This document shows, in pieces, positions 1 through 55,444 of a DNA stretch of 55,444 bases. The stretch spans positions 1 to 55,444 of the forward strand of contig CALWDM010000008.1 of NCBI GenBank assembly GCA_944376695.1. Reading direction: 5' to 3'. The translations under genes and the position numbers were made by a program. Below the pieces are notes generated by a model. The model made no database searches, was not told the origin of the DNA, and worked only from the letters and a program-made list of their open reading frames with translations. The stretch comes from an uncultured Mediterraneibacter sp. (GTDB lineage Bacteria > Bacillota > Clostridia > Lachnospirales > Lachnospiraceae). Position 1 is the stretch's first letter; each line of letters starts with the position of its first letter.

Positions 1-74
1 CGAAGGGGCAGTTCACTGGAATGCCAAAACTGCTTTTTCGTTTACCCCATCATCGATTCTAACCTAACAAATTT
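1..74. repeat. Left copy of a 74-bp terminal inverted repeat
   Basis: Bases 1-74 are the exact reverse complement of 55370-55443. Identity stops at base 75, which is an A where the other copy would give a G. The first two bases of the AlkD-like gene's stop codon (73-75) lie inside the repeat. The sequence carries no recognisable coding. It is either a dispersed repeat at which the contig was broken, or one arm of a larger inverted structure. Confidence 0.9.
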
Positions 75-768
75 ACCGTTTTAATCCGTTCAATTCTTCT
101 TTTTCTTCCCTGCTCACCCTATACGATTCCCGTATTTTCTGGATTGCTTTATTGTGTGTGAAATCGTCCATATGGTTATTTTCCAGAAACTTCCTTGTCT
201 GTTCCGGGAATTTTACGCAGCAGACCTGGATCGCCCACGCCGCCCCCATTTTCGCATAATAGCCGTCATGATGGAGTCCATCGCATATCCTGAGGATCTC
301 ATCGATATGTTCTGCATCCACAAAATGTGACATCATGGAAACGATCATAAAGCGGAGCTGAAATTCTTCCCTGCTGTCTCTGTATGTTTTCAGATAGTCA
401 AACCAGTAGTCCGGATCCCTGCGCATAAACTTAAAACCTGTCACACAGCTGTCGCAGACTGCCCAGTTTCCGATCTTGGGCACGAACTCATCCAGGTATT
501 TTCTTCGCTCTGTAAGATCCATTTTCCCATATCCGATCACAAGCCCCTGGAGCATGATCTCCTCGTGGATGGAATCTGTCCTGATCTTTTCTCCTGCCTC
601 TTCGAGATAGGCCCGGCAATCTGTTTTTGCGATTTCCTGTGCAAGTTTTCTCAGGACAGGGATACGGATCCCGATGACATGCTCCACTCCCGGGAGAAGT
701 TTTTGATTAAACTCTTTATACTCTTCCTCTGACAATGCGTATAACTTTTTTCTGATCTCCTCTACCAT
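73..768 (-). CDS. AlkD-like DNA alkylation repair protein
   Basis: This 231-residue protein reads as the DNA alkylation repair family (AlkC/AlkD-type, HEAT-like helical repeats). The family removes alkylated bases such as 3-methyladenine and 7-methylguanine without base flipping. The N-terminal KLLPGVEHVIGIRIPVLRKL segment and the central WAVCDSCV...WFDYLKTY segment are typical of it, and the length matches full-length members. The start is supported by a CAGGAGAG ribosome binding site 5 bases upstream. The gene ends exactly at the terminal repeat, its stop codon using two repeat bases, so whatever lay beyond is not seen. A hairpin at 786-820 separates it from the upstream nfnB gene. The family is clear; substrate range cannot be read from sequence. 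Confidence 0.88.
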   Translation of the reverse strand: MVEEIRKKLYALSEEEYKEFNQKLLPGVEHVIGIRIPVLRKLAQEIAKTDCRAYLEEAGEKIRTDSIHEEIMLQGLVIGYGKMDLTERRKYLDEFVPKIGNWAVCDSCVTGFKFMRRDPDYWFDYLKTYRDSREEFQLRFMIVSMMSHFVDAEHIDEILRICDGLHHDGYYAKMGAAWAIQVCCVKFPEQTRKFLENNHMDDFTHNKAIQKIRESYRVSREEKEELNGLKR

Positions 769-785
769 TTTTCTCTCCTGCCAGA

Positions 786-820
786 AAGGCTTCCGGCCTG
801 ATCTCCAGGACGGAAGCCTT
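786..820 (-). terminator. Hairpin after nfnB, possible terminator
   Basis: A perfect 10-bp stem (AAGGCTTCCG at 786-795 with CGGAAGCCTT at 811-820) encloses a 15-base loop just after the nfnB stop. On the minus strand it is followed only by TTTCTGG, so the U-tract is weak. It may terminate partially and allow read-through into the alkylation repair gene 18 bases downstream. Confidence 0.5.
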
Positions 821-872
821 CTGTCATCTTGCTTACTGTCAGCCGGATTCTGTCCCGGCCGGCCTCTGCTTA

Positions 873-2267
873 TTATTTCTCTTTATTCTTCAGATATTCG
901 TCAATGCCCTTTGCCCCGGCTTTTCCGGCGCCCATGGCAAGGATGACCGTAGCGGCGCCGGTAACCGCGTCGCCGCCTGCGAACACGCCTTCCTTTGAAG
1001 TCTGGCCATTCTCCTCATCAGCAACGATACATTTCCTGCGGTTTGTCTCCAGCCCTTTTGTCGTGGAAGAGATCAGCGGATTGGGCGATGTACCGAGAGA
1101 CATGATGACCGTATCCACTTCGATATCATATTCGGAACCCGGGATCTCCACCGGACGTCTTCTTCCGGATGCATCCGGCTCGCCAAGCTCCATCTTAATC
1201 ACAGTCATGCTTGTGATATTTCCATTTTCATCCACGTTGATCTTTTTCGGATTTGTCAGAAGGTCAAAGACCACGCCTTCTTCTTTTGCGTGATGTATCT
1301 CTTCTGCTCTGGCCGGAAGCTCTGCTTCGCTTCTTCTGTACACGATATGTACTTCCGCGCCGAGACGCAGCGCTGTCCTGGCCGCATCCATAGCGACATT
1401 TCCCCCGCCCACGACTGCGACTTTCTTGCCCGCGGCGATCGGAGTATCGTAAGAATCGTCAAATGCCTTCATCAGGTTGCTTCTCGTCAGATATTCATTC
1501 GCGGAAAACACTTCGTTGGCATTCTCTCCCGGAATGCCCATAAACATCGGAAGACCCGCTCCTGAACCGATAAAAACAGCTTCAAATCCTTCATCTTCCA
1601 TGAGCTGATCGATGGTGGTGGATTTTCCGATCACAACATTTGTTTCAAATTTGACTCCAAGCTCTTTTACTTTCTCTATCTCTTTTTCCACGATTTTCAG
1701 CTTCGGAAGACGAAACTCAGGAATGCCATACACAAGCACTCCTCCCAGCTCATGAAGCGCCTCAAACACAGTCACATCGTATCCCATCTTTGCCAGGTCG
1801 CCCGCGCATGTAAGACCGGACGGACCAGAACCGATCACCGCCACCTTATGTCCGTTCTTCTCCTCTGCGCCAACAGGCTTGATATCGTTCTCAAGGGCAT
1901 AGTCTGCCACGAATCTCTCCAGTTTTCCGATGGACACCGGCTCTCCCTTGATGCCGCGGATGCATCTCCCCTCGCACTGGGACTCCTGCGGGCAGACACG
2001 TCCGCAGATCGCCGGGAGCGCGCTGGATTTACCGATCACCTTGTACGCCTCCTCGATATTGCCCTCCTTCACTTCCTGGATGAACGCCGGAATATCTATT
2101 GAAACCGGACAGCCCTGAATACATTTCGCGTTTTTGCAGTTCAGACATCTAACCGCTTCTTGCATCGCCTCTTCCAGAGTATATCCGAGGCAGACCTCAT
2201 CAAAATTCGCCGCGCGTTCTTTTGGTTCCTGTTCTCTGACAGGAACTTTTTTTAACATATCAGCCAT
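873..2267 (-). CDS. nfnB: NfnB-type flavoprotein (glutamate synthase small-subunit family), NADP-binding subunit
   Basis: The 464-residue protein has the layout of GltD/NfnB proteins. An N-terminal double cluster domain carries CLNCKNAKCIQGCP and later CGRVCPQESQCEGRC cysteines. An FAD dinucleotide fold (VAVIGSGPSGLTCAGDLAK, about residue 143) and an NADP fold (VAVVGGGNVAMDAARTALRL) follow. It overlaps the upstream FAD/2Fe-2S gene by one base (TAATG), a translational coupling expected of a two-subunit enzyme. Known Nfn couples oxidation of NADH and reduced ferredoxin to NADP reduction by flavin-based electron bifurcation in the cytosol. Databases often call this protein 'NADPH-dependent glutamate synthase', but no large glutamate synthase subunit is next to it. 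The Nfn assignment comes from the pairing, not from any single motif. Confidence 0.85.
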   Translation of the reverse strand: MADMLKKVPVREQEPKERAANFDEVCLGYTLEEAMQEAVRCLNCKNAKCIQGCPVSIDIPAFIQEVKEGNIEEAYKVIGKSSALPAICGRVCPQESQCEGRCIRGIKGEPVSIGKLERFVADYALENDIKPVGAEEKNGHKVAVIGSGPSGLTCAGDLAKMGYDVTVFEALHELGGVLVYGIPEFRLPKLKIVEKEIEKVKELGVKFETNVVIGKSTTIDQLMEDEGFEAVFIGSGAGLPMFMGIPGENANEVFSANEYLTRSNLMKAFDDSYDTPIAAGKKVAVVGGGNVAMDAARTALRLGAEVHIVYRRSEAELPARAEEIHHAKEEGVVFDLLTNPKKINVDENGNITSMTVIKMELGEPDASGRRRPVEIPGSEYDIEVDTVIMSLGTSPNPLISSTTKGLETNRRKCIVADEENGQTSKEGVFAGGDAVTGAATVILAMGAGKAGAKGIDEYLKNKEK

Positions 2268-3154
2268 TATTCGTCACCTCCGCAATGTCCGCAGCCTCCG
2301 TGATGCGTATTTCCCTCCTGAAGTTTAAGCATCGCTCGTCCTTCCGCTGTCTTATACATCTGACTTCTCTTCATTGCCTGATCAAAATCTACAAGATGTC
2401 CATCGAATTCCGGCCCGTCCACACAGGCAAATTTGATCTCATCCCCTACCTGAAGGCGGCACGCCCCGCACATCCCGGTCCCGTCCACCATGATGGGATT
2501 CATACTGACGATCGTCGGGATCTCCAGCTTCTTCGTCAGCAGACAGACGAACTTCATCATGATCATCGGCCCGATGGCAACGCAGACATCGTATTGATTC
2601 CCATTATTTACAAGTTCTTCAACCATAGTGGTGACCATGCCGGCATGTCCGTATGTACCGTCATCTGTACAGGGATAATAATTACCTGCTGCCGCTTTCA
2701 TCTCCTCCTCAAGGATCAGCATATCCTTTGTCTTCGCGCCCACGATCACATCCGCGTCAATGCCGCGCTCATGCAGCCATTTTATCTGCGGATACACCGG
2801 CGCCGCGCCCAGTCCGCCTGCCACAAAGAGCATTTTCCGATTCTTCAGGACATCAACATCCTCATGAACAAACTCTGAAGCACATCCGAGCGGTCCGGTA
2901 AAATCACGAAAATAATCCCCCTCCTTAAGTGCGCCCATCCTGGTCGTCGATGCGCCTACCTCCTGCACGACAATGGTGATCGTTCCTGCTTCCCTGTCAT
3001 AATCACAGATGGTCAGAGGAATACGCTCACCCTTTTCATCCATTTTAACGATAACAAACTGACCGGGCAGACAGTGTTGTGCCACGCGAGGCGCATGCAC
3101 ATCCATCAGAAAGATCCTGTCCGCCAGTTTCTCTGCTTTCATTATCTGATACAT
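2267..3154 (-). CDS. nfnA: NfnA-type FAD/NAD-binding ferredoxin-NADP reductase subunit
   Basis: This protein of about 295 residues belongs to the sulfide/dihydroorotate dehydrogenase-like family (PyrK-like). It has an N-terminal FAD barrel with RIPLTICDYD, a nucleotide-binding part with LFVAGGLGAAPVYPQIKWL, and a C-terminal 2Fe-2S site around GTGMCGACRLQVGDEIKFAC. It ends in a glycine/cysteine-rich tail, GGCGHCGGDE. I chose the ATG at 3154 because GAGGAGG lies 6-7 bases upstream; a longer frame to 3172 would begin inside that ribosome binding site. It is the first gene of a two-gene unit with nfnB and has its own promoter at 3189-3217. In Nfn this subunit takes electrons from NADH. Confidence 0.85.
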   Translation of the reverse strand: MYQIMKAEKLADRIFLMDVHAPRVAQHCLPGQFVIVKMDEKGERIPLTICDYDREAGTITIVVQEVGASTTRMGALKEGDYFRDFTGPLGCASEFVHEDVDVLKNRKMLFVAGGLGAAPVYPQIKWLHERGIDADVIVGAKTKDMLILEEEMKAAAGNYYPCTDDGTYGHAGMVTTMVEELVNNGNQYDVCVAIGPMIMMKFVCLLTKKLEIPTIVSMNPIMVDGTGMCGACRLQVGDEIKFACVDGPEFDGHLVDFDQAMKRSQMYKTAEGRAMLKLQEGNTHHGGCGHCGGDE

Positions 3155-3188
3155 GGTCTTCCTCCTCGTCAAAAATCACTCTTTCACT

Positions 3189-3217
3189 ATAATACGCTAA
3201 ATCGTGCGGGATGGCAA
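3189..3217 (-). promoter_or_regulatory. Promoter of nfnAB
   Basis: On the minus strand TTGCCA (3212-3217) and TATTAT (3189-3194) are separated by exactly 17 bases, a good sigma-A type promoter 35 bases before the nfnA start codon. It lies just past the terminator hairpin of the preceding alcohol dehydrogenase gene, so nfnAB is probably its own transcription unit. Confidence 0.7.
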
Positions 3218-3218
3218 G

Positions 3219-3278
3219 TAAAATAAATAAGACCGGCACGGCAGGGCTCTCGTGACCGATACCCTGACCATCCCGGTC
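3219..3278 (-). terminator. Terminator after the iron alcohol dehydrogenase gene
   Basis: On the minus strand GACCGG and CCGGTC ends (3231-3236 with 3273-3278) enclose an inner CAGGG/CCCTG stem. The hairpin is followed by TTATTTATTTT. The stem is bulged, but position and U-rich tail fit a factor-independent terminator. Confidence 0.6.
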
Positions 3279-3361
3279 CTGTATCCTGTTTCAGAACATC
3301 ATTTTAAATGAAATATATATCTGGAAATATTTGACCTCAATGCCGCTTCACGTCCGGTTTT

Positions 3362-4543
3362 TCAGAAGTCAACCTCTGTTCCGTAATATGTACATGTGAA
3401 CAGTTTCTCCATCGCAGCCGGATCGATGGCACGCGGGTTGGACCCTGTGCATGCGTCGCCTACCGCCAGCTCTGCGATCCTGGAAATCTTTTCTTTAAAT
3501 TCCTCTTCATTGATCCCAAAATCTTTCAGTGTCTTCGGTATGTTCAGCTTCACATTGAACTCATCGATCTTTTTAACAAGACTGTTGATGAGAGCTTTCT
3601 CAGATGTTCCCTGAAGACCCATCCTGCGGGCGATCTCAGCGTAGCGTTTTGCTGCCACCGGTTCTTTCGCGTTATACTGGATGACATACGGAAGATAAAT
3701 GGCGTTTGCGCATCCGTGAGGGATATGTCCTGTGGAGAATGCTGCTCCTGTCTTGTGCGCCATGGAGTGTACGATACCAAGCAGCGCGTTGGAGAATGCC
3801 ATTCCCGCAAGGCACTGTGCGTAGTGCATCTGCTCTCTCGCCTCCATGTTACAGTCATAGGAAGCCGGAAGGTAATCCAGTACCATCTCGATCGCCTGGA
3901 GCGCCAGCGGGTCAGTGAACGGTCCGCTCAGTGTGGACACATACGCCTCGATCGCGTGCGTCAGAGCGTCCATACCTGTGTAAGCCACCTGTTTTACCGG
4001 CAGCCCTGATACAAGATCCGGATCAACGATCGCCACATCGGGGGTGATGTTGAAGTCAGCAAGCGGATATTTCACGCCTGTCTGATAGTTTGTGATCACT
4101 GAGAATGCAGTAACCTCTGTCGCTGTACCTGACGTAGACGGGATTGCTGCAAATTTTGCTTTTGTCCTGAGCTCCGGGAAGTTAAACGGTGTGCACAGCT
4201 CCTCAAAAGTCGTTTCCGGGTACTCATAGAAAGCCCACATTGCTTTTGCCGCATCGATCGGAGAACCGCCTCCCATAGAAACGATCCAGTCCGGCTCAAA
4301 CGCGCGCATCGCCTCTGCGCCTTTCATGACAGTCTCTACTGACGGATCCGGCTCAACGCCTTCAAATAACTGTACTTCCATTCCTGCTTCTTTCAGATAG
4401 TTCACAGCGCGGTCAAGGAATCCCTGACGCTTCATAGAGCCACCGCCAACAACGAGGAGCGCCTTTTTCCCTTTAAGGTTTTTCAACTCTTCAAGGCACC
4501 CTTTCCCGTGGTAAATGTCTCTTGGTAAACAAAATCTGCTCAT
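3362..4543 (-). CDS. Iron-containing alcohol dehydrogenase
   Basis: The protein of about 393 residues is a group III (iron-dependent) alcohol dehydrogenase. It has the cofactor signature SMGGGSPIDAAKA (about residue 89), the AAIPSTSGTATEVT segment, and metal ligands at Asp192 (GMDALTHAIEAY), His196, His263 (HSMAHKTG) and His276 (HIPHGCANA), all present. Such enzymes interconvert aldehydes or ketones and alcohols with NAD(P)H in fermentation. The substrate here is unknown. The first ATG (4552) touches the AAAGGAG site with no spacer; the second (4543) is 9 bases from it, so I prefer 4543. It is a single gene with its own promoter and terminator, next to nfnAB, which could supply NADPH. Confidence 0.88.
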   Translation of the reverse strand: MSRFCLPRDIYHGKGCLEELKNLKGKKALLVVGGGSMKRQGFLDRAVNYLKEAGMEVQLFEGVEPDPSVETVMKGAEAMRAFEPDWIVSMGGGSPIDAAKAMWAFYEYPETTFEELCTPFNFPELRTKAKFAAIPSTSGTATEVTAFSVITNYQTGVKYPLADFNITPDVAIVDPDLVSGLPVKQVAYTGMDALTHAIEAYVSTLSGPFTDPLALQAIEMVLDYLPASYDCNMEAREQMHYAQCLAGMAFSNALLGIVHSMAHKTGAAFSTGHIPHGCANAIYLPYVIQYNAKEPVAAKRYAEIARRMGLQGTSEKALINSLVKKIDEFNVKLNIPKTLKDFGINEEEFKEKISRIAELAVGDACTGSNPRAIDPAAMEKLFTCTYYGTEVDF

Positions 4544-4586
4544 TTCCAGCATCTCCTTTACATATTGTTATTTTTTTAACGCAGTC

Positions 4587-4615
4587 ATTATAACTCTTTT
4601 TATTCTAAAAAACAA
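4587..4615 (-). promoter_or_regulatory. Promoter of the iron alcohol dehydrogenase gene
   Basis: The minus strand has a perfect TATAAT (4587-4592), 17 bases from a weak -35 TTGTTT (4610-4615). The -35 lies in the U-tract of the preceding gene's terminator. The -10 element starts about 44 bases before the start codon. Confidence 0.6.
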
Positions 4616-4660
4616 CCCTGCTATAGTTAAAAGTGTATAAAACCTTTCACTATAACAGGG
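4607..4660 (-). terminator. Terminator of the tepA-ftsK-fhs-folD operon
   Basis: CCCTGCTATAGT (4616-4627) pairs with ACTATAACAGGG (4649-4660) with one non-Watson-Crick position. On the minus strand the hairpin is followed by TTGTTTTTTAG. It lies 17 bases after the stop of the zinc ribbon/TPR gene and closes that operon. Confidence 0.8.
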
Positions 4661-4677
4661 CTGCCTTATTGCTCTTG

Positions 4678-6066
4678 TCATTCTGACGTTGTAATATAAT
4701 TTCTGGTAGTGGCCTCTGTGGCTTTTCCGTTATTATTGTTCACCAGAATCGCCATAAAAATCGTCTGCGCATTCCCGGGCATTGTAACAGGACCTGTATA
4801 CCGGGCCGATGAGGCAGTTGGAGTTGTGCCGTCCATCGTATAATAAGCCGTATACCCGTCCGGGACGGTAACCGTGATCTGCTGCGGCTGGCTGTACTGT
4901 CCGGTGGACGGCGCCACAGCCGGAGCATCTACGATCGGAAACTGGATCACATATGTGCCGGATGAAATCACGCTGGGAATCCCGTTGCTGTTCACAGCGA
5001 CCGCACGAATTTCAAACTCACCCTCCTCCTGAAGCAGGACAGGCTCCGTATACTTTGTGCCGTTCTCTGACGAAGGATCCGAGCCATCCAGTGTGTAGTA
5101 AATATCTCCCCCTGTCTCTGAGGTGAGAGTGATCTCCTGTACTTCCTCAAAGGTTCCCTCTTCCGGACTGAATTCCGGCGCGGAGGAAATATAGTCTGAC
5201 ACTGCAGCAAGCACTGTCTCATCTTCACAATTCTGAAGCAGCTCAGAAATTTTTGCAGTCTGTTCCGTATCCATATAGAAATCGATCGCAGCCTGATAAA
5301 GTCTCACATTCGAAGGCTGGGTCCGGATCGCGTCCTGAAATACCTCCTCCGCGCTGTCCAGGTCCTCCTGATCGATGTAGATCTCCGCGAAACCCTCATA
5401 AGCTTCCGGGCGGGACCTGTCCTTTATGACTGCCCTGTCAAAATATCTCTCCGCAGCGGCGTAATCCCCGGACTGTATCGCATTATATCCCTTTCTTATC
5501 ATTCCGGTATACGAATTCTGATACACAATGACCGAACCGGCCACAATCAGGGCAAAGATCGCAAACAGGGTAATCAGAAGATTTCTACGCTTTCTCTTCG
5601 CCGCCTCGAGCCGCTTCTGCTGGCGCTGTCTCTTTAATTCCGCTGTATTCTGGCGGGAACGGCGCAGTTCATCTGTATTCTGACGGGAACGGCGCATCTC
5701 GCCTGTTCTCTGCCGTGGATGCTGGACATTTCCGGCTGCCTGACGCTGTCTGCGCAGCTCATCTGTGTTTCTCCGCCCCTGATCTGCATTCTGTCCCCCA
5801 TACCTCCGGTCCTTTCGGATCCGGTCCATCTCATCCTGGCTGAGCACGCGGGTCGCGTTTACATTCTGGTCACCGCCGTCTCTTCTGTACCGTCTGATGT
5901 CATCCGTCTGTATCTGCCTGGTCGCGCCTTCGACAGAACCCTTTACCTCCCTTGCAAGGACGTCCTCCAGCGGATTATAGTCCGGCACGATCTGTACTTC
6001 CTCTCCGCACCGGGGACATACCATCTGATCATCGGGGATATCTGCTCCGCAATGTCTGCATATCAT
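4678..6066 (-). CDS. Zinc ribbon, transmembrane, TPR and chitobiase-like domain protein
   Basis: The 462-residue protein starts with a zinc ribbon (Cys3, Cys6, Cys17, Cys20). An arginine/glutamine-rich linker with near-repeated RRSRQNTDEL units follows, then one membrane helix at about 162-183 (LLITLFAIFALIVAGSVIVY). After that come TPR-like helices (YAAAERYFDRAVIKDRSRPE onward) and two beta modules of the chitobiase/beta-hexosaminidase C-terminal type (IYYTLDGSDPSS and AYYTMDGTTPTA). The expected topology is ribbon and linker inside the cell, TPR and beta modules outside. Its ATG overlaps the folD stop (ATGA), with AGGAGG inside the folD end, so the two are translationally coupled. I do not know its function. 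The shape is that of a membrane-anchored scaffold or sensor, and the coupling to folate genes may be only positional. Confidence 0.8.
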   Translation of the reverse strand: MICRHCGADIPDDQMVCPRCGEEVQIVPDYNPLEDVLAREVKGSVEGATRQIQTDDIRRYRRDGGDQNVNATRVLSQDEMDRIRKDRRYGGQNADQGRRNTDELRRQRQAAGNVQHPRQRTGEMRRSRQNTDELRRSRQNTAELKRQRQQKRLEAAKRKRRNLLITLFAIFALIVAGSVIVYQNSYTGMIRKGYNAIQSGDYAAAERYFDRAVIKDRSRPEAYEGFAEIYIDQEDLDSAEEVFQDAIRTQPSNVRLYQAAIDFYMDTEQTAKISELLQNCEDETVLAAVSDYISSAPEFSPEEGTFEEVQEITLTSETGGDIYYTLDGSDPSSENGTKYTEPVLLQEEGEFEIRAVAVNSNGIPSVISSGTYVIQFPIVDAPAVAPSTGQYSQPQQITVTVPDGYTAYYTMDGTTPTASSARYTGPVTMPGNAQTIFMAILVNNNNGKATEATTRNYITTSE

Positions 6067-6917
6067 GGTCGTTCCTCCTGAGTACGAATCGTCTCTACGC
6101 AGTTATTCATCAGCATGGCGATCGTCATGGGGCCAACGCCTCCCGGTACAGGGGTAATCGCGGATGTGACGGATTCCACGTCCGCGAAATCCACATCCCC
6201 GCAGAGATGGTTCTGCGCATCCCTGTGCATACCCACATCGATGACGACCGCGCCTTCTTTTATATAGTCTTTTGTAATAAACCGTTCTTTCCCGATCGCC
6301 ACGATGAGAATATCCGCGCGCCGTGTGACCTCTTTCAAATCTCTGGTTCGGGAGTGCGCCACAGTCACAGTCCCGTTTTCACGCAGCAGAAGAGCAGCCA
6401 TCGGTTTCCCTACGATATTGCTTCTCCCGATGACCACGCATTCTTTCCCCTCTATGGAAATCCCGGATCTTTTCAAAAGCTGGATGATCCCGGCCGGTGT
6501 ACAGGACAGGAACCCTTTCTCGCCGATCCAGAGCCTTCCCACGCTTACCGGGTGGAACCCATCCACATCCTTGTCCGGTGAAATGGTCCGGATGATCCGG
6601 TCCTCATCGATCTGTGCCGGAAGAGGGAGCTGGACGAGGATCCCGTTTACACTGTCGTCTCCATTTAGCTCCTCGACCAGGCGGACGAGTTCCTCTTCTG
6701 TCGTCTCCTCCGGGAGCTCGTACGACCTGGATTCAATGCCGATGTAGGCACACGCCTTTTTCTTATTATTTACATAGACAGAGGAGGCGGGGTCTTTCCC
6801 CACCTGGATGACCGCAAGGCAGGCATGTCTGCCCTTTGCCGCCAGTTTCGTCACTTCTGCTCTTAATTCATCCCTGATCTGCTGTGAAATCTTTTTTCCA
6901 TCGATTATCTGTGGCAT
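6063..6917 (-). CDS. folD: Bifunctional methylenetetrahydrofolate dehydrogenase/methenyltetrahydrofolate cyclohydrolase
   Basis: FolD interconverts 5,10-methylene-THF, methenyl-THF and 10-formyl-THF. The 284-residue protein has full family length and the signature segments: VQLPLPAQIDEDRII with the following SPDKDVDGFHP, the nucleotide-binding VVIGRSNIVGKPMAALLL, and the C-terminal PVPGGVGPMTIAMLMNN. It follows fhs by 20 bases in the same direction, so the pair supplies one-carbon units between formate and methylene-THF. Its last codons overlap the start of the zinc ribbon gene. Confidence 0.97.
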   Translation of the reverse strand: MPQIIDGKKISQQIRDELRAEVTKLAAKGRHACLAVIQVGKDPASSVYVNNKKKACAYIGIESRSYELPEETTEEELVRLVEELNGDDSVNGILVQLPLPAQIDEDRIIRTISPDKDVDGFHPVSVGRLWIGEKGFLSCTPAGIIQLLKRSGISIEGKECVVIGRSNIVGKPMAALLLRENGTVTVAHSRTRDLKEVTRRADILIVAIGKERFITKDYIKEGAVVIDVGMHRDAQNHLCGDVDFADVESVTSAITPVPGGVGPMTIAMLMNNCVETIRTQEERP

Positions 6918-6937
6918 CTGTATCTCCCCTTTATCGT

Positions 6938-8608
6938 TTAAAACAGCCCTGTGATCTTTCCGTCATCTGTCACATCGATCCCGTTTGCCGCAGGTACTTT
7001 CGGAAGTCCCGGCATTGTCATGATCGCGCCTGTAAGGGCGACCACAAACCCTGCCCCGGCATTTACATACACTTCACGGATATGGATGTCAAACCCTTCT
7101 GGTCTTCCCAGCTTCTTCGCATCGTCTGACAGAGAATACTGATTCTTTGCCATACAGACCGGAACATTGCCAAACCCGAGGGATTCGATCCTGGCGATCT
7201 GTTTTTCCGCCGCCGGTTCACAGACAACGCCTTTTGCTCCGTAGATCTCTTTTGCCACGGTCTCGATCTTCTCTCTGATCGACAGATCGTCTGCGTAAAT
7301 TGTATGGAACTCTGACGCCTTCCTCTCAAGCGTCTCAAGCACCTTCTCCGCAAGGGCGATACCGCCCTCTCCGCCTTTTTCCCACACTTCCGAAAGCGCG
7401 AACTCACACCCGCGCTCTTCGCAGAACCTGCGGATAAATTCATTTTCCGCCTCTGTATCTGTGACAAAGGAGTTTAAAGTTACGATCACAGGAACTCCGT
7501 ACTTCTGTATATTCTCAATATGTTTCTCAAGATTTACGATTCCTTTTGCAAGGGCGTCCAGATTTTCTTCCGCAAGATCAGCCTTTGCAACGCCTCCATT
7601 ATACTTCAAAGCGCGCACAGTTGCAACCAGTACCACGGCATCCGGCTTCAGCCCCGCCATACGGCACTTGATGTCAAAGAATTTTTCTGCGCCCAGGTCC
7701 GCTCCGAATCCGGCTTCCGTGATAGCGATATCACTCAGTTTGAGAGCCATCTTCGTCGCCCGCACGCTGTTGCATCCGTGGGCGATATTGGCGAAGGGAC
7801 CGCCGTGCACAAGCGCCGGCGTGTGCTCCAGGGTCTGGATAAGATTCGGTTTCACAGCGTCCTTTAAGAGCGCTGCCATAGCGCCGGTCGCTTTCAGGTC
7901 ATCCGCTGTTACCGGCTCTCCGTCGAAGTTATACGCGACAATGATCTTCCCCAGTCTCTTCTTCAAGTCAGCCAGGTCATCCGCCAGGCAGAGGATCGCC
8001 ATGATCTCGGATGCGACAGTGATGACGAAATGATCCTCCCTTACCAGGCCATCCATCTTATCTCCCAGACCCACGACAATATTCCTGAGGACGCGGTCAT
8101 TCATATCCAGGCAGCGTTTCCACACAACCTGCCGCGGATCGATGCCGAGGCTGTTGCCCTGCTGGATATGGTTGTCAAGCATTGCCGCGAGAAGATTGTT
8201 TGCAGAGGTGATGGCATGAAAATCTCCGGTGAAATGGAGATTGAGGTCCTCCATGGGAACTACCTGCGCATACCCGCCGCCGGCAGCGCCGCCTTTGATC
8301 CCGAAGCACGGCCCGAGGGAGGGCTCTCTCAGGGCAAGCATTGCGTTTTTCCCGAGCTTTGCCATTGCCTGTCCCAGCCCGATCGAGGTCGTTGTCTTTC
8401 CCTCCCCGGCGGGCGTCGGATTGATCGCAGTCACAAGGACAAGCTTCCCGTCCTCTCTGTCTTTGACGCGGTCCCAGAGATCATCGGAAAGCTTTGCCTT
8501 ATATTTCCCGTAAAACTCCAGTTCATCCTCCATAATACCCGCGCGCGCCGCTACGTCCCGGATATGTTCCATTTTCGCTTCCTGAGCGATCTGAATATCT
8601 GTCTTCAT
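6938..8608 (-). CDS. fhs: Formate-tetrahydrofolate ligase
   Basis: The 556-residue enzyme makes 10-formyl-THF from formate, THF and ATP. It has the P-loop segment [17 protein letters not shown] near residue 65, [20 protein letters not shown], and the conserved [15 protein letters not shown] region. Length is normal and all blocks are intact. GAGGAGG lies 7 bases before the ATG. It sits between ftsK (58 bases upstream) and folD (20 bases downstream), with no terminator visible on either side. I saw no THF riboswitch in the short leader. The enzyme serves both purine synthesis and the methyl branch of acetogenesis; the other Wood-Ljungdahl genes are not in the window, so acetogenesis cannot be concluded. 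Confidence 0.97.
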
Positions 8609-8666
8609 TCTTTTCCTCCTCTGCGCCCTTCTTCCTCACATCATTTTATCCTCTGACGCTGTATAT

Positions 8667-11264
8667 TTACTGGTTCTGGAGATACTCCTCAAATTCTTCC
8701 TTTGTCATCAGAACTTTTCTGGGCTTTGTGCCCTCCTCCGGACCTACTACCCCTGCTTCCGCAAGCTGGTCCATGATTCGCGCCGCGCGGTTGAACCCGA
8801 TCTTGAACATCCTCTGGAGCATGCCGATGGACGCTTTTTCCTTGTCAATAATCAGTTTCCCCGCCTCGGCAAAATATGTATCTCTGTCATCACCGGTTTC
8901 TGACGGCGCTGCCGTCCCATCAGCGGGAATATTGGAATTCATATGCTCTTCCAGCTCATCATTATAAGATGCGTTTCCGTTCTTATTGATAAGGTAATCT
9001 ACGACATCCTGGACTTCCTTATCGGAAACAAAAGAGCCCTGTACGCGCACCGGCTTCGGATAACCGGACGGGTAAAAGAGCATGTCTCCTTTGCCGAGCA
9101 GTTTCTCTGCTCCGTTCATATCAATGATCGTCCTGGAATCCACTCCTGATGATACGGAAAAAGCGATCCTGGACGGCATATTCGCCTTGATCAGTCCTGT
9201 AATTACATTGACCGACGGCCTCTGTGTGGCAAGGATCAGATGCAGCCCCGCAGCCCTGGCAAGCTGTGCCAGCCGGCAGATCGCTCCCTCTACTTCTCCC
9301 GGGGCGACCATCATCAGGTCCGCAAGCTCATCGATAATAATTACGATCTGAGGAAGCTTTTTCTTTATTTCCTCTCCTGTCTCACCTTTTTCAACTCTGG
9401 CATTAAACCCTTTCAGGTCTCTCACATTATATTCCGCGAACAGCTTGTACCGTTTCTCCATCTCTGCCACAGCCCAGTTCAGCGCGCCGGCTGCTTTTTT
9501 CGGTTCTGTGACTACCGGGATCATCAGGTGCGGGATCCCATTATAGACACTCAGCTCCACAACCTTCGGATCCACCAGGATCAGCTTCACTTCATCCGGG
9601 TCCGACTTGTAGATAATGCTCATGATCAGCGTATTGATGCACACGGATTTTCCTGACCCTGTCGCCCCCGCCACAAGGAGATGGGGCATCTTTGCAATAT
9701 CCGCCACGACCACTTTGCCTGCGATGTCCTTGCCGACCGCAAAAGTAATCGGGGATTTGCTGTTCCTGAATTCTGCTGATTCCAGAAGGTCTCTCAGCAT
9801 GACCGCCGTGTTCTCGCTGTTGGGTACCTCGATGCCAACGGCTGCCTTCCCCGGGATGGGAGCCTCGATCCTCAGGTCAGCCACTGCCAGGTTCAGCTTG
9901 ATATCATCTGCCAGCCCCACGATCTTGCTCACCTTCACGCCCTGATCCGGCTGGAGTTCATACCGTGTGACAGAAGGTCCGCAGCTGGCGTTTGTCACAT
10001 GGACGCCCACCCCAAAGTTCTGGAGCGTCTGCTCCAGTTTCAGGGCTGTCGCCCGCAGATGCGCGTCCGAATCTCCTCCTGTCTTCTTTCCTCTTTTCAG
10101 CAGTGAGAGAGGAGGCGTATGGTACACTGGCATTTGCTTTTCCTGCCCTGTCTGCGCCGCGGCCGCGACTTTCTCTGTCTCCGCCGCCACCTGGGCCGTA
10201 TCCTCTGCTCTGCTGCGTCTTCTCCTAGCGCCGGCTTCCACGTCTGCCGCTTCCGCGCCCGGTTCTTCTCCGGTCCCCGCCGGCCCGCTGTCCGCATGCG
10301 CGGCCGCTGTCCCTCCCAGGCTTTCCTGACCGTTGTTTTCCCGGTCAGACGGAGACGCAAAAGGATCCGGCATATCCTGCCCCGGGCTGTCCGCACGGTT
10401 GATTATAAAGCTGTCCACATGGGACATCTCTGAATTTCTTTCCCTGCTGTTGTCAGTCAGCCCGTCCGGCGTGATCTCGCAGATCTCCGGCGAGCGTTTC
10501 CTTCCTCTTCTTGTTTTTTTTGCTTCCGTCCCACCGGGCGTGAGCGTCGTCGCAAAAGAGACGCCGGATACTTTCCGGTCCTTTCTCTTCTGAGCTTCCC
10601 TGCCGGAACCCGATTCTTCCTGACCAGCTCTTTCCCGCGCTTCTTCCCGCCGGCGCGCCCGGATCACCGCTGTCTCCTGATGCTTTTTCCTTGCCTCTTC
10701 ATATGCCCTTTTGCTCTGACGTCCAAGAGGCGCCAGCAGGGTCTTCTCAGTGATCAGGATCACACAGATCACAGAAAGCACGACCAGTACCACATACGTC
10801 CCGATCTCCCCAATGAGAGGACAGAGCAGACTGATGATACAGCCGCCTGCAAGTCCTCCGGCATTGTGATGCCTGCTGGACTCTCTGTAATAAGAAAGCA
10901 GCGACGCTCCCGGCGTATATGAATGAAAGATCAGCTCCAGAATAGCGGAGAACAGGAGAAACAGTACAACACCTGCAGCAATCTTTACATAAGCGTGCGC
11001 ATTTCCTCTGTTGGATATGAGAAACGCAGTGACCGCAAACAGAGCAAATGGCAGTAAATACGCCATAAAGCCAAAAATCCCGAACAGGACTGATGAGACC
11101 GCCTCCCCTGCGGTTCCCCCAAGCCCGAAATTACTCAGCACCAGAAGGACGCATACTGCCAGCATGGCGAGTATGATGATCTCCCCCCGGATCTCTGTAT
11201 TCTGCTGGTCTTTCTTTGGCCTGCTCTTTGTGCTTTTCCTGCGTTTTGTCTGTCTGGCAGCCAT
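8667..11264 (-). CDS. ftsK: DNA translocase FtsK/SpoIIIE
   Basis: The 865-residue protein has four N-terminal membrane helices (about residues 25-165), then a long, charged, alanine/glycine-rich linker (about 170-390). The RecA-type motor carries Walker [10 protein letters not shown] near residue 533 and Walker [15 protein letters not shown] winged-helix gamma domain ends the protein ([20 protein letters not shown]), which reads orientation sequences on DNA. It pumps chromosome DNA through the closing septum or into the forespore. The linker is more GC-rich and less conserved, as usual. The gene follows tepA by 55 bases, the same neighbour order as in Bacillus. Whether it acts as FtsK or SpoIIIE cannot be told from sequence. 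Confidence 0.95.
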
Positions 11265-11319
11265 ACAATTCCCCCTTGGTAATTAAACATATTATATCTA
11301 GTATATCATCATTTGAAAA

Positions 11320-12027
11320 TCATGTCATTATATTTTTCTCCTCGATCAGCTCGTGCAGCTTGGCGAATGCCTGGCTGATTCCGCCCACTTCATCGATCAG
11401 CCCCTCTCTCACCGCTTCCTCGCCTTCCAGCATTGTTCCCACATCTTTCACAAGCTGGGTAGAATCCAGCATCAGCTCCAGCAGCCTCTCCTGGGATATC
11501 CGGGAATGGGATGAGATAAACCGGGCGATACGGTCCTGTGTCTTCTCCATATTCCGGTAGCTCTGGATCACCCCGATGAACATTCCTGTAGACCGCACGG
11601 GATGCACGATCATCGTTCCTGTCGGCACGATAAAGGAATAATCCGCTGACACTGCCAGAGGCCCGCCGATCGAATGGCTGCCGCCCAGCACAAGGGAAAC
11701 CGTAGGTTTGCTCAGGGATGCGATCATCTCCGCGATCGCCAGTCCTGCTTCCACATCCCCGCCCAGCGTGTTCAAAAGAATGAGCACGCCTTCTGTCCGG
11801 TCATCCTCCTCCGCCTCAGCAAGCCTGGGCAGAAGATGCTCATACTTCGTGGCCTTCGTATTTCCCGATACCGCCTCATGTCCCTCGATCTCGCCGATGA
11901 TCGTCAGGAGCTGTATCCCGTGCCTGGAGTGCCCGTTTCCCAGATCCAGCGTACCCATCTCCCTGATTTCCGTATTCTCCTCGTTCCTCTCCTTCTGTGA
12001 ATCCCCCTGGGATGCTCTGTCTTCCAT
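11320..12027 (-). CDS. tepA: ClpP-family serine protease, TepA/YmfB type
   Basis: The protein of about 235 residues has the ClpP fold of the translocation-enhancing TepA group. It shows LILLNTLGGDVEAGLAIAE, the nucleophile segment GGSHSIGG (Ser119) and the catalytic histidine in MIVHPVRSTG (His142). The N-terminal 30 residues are acidic and probably disordered. I take the ATG at 12027 because GAGGAGG lies 9 bases upstream; a longer TTG-started frame would overlap that site. In Bacillus a homologue is encoded next to spoIIIE, as here. It lacks a signal peptide, so it is expected in the cytosol. Its substrates are not known. Confidence 0.88.
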   Translation of the reverse strand: MEDRASQGDSQKERNEENTEIREMGTLDLGNGHSRHGIQLLTIIGEIEGHEAVSGNTKATKYEHLLPRLAEAEEDDRTEGVLILLNTLGGDVEAGLAIAEMIASLSKPTVSLVLGGSHSIGGPLAVSADYSFIVPTGTMIVHPVRSTGMFIGVIQSYRNMEKTQDRIARFISSHSRISQERLLELMLDSTQLVKDVGTMLEGEEAVREGLIDEVGGISQAFAKLHELIEEKNIMT

Positions 12028-12107
12028 CTGTATATACCTCCTCAATAATCCGTCAAAAATAGTATCCGAAAAAAGAGATTTTTTATACAGTAAATCAGTG
12101 CTTCCTT

Positions 12108-12456
12108 CTCGCCGCGTTTTTAAACGCTACATTTGCCGGGGGCCTTCCGTCTTGAGGAAACCAGAAAACAGCGAAGCGCCTTTTCGAAATCTCTTTCAGC
12201 GCGGGGATATGGGTGGTTGAGGCGACTTCGGAATGAGGCCTGGAAAAAGTAGAAATCAGGGGACACGCGTTGGGGTCAGAAGAGAGGGTGTCTGAGGCGG
12301 AGCCGAGTTCCTCTCTTCTGATCCCTGGTTTTAGCGTGTTCCCTGATTTCGTAGTTTTTCCTGCCTCATGGAGCGGAGCCGATGCCAGCCATATCCCCGC
12401 TCTGAATACGTCCTCGACACACACGCTTCCCTGTTTTCGGACGTTTACCCAACAGG
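12108..12456. other. Nested foldable element after icd, possible structured RNA or repeat element
   Basis: The 434-base stretch 12046-12479 holds no convincing gene. It contains three nested stems. A: 12201-12212 with 12389-12400, 12 perfect pairs. B: 12235-12268 with 12334-12367, about 28 pairs with small bulges. C: 12272-12287 with 12310-12325, 16 pairs with one G-U. Two small hairpins flank them: GCGTTT/AAACGC at 12114-12127, and CCTGTT/AACAGG at 12430-12456. The element lies directly after the icd stop, and a U-rich stretch follows on the minus strand near 12070-12085. It could be a structured RNA in the icd 3' region, a large terminator-like structure, or a miniature foldback repeat. I cannot match it to a named RNA family. 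Confidence 0.55.
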
Positions 12457-12479
12457 ACGGTTTCCCCGCAGATACAGAT

Positions 12480-13676
12480 TTACAGCCGCTTTGCGATCGC
12501 TTTGATAAATCCTTCGCTGTTGAGCACTGTCGGGTTTTCGATCGTGGTGATCAGCGCCAGGTCTTTTGTCATCTCGCCCGCCTCGATCGTATCAATGGTC
12601 GCTTTTTCCAGACGGTCTGCGAATTTCATCAGTTCCTGATTCCCGTCCAGCTCGCCGCGCTTCCTGAGCGCTCCCGTCCATGCGAAGATCGTTGCCACAG
12701 AGTTTGTGGACGTCTCCTCGCCTTTTAAGTGTTTGTAGTAATGGCGCTGCACGGTCCCGTGTGCTGCCTCGTACTCATAATATCCCTCCGGAGATACGAG
12801 CACAGAAGTCATCATGGCAAGAGAACCGAAAGCGGAGGATACCATATCGCTCATCACATCTCCGTCATAGTTCTTGCATGCCCAGATATAGCCGCCCTCG
12901 GACTTCATCACGCGGGCAACCGCGTCGTCGATCAGTGTATAGAAATACTCAATGCCTGCTGCTTTGAACTTCTCGTCAAATTCTGCGTCATAGATCTCCT
13001 GGAAGATATCTTTAAATGTATGGTCATATTTCTTGGAGATCGTGTCTTTTGTGGCAAACCACAGGTCCTGCTTTGTGTCCAGAGCGTAGGAGAAGCAGCT
13101 TCTCGCAAAGCTCTCGATGGATTTATTCAGGTTGTGCATCCCCTGTACAATGCCCGGCCCGTCAAAGTTATGTACCAGCTCTTTTGTCTGTGTGCCGTCC
13201 TCTGCCGTATAGACAAGCTCTACCCTGCCCGCTCCCGGGATCTTCATCTCAGATCCTTTGTACACATCACCGTATGCATGTCTTGCGATGGTGATCGGCT
13301 TCTTCCAGTTCTTCACGCATGGCTCAATGCCTTTCACAACGATAGGAGCGCGGAATACCGTGCCGTCCAGGATTGCGCGGATCGTCCCGTTGGGGCTCTT
13401 CCACATCTCTTTCAGATCATACTCCTCCATGCGGGCTGCATTGGGAGTGATGGTCGCGCATTTTACTGCGACTTTATATTTCTTTGTGGCTAGGGCAGAG
13501 TCCACGGTCACCTGATCGTTTGTTTCATTTCTGTATTCCAGTCCCAGGTCATAATACTCTGTCTTCAGGTCAATGTTCGGGAGGAGGAGCTCCTCCTTGA
13601 TCATCTTCCAGAGAATCCTTGTCATCTCGTCCCCGTCCATTTCTACAAGGGGTGTGGTCATTTTTATTTTTTCCAT
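12480..13676 (-). CDS. icd: NADP-dependent isocitrate dehydrogenase
   Basis: The enzyme oxidises isocitrate to 2-oxoglutarate with NADP. The 398-residue chain is the dimeric, eukaryote-like subtype: [20 protein letters not shown] at the start, the substrate loop [20 protein letters not shown], the metal site segment [16 protein letters not shown], and [13 protein letters not shown] near the NADP site. AGGAGG lies 8 bases before the ATG. It is the last gene of the citrate synthase-GntR-icd unit and is 56 bases from the regulator. Together they give 2-oxoglutarate for glutamate synthesis; aconitase must be elsewhere. Confidence 0.96.
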
Positions 13677-13732
13677 TGTGGATACCCTCCTGATTTCATA
13701 AATTGATACTTTCTTATTACAGCTGCAGTGAC

Positions 13733-14398
13733 TTATTCCTGTTCGTATCCCTGTTTTTTCAGATTCTGCATCACGTGCATGATATGCTCATTGGCAAGCT
13801 GTTCCGCCATCTCCCCATCCCTGTCCCTGATCGCGCGCAGGATCTGCCGGTGCTCACGGATGGATTTTCTCGCCCGGTCCTCTGACACCACAGACGACCG
13901 TCTGGCTGTCTGCACATAATTGTGGAAGTCCGCAAGGACATGCCTCAGGATCCTGCTGCCGGAAGCTTCATACATAAGGGAGTGGAACCTGCCGTCCAGC
14001 GCTGCGATCTGCTCTGCGCTGAACCCGCTCTCCTTCTTCATCTGGAATTCCGAGAGAAGGATCGTTTCCTCCAGTTCATCCAGCTGTGCATCCGTGATAT
14101 GTTCGACCGCCCAGCGGGCGCACAGCCCTTCCAGCATGGACCGGATCACATAGATATCCCAGATATCCTTGTGGGAAATCCCGGTCACATAAGCTCCTCT
14201 GTTGGGGATGATGGTCACCAGGCCTTCCAGTTCAAGCTGCCGCAGAGCCTCCCTGACTGGAGTGCGGCTCACTCCCAGCTCTTTTCCGATGGTATTCTCC
14301 CTGAGTTCGTCATTTTCCTTATATTTTCCGTTCAAAATGTCTTCACGTATCCTCTGAAAAACACGCCCGCCCAGGGAATGGTCCTGATACTCTTCCAT
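13733..14398 (-). CDS. GntR-family regulator, FadR/FCD subgroup
   Basis: The protein of about 221 residues has an N-terminal winged helix-turn-helix ([20 protein letters not shown], about residues 37-56). A helical FCD ligand-binding domain follows, with the metal-site type residues of this group ([36 protein letters not shown]). FCD regulators usually bind small carboxylic acids. It sits between the citrate synthase and icd genes on the same strand. The promoter of the unit carries an inverted repeat that could be its site, so it probably represses its own operon in response to a TCA acid; that is inference. The ATG at 14398 is 7 bases from AGGAGG, better than an upstream frame start at 14419. 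Confidence 0.9.
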
Positions 14399-14429
14399 TT
14401 TCAGTCCTCCTGCTGCCAAGACCGTCCGG

Positions 14430-15818
14430 TCATAATGTTATGTGCAGCTCGTCACACACACTGTCTATTTTCGCAACTAATTCTTCATCTGTCAAGACTG
14501 TAACGCGCCCGTCCTCATATTCCTTGTCCACCCAGTCTTTCAGCCTGCGCACAAGCTCTGAGTTCTTATCCACCTGGCGTTCGCCTGCCAGCCTGTAGTA
14601 CGCGTTGATCCAGTAAGCGATGCCAGCCGCGCCGGACGTGTTGGACACAGAGACGAGCGCCGGGCGGTTCAGGAATTTATCCGTATCGAATATATTATAG
14701 ATTTCCTCGTTTTTCAGCATGCCGTCCGCGTGGATCCCTGCCCTTGTCACATTGAAATTCCTGCCCACGAACGGGGTGCGGGAGGGGATATGGTATCCGA
14801 TCTCTTTTTCGTAGTATTCCGCAAGCTCTGTGATCACGGTCGTGTCCATCCCGTCAAGAGTGCCCCTGAGCTGCGCATACTCAAATACCATTGCCTCCAG
14901 CGGAGTATTCCCGGTACGCTCTCCGATACCGAACAGAGAACAGTTCACGCCGCAAGCCCCGTACAGCCATGCCGTAGTGGAGTTGTTGACGGCCTTGTAA
15001 AAGTCATTGTGCCCGTGGAATTCGATCAGCTCGCCCGGCACGCCTGCGTGTGTCATCAGGCCGTAGATGATGCCCGGGATGGACCTCGGGATCACTGCGC
15101 CCGGGAAATTCACGCCAAAGCCCATTGTATCGCAGACACGGATCTTGACCGGAATCTGATATTCTTCCATGAGCTTCATCAGTTCCACGCAGAACGGGAT
15201 CACAAACCCATAGATATCCGAGCGTGTGATATCCTCCAGATGGCATCTCGGGCGCACTCCGGTCTCCATACACTCGCGCACAACAGAAAGATAGTGCTCC
15301 AGCGCCTGCTTTCTTGTCATTTTCAGCTTATAGAAAATATGGTAATCCGAGCAGCTCACAAGGATGCCCGTCTCTTTCAGCCCGATATCCTTTACGAGCT
15401 GGAAATCCTTTTTGCTGGCGCGGATCCAGCTGGTCACTTCCGGGAACTGATACCCCTTCTCCAGGCATTTGTACACCGCGTCCCTGTCCTTTTTGCTGTA
15501 AAGGAAAAACTCACTCTGCTGGATCTTCCCCTTCGGCCCTCCCAGGCGGTGCAGATGATCATAGATCGTGACGATCTGCTCTGTTGTATACGGAGCCCTT
15601 GACTGCTGCCCGTCGCGGAAGGTCGTGTCCGTGATCCAGATCTCATCCGGCATATTGTGCGGCACGATCCTGTCGTTAAACGCGATCTTCGGTATCTCAT
15701 CATAACGGAACAGATTGCGGAACACATTCGGCGTGTCCACATCCACAAGGGGGAACATATGCTCCTCCAGCTCCAGAAGATTTGTGTGCTTGTTCATAAA
15801 TACTTTTCTGTCCTGCAT
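14430..15818 (-). CDS. Probable Re-citrate synthase (2-isopropylmalate/homocitrate synthase family)
   Basis: The protein of about 462 residues is a HMGL-like acyl-CoA condensing enzyme. It has the DTTFRDGQQSR metal motif, CHLEDITRSDIYGFV, the HGHNDFYKAVNN metal-ligand histidines, and GERTGNTPLEAMVFEY. It lacks the long LeuA C-terminal regulatory domain of true 2-isopropylmalate synthases. Anaerobic Clostridia use a member of this family as Re-face citrate synthase, joining acetyl-CoA and oxaloacetate. The operon with a carboxylate-type regulator and icd, and its absence from the leu/ilv operon nearby, favour that role over leucine synthesis. I chose ATG 15818, which has GGAGGAGG 8 bases upstream; the ATG at 15836 is part of that site. 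Homocitrate synthase remains an alternative. Confidence 0.78.
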   Translation of the reverse strand: MQDRKVFMNKHTNLLELEEHMFPLVDVDTPNVFRNLFRYDEIPKIAFNDRIVPHNMPDEIWITDTTFRDGQQSRAPYTTEQIVTIYDHLHRLGGPKGKIQQSEFFLYSKKDRDAVYKCLEKGYQFPEVTSWIRASKKDFQLVKDIGLKETGILVSCSDYHIFYKLKMTRKQALEHYLSVVRECMETGVRPRCHLEDITRSDIYGFVIPFCVELMKLMEEYQIPVKIRVCDTMGFGVNFPGAVIPRSIPGIIYGLMTHAGVPGELIEFHGHNDFYKAVNNSTTAWLYGACGVNCSLFGIGERTGNTPLEAMVFEYAQLRGTLDGMDTTVITELAEYYEKEIGYHIPSRTPFVGRNFNVTRAGIHADGMLKNEEIYNIFDTDKFLNRPALVSVSNTSGAAGIAYWINAYYRLAGERQVDKNSELVRRLKDWVDKEYEDGRVTVLTDEELVAKIDSVCDELHITL

Positions 15819-15890
15819 CGTATCTGCCTCCTCCATATTCGATGCCCTTTCCGGTCCTGTATTTCCCGGACAGATCTTACTTTCTCAATT

Positions 15891-15916
15891 TTGTATAATT
15901 GTATACACTTATACAA
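15891..15916. promoter_or_regulatory. Candidate GntR operator over the promoter
   Basis: TTGTATA (15899-15905) and TATACAA (15910-15916) form a perfect 7-bp inverted repeat with a 4-base spacer. A further direct TTGTATA copy lies at 15891-15897. The sites overlap the -10 region, so a bound protein would block RNA polymerase. The regulator encoded in the same operon is the obvious candidate. Confidence 0.6.
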
Positions 15917-15926
15917 TATTTGTCAA
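15898..15926 (-). promoter_or_regulatory. Promoter of the citrate synthase-gntR-icd operon
   Basis: On the minus strand a perfect -35 TTGACA (15921-15926) and -10 TACAAT (15898-15903) are exactly 17 bases apart, about 80 bases before the citrate synthase start. An inverted repeat covers the -10 and the spacer. Confidence 0.8.
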
Positions 15927-16010
15927 TCCAAATCTTTATTTCCCTGCGGTCTGTACAGGGGCAAAGCCCTTCCCGCACAGGCACAGGCGGCGCTCTCCGG
16001 CGTATCGCGC

Positions 16011-16061
16011 AAAAAAGCCGGATCTCCCCCGCGTGTTCCGCCATTGGAAATCCAGCTTTTT
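16011..16061 (-). terminator. Terminator after serA
   Basis: GCCGGATCTCC (16017-16027) preceded by six A, pairs with GGAAATCCAGC (16046-16056) followed by five T, giving a stem of about 14 pairs with two imperfect positions. On the minus strand the stem ends in TTTTTT, and on the plus strand in TTTTT. It ends the leuB-to-serA unit. The rest of the 335-base gap 15819-16153 holds the next operon's promoter and no gene. Confidence 0.65.
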
Positions 16062-16153
16062 CAATTCTCAGTTTTTTCGTAACAGTTCAGCCATCAGGCT
16101 GTGCGGACGAGAAAAGCATGCATGTTTTTTCCTTCTATCCGCTCCAGCCTATT

Positions 16154-17314
16154 TTAAAGAATCCTCACTTTAAGCACGCCGCCGATGCCTGCAAGCTGCT
16201 CTTCTACTTCTGCCGGCACCTCCGCATCCACATCCATCATTGTGTAAGCGTACTCTTTCCGGCTCTTGTTTGTCATGAGGGAAATATTGATCCCTTTCTC
16301 CGCCATCAGGCCTGTAAACTGCCCCAGCATATTCGGGATGTTTTTGTGGAGGATCGTGATTCTCGGTCCCTCTCCCTTTGTTCCCATATTGCAGTCCGGG
16401 AAGTTGACGGAGTGCGTGATATTTCCGTTTTCCAGGAAATCTCTCACTTCCGCCGCCGCCATCTTTGCGCAGTTGTCCTCTGATTCCTCTGTGGATGCGC
16501 CCAGATGCGGAATGACGATGGCTCCTCTGACGCCCACGATCTCCTTCGTCGGGAAATCGGTCACATAGCAGCGCACCTTCTCAGATACAAGAGCGTCCAC
16601 GATGTCTTCCTGGTTCACCAGCACATCGCGGGCAAAGTTCAGGATGACCACGCCCTTTTTCATCAGACTGATGGCATTCCTGTCGATCATGCCCTTTGTA
16701 TCCTCCAGCGCCGGCACATGGATGGTAATATAATCACATTCTTTGTAGATCTCATCCACGGTTTTTGCGTGATAGATGCCGCGGGACAGTCTCCACGCAG
16801 AGTCCACGGACACATACGGGTCATAGCCGTATACTTCCATCCCCAGGTGCACAGCCGCGTTCGCGACCAGCACGCCGATGGCGCCAAGTCCGATCACACC
16901 GAGCTTCTTGCCCTCGATCTCTGTCCCGGCAAAAGCCTTTTTCTTCTTCTCCGTGATTTTGGCGATATCGCCGTCCTCTTCATATTCCTGCACCCAGTTG
17001 ATGCCGCCGATGATATCGCGGGCAGCCAGAAGCATCCCTGCGATCACCAGTTCTTTTACTCCATTTGCATTCGCTCCCGGAGTGTTGAAGACCACGATCC
17101 CGTCTTGCGCGCAGCGGTCCAGAGGGATATTGTTGACCCCGGCTCCCGCGCGCGCGATCGCTTTCAGGTTCTCAGAGAACTCCATCTCATGCATCTTCGC
17201 GCTTCTGACGAGGATGGCATCCGCCTCCTCCGCGTTCTCTGTATTTACATAATTTTCATCCAGTTGATCCAGTCCCACTTTGGCGATCGGATTCAGGCAG
17301 TGATATTTGAACAT
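16154..17314 (-). CDS. serA: D-3-phosphoglycerate dehydrogenase
   Basis: The enzyme makes 3-phosphohydroxypyruvate, the first step of serine synthesis. The chain of about 386 residues has the NAD-binding LGVIGLGAIGVLVANAAVHL, the FNTPGANANGVKE loop, and catalytic-site residues in the HLGASTEESEDNCA region. A C-terminal ACT domain (about residues 315-386, ITILHKNIPNMLGQFTGLMA) is typical of serine feedback. It starts one base after the serC stop, within reach of a GAAGAGGAGA site, so the two are coupled. Length fits the short ACT-bearing type rather than the long form with an intervening domain. Confidence 0.95.
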   Translation of the reverse strand: MFKYHCLNPIAKVGLDQLDENYVNTENAEEADAILVRSAKMHEMEFSENLKAIARAGAGVNNIPLDRCAQDGIVVFNTPGANANGVKELVIAGMLLAARDIIGGINWVQEYEEDGDIAKITEKKKKAFAGTEIEGKKLGVIGLGAIGVLVANAAVHLGMEVYGYDPYVSVDSAWRLSRGIYHAKTVDEIYKECDYITIHVPALEDTKGMIDRNAISLMKKGVVILNFARDVLVNQEDIVDALVSEKVRCYVTDFPTKEIVGVRGAIVIPHLGASTEESEDNCAKMAAAEVRDFLENGNITHSVNFPDCNMGTKGEGPRITILHKNIPNMLGQFTGLMAEKGINISLMTNKSRKEYAYTMMDVDAEVPAEVEEQLAGIGGVLKVRIL

Positions 17315-17315
17315 T

Positions 17316-18398
17316 TTACTGATTCTCCTCTTCAAACTTCTTCATAAACTCAACGAGTGCCACAACGCCCTCATACGGCATCGCATTATAGATGCTGGCG
17401 CGCATTCCTCCCACGCTTCTGTGTCCTTTTAAGTTCTCAAGGCCTGCTGCCTTTGCCTCTTTGACGAATTTTGCATCCAGGTCCGCGTCCCCTGTCACAA
17501 AAGGCACGTTCATAAGGGAACGGTCCTTTTTCTCCACAGTCCCTTTGAACAGCCTGCTCTGATCCAGAAAATCATAGAGGACTTTTGCCTTTTTCTCGTT
17601 TTTCTCTTTCATGGCTTCAAGACCGCCCTGGGCTTTGATCCATTTGAACACTTTGCCGCAGATATAAATGCCGTATGCCGGCGGTGTATTATAAAGAGAT
17701 TTCGCGTCTGCATGCGTCTTGTAGGTAAGCATGGTCGGCGTGCCCGGAAGCACATCTTCCGTGATCAGGTCTTCGCGGATGATCACGATGACAACGCCTG
17801 CCGGTCCGATATTCTTCTGGACACCTCCGTAGATGACGCCGTATTTTTCCACATCCACAGGCTCAGACAGGAAGCAGGAAGATACGTCTGCCACAAGTGT
17901 CTTGCCTTTGGTGTCCGGCAGTTCTTTAAACTTCGTGCCGTAGATCGTATTATTCTCACAGATATAAACATAATCCGCATCCTCAGATACCGGTAGGTCT
18001 GAGCAGTCCGGAATATAGGAGAACGTCTTATCCTCGGAGGATGCGATACGGTTTACCTTTCCGTATTTTTCAGCTTCTTTTGCAGCTTTCTTCGCCCACT
18101 GCCCGGTCACGATGTAGTCCGCTGCACGGTTCTTCATCAGGTTCATCGGGATCATGGCGAACTGCTGGGAAGCCCCGCCCTGGAGGAACAGCACTTTATA
18201 GTTGTCGGGGATCCCCATCAGATCTCTTAAGTCCTGCTCTGCTGTGGTAATGATCTCCTCAAACGCTTTGGAGCGGTGACTCATCTCCATCACAGACATC
18301 CCAGTCCCATTATAGTCCAGCATCTCAGCTGCCGCTTCCTTCAGCACTTCCTCCGGCAGCACTGCCGGTCCCGCTGAAAAGTTATACACTCTGCTCAT
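17316..18398 (-). CDS. serC: Phosphoserine aminotransferase
   Basis: This PLP enzyme makes phosphoserine from 3-phosphohydroxypyruvate and glutamate. It has 360 residues, full length: YNFSAGPAVLPEEVLKEAA at the start, the FLQGGASQQFAMIPMNL substrate loop, and the ADVSSCFLSEPVDVEKYG segment leading to the PLP lysine in GVQKNIGPAG. AGGAGG lies 8 bases before the ATG. It lies 63 bases after ilvB and is directly coupled to serA. No phosphoserine phosphatase gene is in the window. Confidence 0.96.
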   Translation of the reverse strand: MSRVYNFSAGPAVLPEEVLKEAAAEMLDYNGTGMSVMEMSHRSKAFEEIITTAEQDLRDLMGIPDNYKVLFLQGGASQQFAMIPMNLMKNRAADYIVTGQWAKKAAKEAEKYGKVNRIASSEDKTFSYIPDCSDLPVSEDADYVYICENNTIYGTKFKELPDTKGKTLVADVSSCFLSEPVDVEKYGVIYGGVQKNIGPAGVVIVIIREDLITEDVLPGTPTMLTYKTHADAKSLYNTPPAYGIYICGKVFKWIKAQGGLEAMKEKNEKKAKVLYDFLDQSRLFKGTVEKKDRSLMNVPFVTGDADLDAKFVKEAKAAGLENLKGHRSVGGMRASIYNAMPYEGVVALVEFMKKFEEENQ

Positions 18399-18461
18399 TT
18401 TCCTTACCTCCTGTTTTCTTCTTTTCTATCAGCATGGCTGAGCCTGCAGTTTCATGCAGGG

Positions 18462-20138
18462 TCATTTCCCCATGTCTTCCTCATCAAAAACATCGCTGAT
18501 CGCCGCTCCCGGCGCCACCATCGGCCATACCTTATCGTCTCTGTCGATCTGGCAGTCAATGACGACCGGCCTGTTCAGGGTCAGTGCCTTTGCAAAAGCT
18601 TCCCGGAACTCATCCTGGGATTCCGCGCGGATCCCTTCTGCTCCCATGGCTTCTGCCAGCTTCACAAAATCAACCGCGTCTCTGAGCACGGTCGCAGAAT
18701 ATCTCTCGTCATAAAAGAGATCCTGCCACTGGCGGACCATCCCGAGGACGTGGTTATTGACCACGACCTCAATGACCGGGATCTTGTGCCTTACCGCGGT
18801 GGCGATCTCGTTCATATTCATGCGGAAGCATCCGTCTCCCGCGATATTGACTACTGTCTTATCCGGGCAGCCCGTCTTCGCCCCCAGGGAAGCCCCCAGG
18901 CCGTAGCCCATTGTGCCCAGACCGCCGGACGTCAGAAGTGTCCTCGGCTTTGTATATTTGTAGAACTGCGCCGCCCACATCTGATGCTGCCCCACTTCCG
19001 TGACGATCAGGGCATCTCCCTTTGTCTGCCGGTAGATCTCTTCTACGATAAATGGACCTGTCAGCGCGTCCGGATGGTATTTCAGAGGATACTTCTCTTT
19101 ATAAGAGCGGATCTGCTCCATCCATTCCGGATGGGACTGCTGCTTCAGGCGCTTGTTGAGCGCTCTGAGCACCTCTTTCACATCTCCGATCATCTCCTCT
19201 GTGACAATGATATTTTTATTGATCTCCGCGGGATCGATATCGATCTGAAGAATCTTCGCGTTTTTGGCGAATGTCTCCGTGTTTCCTGTCACACGGTCGC
19301 TGAACCTCGCCCCCACGACTACAAGAAGGTCGCATTCGCTGACCCCGTAGTTGGAGGTCTTTGTACCGTGCATTCCCAGCATTCCCGTATACCGCGGATC
19401 CGTTCCCGGGAATGCGCCTTTTCCCATCAGGGAATCTGTGACCGGCGCATCCAGCTTCTCCACGAATTCTTTCAGCTCTCCGCTGGCGCCGGAAGTCACT
19501 GCGCCGCCGCCCACAAAGACATACGGCTTTTCCGAAGCCTCGAGCATCGCAAGGGCGCGCGAGACCTCTTCTTCATTCATATGAGACTGGTCGGGAATAT
19601 ATTTCCCGAGTTCTTCTTTCTGGTACTCTGTGACTGCCGATGTGATATCCTTTGGGATATCCACGAGCACAGGCCCGGGTCTTCCGGTCTGCGCGATGCG
19701 GAACGCCTTGCGGATCGTATCCGCCAGCTTTGTCACGTCTTTTACGATGAAACTGTACTTTGTGATGGGCATTGTGATCCCTGCGATGTCAATCTCCTGG
19801 AAGCTGTCCTTTCCCAGGAGCGATACCCCTACATTACAGGTAATGGCCACGATGGGAATAGAATCCATGGACGCGGTCGCGATCCCGGTCACCAGGTTCG
19901 TCGCCCCGGGTCCGCTGGTCGCCAGACAGACGCCAACCTTCCCTGTTGCCCGCGCATATCCGTCCGCCGCGTGCGACGCGCCCTGCTCATGGGATGTGAG
20001 GATATGACGGATCTCATCCCTGTGTTTATACAGCTCGTCATATACATTCAGGATAGCGCCGCCCGGATATCCGAATATGGTGTCCACTCCCTGTTCTTTT
20101 AAACATTCGATAACGATCTCTGCTCCGTTTAACTGCAT
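18462..20138 (-). CDS. ilvB: Acetolactate synthase large subunit, biosynthetic
   Basis: This TPP enzyme condenses two pyruvates to acetolactate, or pyruvate with 2-oxobutyrate, for valine, leucine and isoleucine. The 558-residue protein shows the catalytic glutamate segment LTSHEQGASHAADGYARATG, the FAD-site region and the TPP motif GDGCFRMNMNEIATAV ending in NNHVLGMVRQWQ. AGGGGGC lies upstream of the ATG. The small regulatory subunit (ilvN/ilvH) does not follow: the next gene is serC, so it must be elsewhere or absent. Confidence 0.95.
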   Translation of the reverse strand: MQLNGAEIVIECLKEQGVDTIFGYPGGAILNVYDELYKHRDEIRHILTSHEQGASHAADGYARATGKVGVCLATSGPGATNLVTGIATASMDSIPIVAITCNVGVSLLGKDSFQEIDIAGITMPITKYSFIVKDVTKLADTIRKAFRIAQTGRPGPVLVDIPKDITSAVTEYQKEELGKYIPDQSHMNEEEVSRALAMLEASEKPYVFVGGGAVTSGASGELKEFVEKLDAPVTDSLMGKGAFPGTDPRYTGMLGMHGTKTSNYGVSECDLLVVVGARFSDRVTGNTETFAKNAKILQIDIDPAEINKNIIVTEEMIGDVKEVLRALNKRLKQQSHPEWMEQIRSYKEKYPLKYHPDALTGPFIVEEIYRQTKGDALIVTEVGQHQMWAAQFYKYTKPRTLLTSGGLGTMGYGLGASLGAKTGCPDKTVVNIAGDGCFRMNMNEIATAVRHKIPVIEVVVNNHVLGMVRQWQDLFYDERYSATVLRDAVDFVKLAEAMGAEGIRAESQDEFREAFAKALTLNRPVVIDCQIDRDDKVWPMVAPGAAISDVFDEEDMGK

Positions 20139-20196
20139 GCTGTGCCCCCTTTTCTATCTTTCGTCCCTGCCGGATAAGAACCGGTCCGCCAGGGCT

Positions 20197-21870
20197 TTAA
20201 TTTCCCTTCGGGATCTCCAGGATCGCTCCCCGGTTCCCCGATGTGACCATGGACGCATAGCGTGCCAGATACCCGCTCTTTACCTTCGGTTCTCTGGGCT
20301 GCCATTTTGCCTTTCTGGCCGCCATCTCCTCATCTGAAACATCCAGTTCCAGCTTCAGCTCCGGGATATTGATCTTGATGATATCGCCTTCTTCCACAAG
20401 CGCGATCGGTCCGCCCACTGCCGCTTCCGGAGATACGTGTCCGATGGACGCTCCCCTGGAGGCGCCGCTGAACCTTCCGTCCGTAATCAGCGCGACTGTA
20501 GAACCGAGCCCGTATCCCGCGATCGCTGAGGTCGGGTTGAGCATCTCGCGCATACCCGGTCCGCCCTTCGGTCCTTCGTAGCGGATCACGATCACATCGC
20601 CCGGGTTGATCTTTCCGGATTTGATCGCCTCGGTCGCCTCCTCATCGCTCTCAAAGATTCTTGCAGGCCCTTCATGGACAAGCATCTCGTCACACACTGC
20701 TGAGCGTTTCACCACGCTGCCGTCAGGCGCCAGGTTCCCTTTCAGCACGGCAAGGCCGCCCGTCTCGGAATAGGGATTGTCGATGGGCCTGATGACTTCC
20801 GGATTTTTATTTTCACAGCCTGCGATGTTCTCACCCACTGTCTTCCCGGTGACTGTCATGCATTCTGTGTGGAGAAGCCCCTTCTTATTCAGCTCATTCA
20901 TGACCGCGTACACGCCGCCCGCCTCGTTTAGGTCTTCGATATATGTATGCCCTGCCGGAGCGAGATGGCAGAGGTTCGGGGTTTTCTCACTGATCGTATT
21001 CGCGAAGTCGATCTCAAAGTCCATTCCGATCTCATGTGCGATCGCCGGGAGATGGAGCATACTGTTCGTGGAACAGCCCAGCGCCATATCCACGGTCAGC
21101 GCGTTGAGGATCGCGTCCTCTGTCATGATATCGCGCGGCCGGATGTTCTTCCTTACCAGCTCCATGACCTGCATGCCTGCATGTTTTGCAAGCTGCAGCC
21201 TTGCAGAATAGACCGCCGGGATCGTGCCGTTTCCGCTCAGACCCATGCCCAGAGCCTCTGTCAGGCAGTTCATGCTGTTGGCCGTGTACATGCCGGAGCA
21301 GGAACCGCAGGTCGGGCACGCCTTATTCTCATACTCGCACAGGTCTTCGTCCGTGATCTTCCCTGCAGCATGCGCCCCCACAGCCTCAAACATGCTGGAA
21401 AGGCTTGCCTTACCGCCTTTGACATGTCCGGCCAGCATGGGGCCTCCGCTGACGAAGATCGTCGGGATATTCACACGCGCCGCTGCCATAAGAAGGCCGG
21501 GCACGTTTTTGTCGCAGTTCGGGATCATGACCAGACCGTCGAACTGGTGTGCCATGGCCAGCGCCTCCGTAGAATCCGCGATCAGGTCTCTTGTCACGAG
21601 AGAATATTTCATCCCGATATGTCCCATGGCGATGCCGTCGCAGACTGCGATCGCAGGTACCATGATCGGCGTGCCTCCCGCCATCGCAACTCCCATCTTC
21701 ACTGCCTCTGTGATCTTATCCAGGTTCATATGCCCCGGCACGATCTCATTGTAGGAGCTGACCACTCCGATCAGCGGCCTGTCCAGCTCTTCCTGGGTCA
21801 TCCCAAGCGCATGAAACAACGATCTGTGCGGCGCCTGCTGGACGCCCTTTGTCACTGTGTCACTTCTCAT
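20197..21870 (-). CDS. ilvD: Dihydroxy-acid dehydratase
   Basis: The iron-sulfur enzyme dehydrates 2,3-dihydroxy acids to 2-oxo acids in branched-chain synthesis. The chain has about 557 residues. Cluster cysteines appear in [11 protein letters not shown] and in [19 protein letters not shown]. The C-terminal part has [21 protein letters not shown] place the start at ATG 21870, 10 bases after the leuB stop and behind GTGAGGTAGG that overlaps that stop; a longer frame to 21912 would lie inside leuB. ilvC, the step before it, is not in the operon. Confidence 0.95.
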
Positions 21871-21880
21871 CTGTCCTACC

Positions 21881-22969
21881 TCACTTTCCGATATATGCGC
21901 AGATCCGGTCACCCATCTCTTCTGTGCCGATCTGCTTCTTTCCTTCTGACATGATATCTATTGTCCGGTACCCGTCTCTGAGCACCATTTCCACTGCCTT
22001 CTCGACTGCATCCGCCTCCCGGTCAAGGTCAAAGGAGTACCGCAGCATCATTGCCGCTGACAGGATGGTCGCGATCGGGTTTGCGATCCCCTGGCCCGCG
22101 ATATCCGGGGCAGACCCGCCGCTGGGTTCGTACAGGCCGAACTTCGTGTCATTTAAGCTGGCGCTTGCGAGCATCCCGATGGATCCGGTCACCATGCTTG
22201 CCTCGTCTGATAAAATATCCCCGAACATATTCTCGGTCAGGATCACATCAAACTGTGCCGGATCCTTCACGAGCTGCATCGCACAGTTGTCGACCAGCAT
22301 GTGCTCCAGTGTGACTTCCGGGTACTGCGCTGACACTTCTTCCACGATTTTTCTCCACAGCCGGGAAGAGTCAAGGACATTCGCCTTGTCCACGCTGGTC
22401 ACCTTTTTCCTTCTCTTCATGGCGATGTCAAACCCCCGCTTTGCGATCCTGCGGATCTCGGTCTCGCTGTATGTAAGCTCATCCCTTGCGACAAGCGCTC
22501 CGTCCTCTTCCCGGGTGCTGCGCTTCCCGAAATAAAGCCCGCCGGTCAGCTCCCTCATGATCATCATGTCAAAGCCCCGGTCCGCGATCTCTTCTTTCAG
22601 GGGACACGCGCCCTTTAATTCTTCATAGAGCACTGCGGGCCTTAAGTTCGCGAACAGGTTCAGCCCTTTCCTGAGCTGTAAGAGCCCTGCCTCCGGCCTT
22701 TTGGACGGTTCCAGCTGATACCACGGGGAAGTCTTCGCGTCTCCGCCGATGGATCCCATCAGTACCGCATCGCTGGCTTTCGCCGCTTCCAGAGTCTCAT
22801 CTGTAAGGGGCACTCCGTTCACATCAATGGACGCCCCGCCCATGAGAAGCTGTATATAAGAAAGGGCATGTCCGTATACCTCTGCGACCCTGTCAAGGAC
22901 TTTCATTGCCTCATCCACGATCTCAGGGCCGATCCCATCCCCCTTTATCACTCCGATCTTCATTTCCAT
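21881..22969 (-). CDS. leuB: 3-isopropylmalate dehydrogenase
   Basis: The enzyme oxidises and decarboxylates 3-isopropylmalate with NAD in leucine synthesis. The 362-residue chain has [19 protein letters not shown], the substrate arginine region with [14 protein letters not shown], and the C-terminal [18 protein letters not shown]. It is the first gene of the leuB-ilvD-ilvB-serC-serA run and has a good promoter at 23007-23035. leuA, leuC and leuD are not here, so the pathway is split over several loci. No T-box or leader peptide is visible in the short upstream region. ATG at 22969 or 22963 are both possible. Confidence 0.95.
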
Positions 22970-23006
22970 AGCTGCTCTTCCCTTCTAAGTCAAAATGTTA
23001 CTACTA

Positions 23007-23035
23007 ATCATACCGCATTTTCCAGACTGTTTCAA
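23007..23035 (-). promoter_or_regulatory. Promoter of the leuB-ilvD-ilvB-serC-serA run
   Basis: On the minus strand TTGAAA (23030-23035) and TATGAT (23007-23012) are 17 bases apart, close to consensus. It lies after the terminator of the giant gene and about 38 bases before leuB. Confidence 0.75.
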
Positions 23036-23068
23036 GTAGTTCAGGCATAAAAATAGAGGGCGCTCTAA

Positions 23069-23107
23069 AATATCAAAGGGACCCCGCAGCAAACGCTGCG
23101 GAGTCCC
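23069..23107 (-). terminator. Terminator of the giant surface protein gene
   Basis: GGGACCCCGCAGC (23078-23090) and GCTGCGGAGTCCC (23095-23107) form a 13-pair stem with one imperfect position and an AAAC loop. On the minus strand the stem is followed by TTTGATATTTT. It lies 17 bases after the giant gene. Confidence 0.8.
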
Positions 23108-23124
23108 GCTCCGGACCGCCCGTC

Positions 23125-26100
23125 TTATCTGTTCGATCCTCTTCTCTTTCTTCTGGTGCAGAATACCGCCCCGATCAGGAATGCCGAGCCCGCCATAAGA
23201 GCCGCGCTGCGTCCGGCGTCCATCCCGTCTCCGGTCGCAGCCGCCGGCTTTGCCGCCTCGTAGCGGTTGATAAACTCAGCTGCCTCCGTGCCGGAGCTGT
23301 CTGTACCATCTTTTGCATAGACTGTGCTGCTTACTTTAAGCGCGCCGTTTTCATCTGTTACAGTGACTGTCAGAGTCCACTGGCTGCCATCGTAGGTATA
23401 TCCTGTCCCGCTGCCCTTGTCCTCGGTGATCAGGAACCGGTATACACCGGCTTTACTGAATGTGATCTCTCCGAAGTTCGTGCTTCCCGCGCCTGTGACC
23501 TTTGCCTTGTCGGAACGGATCACCACGCCTTCGCTGTTCTTCCCATCTGCCTTAAGGCTGAAATAGAAAGTCCTGTCATCCGGAGTCTCGTCACCCGTAA
23601 TTTTCTTGACCACCTGCGGCGCATAGGATACTTCCGCAGGATCATACCTGTTCTCGAATACCGCTGCAGCCGCGCCTTCCACGATCTCGCCTGCCCGTGC
23701 ATAGACCACATCGCCTATCTCAAGGATCCCGTTGTTATCCTCCACATTTACAGTGACTGTCCATACATTTCCGTCATAGCTGTATCCAGGCGCTCCGCCG
23801 TTCTCCTCGCGGATCTCGAAACTGTAAACTCCCGACTGGTCGAAAAGGATCTCCCCAAATCCAACGCTGCCGCTTCCGGTCACTTCCGCGGCCGCCGGTT
23901 CAGGCATCCGGGCGCCTTCCGGATTGTCCTCTGACGCACTCATTGTGAATGTGAACGTCTGGTCTTTTCCTTCCGGCACATCTCCGGTCACTTTCTTTAC
24001 CACTGCCGGCGCAAAAGGCACTTCCTTTGCGTCATAAGCATTCGTAAACACTGCGTGTTCCTGATCCTCCGTCCCATCTTCCCTGCTGTAGACAATGGAT
24101 GTCTTCGTAAGGATATGGTCCACATCGTCAACCTGTACGGTCAGTTTCCACGGCGTCTTATCATACGTATATCCATACTGCCCGCCATCCGTCTCGCGGA
24201 TCGTGAATGTATAAATACCGGCTTTGCGGAAGGTGATCTCTCCGAAACTTGTCGGGCCTTCCCCGGTCACCGTAACCTCTGTCTCTGTCAGTTCTACGCC
24301 TTCATACTCTTCATCCGGCTCCAGGGTAAAGGTGAACTCTTTATCCGTTGTCACCCGGTCTCCTGTGACATCTTTTTCCACCTGCGGTGTATATTTTGTC
24401 TCAACCGTGCTGTAGCTGTTCACAAAGGATACGCCCTCAGCTCCTTCCACGGTGCTGCCGCCCTTCCCGTAAACGACCTGATCGACCGTAAGCACGCTCT
24501 CCACGTCTTTCACTGTCACCTTCACGTTCCAGATACTTTCGTCATAGCTGTATCCGGCTTTGCCTCCGTCCTCCTCTGTCACTACAAAGGTGTATACCCC
24601 GGCTTCCTCAAAGGTAACCGCGTCAAATGCAGAATTACCGCTGCCCCTGATCTCGATCTCCGTATCATCCGGAAGGACTGCCTTCACAGGATCGCTGTCC
24701 TTCTGCTCTAACCGGAACTTAAATGTCTGATCTCTTCCAAGCGGTACGTCGCCTGTCACAGTCTTTTCTACCGGTATCACCAGTTCTTCTGAATCCGTGA
24801 TTGCATAGGTGTTTGTAAATACTGCATTTTCCGGATCTGTCACCGCCGGGTCCGCGGCATCCTGGGTATAGGTCCCCACTGCGCTGAGCACGCTGTCGTG
24901 ATCGGTCACCTTCACCGTAAGGGTCCATGTATGCTTGTCATAAGTGTAACCATTCTCTTTGTCCGAGTCGTCCTCGCTGATATGGAACCGATATACGCCC
25001 GGTTTATAGAAGCTGATGTCGCTGAAGCTTCCGGTATCTTCTCCGGTCACCTTAGCTGTAAGTGCTCCATCGCCTGCTTCCAGGGAAGCGCCTCCCGCCT
25101 CATTCTCCTCGTCAGCGGTAAGGAGGAACGTAAATTCCTTCTTATTATCCTGAGGATATTTCGCGCCGGTTATGTCTTTCTCAACCTGAGGTGTGATGCT
25201 GTCCGGCGCAGCTGTATAAGTATTTGTAAATTCAGCTTCCGTCCCGCCCGGCGTATTCGTCTCACTCTGGACATAGGAAACGCTGTTTACTACAAGCTGT
25301 CCCTTCGCCTCATCACCTGTTCCGGATACACTGTCCCCGACCACAACTGTCAGCGTCCAGTGCTTCTCATCATAACCATATCCCGGAAGCTTTCCATCCT
25401 TCTCGCTGATGTCAAAGGTATATGTGCCTGTTTTGGTGAATCCGATCTCGTCAAATATGCCTTCGCCCGCTCCGGATACTGTCACTGACCTGTTCTCCGG
25501 CATGTTCACTCCATCTGCTGTACCTGTATAAGTGATATTGAATGTAAAGTCTTTCTCCTTCGGTACAAAAATGCTGTCGATCGTTTTCTTTACGCGCGGG
25601 CTGTATACCGCCGGTGCGGATGCATAGCTGTTGCTGAATTCCGCCTGGTCTGCGTTCGCCGGCGGGTTTGCGCTGCTGGTGTAAGTGATCCCTCCTTCTT
25701 TCGGGATCTCCAGTTTACCACCATTGTCGTTGACTTTCACAGTCAGCGTCCACGTTGTTCCGTCATAAGTAAATCCCTGATATCCGGCGGTGTCTGCCTT
25801 TTCCGTGATCTGGAAGTAGTAGGTTCCGGCTTTGGTAAACTCAAGTTCATTAAAGGACAGGTCCTCGATCGTATCCGGTCCCGTCATATCCGGTGTGGAT
25901 ACTGTCTGAGTACCGACCGGTGTATCTTCAGCCGCTGCCACAACTCCGCCTTCCGGACTTTCGTCCGTCCTGATCTGCGTTAATTCAAACGTGAAATCCA
26001 CTTTCACCGGCAGGCTGCTTCCTGAGTCCACTGTCAGTGTTTTTTTCACCTTCGGTGTATAGAACGCATTCTCCGGATCGTAATGATTCGTAAATACTGC

Positions 26101-29100
26101 GGAATCCTCTGCGCTGCTGTTCAGATACTTCACTTTCGTTACTTCCAGTGTGCCGTCATTGTCAGCGACCGTAACCTGTACGTCTCTCGACGCCGCAGTG
26201 TCATATACATATCCGGGTATTCCGGTCTGCTCTTCCGTGATCGTGAATACATAGGTTCCTGCCGCGTTGAATGTGATCGGGGCAAATGTTCCGTCATTGG
26301 ATGCCTGATCTTTTCCAACATGGACCGTCAGCTCTTTATTCTCCGGAAGAACAGCTCCGCCTTCTGGTGCTGCGCTCTTCTGAGCCAGCGTAAATTTAAA
26401 TTCCGCATCAGCCGGTCTTTCATTCCCGTCTGCCTGTTTGGTCACCTTAAGCGGCTGCTTTGCCGGCTCTGGTGTGTAGGTATTGCGGAACACTGCCTGC
26501 TCTGTCTCTGTTTCATCCGGATCACTGCTGTCGTATACCGGATCTGCACAGTCTAAGTTACCCTTTCCGTCATCTGTCACAACGACTTTGAATGTCCATG
26601 ACGCTGCATCATAGTGGATCTTATCATTTCCGCTCTGCGTCGTCTCAGTGATCCTGAACTCATAGGTTCCCTTCTGGCTGAAGGTGATTGTTCCAAATGG
26701 CACTGTCTGCTCACCCGTCGCCTGACCCTCCTTCGTATAAGTCACTGAAGCTGTCTCATTGGCAAATTCCACTTCCGGTCCTGAAGTCTTCTTGATCTTA
26801 AATTCAAATGTCTCATCCTTCACCACCGGGCTGCCGCTCAGGATCTTCTTCACTGCCGGCGCGTAAGCAGTCGGCGTCGGCGTGTAGGTATTCTCAAATG
26901 CCGCTTCGCCGTCCGGGTATTCCACATCCGGAACAAGCTTGCCTTTTCCGTTATCCGTTACCGTAACTTTGACAGTAACCGTATCCCGGTCATAAGTCAT
27001 GCCGTCTTCCTGGCGTCCCGCCGGGAGCGGACCGCCATCGGCGTCAGTCTCCTGGATCGTATAGGTAAAGGTTCTGTCTGCATCGTCCAGCGCATAGGAG
27101 ATCGGCTCGAAATCAATCTCCACCGCCTGCCCATCCTTGCCGCCTGAAGCTGTACCTTTGGAAACGACTTTCCCATCTTCATCGGTCACTGCGAAGTAGA
27201 ATGTCTCATCCTCCGCCATGTCTCTTCCGGTAAGTGTCTTCGTTCCCTCCGGCGTCCAGGTGCCGGCCGCATTGTAAATGTTAGTAATCGTCGTCTCAGC
27301 TGCGTTTTCGGACCATTCTCCGTCATCCGCATACCGGTAGCTTGCTTTTAATCCTTTGTCCGTCCACTCGGTCTTAACGATGACCCTGTGATCCGCCGGA
27401 TCATAAGTGACGCCGTCTTTTACATTGCTGACCGCATCTTTTGGGACAGCCTCGCTGATATAGTAGGTAAAGGTGCCGACGCCTTCCAGGGTGATCTCAT
27501 CAAAAGTAACCCTGCCCTCGGCATGATTCGTCTTTATATCCAATATAGCTCCTTCTTCATCTTTCAGATAGAAGGTAAACGCTCCCTCTTCCACGTCGAG
27601 CAGTTCGCCGTCTGCGCTTCCTTTTTTCAGGACTTTCTCTGCGCCGAGCTGGATATCAACGGTCCTCTTATTGGTCACGGTCACCTGGTCTGTTGAAGTC
27701 GTCTTCTTCTCATTCGGTACACCCAGCACCCATGCCGGATCGCCGTCCTCCGTTGTGTATGAAGTGATGTTCGTTCCCGTGCCGCCTGTCGCCGCCGCGT
27801 CATCCTTAATGTAGCCGGTCGATGCGGACGTCTCCACGATGACGTATTTCTGATACCACCGCAGATTTTCTACTGCTGCTTTACCGTCTTCACCAGTGGT
27901 CACAGTATCCACCAGATTTGCATCTGTCAGCTCATACTCCGTCGCATCTTCAGCAAACGGCCCGTAAATCTTAAATTCAGCTCCTTCTACTGCAGGCTGG
28001 TCCCCGTCGGCCGCTTTCTTCGTGATCTCAAGATCCCGGAGCGGGATAAGACCGATGTCCTTCGTGTTGTCAAAGGTCACATCTGCATCCGTGGGCCACA
28101 GATAGAACAGTTCGGAAGCACTTGTGTTACCTCCCGCTGTAAAGTTACTGTCAGTCCTCTCATTGTCCGGAATATCATCCGGATGGTAGGATCTGCCGTT
28201 TGTCGGCCCTTCTGCTGTGACTTCATACTTTCCGGCCATGTTTTCATTCGGAAGCGTCACTGCCAGCATGTACGCCGCCGGGTCTGTTCCTTTCAGGGCC
28301 TCTACATTTAATGTCTTTCCGTCCGCGCCATACGCATCTTCATCGGAAGCATCATCCCGCAGCGCAGCCGGATCCAGGCCGTCAAATACGTAGTTGGCAT
28401 TCTGACGCCACTTAGTATCTTTTTTCTGGTCATAGGTTCCTGCCTGGTCATATCTGTTGCCTTCTTTGTGATATCTGTACAGGCGGATCTCAACCTCGTT
28501 CAGCATATCCTGGATCATGCTGTTGCCCGAGAAATGGTCGATGGTTTCATCCTCCTGGCGCTGACCGTCCGCGTTCTTGTCGATCCAGATATGTCCGCCT
28601 ACTTTTACCGGCTCCTGGAGGATCGTGTTGGATACTACATTGGATCCGAGCACTTTACCGACCGGCACAGGCGTCGGATTCGACGTCGTGTACTGGCTGT
28701 AGTGGCACGCGAAGCTGTTGACCGCGTTATCGTACGCGTTATCCTGCAGTTCTTCTTTGCTGAAATCTTCCACCTCCGCAGTGTACTCTACTACAACGCT
28801 CTGGTAAGCATCTCCGGTCCCCTGACTCTTCTGCCCCACAAGGCTGATCTCGCCACTAAAGGCTACCGCAAACGCTCTCACATCAGTATCCGTTTCTCCC
28901 TCAGCCGGGGCAGTCGTGCTCCATCCATCCGGCATTGACTGCGCATCAAATTTCAGGGTCATTGCGTCATTATATACCCCCTGGTAATCCGCTTCGCTGT
29001 CCAGTTCGCCTCTGTAATAGTAGACCTTGTAATCCGTATTTTCCGCGAGCGGCACTGTCTCTCCGTCCAGGGAGATCTTGCTGACAGATTCAATGGAACC

Positions 29101-32100
29101 GTAATACAGCCCCCACTTACTGTCTCTTAAAGCCCCCGTTCCGGTCCTGTAATCATCCGGTTTCGGAAGGATATCCACCATGGAGATTCCTGTCATCGCA
29201 TTGTTGGACGATGTGTTAGTCACTGTCAGGCGATAGCGCATCCACCCGCGATTGCTTACCGTGGAGAGCTGGTCAGATGTGAATCCAGTATCCTGGTTCC
29301 GGTCTCCGTAGCCGCTCTTGACAAGGGCGAGATCCGTGGATGTCGTCCAGTTTGCATTTGCAGCAGCAGAGATATAACCATAGTTTTCCCTGCCGGATTC
29401 TTCCAGGATCTTCCTGAAGGTATCTCTTCTGGTTTCCTCCATTGACGTGAGCACATTGTCCATGCTCTCTGCCCAGTCTCCGTTCTCATTTCTGAATGAC
29501 GCTGCCTGCGGGTTCCCATCGCTCTGGGCTCCGCGTATCTCGCTGCCCGCAAGGACGTAGTTCTGGATACTTGTGCCGTAGCCCGCGGCTGCTTCTCCTA
29601 CCTCCACCGTTATTTTAATGGTCACATACTCGCCTGGCTTCAGGAAGCCGTCCAGGTTCACGTACACTGCCGTTTCCCCGTCTGCCCTTCCGCTCGATGA
29701 GCTGCTGAAAGCCAGAGTCTTGGAATCCGTCTCGATCACTTTTTCCGAGCCGCTCACCCAGGTCGTTCCCTGCGGGAGCAGGTCCACGATGAACGGATCT
29801 TCCATGGCAGCGGCCGCATCTTCTTCATTCTTAAGCGTGATGCTGTATGTCATATTGCTGTTGAGTGCCACACTCTGCTGGTCAGCCGTCTTCTCTACTG
29901 TGACGACTGCCGCGTCCTGCTGGCTGAATTCCACATCTGCCGCCGCGTTGTCCGGGATTGATTTCTGAACTTCCCGGGTGCCGTCTGTTTTCCACGGCGT
30001 GTATTTCACTTCCGCGGATACGCTGTTGCGGATCCGGTCGATGGACTGTACGTCCTCGCCGCCTGCCTGCTGGTCTGCTCTTACCTTTACTGTGATATCT
30101 CCAGGCGTAAAGTCTGTTCCGAGATCATAACCTGTTCCGGCTAAAGCATCGGCATGATAGCTGACCGTAAAGGTTTTTGCCTTTGCATTCTCTATCTCCG
30201 GCGCTGCTTCCGCCAGTGTAAAGGTCTGTGCGGATACGCTGACATCCTTTTCCACTGTTCCAAGCGGATTTCCGTCAAATCCGCAGAAGGTGACTTCCGC
30301 CGTGATCGGCGCTGTCCCTTCCGCCAGATAACCGGACACATCATGCTCAGCCTGTCCGACGACTACCTCGTTGATGGAATATTTTTCATCCAGATAGCTT
30401 TCCTCCATCGGAATATCCGTATTGTCTGTCCCGTGGTATGCGGTCAGTCCTGTATCCGTAAGTGTAAAGGAATCCAGCGGATATGTATTCCCCACGGTGG
30501 GCCGGATCGTGTATTCCAGATCTGCTCCCTGGGTAAAGAGACTTTTCTGTGTCTGCTCCTTCACTGTCTTCGCGAGATCCAGAGTCACTTTTCCTTCGAT
30601 GTTCCTGAGCGTGACAACAGTCTTCCCTGTCGCACCTGCCGGGATCGTCACTTTCCTGTACCATTCCACATTCCTGTTATCCCTGATCTGGGATACGCTG
30701 GAATCAGTCTCAACTACCAGATAAGTCTTCCCTGCCAGGAACTTTGCCCCCATCTCCGTCCATGTGCTGCTATTTGCATAATTATAATATTCTGTCTTAC
30801 CCTCTTCATTCTCAGATGATCCAGGCTGCTCCACCCATATATCATTCAGGACCGGTGTTCCTTCTGTCAGCAGAGCCTCAACAAACTCATCTGTCACAAC
30901 CGCGTCTTCCCCGATCTCATACACAGATACCGTCGCTGTTGGCTGTGTCTCTGCATACGGATCCAGCGCATCCTGCTTGCGGATCTCCATCTCTACGTAC
31001 GGGATGTTGTATGCATTGTATTGATACTCAGTTCCTGCCGTCAGAGGCTGTCCGTCATTGATCAAATGGAGAGTCACTGTCTGCCCGTTGACCACGGCAG
31101 TTTCTGTTGCCGCAGCTTCAGCATCCTCAGCTGCTCCCTCAGCCCAGATCCCCTGGAGCCCCTTATATCCTTCCGGCGCCGCAGGCTCTGCAACTGCATA
31201 AGTCCTGCCGCCCACGACGGTAAAGCGGACTTTTCCGTCCTTGTCTGTGATCCCGCCCGCGCTTTCGATCCAGCTTCCACCGCTCTTTTCGTAGAGCCTC
31301 AGAGTAACACCGCTCATGACGTCATCCTCTGTCGGATTTCCTTCCCTGACGTTTCCGTATTTTACAAGGTCAACATAAGCGCCTCTGTAGTTCGGGAAGA
31401 TGTAGTTTTCAAGCATTGTTGCATTGTCTTTCGCCCACTCTTCCTGCCATTCCGAAGCTGTGATCTTCTGCCCCGGAACAAGCTCCGCCTTTATAGAAAG
31501 GGCTTCCTCCTTCGGATAACCTTCCGGCGCGGTCTTTTCAAAGATGTAGAATGTATGCGCCTCTGTGCCTTCCAGCGGGATCCGCGCGGTGTAAACACCG
31601 TCTTTCCCGCTGAAAGTGATGCCGCTGATCGGTTCATCCTTATCCGGATCTGGCACTCCGCCCGTTCCGTCATAAATATTGAAGTCCGCGCCCGACAGAG
31701 CGGAGCCGTCTTCTCCGTCCACTTTGCGGATCGACAGCTCTGCACAGAGGTATGTATTCTCCGCTGTGACCGTCAGATCGTCATCCGTATCCGGGACCTC
31801 GATCTCATAATATCCTTCACCGTCAGCCGGCATCGGGATTTCCTGCCCGTCCTTCATGGCGGTCAGCTGATATCCTGCCGGTATGTCTGTCTCTCGCAGA
31901 TAATAGATCCCGCCCTGGCTCAGTCCGGTAAATTCAACGCTTCCGTCCGCACCGTCCGTACATGTAACGGTATCCTTTTTGATCTCTTTTTTGTCTTTAT
32001 CATACAACCGGAACGTAAACTTACTGCTTCCGGTCACTGTCAGGTCTCCCGCAAGAATGTCTTTTATGACTGTCAGCTTCACCTGCTTCGCATCCGCAAA

Positions 32101-35100
32101 GGTAAGGGTCTCTTCTCCATACTCCGGATCCGTATTTTTAATTACTGGTGTATCTCCTACCATCACGGTACCGATAGCCATGCTGCCGGTCAAAGCCACA
32201 TACCTCGGAGCTGTATCCGTGATATCATACCCTTCCGGGGCAGCTGCTTCGGTGATCTTGTAGACGCCCGGTTTCCGGCCTGTCAGGATGACCTGCCCGT
32301 TACCATCTGTAACCGCCGCATCATCAACCAGATCCCAGCCGCTGTCAGTCAGTGTCACATCACCGCTGAACACCGGGAATCTCTGGTATTCGATCTTAAA
32401 TTTGGCGCCCTCCAGTTCCTCCCCGGTATCCTTATCGACCTTCGTGATCGCAAGAGCCTGTGTCTCAGGGTTCTGTACCGTAAGAGTCATACCTTCAGAG
32501 ATCTTTATGCCGTAGTCGTTAATGTCTGCCTTGTCAGTGACAGTCACACTGTAGCTGCCATCCTCATTCCGGATCTGTTGTGTCTTATATCCGAAGAAGA
32601 TGCCGTCTCCATTTACCAGATCATTTAAGTTTCCATAATCTGTCTGATAATTACTGTTATCGTAAGTTTCTTTAAAGTACTCTTTCAGGTACTCATTCGT
32701 ATGTCCGTCTGCCGCTGACTCTGTCAGTTTGTAAGTCCCGTTTCCGATCCCGGTCAGGTGTGCCTTACCGTCGGTTCCTGTCTTCGCAGAACTGTTTCCT
32801 GACTGGCCTGTAAGAGTGAACGTCACGCCTGAAAGCGCGTCCTCTTCCATCCCCTTTTTCATGATATCCAGGGTCAGCTTCTTCGGGTTGTACATGCTGA
32901 TATCCACATTGTCCGCGGTCACGTCAAAATAGTATGCCGCCTGGCTGTGGGCAGCATCGCCCGTATAATCTGAGCCATTCCCCTGGCTTTCCAGATCGTA
33001 GATGTTTTCATACTCTGCATGCGGGGTCACTTCCACGATCCTGTACTGGCCGATGTCAAGTCCTCTCGGGAATGCAAAATATCCATTCCCGTCCGTCTTA
33101 AAGAGACCGTCCGCCTTCGGCCCGTCGTATGTACTGTATGCATATGTGGTCCATTTGCCGTCCACCAGGCGTTCCAGGCGCATAGTCACATTCGCCAGCG
33201 GTACCCGGTCATCCTGTACTCCTCTGGAATAGTACGCGTCCAGTTCTTCGGAAGTCATTCCCAGATTTGCGCCTTCTACCGGCTCGTACCCATATTTTGT
33301 CACTGTGACGGCGAAATGATCCACCGGCCAGTTCACCAGGCGGTACTGCTGCCGGGATGCTTCCTCCGGCGCGTTTGTAACAGTGATCGGATCATAACCG
33401 CCTTTTTCGTTCTCCCCGGTCGCATAGAGTCCCCAGACGATACCCTCCTGATCCTCTGCCAGTTTTACCTCTTCTTCTTTATCTTTTACATAGAATACAT
33501 CGTTGAACGACTCTGTCGTTTTGGTCTTTCCTTCTTCTTCTGCTGCTTCATAGCGGAAGAACATATACATATAATACGTTGTTCCGGATCTCGTATATCC
33601 GTCCGGCGCGTCTGTCTCCACCAGCGCCGCCCGGGCGTAGCTGTTGCCGTCTTCATCTGTCTGGAAGATGCGTTCATACATAGCTTCATCTTCCACATAG
33701 TTTGAGGTCAGCGCTGTCCATGAGAACGCCCTGGAAGAAGCCAGAGCGCTGACAGGCGCTGGCGCCGATGTTGTTCCGTCCGGCGCGCTCAGGTCATTGT
33801 CAAGACCTGTGGTCAGCGTATCGATCTTTTCCACGAGGGTTCCGTCCTCTGCCGCCAGATACAGGTCAAAAGACGCATTGCCCAGCGGAGTATATGTATG
33901 GACTTTTTCTCCATCTTTTGTGCAGCTTCCCGCCCACTTTGCGATCCTCACTGTGGAGAAACGCTCGCCTTCTCCGCCGTACGAAGGATCGTTTTGAACG
34001 GAAACCTCTGTCAGCACATTATCCTTATATTCCGCATAATTCGTACAGGCTGCGTCTTCATATGTGCTGGCATTTGTATAGGACGTACCGCTGCGTCTTA
34101 TCAGTGTGATCGCGTTCTCAGGCTTAAGTTTGCCGCCGATCCCCGGGGTTATCTCCACAAGCCAGTACACTACATTGTCGGCAGATTTTAAGATGTCCGT
34201 TGCAAAATATCCGTCCTGCCGGATTCCATCGGCGTTATAAAGCGTACCGCTCGTGTAGCTGCCGACCAGAGTCGTATCGGGATCACTGCTGTCAAATGCA
34301 AGCGCTGTTCCGTCATCCGGGCCCACGATCTGCCGGTACAGTTCGAACTCCGCATTATTGAGTTCACGCCGTTGACCTTCGTCTTCTTTTCCATCTGCCC
34401 CTATCGCAAATTTCTCAACCCTGAGCTGAGTCCAGTTCTCCACATTGGTCAGCCTGCCTGTCTGTTCCGACTCCGGCTTGTTCTCGTCCGTGTTAGCGGA
34501 TTTTGTCACGATATTGTACTTATTGATATCCGCTTTCGGGATCGTTGCAGGGCACGCGCCATCCGCTGTTTTCTGCAGATATTCTTTTTTACTGGCCGGT
34601 TCCAGATACTGATACGCCTCGTCAGCAGGGATGGACACCTCCACTGCCACATACTCATCCTTCTGTGCCAGTCCGGTGAACACCACTTCTCCGACAGAGT
34701 TTGTTGTCTGGATGCCTTCAAACACATATTCCTCCCCGTCCAGGCGGTACAGCGCGATCTCTGTGCCGGGCAGGAGATATTCTTTGTGTGTAAACTGATT
34801 CTCCCAGATATTGTAGAAAACCTTGCTGACACGCAGGGAAGTCTCCGGCTGGTTGATGATCTCCAGGTTATTGCCTTCGGTGTCTGTCGTCACCTGCCCG
34901 CCCGGGGAAAGCCGGACTTCCAATTCGTCTTCACTTGCCGTATATCCGTTGGGAGCGGTTGTCTCCTTGATGATATATGTGATCTTCTCTCCGTTTTCAT
35001 CATAGATTGGAAGCTCTTTAAATAACACATCTCCCGTGTCCTTCATGCTTACTGCTGTCTGTACAGGAGCAGACTCTCCCTCCCGATAAATGGAGATCAC

Positions 35101-38100
35101 CGCACCCGGAAGGGCTGCTTTTTTTCCTCCCAATGTCATCCTGTATTTTTTGACAAGCACTTCGCCCGTATCGGAATAATTTACGATCGTGCCAAGCTCC
35201 CTGACTTCCTCCTGATCTTCCACTGTATAAGGCCCGAAATAATAGGAACCGTCTGCGTATACGTGGTCATAATCCTCATACAGCTCCTCATATCCGGACG
35301 GATCCAGGACTCCTGCCGGCGCTGTTTCTTTGAGATAATACTCGCCTGCCGGGAGCTGGAGCTGGCTTCCTGAGCTCAGCTTCAGCGGCTGTCCGTCATA
35401 GCCCTGTACCGGCGTAAATGTCCCGCCTTCTTCTGCATAAACTTCAAAGGCCACTCCTGATGTTACAGTTTCCTTACCGTCTGATGTTTTGATTTTTTTC
35501 TCGATAGTGATCTTCGGATCCGGACGGTTTTTCAGCGTTACAGCCTGTGTTTCTGTATCGGTATCGACTGTTTTGATCCCTTCCAGGTTGATGATCAGGG
35601 CATCTGCATCTGTGACATTCTCATATCCCTGAGGGGTCACAGACTCTTCCACTAGATACTTTTTCCCGGGATCCAGTTTTGTAAAAGCTCCTGCAGACGG
35701 TATCTCGGTGCTGTCAATGACCACATCGCCCTTATGTCCGGCTGCGTCCTCGTCATATTCATAAATCGCATATTGCGCGCCTTCTTCGAAGTTGCCGGTG
35801 TAAGAGTTTACCTTCTTAACGGCAACCGGGACTTTCTGTTCCACATTATCAATGGTGATGGACTGCTGAAGCTGGATGTCATCGCCTTCTGTAAAATTGA
35901 ACGGCCCGTACGCGGTGAGCTCCTGTTCTCCCACTTTGATGGTCGTTTTCTTCGCACGGTTTGTTCCTTCAAATCCTTCTGTTTTCCCTGAGAGGGCATA
36001 CCCGCCTGCCGTAGAAGTCTCCACAAGATAATAATATCTCGGCGTCTCACCTGTAGTGCGGGGCAGATCTGTGATAGAGACTGTTTCCCCGGCTGCGACA
36101 GTATAGGAGTCCGTATTAAATTTCTCATACTCATGGCTGTCTTTTCCTTCTTTGTAATACAGGTCAAAGGATGCGGTAAGGTCAGCCGAACTGCTGACAG
36201 CCATCTTGCCGGAGTCTGCATTCCAGAACTGCTTTGTCAGATCAATGCTTCCGTTCCGCCAGTTCTCCATCTCGATCAGAACCGCCTCATTTGATTCGTT
36301 TCCTATATCATCTTCCAGAGTAAACGTGTCTGAGTAAAGGTACCTGTTCCCGGACGCATCCGTCGCTGTCTCGCCGGCCCCGTGCCATCCCTCAGGCAGT
36401 TTCTCTGCAAAGCGGTAGGTATAGACATTTCCGTTCTCGTCATATGCCGGAAGGATTCTTGTGATTGTTCCGTCCTGTCCCAGACTTATGTCAGACTCTA
36501 CAGTCTCTATGGACTCCGGGTTATCCCAGCTTCCCCCGGAAGTTATTCTCTGCAAGGTAAAACACTTTGCAAAAAGTCCAAAATTTGACTGATCTACATC
36601 CACTGACTCTCCCGTATCAACGTCAAGCACCTTTTTCTGGAGTCTGATATTTGCATTGTTGTAAAGATTCACACTTTTCACTGACTCTTTCGCCTTTTCG
36701 GCTGTCAGGTTGATTGTGTAAATCTCATCATCCCTGATATATCCGTTGGGAGCTTCTATCTCTTTTACATAATAGGTGCCGTAAGGAAGGCGGCCAAATG
36801 TCAGATTTCCCTGATTGTCCGTTTTATCATGCGTGATCAGATCTGTACACTGTTCATCACGATACAGGCCGAAATCGGCTCCCTCCAGGTCGCTTTCCAC
36901 ACCATTTACTTTTCCTTTTTTGTCAATGCTGATGCTCCCCAGAGTCTCTCTGTTGTAAAAATCAGCTGTCCCGCTGCCTTCTTCCGCGATAGTGACTTCC
37001 TTATCCTCTGCATTCTTATCTGAACTCTCATCAGCAGTCACCTTCACCGTACTGGACGGAAGAGGCCTCTCCTCTGGTGCCAGCTCTGATACCAAATATG
37101 TCCCGGCATCCAGATATACCTCGATCGCCCCGTCCTTCCACACGGAATCTGCCCCTGACGTATCCGCCGGGTCGATGGTCACAAGACCGTCTGCAACGCT
37201 CAGAGGGGTATAAGTACCATCGGAATTCTTCTTATATAGTGTGGGCGCGGTTCCGTTTTTGTCGGTCACTTTGAATGTGACCGGTCCGCTGACCGGATCG
37301 CCTGCCGGGAAATTCTCCGCGGTATAGAGGCTGGACGTCCCATTCGCATAGTTCACGATATATTTACTGATCGTAAGCTTTGCAGGCGGTATCACCTCGT
37401 TCACTTCCTGAGATGCTTCTGAATGGCTTGTTTTAACCTCGTCGATCCCTTTCAGGCGATAAGAGATATCCGCGCTGTTGTTTACTGTCAGCGCACTCTG
37501 ATCCGCATCGCTGTATTTAGCGATAAATCTTTCCGCAGGATATTCCACATCCACGGTATATGTGGAATAATACGGCGCGTCTTCATCAACGCCGCTCACA
37601 TCGTGACTGCCGCATGTCTCCATCGGAAGCGCATAAGTCCCGTCAGAGGATGCCGGAACCACTTCCCCGTCCGCTGTTTTCACTGTGATCTTTGTATAAT
37701 CGACCGGACTTCCCTGCCGGTCATTGACTGTCGGAACTTCCGTAAGCGACACGTCCCCGTCAAAGGGCACACGCCCCGGCCTTCCGTATGTCTGCTGATT
37801 CGTCACGATCTGTCCGTCCGTACCCTTCAGGCCGACGGCCAGGTTATAGTGGACTGTCACAGCCGACCTGTCCTCTGATACAGTAAATCCATCGGCTGTC
37901 TTCCGGACCAGCCACTCATCCTCCGTGGCTGATGTCACGACCGGCGCTTCACTTTCTGCAGCGACCTGCTTTGTAACATTCTTCAGATCATCCGGCCAGT
38001 CCTCCTCTGCTCCATTAATGTCAAACTTCGTCTCGATCTTCAGGAAGTCCCCAGTCTCCCCAAAGTTAAATACATGGTTTGCCTCCAGCTTTCCGTTATC

Positions 38101-39030
38101 CCTGATCTTCACATTGACAAGGAAGCTGCCGGCTCCGTCTGACGATGCATTGATGCTGTCGTTAAGGAGAAAGGTATATACATTATCCTCATCAGGTCCT
38201 TCAAGCTTCACATTATCCAGAGGCGCAGCCGCATCCATTGAAAGGCTCATGCCTTTCGGAAGCCGAAACAGGATCTTTGTCTCATTATATGTATCGAACA
38301 TCGGCTCCGCCTGATCTCCGTAATTATACAAAGCTGCTGCCTGCAGCTGATAGTAGATCAGCATGGTGACCGTATCCCCTGCCATAAAGCTGGTGTCCTC
38401 TTCCTCAAATCGTACAGAGACATTTGCTGTATCCTGAGTACCGTTTTCTCCATAGTACATCTCTGCGGTTTCTCTCAGGGTAAGTCGCCTCGCAACCATC
38501 AGACTGTCTGAATACACTGTCTGATCTCCCAGTATCGCCCGCAGGCGGTATTCATACCCGCCGTTTTCTTCTGAATATATGAAAGAGTAGTTTGCGGAAC
38601 CAGCCCCATCGATATCCTGCCAGTTCCCATCCTTTGTCTTATACTGCCACTGAAGGACAGCTCCTTCCTCTGACACGGCGCCCTTCAGCATGACCCGGTC
38701 GCCAATGAAGGCAGACTCTCTGTTAGAAGATATGGAAACTGTCAGCGCTTCTTCCCCGGCAGGAAGCGTGTCCGCCCCGCCTTCCGGCAGCCTGTCCCCG
38801 GTTAGCGTCTCCGCCGTCATTGCAGTGTCAGCCGGCAGGCCCCCGCTGTCATCTGTAACACGGTCGCCTGCCGTCCCGTCCTTCAGTACAGCCGGCTTGT
38901 CCGTATCCTCCTGCTGATCCTCTGTGAGTCTGAACGTCCCTCCCATAGAGGATACAGACTGGCTGCTCAGGATCATCACCACTGCCAGCGCGAAAGCCAC
39001 AGTCCTTGTCCAGAGATTCCTCTTGTCCAT
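23125..39030 (-). CDS. Giant multidomain surface adhesin with Cna-B/SpaA-like and Spy0128-like isopeptide modules
   Basis: The predicted 5,301-residue protein is secreted and probably wall-anchored. Residues 1-31 are a signal peptide (WTRTVAFALAVVMILSSQSV). An Ig-like module at about 85-180 follows, then an isopeptide-type adhesin region to about 560. Next come some 16 prealbumin-like Cna-B/SpaA modules (about 560-2950), recognised by repeated ETxAPxGY-like strands. Two DUF11-like modules (about 3037 and 3233) and an SdrD-B-like module (about 3472, GGHIWIDKNADGQRQ) come next. Eleven tandem Spy0128/FctA-like modules occupy about 3780-5260. The C-terminus has PAAATGD where LPxTG is expected, a hydrophobic helix and RRKRRGSNR. 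The start at 39030 has GGGAGGGAG 4 bases upstream. No sortase or pilin partner is adjacent. Attachment to host or other cells is inference from architecture. Confidence 0.88.
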   Translation of the reverse strand: MDKRNLWTRTVAFALAVVMILSSQSVSSMGGTFRLTEDQQEDTDKPAVLKDGTAGDRVTDDSGGLPADTAMTAETLTGDRLPEGGADTLPAGEEALTVSISSNRESAFIGDRVMLKGAVSEEGAVLQWQYKTKDGNWQDIDGAGSANYSFIYSEENGGYEYRLRAILGDQTVYSDSLMVARRLTLRETAEMYYGENGTQDTANVSVRFEEEDTSFMAGDTVTMLIYYQLQAAALYNYGDQAEPMFDTYNETKILFRLPKGMSLSMDAAAPLDNVKLEGPDEDNVYTFLLNDSINASSDGAGSFLVNVKIRDNGKLEANHVFNFGETGDFLKIETKFDINGAEEDWPDDLKNVTKQVAAESEAPVVTSATEDEWLVRKTADGFTVSEDRSAVTVHYNLAVGLKGTDGQIVTNQQTYGRPGRVPFDGDVSLTEVPTVNDRQGSPVDYTKITVKTADGEVVPASSDGTYALPMETCGSHDVSGVDEDAPYYSTYTVDVEYPAERFIAKYSDADQSALTVNNSADISYRLKGIDEVKTSHSEASQEVNEVIPPAKLTISKYIVNYANGTSSLYTAENFPAGDPVSGPVTFKVTDKNGTAPTLYKKNSDGTYTPLSVADGLVTIDPADTSGADSVWKDGAIEVYLDAGTYLVSELAPEERPLPSSTVKVTADESSDKNAEDKEVTIAEEGSGTADFYNRETLGSISIDKKGKVNGVESDLEGADFGLYRDEQCTDLITHDKTDNQGNLTFGRLPYGTYYVKEIEAPNGYIRDDEIYTINLTAEKAKESVKSVNLYNNANIRLQKKVLDVDTGESVDVDQSNFGLFAKCFTLQRITSGGSWDNPESIETVESDISLGQDGTITRILPAYDENGNVYTYRFAEKLPEGWHGAGETATDASGNRYLYSDTFTLEDDIGNESNEAVLIEMENWRNGSIDLTKQFWNADSGKMAVSSSADLTASFDLYYKEGKDSHEYEKFNTDSYTVAAGETVSITDLPRTTGETPRYYYLVETSTAGGYALSGKTEGFEGTNRAKKTTIKVGEQELTAYGPFNFTEGDDIQLQQSITIDNVEQKVPVAVKKVNSYTGNFEEGAQYAIYEYDEDAAGHKGDVVIDSTEIPSAGAFTKLDPGKKYLVEESVTPQGYENVTDADALIINLEGIKTVDTDTETQAVTLKNRPDPKITIEKKIKTSDGKETVTSGVAFEVYAEEGGTFTPVQGYDGQPLKLSSGSQLQLPAGEYYLKETAPAGVLDPSGYEELYEDYDHVYADGSYYFGPYTVEDQEEVRELGTIVNYSDTGEVLVKKYRMTLGGKKAALPGAVISIYREGESAPVQTAVSMKDTGDVLFKELPIYDENGEKITYIIKETTAPNGYTASEDELEVRLSPGGQVTTDTEGNNLEIINQPETSLRVSKVFYNIWENQFTHKEYLLPGTEIALYRLDGEEYVFEGIQTTNSVGEVVFTGLAQKDEYVAVEVSIPADEAYQYLEPASKKEYLQKTADGACPATIPKADINKYNIVTKSANTDENKPESEQTGRLTNVENWTQLRVEKFAIGADGKEDEGQRRELNNAEFELYRQIVGPDDGTALAFDSSDPDTTLVGSYTSGTLYNADGIRQDGYFATDILKSADNVVYWLVEITPGIGGKLKPENAITLIRRSGTSYTNASTYEDAACTNYAEYKDNVLTEVSVQNDPSYGGEGERFSTVRIAKWAGSCTKDGEKVHTYTPLGNASFDLYLAAEDGTLVEKIDTLTTGLDNDLSAPDGTTSAPAPVSALASSRAFSWTALTSNYVEDEAMYERIFQTDEDGNSYARAALVETDAPDGYTRSGTTYYMYMFFRYEAAEEEGKTKTTESFNDVFYVKDKEEEVKLAEDQEGIVWGLYATGENEKGGYDPITVTNAPEEASRQQYRLVNWPVDHFAVTVTKYGYEPVEGANLGMTSEELDAYYSRGVQDDRVPLANVTMRLERLVDGKWTTYAYSTYDGPKADGLFKTDGNGYFAFPRGLDIGQYRIVEVTPHAEYENIYDLESQGNGSDYTGDAAHSQAAYYFDVTADNVDISMYNPKKLTLDIMKKGMEEDALSGVTFTLTGQSGNSSAKTGTDGKAHLTGIGNGTYKLTESAADGHTNEYLKEYFKETYDNSNYQTDYGNLNDLVNGDGIFFGYKTQQIRNEDGSYSVTVTDKADINDYGIKISEGMTLTVQNPETQALAITKVDKDTGEELEGAKFKIEYQRFPVFSGDVTLTDSGWDLVDDAAVTDGNGQVILTGRKPGVYKITEAAAPEGYDITDTAPRYVALTGSMAIGTVMVGDTPVIKNTDPEYGEETLTFADAKQVKLTVIKDILAGDLTVTGSSKFTFRLYDKDKKEIKKDTVTCTDGADGSVEFTGLSQGGIYYLRETDIPAGYQLTAMKDGQEIPMPADGEGYYEIEVPDTDDDLTVTAENTYLCAELSIRKVDGEDGSALSGADFNIYDGTGGVPDPDKDEPISGITFSGKDGVYTARIPLEGTEAHTFYIFEKTAPEGYPKEEALSIKAELVPGQKITASEWQEEWAKDNATMLENYIFPNYRGAYVDLVKYGNVREGNPTEDDVMSGVTLRLYEKSGGSWIESAGGITDKDGKVRFTVVGGRTYAVAEPAAPEGYKGLQGIWAEGAAEDAEAAATETAVVNGQTVTLHLINDGQPLTAGTEYQYNAYNIPYVEMEIRKQDALDPYAETQPTATVSVYEIGEDAVVTDEFVEALLTEGTPVLNDIWVEQPGSSENEEGKTEYYNYANSSTWTEMGAKFLAGKTYLVVETDSSVSQIRDNRNVEWYRKVTIPAGATGKTVVTLRNIEGKVTLDLAKTVKEQTQKSLFTQGADLEYTIRPTVGNTYPLDSFTLTDTGLTAYHGTDNTDIPMEESYLDEKYSINEVVVGQAEHDVSGYLAEGTAPITAEVTFCGFDGNPLGTVEKDVSVSAQTFTLAEAAPEIENAKAKTFTVSYHADALAGTGYDLGTDFTPGDITVKVRADQQAGGEDVQSIDRIRNSVSAEVKYTPWKTDGTREVQKSIPDNAAADVEFSQQDAAVVTVEKTADQQSVALNSNMTYSITLKNEEDAAAAMEDPFIVDLLPQGTTWVSGSEKVIETDSKTLAFSSSSSGRADGETAVYVNLDGFLKPGEYVTIKITVEVGEAAAGYGTSIQNYVLAGSEIRGAQSDGNPQAASFRNENGDWAESMDNVLTSMEETRRDTFRKILEESGRENYGYISAAANANWTTSTDLALVKSGYGDRNQDTGFTSDQLSTVSNRGWMRYRLTVTNTSSNNAMTGISMVDILPKPDDYRTGTGALRDSKWGLYYGSIESVSKISLDGETVPLAENTDYKVYYYRGELDSEADYQGVYNDAMTLKFDAQSMPDGWSTTAPAEGETDTDVRAFAVAFSGEISLVGQKSQGTGDAYQSVVVEYTAEVEDFSKEELQDNAYDNAVNSFACHYSQYTTSNPTPVPVGKVLGSNVVSNTILQEPVKVGGHIWIDKNADGQRQEDETIDHFSGNSMIQDMLNEVEIRLYRYHKEGNRYDQAGTYDQKKDTKWRQNANYVFDGLDPAALRDDASDEDAYGADGKTLNVEALKGTDPAAYMLAVTLPNENMAGKYEVTAEGPTNGRSYHPDDIPDNERTDSNFTAGGNTSASELFYLWPTDADVTFDNTKDIGLIPLRDLEITKKAADGDQPAVEGAEFKIYGPFAEDATEYELTDANLVDTVTTGEDGKAAVENLRWYQKYVIVETSASTGYIKDDAAATGGTGTNITSYTTEDGDPAWVLGVPNEKKTTSTDQVTVTNKRTVDIQLGAEKVLKKGSADGELLDVEEGAFTFYLKDEEGAILDIKTNHAEGRVTFDEITLEGVGTFTYYISEAVPKDAVSNVKDGVTYDPADHRVIVKTEWTDKGLKASYRYADDGEWSENAAETTITNIYNAAGTWTPEGTKTLTGRDMAEDETFYFAVTDEDGKVVSKGTASGGKDGQAVEIDFEPISYALDDADRTFTYTIQETDADGGPLPAGRQEDGMTYDRDTVTVKVTVTDNGKGKLVPDVEYPDGEAAFENTYTPTPTAYAPAVKKILSGSPVVKDETFEFKIKKTSGPEVEFANETASVTYTKEGQATGEQTVPFGTITFSQKGTYEFRITETTQSGNDKIHYDAASWTFKVVVTDDGKGNLDCADPVYDSSDPDETETEQAVFRNTYTPEPAKQPLKVTKQADGNERPADAEFKFTLAQKSAAPEGGAVLPENKELTVHVGKDQASNDGTFAPITFNAAGTYVFTITEEQTGIPGYVYDTAASRDVQVTVADNDGTLEVTKVKYLNSSAEDSAVFTNHYDPENAFYTPKVKKTLTVDSGSSLPVKVDFTFELTQIRTDESPEGGVVAAAEDTPVGTQTVSTPDMTGPDTIEDLSFNELEFTKAGTYYFQITEKADTAGYQGFTYDGTTWTLTVKVNDNGGKLEIPKEGGITYTSSANPPANADQAEFSNSYASAPAVYSPRVKKTIDSIFVPKEKDFTFNITYTGTADGVNMPENRSVTVSGAGEGIFDEIGFTKTGTYTFDISEKDGKLPGYGYDEKHWTLTVVVGDSVSGTGDEAKGQLVVNSVSYVQSETNTPGGTEAEFTNTYTAAPDSITPQVEKDITGAKYPQDNKKEFTFLLTADEENEAGGASLEAGDGALTAKVTGEDTGSFSDISFYKPGVYRFHISEDDSDKENGYTYDKHTWTLTVKVTDHDSVLSAVGTYTQDAADPAVTDPENAVFTNTYAITDSEELVIPVEKTVTGDVPLGRDQTFKFRLEQKDSDPVKAVLPDDTEIEIRGSGNSAFDAVTFEEAGVYTFVVTEEDGGKAGYSYDESIWNVKVTVKDVESVLTVDQVVYGKGGSTVEGAEGVSFVNSYSTVETKYTPQVEKDVTGDRVTTDKEFTFTLEPDEEYEGVELTETEVTVTGEGPTSFGEITFRKAGIYTFTIRETDGGQYGYTYDKTPWKLTVQVDDVDHILTKTSIVYSREDGTEDQEHAVFTNAYDAKEVPFAPAVVKKVTGDVPEGKDQTFTFTMSASEDNPEGARMPEPAAAEVTGSGSVGFGEILFDQSGVYSFEIREENGGAPGYSYDGNVWTVTVNVEDNNGILEIGDVVYARAGEIVEGAAAAVFENRYDPAEVSYAPQVVKKITGDETPDDRTFYFSLKADGKNSEGVVIRSDKAKVTGAGSTNFGEITFSKAGVYRFLITEDKGSGTGYTYDGSQWTLTVTVTDENGALKVSSTVYAKDGTDSSGTEAAEFINRYEAAKPAAATGDGMDAGRSAALMAGSAFLIGAVFCTRRKRRGSNR
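23250..27680 (-). repeat. Eleven tandem Spy0128/FctA-like isopeptide modules within the giant gene
   Basis: The C-terminal 1,480 residues divide into 11 units of about 130 residues. Each has a lysine in the first strand (for example PQVEKDVTG), a central glutamate in FxIxE, a GYxYDxxxWxxTVxV core, and an asparagine in FxNxY at the end. Every unit keeps the Lys-Glu-Asn set that makes the intramolecular isopeptide bond in streptococcal pilins. The units are diverged in sequence, so this is a protein-level and not a DNA-level tandem repeat. Confidence 0.85.
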
Positions 39031-39191
39031 ATGATCTCCCTCCCTTATTGCGTATATTTCTCTTTGTTCCCGCACAGTTAAATATATGACACACACTCTG
39101 AGGAATTCGTCGAATCTGCTGGGGCTTCTGAAGTTTTATACGTTTTTAGTTATTTGGGAGATAATTGAACATTTCTCAGAATAAATTTAAT

Positions 39192-39220
39192 AAAAAAAAC
39201 CGGAAGGATTTCCTTCCGGT
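39192..39220 (-). terminator. Terminator after yajC
   Basis: ACCGGAAGG (39199-39207) and CCTTCCGGT (39212-39220) form a perfect 9-bp stem with a 4-base loop. On the minus strand eight T follow. It closes the L,D-transpeptidase-tgt-yajC unit and separates it from the giant gene. Confidence 0.88.
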
Positions 39221-39242
39221 AATAAACATATTTCCGTTCTGC

Positions 39243-39521
39243 TCATTCAGCATTCGGTTTCTCAATCTGAGCGATGGCCGCCTTCTGCATCGGGATACGG
39301 CAGTTTTTATTGTTTCCGAATTCCACGATCACATCATCATCTGTGATATCAATAATCACCCCGTAGAATCCGCTCGTTGTCAGAGCTGTATCACCGACTT
39401 CCATAGATGCCAGCATTGCCTGAATTCTCTTCTGCTCCTTCTTCTGGGGACGCATAAGCAAAAGCCACATTACACCGAACATCACCGCTATCCAGACGAT
39501 CATCATCAATAATTCACCCAT
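39243..39521 (-). CDS. yajC: Preprotein translocase subunit YajC
   Basis: The 92-residue protein has one N-terminal membrane helix (MMIVWIAVMFGVMWLLLM) followed by RPQKKEQKRIQAML and the small beta domain MEVGDTALTTSGFYGVIIDI, the usual YajC layout. It is an accessory part of the Sec translocase with SecDF. It follows tgt by 57 bases, a neighbour order conserved in many bacteria. AGGAGG lies 9 bases before the ATG. Confidence 0.93.
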   Translation of the reverse strand: MGELLMMIVWIAVMFGVMWLLLMRPQKKEQKRIQAMLASMEVGDTALTTSGFYGVIIDITDDDVIVEFGNNKNCRIPMQKAAIAQIEKPNAE

Positions 39522-39578
39522 AATCAGACTTCCTCCTAACTTTCATTACGCAATAAGATTACTATACACAAAAAACAG

Positions 39579-40733
39579 TCAATCTTCAAGAGGCATTTCA
39601 AGAAATCCCTCCAGCTTCCGTTTTTTATAAGCCTTGTATTCCCCGGCATCAATAGAGTCTCTGATCTCTTCCATCATCGTATTGTAAAAATACAGATTGT
39701 GGAGCACGCACAGCCTCATTCCCAGCATCTCCTTTGCCTTGAGAAGATGGCGGATATAGGCGCGGCTGTAACTCCTGCATGCAGGGCAGCCGCAGCCTTC
39801 CCCGATCGGCCTGTCGTCCAGTTCGTATTTTGCGTTAAAGAGATTCAGCCTGCCCTGGTTTGTGTACACATGCCCGTGTCTTCCATTCCTGGTCGGATAG
39901 ACGCAGTCAAAGAAGTCAACTCCTCTGTCCACAGCTTCAAGGATATTTGCCGGCGTCCCCACTCCCATAAGATATGCAGGTTTATTCTCCGGCAGATGGG
40001 GAACTACGGCATCCAGGATCCGGTACATGTCCTCATGGCTCTCTCCCACCGCAAGCCCTCCCACGGCGTAACCATCCAGATCCAGCTCCGTGATCTGCTG
40101 TGCGTGCGCAATACGGATATCCTCATAGATTCCTCCCTGGTTGATCCCGAACAGCATCTGATGAGGATTGATCGTATCCGGCAGGGAATTCAGCCTTGCC
40201 ATTTCCTCTTTACAGCGCTTCAGCCAGCGGGTCGTGCGCTCCACAGAATCCGCGATATACTTTTTTTCCGCAACACTGGACGGGCATTCGTCAAAAGCCA
40301 TTGCGATCGTAGAAGCCAGATTTGACTGGATCTGCATACTCTCCTCAGGACCCATAAAGATCTTTCTTCCATCGATATGAGAATGAAAATGCACGCCCTC
40401 TTCCCTGATCTTTCTCAGTGACGCCAGGGAAAACACCTGAAATCCCCCGGAATCTGTAAGAATCGGCCTGTCCCAGTTCATGAAACGGTGAAGGCCGCCC
40501 AGCTTCTTCACGATCTCATCCCCAGGTCTTACATGGAGATGATATGTATTCGAAAGCTCTACCTGTGTCTTTATTTCTCTTAAGTCATCAGTGGACACAG
40601 CTCCCTTGATTGCAGCCGCTGTCCCCACATTCATAAATACCGGCGTTTCAATCGTACCGTGGGCTGTGTGAAAACGTCCTCTCTTTGCCTTGCCGTCTTT
40701 TTTCAGAAGCTCATACATTCCTGTTAACCTCAT
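39579..40733 (-). CDS. tgt: tRNA-guanine transglycosylase
   Basis: The enzyme exchanges guanine 34 of certain tRNAs for the queuosine precursor. The 384-residue protein has TDSGGFQVFSLASLRKI, the nucleophile region LMGVGTPANILEAVDRGVDFFDCVYPTRNGRHG, and zinc ligands in GCGCPACRSY with a later histidine in LCVLHNLYF. All key residues are present. It is 25 bases after the L,D-transpeptidase gene and before yajC. No queuosine synthesis genes are nearby. Confidence 0.97.
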   Translation of the reverse strand: MRLTGMYELLKKDGKAKRGRFHTAHGTIETPVFMNVGTAAAIKGAVSTDDLREIKTQVELSNTYHLHVRPGDEIVKKLGGLHRFMNWDRPILTDSGGFQVFSLASLRKIREEGVHFHSHIDGRKIFMGPEESMQIQSNLASTIAMAFDECPSSVAEKKYIADSVERTTRWLKRCKEEMARLNSLPDTINPHQMLFGINQGGIYEDIRIAHAQQITELDLDGYAVGGLAVGESHEDMYRILDAVVPHLPENKPAYLMGVGTPANILEAVDRGVDFFDCVYPTRNGRHGHVYTNQGRLNLFNAKYELDDRPIGEGCGCPACRSYSRAYIRHLLKAKEMLGMRLCVLHNLYFYNTMMEEIRDSIDAGEYKAYKKRKLEGFLEMPLED

Positions 40734-40758
40734 ATTCGTTTTCCTGTCTGCAGGACTA

Positions 40759-42513
40759 TTAATAATGAAGGACGACCGGAGTCCCTGAGCTGATCATTCC
40801 GAACAGGGTTCCCGCGTCGCTGTATGACATATTCACGCATCCGTGAGATCCAAGACTCTGATACAGGTTTCCTCCAAATCCGGGCTGCCAGGTAGCATCA
40901 TGGAATCCATGTCCCTGCCAGGTAAACGGCATCCAGTAAGATACCGGGGTCCGGTAAATCGGTTCTCCAGTTGCCGGATCTTTCTCACCCACCAGTGTGG
41001 CATTCCTTTCCGTATAAAGAATGGAATATACTCCTGCCGGGGTTGCCATGTCTGGTGTGGGCAGTCCTGTAACCACGTCCGCCTGGAATGCGATCGAGCC
41101 GTCTACGATATACCACATATGCTGAGTGGAAAGGTCCACCTCAATAAAAGTAGTCCCCCAGTCCTGAGCGGAATGAGATGCCGCCGTCTGAGCGTATACA
41201 GGCTCTCTTGTCACCACTTCTCCGTTTGTAATGCTGCTGATCAAATTCTGCGTCTCTGTCTCCTCGTCAACAGACCATCCATATGTTCCGCCGGAAACTT
41301 CTGCTGTTTTCCCATCCGGGGAGGTGATTGTCCTCGTTGTTCCCACAGTATCATAAGCCGCGCCAAAATTTCTCATCCATTCTCTGACCGCATCTTCCTT
41401 CAGGATCACCTGCATATTATCATCATATGTCAGCCAGGAAGAAATCAGATTTTTATCTACCACGACATTTTCCGTCATTGAATAAGTAATGCTCGCCTTA
41501 CAGTACTGATTCATTGTGTCACATGCGGCCTGTACCTCCGGCGATTCGGAGGTATATTTCGGAAGCTTATAACACTCCTCTTCAAGCATATTCAGTGTCG
41601 GAGCAAACTCTGTGATATGTTCTTTGATTTTCTCGCTTAAGACGTCCATATTGACTGCGGTGCCGTAAACCTCCGGCTCTATCACGAAGGACTCTCCGTC
41701 AAACTTTGGATATGCAGAAACCGGATCCGTCTGCTCCTGTGTAACTGCCTTAATTGACTGAATCTTTTCTTCCAGCGCTTTTTCATCATAATCCACCTGA
41801 ATATTAATATTCTGGCTCGACTTTGAAAAAAATGAAGTCACCCATAAGATGGGATTCTGCTTTTTCAGCGCATCCTCCACGCTGGAGTCCTCTTTGTACA
41901 CAAGAGAAATATCGGATCCTTTTATCACATCAGTTTCATTGTTCAGTTCAATCAGTTCAAGTTCATAATCGCTGACCCGTTCTTTCAGGTATTTCTCCAC
42001 ATCCGCCGCGGATTTACCTGAGAAATCTTTACCGTTAATTGTAGTATTTATAAAAAAATGTCCAATAAAGAATGCCGAGATGCCAAGATAGATGACAATC
42101 AGCCCGGCCGCAATGCTTCCTGCAATGATCCAGGGCTTTTTCCCTGAACTCACCTTTTCTTCATTATCATTTTTTACAGTTTTTTGCCTTTTCCTTCGCC
42201 GTCTCTTTCCTCTTTTATCCTCTCCGCTCTCCAGTTCATCTTCTTCCAGCTCCTCCTCTCCGGGAGCTTCTTCTGAATTTTCTTCCCCGTCACCTGTCTC
42301 CTCAGAGACATCTGCCACTTCAGAATCCTCTTCTCCAAAATCTGCTTCTTCAGAATCCTCTTCCTCAAGTACTTCCTCATGCTCCTCTTCTTTGAGGTCA
42401 TCCGCCTCTTCTCCTTCGGCATCCTCAAAGCCTTCCTCACCGAGGATTTCTATATCTTCCCGATGTATATCTGACTGTTTTTTTCTTCTTTTCTTACTCA
42501 TCAGCCTTACCAT
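40759..42513 (-). CDS. L,D-transpeptidase with acidic cytosolic N-terminus
   Basis: The 584-residue protein is a membrane-anchored YkuD-type L,D-transpeptidase, which makes 3-3 cross-links in peptidoglycan. A very acidic stretch (about residues 18-100, nearly all E, D, S, G) is followed by a basic segment RGKRRRRKRQK. One membrane helix (PWIIAGSIAAGLIVIYLGIS) comes next. The external part carries peptidoglycan-binding modules of the type often found before YkuD (about 160-430), and the catalytic domain has HGFHDATW and SLGSHGCVNMS with the active cysteine. The start at 42513 has AAGGA 5 bases upstream; 42501 is an alternative. It heads the unit with tgt and yajC. The acidic tail is unusual and might bind a cytosolic partner. 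Confidence 0.9.
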   Translation of the reverse strand: MVRLMSKKRRKKQSDIHREDIEILGEEGFEDAEGEEADDLKEEEHEEVLEEEDSEEADFGEEDSEVADVSEETGDGEENSEEAPGEEELEEDELESGEDKRGKRRRRKRQKTVKNDNEEKVSSGKKPWIIAGSIAAGLIVIYLGISAFFIGHFFINTTINGKDFSGKSAADVEKYLKERVSDYELELIELNNETDVIKGSDISLVYKEDSSVEDALKKQNPILWVTSFFSKSSQNINIQVDYDEKALEEKIQSIKAVTQEQTDPVSAYPKFDGESFVIEPEVYGTAVNMDVLSEKIKEHITEFAPTLNMLEEECYKLPKYTSESPEVQAACDTMNQYCKASITYSMTENVVVDKNLISSWLTYDDNMQVILKEDAVREWMRNFGAAYDTVGTTRTITSPDGKTAEVSGGTYGWSVDEETETQNLISSITNGEVVTREPVYAQTAASHSAQDWGTTFIEVDLSTQHMWYIVDGSIAFQADVVTGLPTPDMATPAGVYSILYTERNATLVGEKDPATGEPIYRTPVSYWMPFTWQGHGFHDATWQPGFGGNLYQSLGSHGCVNMSYSDAGTLFGMISSGTPVVLHY

Positions 42514-42680
42514 CTCTTTCCTTGATACATATTACGGCAACATTATAGTACGATTATTTAAAAAAGTACAGAAAATTATCGTCCATTCATAAAAACTTAA
42601 AAACTATTTAAAAACTGTTACATTTTGACCTTCTGTTCCTATTTATCAGACATTTTGATACGAAAAAAGTTTCATTTTTC

Positions 42681-42710
42681 TTGTCAGATCCCGCCTGTGT
42701 CCTATATAAT
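42681..42710 (+). promoter_or_regulatory. Promoter of aroC
   Basis: TTGTCA (42681-42686) and TATAAT (42705-42710) are 18 bases apart on the plus strand, about 90 bases before aroC. The leader contains a short CTCCCGCACGGGAG hairpin and an ATTCC/GGAAT repeat but no recognised riboswitch. The gap 42514-42801 holds no other gene. Confidence 0.65.
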
Positions 42711-42801
42711 AATAATGTTTTTGTAACTGATCTCCCGCACGGGAGTGTAATGTATATGATTAAATGCAGTATTCCGTACAGGAATGGAAAGGAGTTTATC
42801 T

Positions 42802-43899
42802 ATGAGCGGTTCATCTTTTGGCTCAATATTTCGCATCACCACATGGGGAGAATCCCACGGTCCCGGGATCGGGGTCGTGATCGACGGCTGTCCCGCCGGT
42901 ATTTCTGTCTCTGAAGCAGATATCCAGCGTTTCCTTGACAGAAGGAAACCCGGACAGAGCAAATATACTACAAAACGAAGCGAATCTGATTCCGTAGAAA
43001 TCCTCTCCGGGATCTTCGAAGGAAAAACGACCGGCACGCCGATCTCTCTCATTGTGCGCAACCAGGATCAGCGTCCCAGGGATTACGGAAATATAGCGTC
43101 TTTATTCCGCCCCGGCCATGCGGACTATCCGTTTACGGAAAAATATGGCTTCCGCGACTACCGGGGAGGCGGACGCTCCTCCGGGCGCGAGACGATCGGG
43201 CGTGTAGCCGGAGGCGCTGTCGCTTCACTCCTTCTGAAGGAACTGGGGATCCGCGTGCAGGCATACACAAAAGCGATCGGCCCTTACTCTGTGCCGGAGG
43301 AGGATTACCATATGTCCGAAATCACGGAAAACGTGCTTTACATGCCAGACAATGCCACTGCTTCAAAAGCCGGCGAATATATCTCATCCCTGATGGCGGA
43401 GTGTGATTCCTGCGGCGGCATTATCGAATGCGTCGCAGAAGGTCTTCCGGCAGGTCTGGGCGAGCCGGTCTTTGATAAACTGGACGCACTCCTGGCACAC
43501 GCCGTCATGTCCGTGGGAGCTGTAAAAGGTGTGGAGATCGGGGATGGATTTGCCGCTTCAGCATCCACAGGAAGCAAAAATAACGACCCGTTTTTCTCGG
43601 AGGATGGTACGGTCCTCAAAAAAACCAACCACGCCGGCGGAACACTCGGCGGGATGAGCGATGGTTCACGTCTCATTCTCAGAGCCGCCATAAAGCCCAC
43701 TTCTTCTATTGCCCGGACTCAGCACACCGTGGACGTCAATCACGAAAATGCTGAGATCAAAGTTCTCGGCAGACATGACCCTGTCATCGTTCCCAGGGCG
43801 GTCGTCGTTGTAGAATCAATGACCGCTCTTACGCTGGCTGACCTTCTTTTGAGAAATATGTCCGCCAGACTGGAAAATGTGAAAAAAGTGTACTGCTAA
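42802..43899 (+). CDS. aroC: Chorismate synthase
   Basis: The enzyme makes chorismate from 5-enolpyruvylshikimate-3-phosphate with reduced FMN. The protein of about 365 residues has all three family signatures: GESHGPGIGVVIDGCPAG, the ADYPFTEKYGFRDYRGGGRS region, and the C-terminal HDPVIVPRAVVVVESM. I start at ATG 42802, 7 bases after AAAGGAG, not at an earlier in-frame ATG (42784) that precedes the site. It is a single gene, convergent with purL, and no other shikimate genes are near. Confidence 0.96.
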   Translation: MSGSSFGSIFRITTWGESHGPGIGVVIDGCPAGISVSEADIQRFLDRRKPGQSKYTTKRSESDSVEILSGIFEGKTTGTPISLIVRNQDQRPRDYGNIASLFRPGHADYPFTEKYGFRDYRGGGRSSGRETIGRVAGGAVASLLLKELGIRVQAYTKAIGPYSVPEEDYHMSEITENVLYMPDNATASKAGEYISSLMAECDSCGGIIECVAEGLPAGLGEPVFDKLDALLAHAVMSVGAVKGVEIGDGFAASASTGSKNNDPFFSEDGTVLKKTNHAGGTLGGMSDGSRLILRAAIKPTSSIARTQHTVDVNHENAEIKVLGRHDPVIVPRAVVVVESMTALTLADLLLRNMSARLENVKKVYC

Positions 43900-43930
43900 A
43901 ATACAGATACCGCAGACACAGGTCCAAAAA

Positions 43931-43973
43931 TACCCGCCGGACTGTTTCAGGCAAAGCTCCAGTCCGGCGGGTA
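43931..43973. terminator. Bidirectional terminator between aroC and purL
   Basis: TACCCGCCGGACT (43931-43943) and AGTCCGGCGGGTA (43961-43973) form a perfect 13-bp stem. On the plus strand CTTTTATTTCTTT follows; on the minus strand TATTTTTGG. It can serve both convergent genes. Confidence 0.88.
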
Positions 43974-44037
43974 CTTTTATTTCTTTCCTCTATTCCCGCA
44001 GGGGGGCCTTATACATCTCCCCTCTTTATCCCACAGA

Positions 44038-47000
44038 TTATCTGAAATATTTTACTCCTGATTCAAAGATCTTCAGATCCTGCTCACCGTAAATATTGAC
44101 AGCAACAGAATCGCCGCGGCGCTCTGAGTGCGCCATCTTCCCGAGCACACGGCCGTCCGGGCTTGTGATCCCCTCAACCGCACGGTAGGAGCCATTCACA
44201 TTCCACTCTTCATCCATACTTATATTTCCTTCCGGGTCACAGTACTGCGTTGCTACCTGTCCGTTGGCAAATAAGCGGTCAAGCCACTCATCGCCCGCCA
44301 CGAAGCGCCCTTCTCCATGTGATGCCGGATTTGTGTACACGCCGCCAGGCTCCGCTTCCTGAAGCCACGGAGATTTATTTGTCACTACCTTTGTATAAAC
44401 CATCTTTGAGATGTGGCGGCCGATGGTGTTATAAGTCAGCGTCGGGGCATCCTCCGCCTGTCCCACGATCTTTCCGTAAGGCACGAGCCCAAGCTTGATC
44501 AGAGCCTGGAATCCGTTGCAGATGCCGAGCGCAAGCCCGTCTCTTTCATTTAAGAGTCTCTCCACCTCTTCTTTAATCTTTGCGTTCTGGAATGCAGTCG
44601 CAAAGAACTTCGCCGATCCGTCCGGCTCATCGCCGGCGCTGAACCCGCCCGGGAACATGATCATCTGCGCCTGGGCGATCGCTCTGCTGAATTCCTCCAC
44701 AGAGGAGCGGATATCCTCCGCGTCCAGGTTTCGGAACACTTTTGTGATCACTTTTGCTCCCGCACGCTCAAATGCCTTCGCGCTGTCGTACTCACAGTTT
44801 GTACCCGGGAATACCGGTATAAAGACTGTGGGCTGTCCGATCTTATGGCTGCAGATATGGATATCAGAAACATTGTACAGCTTCTCCTCCACAGGGGTTT
44901 CCGCGCTCTCCGGGGACTTCGTCGCGAACACGTCCTCCAGTTTTCCTGTCCACGCGGCCAGCGCCTCGTCCAGCCCGATATGGACACTGCCATATTCAAA
45001 GTCCTCCCGTTCCGTCACTTCTCCGATCACAGTATAGGTAATCTGAAGATTCCCGACTTCTCCGTCTTTCACCTCAGCGATGAGATCCCCAAATGCCGGG
45101 GCGAACAGATCCCTCTCATCCATATTGTGTTCGATCTTCACACCCATATGGTTTCCGAACGCCATCTTGCTCACCGCAGCAATGACGCCATGGCGGTCGA
45201 GCGCATATGCGGATACGATCCTTCCCGCCCTGATATCTTCTGTAAACTTCCCGTACTGATCCATAACCTGTCCGTATACCGGAAGGTCATATCCGTCTCT
45301 TTGAATCCGCAGCCATACAAGCTTATTGCCCGGTTTTTTCAGCTCCGGAGTGATGATGTCTTTCTCCACCGCCATGTCCACGGCAAAAGACACAAGGGTC
45401 GGCGGCACATCGATATCCTGGAATGTCCCGGACATACTGTCCTTTCCTCCGATAGACGGAAGCCCAAACCCGATCTGAGCCGCATAGGCGCCCAGCAGAG
45501 CTGCAAAAGGCTGGCTCCATCTCTTCGGATCTTCGGTCATACGGCGGAAATATTCCTGGAATGTAAAGCGGATCTTCCGGTAGTCTCCGCCCGCCGCAAC
45601 GATCTTCGCCACGGACTCAGTCACCGCATACACAGCTCCGTGGTACGGGCTCCAGCTTGACAGATACGGGTCGAACCCATAGCTCATCATGGACACACTG
45701 TCTGTCTTCCCTTTCAGGACAGGCACCTTTGCCACCATTGCCTGCGTCTCTGTGAGCTGATATTTCCCGCCGTGAGGCATAAACACAGATCCCGCGCCAA
45801 TGGAGCCGTCGAACATTTCCACAAGGCCTTTCTGTGAGCATACATTCAGGTCACTCAGTGTCTCAAGCCATGCAGCCCTCACATCATGAACCTCTTTCCT
45901 GGTAAACAGGCTTCCCGCGCGCTCCGGCATCTCTACCTCTACGCTGGTCTCCTGATGCGCCCCGTTGGTATCAAGGAACTTTCTGGACAGATTGACGATC
46001 TCTTTTCCTCTCCAGATGAGCACAAGCCTGGGCTCCTCTGTCACTGCTGCGACTTCCGTTGCCTCCAGATTTTCTTCCCTGGCATATGCCATGAACTCTT
46101 CCACATCTTTCGGATCGACCACTACTGCCATTCTCTCCTGGGATTCTGAGATCGCGATTTCAGTCCCGTCCAGTCCGGCATACTTCTTCGGCACTTTGTC
46201 TAACTCTACACGGAGCCCGTCCGCCAGCTCGCCGATCGCAACGGACACTCCGCCTGCGCCAAAGTCGTTGCACTTCTTGATCAGACGGCTCACCTCCTCC
46301 CTGCGGAACAGTCTCTGTATCTTGCGTTCCGTAGGCGGATTTCCTTTCTGTACCTCCGCGCCGCATGTCTCGATCGACTCTTCTGTGTGCACCTTGGAAG
46401 AACCGGTCGCTCCTCCGCACCCGTCGCGGCCTGTCCTTCCGCCCAGAAGGATGATGATATCGCCCGGATCTGAATTTTCGCGGATGACCGCGCGTCTCGG
46501 GGCCGCTCCCAATACAGCGCCGATCTCCATGCGCTTTGCCACATAATCGGGATGGTAGATTTCCTTTACAAGCCCGGTCGCCAGTCCGATCTGGTTTCCG
46601 TAAGAACTGTATCCGTGCGCCGCCTCACGGACCAGTTTCTTCTGGGGAAGCTTGCCCTTAAGCGTATCCTTTACGGAAACAGTCGGGTCTGCGGCTCCGG
46701 TCACCCTCATTGCCTGATAAACGTAGGTCCGTCCTGAAAGCGGATCGCGGATCGCACCGCCGAGACAGGTGGCGGCGCCTCCGAACGGTTCAATCTCCGT
46801 GGGATGGTTATGTGTCTCATTCTTAAAGTTGATCAGCCACTCTTCTTCCACTCCATCTACCTTGATCGGCACCACAATGCTGCATGCATTGATCTCATCA
46901 GACTCCTCCTGATCCTGAAGTTTCCCCTCTCTCTTAAGCCTGCGCATTGCCATGAGCGCAAGATCCATCAGGCAGACGAACTTATCCTCCCTGCCCGCAA

Positions 47001-47793
47001 AGATCTCGCTGTGGTCTTTTAAGTATTCTCTGTAAGTATCTTCGATCGGTTTTCTGTAATCGCCTTCGTCAAAGACCACATCTTTCAACTCTGTAGAAAA
47101 TGTCGTATGTCGGCAGTGATCAGACCAGTAAGTGTCAAGAACACGGATCTCCGTCATCGTGGGATCTCTGTGCTCTTCATTTTTATAATAATTCTGGATA
47201 TGGAGAAAATCCTTAAATGTCATGGCAAGTCCCAGAGAACCATAGAGCTCCTCCAGTTCAGTCTCCGGCATATCCTGGAAGCCGTCAAATACTTTGATAT
47301 CCGCCGGCTCGTCAAATACGGTGACCAGTGTCTCCGGTTTTTCCTCCTGAGCTTCCCTCGAATCCACCGGATTGATGCAGTGGTTACGGATTGCCGCAAA
47401 CTCTTCCTCCGTAATGTTCCCTTCGATCACATACGTGGTGGCAGTGCGGATCACCGGGAGCTCATCTTCCCTGATAAAGCGGACACACTGCTCCGCGGAA
47501 TCCGCTCTCTGATCAAACTGTCCCGGGAGATACTCCACGGAAAAGCTGTGATCCCCATCCTTCATCGGGAACCTCTCTTTATAGAGGATATCCACAGGCG
47601 GTTCTGCGAACACGCCCCTGCACGCCTTCTCAAATGTCTCATCAGAAAGGTCCTCCACGTCATACCTGATCAGCACCCTTACCCCGCTTACACTGCGGAT
47701 GCCGAGGTAATGGCGGATCTCATGCCGTAATGCCTTTGCCGCAACGGCAAATTCCGGTTTCTTTTCCACATACACACGCTTTACATTACTCAT
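44038..47793 (-). CDS. purL: Phosphoribosylformylglycinamidine synthase, single-chain
   Basis: The enzyme makes FGAM from FGAR, glutamine and ATP in purine synthesis. The 1,251-residue chain joins the synthase halves and a C-terminal glutaminase. The synthase has DTYWSDHCRHTTFSTEL, NFKNETHNHPTEIEPFGGAA and the second-half GGKDSMSGTF. The glutaminase (about residues 975-1251) has FPGGFSAGDE and the nucleophile cysteine in ALGICNGFQALIKLG. This is the Clostridia/Bacteroides-type single chain rather than the PurSLQ complex of Bacillus. It stands alone, not in a pur operon. No guanine or PRPP riboswitch is visible in the 130-base upstream gap. AAAGGAG precedes the ATG. Confidence 0.97.
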   Translation of the reverse strand: MSNVKRVYVEKKPEFAVAAKALRHEIRHYLGIRSVSGVRVLIRYDVEDLSDETFEKACRGVFAEPPVDILYKERFPMKDGDHSFSVEYLPGQFDQRADSAEQCVRFIREDELPVIRTATTYVIEGNITEEEFAAIRNHCINPVDSREAQEEKPETLVTVFDEPADIKVFDGFQDMPETELEELYGSLGLAMTFKDFLHIQNYYKNEEHRDPTMTEIRVLDTYWSDHCRHTTFSTELKDVVFDEGDYRKPIEDTYREYLKDHSEIFAGREDKFVCLMDLALMAMRRLKREGKLQDQEESDEINACSIVVPIKVDGVEEEWLINFKNETHNHPTEIEPFGGAATCLGGAIRDPLSGRTYVYQAMRVTGAADPTVSVKDTLKGKLPQKKLVREAAHGYSSYGNQIGLATGLVKEIYHPDYVAKRMEIGAVLGAAPRRAVIRENSDPGDIIILLGGRTGRDGCGGATGSSKVHTEESIETCGAEVQKGNPPTERKIQRLFRREEVSRLIKKCNDFGAGGVSVAIGELADGLRVELDKVPKKYAGLDGTEIAISESQERMAVVVDPKDVEEFMAYAREENLEATEVAAVTEEPRLVLIWRGKEIVNLSRKFLDTNGAHQETSVEVEMPERAGSLFTRKEVHDVRAAWLETLSDLNVCSQKGLVEMFDGSIGAGSVFMPHGGKYQLTETQAMVAKVPVLKGKTDSVSMMSYGFDPYLSSWSPYHGAVYAVTESVAKIVAAGGDYRKIRFTFQEYFRRMTEDPKRWSQPFAALLGAYAAQIGFGLPSIGGKDSMSGTFQDIDVPPTLVSFAVDMAVEKDIITPELKKPGNKLVWLRIQRDGYDLPVYGQVMDQYGKFTEDIRAGRIVSAYALDRHGVIAAVSKMAFGNHMGVKIEHNMDERDLFAPAFGDLIAEVKDGEVGNLQITYTVIGEVTEREDFEYGSVHIGLDEALAAWTGKLEDVFATKSPESAETPVEEKLYNVSDIHICSHKIGQPTVFIPVFPGTNCEYDSAKAFERAGAKVITKVFRNLDAEDIRSSVEEFSRAIAQAQMIMFPGGFSAGDEPDGSAKFFATAFQNAKIKEEVERLLNERDGLALGICNGFQALIKLGLVPYGKIVGQAEDAPTLTYNTIGRHISKMVYTKVVTNKSPWLQEAEPGGVYTNPASHGEGRFVAGDEWLDRLFANGQVATQYCDPEGNISMDEEWNVNGSYRAVEGITSPDGRVLGKMAHSERRGDSVAVNIYGEQDLKIFESGVKYFR

Positions 47794-47923
47794 ATACTGT
47801 CTCCTTTACATCATGCCGTATGCCCCTGAACATACAGTTTTATGCTCATAATCTCTGCCTGTATCGTACCATAATTTATATCATTAGTATAATTAATATA
47901 ACTAAACTTTTTAATAAGTAAAA

Positions 47924-48592
47924 CTAATTATTTTCCTTTTTCTTCCGCAAATATCCCGGTATCAGGCTTGCCGCAAGAAGAATCGCAAGGATCCCCAGGA
48001 AAATCCCGCCGATGCGTATGACAAAATCATAGAACAGCCCTTCAGGGAGCATACGGATCATATAATCTGTCGCAGGATCAAAGATCCACTGATCATTGTC
48101 AAAAAAGATATGATGGAACTGGACAAACACCGCATTAAAGTCAATGACCGCTGCGATTCCGATCATGGCTGCGGCTGCGGCCGATACGCCGAGGGCAGCC
48201 TGATAGGATCCCGGGATGATCTTCCTGATATCCGCCCGGGTCGCAAGGAGAAATACAAGACACAGCACAGCTGCAATACATGAGCCAATCCGGATATTCA
48301 ACCCGCCAATAAACAGTTCTCTGACTTCCCCCATATGAAATCTGTCCTGTTCATTAAAGAAATCCTGCTCTTTTCCCTCTACAGTCGTCACAACGGACAA
48401 CGCAGCCCTGCCGCCCCGCAGGTATTCCATCATCTCGTGAGTTACATACATCACATCATCCATTGTCATATCCAGTTCCGAGAGGACATCATACTTTTCA
48501 TATTCTTTCTGATACACGCTGAAATCAGCGTACATCGCGATCTCAAAGCTGGTGATCAGCACTGCGGCTATGACTGCAAAGGCGAGGATCAC
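47924..48592 (-). CDS. TIGR01906/DUF1461 membrane protein, Lit-like; 5' end interrupted
   Basis: The frame encodes about 222 residues with membrane segments near the N-terminus (ILAFAVIAAVLITSFEIAMY), two in the middle and one at the C-terminus. The family-type motif FHHIFFDNDQWIFDPATDYM is present. This is the DUF1461/TIGR01906 family, which includes Lit, the lipoprotein intramolecular transacylase that converts diacyl to lyso-form lipoproteins. The open frame starts only at a GTG (48592) with no spaced ribosome binding site. In the same frame, 18 codons further up, there is a proper ATG (48658) with GGAAAGGA, but a TAG at 48605-48607 separates the two. So the gene is either recently broken, read through, or affected by a base error. 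The rest of the frame is intact. Confidence 0.75.
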   Translation of the reverse strand: MILAFAVIAAVLITSFEIAMYADFSVYQKEYEKYDVLSELDMTMDDVMYVTHEMMEYLRGGRAALSVVTTVEGKEQDFFNEQDRFHMGEVRELFIGGLNIRIGSCIAAVLCLVFLLATRADIRKIIPGSYQAALGVSAAAAAMIGIAAVIDFNAVFVQFHHIFFDNDQWIFDPATDYMIRMLPEGLFYDFVIRIGGIFLGILAILLAASLIPGYLRKKKENN

Positions 48593-48604
48593 TCCTGTCA
48601 GCCA

Positions 48605-48658
48605 CTACAGTTTTATCACTGTATTACTCTGTTTAGCCGGATTTTTTCCTTTTTCCAT
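48605..48658 (-). pseudogene. Severed 5' end of the Lit-like gene, ending in an amber codon
   Basis: From ATG 48658, behind GGAAAGGA, the frame reads MEKGKNPAKQSNTVIKL and then TAG at 48607-48605. The same frame continues as WLTGVILAFAVI into the Lit-like protein. The short basic start is what one expects before the first membrane helix. A single C-to-T change in a glutamine CAG codon would explain it. Confidence 0.6.
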
Positions 48659-48685
48659 GATATCGTGGTCCTTTCCAGTATATTA

Positions 48686-48714
48686 TTGTATTTTTCTTTC
48701 TCATAGCTTATAAT
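48686..48714 (+). promoter_or_regulatory. Promoter of the LysR gene
   Basis: TTGTAT (48686-48691) and a perfect TATAAT (48709-48714) are 17 bases apart on the plus strand, 29 bases before the LysR start. The region is also upstream of the divergent Lit-like gene, so a LysR protein bound here could act on both. Confidence 0.72.
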
Positions 48715-48743
48715 ACAACCAGCATTTATCAGGAGGGCTAATA

Positions 48744-49634
48744 ATGACTGATATTAATTATGAACTCTACAAAGTATTCTACCACGTGGCTTCAACTCTG
48801 AACTTTTCAGAGGCGTCCAAACGCCTTTTTATCTCCCAGTCCGCTGTCAGCCAGTCAATCAAGACGCTTGAGCGCAGGCTGGACCAGACTTTATTCATCA
48901 GAAGCACAAAAAAAGTTCAGCTCACCCCCGAAGGAGAGATTTTGATGCGGCATATTGAGCCAGCCATGAACCTGATCCGTAAAGGCGAAACTCAGCTCCT
49001 GGATGCTGCTTCCACAGGCGGTCAGATCCGCATCGGGGCAAGCGACACGATCTGCCGGTATTTTCTCATCCCATACCTGGAGCGCTTCCATAAGGCATTC
49101 CCCGGCGCGCATATCAAAGTTATCAACCAGACTTCAATGAAATGTGCAGAACTCCTTCAGAACGGGCTGGTGGATCTCATTGTCGTCAACTACCCTAACA
49201 ATCACCTGGGAGCTTCCGCTTCCGCGATCCGTATCAGAAAATTCCATGATGTGTTTATCGCAGGCAATACTTTTTCCGAACTGAAAGGCCAGACGCTGTC
49301 CTTTGCACAGCTCCTGCGCTATCCCATCCTGATGCTGGACAAAAACAGTACGACCAACGAATTCCTTCACCAGGTCTTTCAGCAGCACCAGCTGGATCTC
49401 GTCCCGGAGATCGAGCTGACGAGCAATGACCTTTTGATCGACCTGGCGCGGATCGGGCTTGGCATCGCGTTCGTCCCGGACTACTGCATCAGCGCAAAGG
49501 GAGATGAAATTTTCCAGCTCCAGACCAGAGAAGAACTTCCTGAGCGCGAACTTGCCATCGCTTACAATGAACACCTCCCGCTCTCAAGGGCATCCATGGA
49601 ATTTCTCAGCTATTTCCAGAATTCTTCCAGGTAA
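48744..49634 (+). CDS. LysR-family transcriptional regulator
   Basis: The 296-residue protein has the N-terminal winged helix-turn-helix (FSEASKRLFISQSAVSQSIKTLERRL) and a periplasmic-binding-like effector domain from about residue 92 (QIRIGASDTICRYFLIPYLE), the standard LysR layout and length. AGGAGG lies 8 bases before the ATG. LysR proteins usually regulate the divergent neighbour, which here is the Lit-like gene; that link is only positional. It overlaps the helicase gene tail-to-tail by 25 bases, with no terminator between. The effector is unknown. Confidence 0.92.
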   Translation: MTDINYELYKVFYHVASTLNFSEASKRLFISQSAVSQSIKTLERRLDQTLFIRSTKKVQLTPEGEILMRHIEPAMNLIRKGETQLLDAASTGGQIRIGASDTICRYFLIPYLERFHKAFPGAHIKVINQTSMKCAELLQNGLVDLIVVNYPNNHLGASASAIRIRKFHDVFIAGNTFSELKGQTLSFAQLLRYPILMLDKNSTTNEFLHQVFQQHQLDLVPEIELTSNDLLIDLARIGLGIAFVPDYCISAKGDEIFQLQTREELPERELAIAYNEHLPLSRASMEFLSYFQNSSR

Positions 49635-52000
49635 GCAGGCAGGGTTCCCGCACTGCATATACGGATCCCTTCCCATTCTCTTGGAAAAGCTTCCCTGTAC
49701 TGTCTCTGCTGAAACCGGTCGTCCAGGAGGAGAATAAGCCCTCTGTCCCTCTCCGTGCGGATGACACGCCCGGCGGACTGGAGCACCTTATTCATCCCCG
49801 GATACAGATATGCATAGTCAAATCCCACCATCCCGTGTTCTTCAAAATACTTCCTCACGATTTCCCTGTCATTACACACCTGTGGAAGCCCGGTTCCCAC
49901 GATGATCGCTCCGATCAGCCTGTCCTCTGCCAGATCGATTCCTTCTGAAAAAATGCCGCCCATGACGCAGAAACCGACAAAACTCCTTTCCCTGCTTTTC
50001 TCAAACAGAGACAAAAACGCTTCCCTTTCCTGTTCACTCATATTCGGGGACTGGATCACCGAATCAATTTCTCCCGGCTGACTGAGAAAGCAGTCATATA
50101 CATCCCGCATCATCTTATAAGACGGAAAGAACGCCATATAATTCCCTTTTTTCCCGGCAGCCGCTCCGGCGATATATCCCGCGATCCGGCTGTACATGGA
50201 AGCGCTCCGCATCGTATACCGCGTGCTCACGTCTGTTCCCATGAGAAGAAGACGGTTTTCCCCCGGGAATGACGACTCCGCATAAATCGCATAGTCATCT
50301 GTTTCTACCGAAAGAAGCTTCTTATAATAATGGATCGGGAGAAGTGTCGCGGAAAAGAGGACCGCTGCCACACCATACTCAAGATAGGACTGGAGATTCA
50401 CTGCCGGATTCACACAGAAAAGCCTGACCATAAATCTGCCGTCGTCTTTAAGTTCGCAGTAGATCACATAATTTTCGTCCATTACATCATGGATATTTAC
50501 AAAAGAACGTACCTGGAAATACAGATCCAGAACCATCTCCCGCTTTTTTTCATCCGCCGTCCTCTCCAGATAAGCTTCCATCTCTGTCAGCAGGTTCATC
50601 AGCTTCAGCGCGATATGGGATACACTGGACAGGATCTGATAATCCCCGCATTCCCTTTTCAATGTAAGGAACAGTTTATTGACGGCTTCCAGCTTTCCTG
50701 CCAGAGCAGGGGCGTCTGAGCGGACCGCTCTTTTCAGTTCAAGAAAATCCTCCTTATAGAGCTCAGCACTGTACATTTCTCTGCCCCGTTCGACCAGGTT
50801 GTGGGCTTCGTCGATCAAAAAGATGTAGTCCCTGCTGCCGCCTTCTGAAAAAAAGCGCTTCAGATGTGCAGCAGGATCAAACACATAGTTATAATCACAG
50901 ATCACCGCATCTACCCACACCGAAATGTCCAGAGCCATTTCAAAAGGACAGACTCTGTAAGTCCGGGCCTGCTCTTCCACCGCCTTCCGGGTGATCTCGT
51001 TCCCGCTTGTGATCAGGTCGAACACAGCGTCATTCACACGGTCAAAATGTCCCTTCGCGTAAGGACATGCTTCCGGATTACATACGGTTTCTTCACAGAA
51101 ACAGATCTTCTCCTTCGCTGTCAGTGTTATGACCTTCATACTGAGGCCTTTTTCCCTGAGCGTGTGAAACGCCTGTTCAGCCACAGTGCGGGTGATCGTC
51201 TTTGCTGTCAGGTAAAAGATCTTTTCTCCCAGCCCCTCTCCGACTGCTTTGACTGCGGGAAAGACTGTGGATATGGTCTTTCCTACTCCGGTTGGCGCCT
51301 GTATGAACAGCTTTTTCTTTCTCAGGATCGTGCGGTAAACCGCTGCCGCCACATCCCTCTGTCCTGCACGATAGGGAAAAGGAAACTCCAGGCCATGGAT
51401 CGAACGGTTTCTTTCCTGTTCCCATTCGATCTGGAATCTCGCCCATTTTTCATATCGGCTGATCAGATCTTCAAACCAGGTTTTCAGCTCCTGCCTGGTA
51501 TATGCCTCAGAAAACCTCTTAATCTCCTCTGTGTCCAGATTGCAGTATGTCATCTGCACTCCCACCCGGCCGAGATCATGCTGCTGCGCGTAAATATATG
51601 CATAGCACTTTGCCTGCGCTAGGTGGACATTTACCGGCCTCTCAATATGTGACAGTTCTCTGAGGACGCCTTTGATCTCATCCACCGTCACATCCGGAGC
51701 CTGACCTGCCAGAGCAGAGGGACTCTGCTTACTCCTGCCGGATTTTTTGTGCTTTTCTTTTATGATAATGCCGTCCGCGCGCCCTTCCACCTGTATCCCA
51801 AACTCCCCGCACGGGATCAGCATCTTCAGGCTGACCTCTGCGTGGTACTCCGGCCCCATACTCTTCTGGATCTTTCGGTGCAGTCTGCCTCCCATAAGCA
51901 TGGCTTCTTTATCCGGCCCGCCGGTGCTTCGGTTGTCAATATCCCCTTCCCGCAGGATAAATTCCACGAGATTACGCACAGAAATGCGGACGATCTTCAT
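49610..52000 (-). CDS. PD-(D/E)XK nuclease fused to an XPD/DinG-type helicase
   Basis: The protein has about 796 residues. The N-terminal 1-180 is a RecB/Cas4-like nuclease domain with GRLHRKI (His41), GRADGI (Asp76), DEIKG (Glu108, Lys110) and the QAKCY (129-133) motif. The helicase has Walker A APTGVGKT (235-242), an iron-sulfur cysteine group near 290-350 (CFCEETVCNPEACPY and later VCPFE), and DEAH in LIDEAHNLVERG. C-terminal motif V-VI blocks include GRVIRTERDRG. It fits COG1199 helicases, probably acting in DNA repair. I chose ATG 52000, 5 bases from GGAGG; a TTG frame start at 52012 overlaps that site. All active residues seem intact, so an active nuclease is possible. Confidence 0.88.
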   Translation of the reverse strand: MKIVRISVRNLVEFILREGDIDNRSTGGPDKEAMLMGGRLHRKIQKSMGPEYHAEVSLKMLIPCGEFGIQVEGRADGIIIKEKHKKSGRSKQSPSALAGQAPDVTVDEIKGVLRELSHIERPVNVHLAQAKCYAYIYAQQHDLGRVGVQMTYCNLDTEEIKRFSEAYTRQELKTWFEDLISRYEKWARFQIEWEQERNRSIHGLEFPFPYRAGQRDVAAAVYRTILRKKKLFIQAPTGVGKTISTVFPAVKAVGEGLGEKIFYLTAKTITRTVAEQAFHTLREKGLSMKVITLTAKEKICFCEETVCNPEACPYAKGHFDRVNDAVFDLITSGNEITRKAVEEQARTYRVCPFEMALDISVWVDAVICDYNYVFDPAAHLKRFFSEGGSRDYIFLIDEAHNLVERGREMYSAELYKEDFLELKRAVRSDAPALAGKLEAVNKLFLTLKRECGDYQILSSVSHIALKLMNLLTEMEAYLERTADEKKREMVLDLYFQVRSFVNIHDVMDENYVIYCELKDDGRFMVRLFCVNPAVNLQSYLEYGVAAVLFSATLLPIHYYKKLLSVETDDYAIYAESSFPGENRLLLMGTDVSTRYTMRSASMYSRIAGYIAGAAAGKKGNYMAFFPSYKMMRDVYDCFLSQPGEIDSVIQSPNMSEQEREAFLSLFEKSRERSFVGFCVMGGIFSEGIDLAEDRLIGAIIVGTGLPQVCNDREIVRKYFEEHGMVGFDYAYLYPGMNKVLQSAGRVIRTERDRGLILLLDDRFQQRQYREAFPREWEGIRICSAGTLPAYLEEFWK

Positions 52001-52144
52001 GTTTTCCTCCAACTGTCTGTCTCCGCCTTTTCATCATGATGTATCTATCATAATCTGATTTCCCGTTTTACGCAAGCAGCGGATTCCCGAAACGGTTTTG
52101 AACGGTAAAATATACCTGCCAGTCTTTCCGGAGGTTTTGGAAAT

Positions 52145-52153
52145 ATTATAACA
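52145..52153 (-). promoter_or_regulatory. Possible extended -10 promoter for the helicase gene
   Basis: On the minus strand TGTTATAAT is a full extended -10 element about 145 bases before the helicase start. No good -35 is seen. The gap 52001-52311 otherwise holds only this and the plus-strand promoter. Confidence 0.45.
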
Positions 52154-52225
52154 TGGAAAACGCGGCATCTGTATGTCATGTTTATCTTACGGGAAATATC
52201 CGGGGAAATATTGATCACCATTTTA

Positions 52226-52254
52226 TTGACAACAATGAAAAAAATATATAAAAT
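52226..52254 (+). promoter_or_regulatory. Promoter of the AT-rich orphan gene
   Basis: A consensus TTGACA (52226-52231) is 17 bases from TAAAAT (52249-52254) on the plus strand, about 58 bases before the likely start at 52312. Confidence 0.7.
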
Positions 52255-52311
52255 CAAAAAATGTTATATAGAGTTGCTTCATAAATGAAATGGAATGAGA
52301 GTGGAATAAGC

Positions 52312-53136
52312 ATGGCAAAAAGAACAGCTCAATATGAGGACTTTACTGCATTGGTTGATGTCCCTGTTTTACCGGACGCAGAAAAGTTTGTCAAAAACTA
52401 CCTGCTGACTGCGAAGATATTAAAAATCATTGCCATATGCGCATTGGTTTTGGATATTGTTTCTACTGCTTTAAATTTATCATTTAAAGGAATCGCTGAA
52501 ACCGCCGCTATTGTATGTCTGACAGTATACATATGGTATCGCGTGATATCTTCCAGAAAATTTCGCGATATTCTTCTTCAAAAATGCGATGTAAATAAGG
52601 CTCTGGCGGCGTATACGAATCTTATTTCTTATGCGAAAGGCAAGTGGGAAATACATTTCTATAATTTGGGGAATATTTTGTATTACTCCGGAAGAAGCGA
52701 AGATGTTAAAAAGATCCAGTTTCTCTTAAAAAAACATTGTCCGACCCGACTGGGAGATATGTATTATGAAATGCTGGGAGCGAAACTCGCACTTCATTTT
52801 ATGGACAGAGGAGAGCTTCAAAACCACTGTTCAAATATGGCAGTACTATCAAAGTATGTGAAACTAAACAGGACAATGAGATTGATTTATCATGAAATAA
52901 TGCAGTATCCTCTCTTGGTTCAGATGTGGGATAACGGTCAGTATATGGAACTGTATAACAGTCTTTTGCAGATAAAGTTCCTGAGGAAAACAATATCGGC
53001 GCAAGTAAAGCAGAATTACTATTTATATAAGGTTTCTGCCGCTTTGCGCAATCCGGAAAAAATGGACAGACACAGAACATTTGTGCTCCAACACGGAAAA
53101 GACCTTTGGTACTGCAAAAAACTTGAGACAATGTAA
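52312..53136 (+). CDS. Membrane protein of unknown function, AT-rich orphan
   Basis: I do not recognise this protein of about 274 residues. It has two close membrane helices (about 33-57, AKILKIIAICALVLDIVSTA, and 60-79). A longer, mainly helical, probably cytosolic part follows with many tyrosines and lysines and a TPR-like feel (LISYAKGKWEIHFYNLGNIL, DMYYEMLGAKLALHFMDRGE). The start at 52312 has a weak GAGTGG site; 52285 is possible but has none. The gene is clearly richer in A and T than its neighbours, lies alone on the plus strand, and has its own consensus promoter and a hairpin after it, which suggests a transferred gene. No function is proposed. Confidence 0.72.
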   Translation: MAKRTAQYEDFTALVDVPVLPDAEKFVKNYLLTAKILKIIAICALVLDIVSTALNLSFKGIAETAAIVCLTVYIWYRVISSRKFRDILLQKCDVNKALAAYTNLISYAKGKWEIHFYNLGNILYYSGRSEDVKKIQFLLKKHCPTRLGDMYYEMLGAKLALHFMDRGELQNHCSNMAVLSKYVKLNRTMRLIYHEIMQYPLLVQMWDNGQYMELYNSLLQIKFLRKTISAQVKQNYYLYKVSAALRNPEKMDRHRTFVLQHGKDLWYCKKLETM

Positions 53137-53148
53137 AAAAGTTTTTTG
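53115..53148 (+). terminator. AT-rich hairpin at the end of the orphan gene
   Basis: CAAAAAACTT (53115-53124) and AAGTTTTTTG (53139-53148) form a perfect 10-bp stem spanning the stop codon, with a T-run inside the second arm. It is a plausible terminator but has low GC content. Confidence 0.5.
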
Positions 53149-53211
53149 TGTTGATTCTATTTACTCAAGGCAGCAGAGTCTATCGGCAGCTCCGGGATCG
53201 GGGACTCAGGT

Positions 53212-53976
53212 TCAGTCGGCCATTTCCGGCATTCCCTCCCTGTATCGGAGCGGCAGATGATTCTGCTGGCACTTCAGATTTTTTCTTTCCGTGATCGCCG
53301 CAGACTCAAAAAAGCCTTTCCACAGCCGTTCATATTCCATCTCCTTTTCCGAGACTCTGTCTGCCGCTTCTCTGTCAGGCTGTTCTCCCCACACAAGTCT
53401 CCACTTTGCTCCTGCTTTATGTATCAGGAAGACGCAGTGCGTTTTATCATATATCATCCAGTTTTCAAGGGGAAAGCGGTCAGAAAAATGATCTGCCACG
53501 CAGGTGAGGACCTGGGATTTTGGCGTTATCTCCGAAAAGAGGATCCCGTTTTTCAATTCTCTGAAACGAATAAACTCCTCGTACATATGCGCTTCACCGG
53601 ACACACTCCGGCTAAGGGCAAACACCTTCGCCACATCGGGATTTCCCAGGTGCTCCATGATTCTGCGGCTGTCCCCTATCCTTCTTGATTCCTGCATTGT
53701 CCGGAATACGGCAGTTCCCTTCTCTCCATCTTCAGAAAGCAGTGCATGATAAATATCCCAGTACGCATTGTAGCCCAGATACCGTTTGATCATCCGCTCC
53801 AGACGTACTGCTTTCTGTTCACACTCTTCCACTGTCTGGTATTCACAGAAGAGCTGCTGCTGCATTTTCCCGCGGATCTCTATCCCGGCATCCCCATCCC
53901 GGCAGTCTCTCCATGCATCATGGAGAGCCGAGTACAGTCCGGTTATCGTATCCGTACATATATAAATCTGTCTCAT
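53212..53976 (-). CDS. DNA-metabolism partner protein of the radical SAM enzyme (TIGR03915 family)
   Basis: The 254-residue protein matches the TIGR03915 family by its helical YNAYWDIYHALLSED region, MYEEFIRFRELKNGILFSEI and ADHFSDRFPLENWMIYDKTH. The family has no proven activity; it always partners a TIGR03916 radical SAM protein and in some bacteria is fused to a uracil-DNA glycosylase-like domain. Here it is unfused and ends where the family core ends, and no glycosylase gene is in the window. Its start overlaps the radical SAM stop by 4 bases (ATGA), so they are translated together. A role in DNA base modification or repair is inference. Confidence 0.87.
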   Translation of the reverse strand: MRQIYICTDTITGLYSALHDAWRDCRDGDAGIEIRGKMQQQLFCEYQTVEECEQKAVRLERMIKRYLGYNAYWDIYHALLSEDGEKGTAVFRTMQESRRIGDSRRIMEHLGNPDVAKVFALSRSVSGEAHMYEEFIRFRELKNGILFSEITPKSQVLTCVADHFSDRFPLENWMIYDKTHCVFLIHKAGAKWRLVWGEQPDREAADRVSEKEMEYERLWKGFFESAAITERKNLKCQQNHLPLRYREGMPEMAD

Positions 53977-55292
53977 TCTGCATTCACCCCGCCTAAACCC
54001 ATATCGTCAAACAAAGAGAGCTGTCTGAATGTCATGCCATCTGCACCCTCAGGAAGACGCTCTTTTGTGTTGAGCAGATTTCTTGTGATAGCATCTTCGT
54101 CCATTTTCACCGGATACATCATCTTCCCGCTGCACGTGATAAAATACAGGGCCCTCTTAAGCACTACCCCCATTTTCTTTAAGTCCTCAAAGCCAATGCA
54201 GCCCCATCTCCGCGCCTTCACGATGCGCCCCGCCGATTTGTAGCCGATCCCGGGAACCCGGAGAAGAGTATAATAGTCTGCCCGGTTGATCTCCACCGGA
54301 AAGGAATCCAAATGACGAAGCGCCCAGCAGCATTTGGGATCCAGATACACATTAAAGTTCTGATTTTCTTCATCCAAAAGCTCTTCTGCCCCAAAATGAT
54401 AAAACCTCAGCAGCCAGTCCGCCTGATACAGTCTGTGCTCTCTGAGCAGAGGCGGCCCCTGTTCCCGGATCGCCGGAAGGTCTCTGTCCTCGTTGACAGG
54501 CACAAACGCTGAAAAAAATACGCGCTTCAGATCAAACTTTTTATACAGGTCTTCTGTCACCCTGAGGATCTGATAATCTGTCTCCGGCGTAGCTCCTATG
54601 ATCATCTGCGTGCTCTGCCCCGCAGGCACAAACCGGGGAGCACTTCGATACAGCATGATCTCCTGCCGGTTTTCCTTCATCTTCTCCTGTACAAACCTCA
54701 TAGGCGCAAGAATATTTTTCCTCGACTTATGCGGTGCGAGAAGCCGCAGGCTCTCTGCCGTAGGAAGCTCCATGTTCACACTCATCCTGTCAGCCAGAAA
54801 CCCTGTCATCCTGATCAGTCTCTCGTCCGCCCCGGGGATCGCCTTTACATGAATATACCCCTGAAAATTGCATACATAACGGAGTCTGTACAGAGCAGCA
54901 TAGATCAGTTCCATCGTGTAATCAGGGCTTTTCAGTATTCCTGAACTCAAAAAAAGCCCTTCAATATAGTTTCTCCGGTAAAACTCCATTGTCAAAGTGC
55001 ATACTTCTTCCGGTGTGAAAGAAGTCCGCACTACATCATTTGAAGAGCGGTTGATGCAATATTTGCAGTCATAGATACACTCATTCGTAAACAGAATCTT
55101 CAGAAGGGAAATACATCTGCCATCTGAGGAAAAGCTGTGACATATCCCCGCTTTCCGGCAGTTTCCCATCCCGGTCCCGTCTCCCCGGCGCTCCACACCG
55201 CTGGAAGAACAGGATACATCGTACTTTGCCGCATCAGACAGAATATTTAATTTTTCATAAAGAGACATCTCTTTCATAATCCTGTCCCTCAT
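53973..55292 (-). CDS. Putative DNA modification/repair radical SAM protein (TIGR03916 family)
   Basis: The protein of about 439 residues has a radical SAM cluster motif CIYDCKYC (Cys72, Cys76, Cys79) after LLKILFTNE. A conserved cysteine set stands before it (SCSSSGVERRG, GNCRKAGICHSF). A helix-hairpin-helix DNA-binding segment lies near residues 331-352 (EINRADYYTLLRVPGIGYKS). Such a layout fits radical chemistry on DNA, but the substrate is unknown. The start at 55292 has GGAAGGGGG upstream. An ATG at 55346 lies upstream of the expected transcription start, so I reject it. Two LexA-like boxes lie in the promoter region, which fits a DNA damage role. Confidence 0.88.
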   Translation of the reverse strand: MRDRIMKEMSLYEKLNILSDAAKYDVSCSSSGVERRGDGTGMGNCRKAGICHSFSSDGRCISLLKILFTNECIYDCKYCINRSSNDVVRTSFTPEEVCTLTMEFYRRNYIEGLFLSSGILKSPDYTMELIYAALYRLRYVCNFQGYIHVKAIPGADERLIRMTGFLADRMSVNMELPTAESLRLLAPHKSRKNILAPMRFVQEKMKENRQEIMLYRSAPRFVPAGQSTQMIIGATPETDYQILRVTEDLYKKFDLKRVFFSAFVPVNEDRDLPAIREQGPPLLREHRLYQADWLLRFYHFGAEELLDEENQNFNVYLDPKCCWALRHLDSFPVEINRADYYTLLRVPGIGYKSAGRIVKARRWGCIGFEDLKKMGVVLKRALYFITCSGKMMYPVKMDEDAITRNLLNTKERLPEGADGMTFRQLSLFDDMGLGGVNAE

Positions 55293-55316
55293 GGCGCGCA
55301 CCCCCTTCCGCTTACA

Positions 55317-55328
55317 GAACATTTGTTC
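55317..55328. promoter_or_regulatory. LexA-type SOS box 1
   Basis: GAACATTTGTTC is a perfect GAAC-N4-GTTC palindrome, the core of the Firmicute LexA (SOS) box. It lies just past the expected transcription start of the radical SAM operon, 25 bases before its start codon. Confidence 0.6.
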
Positions 55329-55336
55329 TTTTTTGT

Positions 55337-55365
55337 ATAATAGCACATATGTTCGAAAGTTGCAA
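55337..55365 (-). promoter_or_regulatory. Promoter of the radical SAM/TIGR03915 operon
   Basis: On the minus strand TTGCAA (55360-55365) and TATTAT (55337-55342) are 17 bases apart. The start of transcription would be near 55330, downstream of the ATG at 55346, which supports 55292 as the true start codon. Confidence 0.7.
55343..55354. promoter_or_regulatory. LexA-type SOS box 2, between -35 and -10
   Basis: On the minus strand GAACATATGTGC, preceded by CG, matches CGAAC-N4-GTTC with one change. It fills the spacer of the promoter, where a repressor would block polymerase. Its spacing from box 1 suggests cooperative binding. Confidence 0.5.
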
Positions 55366-55369
55366 TAAC

Positions 55370-55443
55370 AAATTTGTTAGGTTAGAATCGATGATGGGGT
55401 AAACGAAAAAGCAGTTTTGGCATTCCAGTGAACTGCCCCTTCG
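55370..55443. repeat. Right copy of the 74-bp terminal inverted repeat
   Basis: This copy is the exact reverse complement of 1-74. It begins inside a 12-bp palindrome AACAAATTTGTT (55367-55378). One further base (55444) lies beyond it. The outer part, AGTGAACTGCCCCTTCGT, points out of the window on both sides, as the end of a mobile element would, but no transposase is visible. Confidence 0.9.
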
Positions 55444-55444
55444 T

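Follow-up and report, generated by a model that had tools for sequence, protein, structure and literature searches.

A giant probable fibrillar adhesin of Mediterraneibacter with predicted isopeptide modules in two blocks

A single gene of an uncultured Mediterraneibacter sp. (Lachnospiraceae) probably encodes a fibrillar adhesin, a giant wall-anchored protein whose self-welded stalk would hold an Ig-like head away from the cell. The protein is a long single chain with a signal peptide and tandem stalk domains, as is typical of fibrillar adhesins, and its surface location is predicted. It is of a known kind, because Lachnospiraceae commonly have giant FctA arrays and an adhesin of 7,651 residues has been published; what is new is that a two-block architecture is conserved while its FctA spacer varies, and that an alternative surface protein is present at the same genomic site. 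The window, that is, the whole stretch of 55,444 nucleotides that was analysed, is the entire contig C8 of a 2.67-Mb genome that is 94% complete and assembled in 103 contigs. It contains the following features:

21881..22969, minus strand: leuB, downstream flank
23078..23107, minus strand: terminator-type hairpin 3' of the giant gene (-31.9 kcal/mol for a 56-nt stretch, z -4.0)
23125..39030, minus strand: giant coding sequence, 5,301 aa, from the ATG at 39030 to the stop at 23125
23125..23259, minus strand: sorting-signal-like tail, aa 5258-5301, with AATGD, hydrophobic helix, RRKRR and stop (from the sequence)
23260..27666, minus strand: 11 FctA (Spy0128-like) modules, aa 3789-5257 (Pfam, alignment)
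27661..28032, minus strand: 18th CnaB/SpaA-like segment, aa 3667-3790 (Pfam SpaA, 2.4e-10)
28033..28608, minus strand: SdrD-B-like segment, aa 3475-3666, with the motif DKNADGQRQEDE (from the sequence; weak Pfam SdrD_B match, E 0.061)
28609..30588, minus strand: three DUF11 (CLIPPER)-like segments with Lys/Asp/Asn, aa 2815-3474 (Pfam DUF11 for the middle one only; Lys/Asp/Asn kept in M. quadrami)
30589..37377, minus strand: 17 CnaB/SpaA-like segments, aa 552-2814 (Pfam on single segments, comparison with M. quadrami)
37378..38484, minus strand: head, aa 183-551, beta-rich, putative binding part (AlphaFold2, Foldseek)
38485..38940, minus strand: N-terminal variable region, aa 31-182, in which the species differ (aa 95-182 without Pfam match)
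38941..39030, minus strand: signal peptide region, aa 1-30, beginning MDKRNLWTRTVAFALAVVMILSSQSVSS (from the sequence; among the most hydrophobic windows)
39199..39220, minus strand: yajC terminator, which borders the inserted unit upstream
39243..39521, minus strand: yajC, upstream flank

The start codon is preceded by a GGGAGG stretch, seen by eye, and the frame encodes 577 kDa of protein (pI 4.3) without internal stops, while the plus strand over 23125..39030 contains many. The preliminary description had the uninterrupted frame of 15.9 kb and its 5,301 codons at the right coordinates and omitted only the strand. It had also proposed a signal peptide, a terminator belonging to the gene and the lack of any adjacent sortase, pilin or partner gene, and all three hold: the twelve most hydrophobic 15-residue windows of the protein fall at aa 6-27 or at aa 5275-5292, a strong hairpin (z -4.0) follows the gene, and the scanned neighbours, without a sortase or pilin gene among them, are housekeeping genes only (yajC, tgt and a YkuD L,D-transpeptidase on one side; leuB, ilvD and acetolactate synthase on the other). 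A promoter scan revealed no sigma-70-like promoter on the minus strand upstream of the gene.

From the N-terminus, the protein consists of signal peptide, head, CnaB/SpaA-like, DUF11-like, SdrD-B-like and again CnaB/SpaA-like segments, FctA modules and a sorting-type tail. Pfam, run on three overlapping pieces of the protein and later on single segments, found in the pieces 11 stretches of FctA (E 1.3e-187), eight of SpaA, one of Cna_B and one of DUF11. The 18 CnaB segments were delimited by eye at their Lys motifs; scanned singly, nine pass the SpaA cut-off and six more match SpaA at E <= 0.1, whereas modules 1, 3 and 17 match none of the SpaA models. One of the three DUF11-like segments passes the Pfam cut-off, and the SdrD-B-like call relies mainly on DKNADGQRQEDE, which we take to be a calcium-type motif. 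Two blocks of isopeptide-type modules, as first described, are thus borne out, as are the 11 Spy0128/FctA-like modules. For the rest, the same kinds of module were recognised, with other counts for two of them: we delimit 18 CnaB/SpaA-like segments instead of about 16, nine of them over the Pfam cut-off, and three segments instead of two with the DUF11-like Lys/Asp/Asn pattern, one of them confirmed by Pfam; the single SdrD-B-like segment is seen, with a weak match (E 0.061). Pairwise identity among the 11 FctA modules is 24-49% (mean 34%), and the solved structures that best match one of them are streptococcal T-antigen pilins and Spy0128. FctA was found nowhere else in this genome.

Residues for an isopeptide bond are strongly conserved along the stalk. 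Lys, Glu and Asn are three of the 11 invariant columns in the alignment of the FctA modules, so that the triad is complete in 11/11, as previously noticed, and it remains invariant in 34/34 when 19 modules from Candidatus Mediterraneibacter quadrami and four from the genome G065 are added. For the CnaB segments, whose triad positions were named by hand and whose shifted or gapped residues were scored as misses, M. quadrami keeps Lys in 18/18, Glu in 16/18 and Asn in 16/18, against a background conservation over aa 552-3790 of 42%, 33.5% and 52%, respectively (binomial probabilities 1.6e-7, 1.8e-6 and 1.1e-3). The two Glu misses are an off-by-one residue in module 5 and a gap in module 1; in modules 13 and 15, an Asp is aligned at the expected Asn. 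A Lys-Glu-Asp triad is tabulated for SpaA in the part of PMC12617251 available to us, which also counts SpaA, Cna_B, FctA and DUF11 (now renamed CLIPPER) among the isopeptide families. In the DUF11-like segments, all nine Lys/Asp/Asn positions are kept in M. quadrami. Because of family membership and conserved triads, up to about 32 modules (18 CnaB-like, three CLIPPER-like and 11 FctA) are candidates for a predicted isopeptide bond.

The C-terminus has the layout of a sortase substrate, with a motif, a hydrophobic helix and a positively charged tail, and the genome contains a sortase. The motif is AATGD rather than LPXTG, and the corresponding sequences are AKTGD in G065 and VQTGD in M. quadrami. 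Only one sortase gene was found in this 94% complete genome, next to a gene for a protein with an SPKTG tail and in what, by eye, resembles a polysaccharide cluster; it is possible that a contig with another sortase is missing from the assembly. Two genomes with the adhesin, G065 and G059, have four and three sortase matches (one of the three weak and partial), and G071, G014 and G042 have one, one and six. In M. gnavus, according to the accessible part of PMC13121745, a sortase adjoining the capsule cluster serves capsule display and another one anchors SPXTG proteins.

An AlphaFold2 model of the head built from four sequences is beta-rich with a mean pLDDT of 83.5 (57.7 in an earlier model of 600 aa from three sequences), and we read it as two tandem Ig-like domains. 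Among the best 50 of 1,434 Foldseek matches are antigen I/II C-domains, ClfB, Bbp, Cnm, CNA and SdrG (E ~1e-9 to 2e-7, TM <0.3), with the MSCRAMM-type matches (ClfB/SdrG/CNA) at E ~2e-9 to 2e-7 and TM 0.2-0.29; the same 50 include integrin alpha chains with comparable E-values and mostly higher TM (0.34-0.45). The model thus resembles an MSCRAMM head, although matches this weak do not establish membership. No Pfam family, adhesive domains included, exceeds the cut-off in the head, and a search of PDB sequences gave nothing meaningful (best E 0.043). Since the Foldseek matches are weak, integrins match equally well or better and there is no adhesive Pfam domain, the term adhesin is derived from the architecture of the protein. 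We also considered a phage or plasmid cargo, and rejected it: the head had no match at E 1e-5 in 72,556 plasmid and 50,697 phage records.

A head-profile scan of named genomes retrieved three relatives, in an uncultured Mediterraneibacter (77%), in M. quadrami (42%) and in Candidatus Limivivens merdigallinarum (32%), in which the contig terminates within the giant gene. Counting our genome, the head is present in three of the 58 genomes of the genus and in two of 299 genomes drawn from the family. The M. quadrami homologue is one 19.7-kb frame of 6,552 aa, collinear with our protein and 47% identical to it over aa 184-4032, in which our own profiles detect 18 CnaB and 19 FctA modules. In G065, the 5' and 3' parts of the gene lie on two contigs that both match our module order, and the break between them leaves only 12 CnaB modules in view. 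The module order had been presented as without known precedent, which no longer stands, as the order recurs in M. quadrami and the two G065 fragments are consistent with it, and as giant arrays of FctA are common among Lachnospiraceae.

The number of FctA copies varies among these relatives, with four in G065, 11 in our protein and 19 in M. quadrami. The four from G065 pair with our modules 1, 2, 5 and 6, and in a module tree our modules 1, 2, 10 and 11 pair with modules 1, 2, 18 and 19 of M. quadrami (support 0.92, 0.99, 0.87 and a weak 0.65). Modules 8-13, 16 and 17 of M. quadrami form two alternating groups with 75-85% identity within each, modules 7 and 15 are 81% identical, and module 14 is looser (up to 72%). 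From these pairings and alternating groups it follows that the stalk was lengthened and shortened inside the FctA block. Five compared parts of the giant gene are under purifying selection, with dN/dS values against G065 of 0.18 (head), 0.21 (CnaB part), 0.18 (DUF11-like to SdrD-B), 0.18 (FctA part F1) and 0.26 (F5-6); the value for leuB is 0.03. The dS of the head equals that of leuB (0.70 in both), which fits common descent at the yajC-leuB site.

A comparison of this site across the genus, as proposed in the preliminary description, revealed the giant gene, a glycosidase gene or a short gap. All 58 genomes contain leuB and 57 contain tgt (leaving out a second tgt copy in G005, with 65% identity), both on one contig in 54. 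The distance between them is 16,612 bp in our genome, 5,851-6,151 bp in the three sister species G042, G071 and G014, and 532-1,375 bp in the other 50 of 54, too short for either large gene; these "empty" sites were called by gap length, with the yajC-leuB sequence viewed in four of the 50 and open reading frames in two more. The inserted unit is bounded on one side by the yajC terminator and on the other by a sequence ahead of leuB; by eye, this sequence is conserved in four insert-free genomes. At the 6-kb sites, the frames encode a different protein of 1,679-1,755 aa, with tails VQTGD, VQSGD and VRTGD. In the one such protein that was scanned, a GH95 catalytic domain (E 4e-129) is accompanied by F5/8C and FIVAR domains, and GH95, a family linked to host glycans, is present at all three sites; at E 1e-10 it was not found in our genome or in G065, G059, G062 and G010. 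Hence the giant gene is an insertion between housekeeping genes, as had been stated, and not a lone one. In M. quadrami, the gene is located elsewhere and the yajC-leuB slot is short (615 bp).

Interspecies recombination at the site is well supported by sequence comparisons for the GH95-yajC-tgt tract. GH95, yajC and tgt are 95-99% identical between G071 and G042, versus 78-95% over the rest of the G071 contig, and the leuB and tgt trees conflict with good support, grouping our genome with G071 and G042 with G071, respectively. Identity between our contig and G071 is 95.5% around leuB, 89% beyond 44 kb and 81% across yajC to aroC; with G042 it is 93% at 8-20 kb and 44-52 kb, and 83% across yajC to aroC. 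We considered that a 20-kb segment was imported together with the giant gene, and give this less weight, as identity between G071 and G042 also falls over the transpeptidase-aroC part and our contig is no closer to G065 (83% over yajC to aroC). G071 and G042 differ by 14-22% over the transpeptidase-aroC part (78-86% identity), and that part of the drop is therefore a property of these genes; the tract that stands out is only GH95-yajC-tgt, shared by G071 and G042. We infer that recombination, in one direction or the other, may have swapped one surface protein for the other at this site.

FctA was found in 85 of 397 Lachnospiraceae genomes, ours included, and among the matches listed at least seven other FctA frames exceed 4,000 aa (4,164-5,632 aa, measured stop to stop). 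These giants share with our protein the very long frames with FctA modules, and differ in arrangement: of 11 comparator frames with module matches, five have FctA only, three have one or two CnaB and three are mixed (L034, L045, L048). A block of several CnaB modules with an FctA block after it is seen in none of the 11 in this profile scan, in which the CnaB profile favours our protein and its near relatives, because it was built from our 18 segments, and two comparators (L041, L042) cover 20 kb only. Among the papers listed by our literature searches, which cover neither subscription journals nor preprints, none deals with this protein or with the giant FctA proteins of Lachnospiraceae.

Mobiluncus mulieris belongs to a different phylum from Mediterraneibacter. 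Its adhesin, as described in the available part of PMC10619420, has 7,651 residues in a single chain, in which 33 isopeptide modules were detected with Spy0128 alongside 18 ester modules; like our protein, it carries a head at the N-terminus, dozens of Ig-like modules with internal cross-links (predicted, in our case) and a wall signal at the C-terminus. According to the same source, the isopeptide modules are mixed with the 18 ester-bond modules and the head is thioester-like, whereas our protein has its FctA modules in one block and most of its CnaB modules in another, and the scanned pieces gave no Pfam match to the thioester head or ester modules of TIE proteins. The M. curtisii homologue lacks 21 isopeptide modules (PMC10619420, available part), paralleling the variation of FctA number reported here. 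Within the genus, RadA from R. gnavus E1 has 1,769 aa and 10 CnaB modules, and its N-terminus binds mucins and immunoglobulins; it resembles the giant protein in its signal peptide, N-terminal Ig-like region, CnaB modules and non-canonical sorting motif, and differs in its size, in an adjacent srtB, in its LPQTP motif and in that no FctA block is described in the accessible part of the source (PMC8615915). Fibrillar adhesins with isopeptide stalks and CLIPPER proteins are, in the available parts of PMC12617251 and PMC9210967, also long surface proteins with tandem isopeptide domains, an adhesive N-terminus and a sorting C-terminus; what sets our protein apart from them is the fixed order of blocks in which it combines these families, together with a head that belongs to no Pfam family. 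Periscope proteins share with it a stalk of variable repeat number, but their repeats are highly identical and vary within populations, as far as the available part of PMC9704523 describes. We rejected membership of this class because our FctA repeats are too diverse (24-49% identical); their variation is seen between species only, and the inner repeats of M. quadrami, several at 75-85%, come nearer to periscope proteins.

The same evidence bears on other explanations. FctA and SpaA are pilin module families, and the best structural matches of the FctA module are T-antigen pilins and Spy0128, which would suit a subunit of a heteropolymer, namely a pilin or pilus tip polymerised by sortase. We consider this unlikely, since no pilin or sortase gene lies among the scanned neighbours, FctA is confined to the giant gene, the only sortase found sits elsewhere in an apparent polysaccharide cluster and 5,301 residues suffice for a full stalk. 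That the gene is decaying or selfish, with no present function, could be read into its patchy distribution (three of 58 genus genomes, ours among them), but is very unlikely with an intact frame, conserved triads and dN/dS of 0.18-0.26 in the head, CnaB, DUF11-like to SdrD-B and FctA parts. Fusion of several genes or repeats by the assembler is even less credible: the assembly is broken into 103 contigs and repeats easily collapse, yet identity among the FctA modules is only 24-49% and separate records agree, M. quadrami with one 19.7-kb frame and G065 on either side of a contig break. Together with the purifying selection in the compared parts, these records largely rule out the mis-assembly of short genes about which the preliminary description had cautioned.

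More weight attaches to a role between bacteria, in aggregation or biofilm, or as a coat or capsule spacer, instead of host adhesion, which we regard as a real if minority possibility. It agrees with a head without any known host-binding family, and giant Ig-repeat adhesins are discussed as biofilm builders (PMC10619420, available part). Against it, the gene that three sister species carry at the site in place of the giant encodes a GH95 glycosidase, of a family linked to host glycans. R. gnavus, of the same genus, also has a mucin-binding CnaB adhesin, RadA (PMC8615915, available part).

For the fibrillar adhesin that we favour, we envisage that the giant protein would be exported via its signal peptide and its modules would fold outside the cell, where up to ~32 of them may weld internally through Lys-Asn bonds assisted by Glu or Asp. 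Sortase would then join the C-terminal xxTGD signal to the wall, and a stiff stalk of perhaps 150 nm would present the two-domain Ig-like head away from the cell. The length had previously been put at hundreds of nanometres, which is too long: an Ig-like module measures 4-5 nm, and about 35 of them make ~150 nm the likelier value. The wall-proximal FctA block would set the reach, its copy number shifting in evolution (4, 11, 19), and the distal CnaB block would keep its order. That the bonds form, that the protein is anchored and that it binds a ligand, host or microbial, is what we infer; mucin-type glycans or immunoglobulin would be a first guess for the ligand, solely because of RadA in the same genus. 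More tentatively, the stalk might be a two-part device, with a distal CnaB run that is kept (18 modules in the same order in two species 47% identical) and a wall-proximal FctA run that acts as an adjustable spacer (4, 11 or 19 modules, in M. quadrami largely from recent alternating amplification). The yajC-leuB site might, in the same doubtful extension, be a "surface slot" that houses either the adhesin or a sorting-tailed GH95 glycosidase, swapped between species by homologous recombination, as two alternative ways of meeting the mucus layer.

In all, our results place a very large and well-supported isopeptide adhesin, with predicted bonds, in a genus that also holds a mucin binder. Its relatives with 4, 11 and 19 spacer modules are a natural series in which to relate stalk length to reach, and the ~32 predicted isopeptide modules per chain are a source of protein-welding parts. 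The yajC-leuB site, which in a group of five related genomes is taken by the giant protein or the GH95 glycosidase, has the look of a locus at which species exchange surface proteins.

In three sister species, the site between yajC and leuB that holds the giant gene in the window is occupied by a gene for a GH95 glycosidase with a sorting-type tail. GH95 was detected at all three loci (3/3), and the domain scan covered the protein from L026:

L024:1805-7069, (-), GH95 glycosidase, sorting-type tail
L025:1737-6773, (-), GH95 glycosidase, sorting-type tail
L026:1902-7166, (-), GH95 glycosidase, sorting-type tail; domains scanned

Two of these genomes, G071 and G042, share 95-99% identity over the GH95-yajC-tgt tract, exceeding background, and the stretch with the YkuD L,D-transpeptidase gene, which lies upstream of the giant gene past yajC and tgt, ranks with the most divergent between sister genomes.

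Window:40759-42513, L,D-transpeptidase (YkuD type, also carrying PG_binding_4 domains)
L050:6004-7457, sortase, the sole one found in the window genome
L029:4723-14562, frame in the Mediterraneibacter genome G002 (3,280 aa, about 12 FctA modules, VQTGD tail)
L047:2959-4647, head homologue of Limivivens merdigallinarum, cut by the contig end
L059:161-19816, giant-protein homologue of 'Candidatus M. quadrami' (6,552 aa)

The sortase adjoins an SPKTG-tailed protein, in surroundings that look like a polysaccharide (capsule-like) cluster.

The head profile found no match in G002; a second FctA frame, of 652 aa, is close to its 3,280-aa frame. In the Limivivens head homologue, an apparent SH3-type repeat, recognized by eye, replaces the N-terminal region. 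Inner FctA modules 8-13, 16 and 17 and the pair 7/15 of M. quadrami form alternating repeats, 75-85% identical, which are recent.
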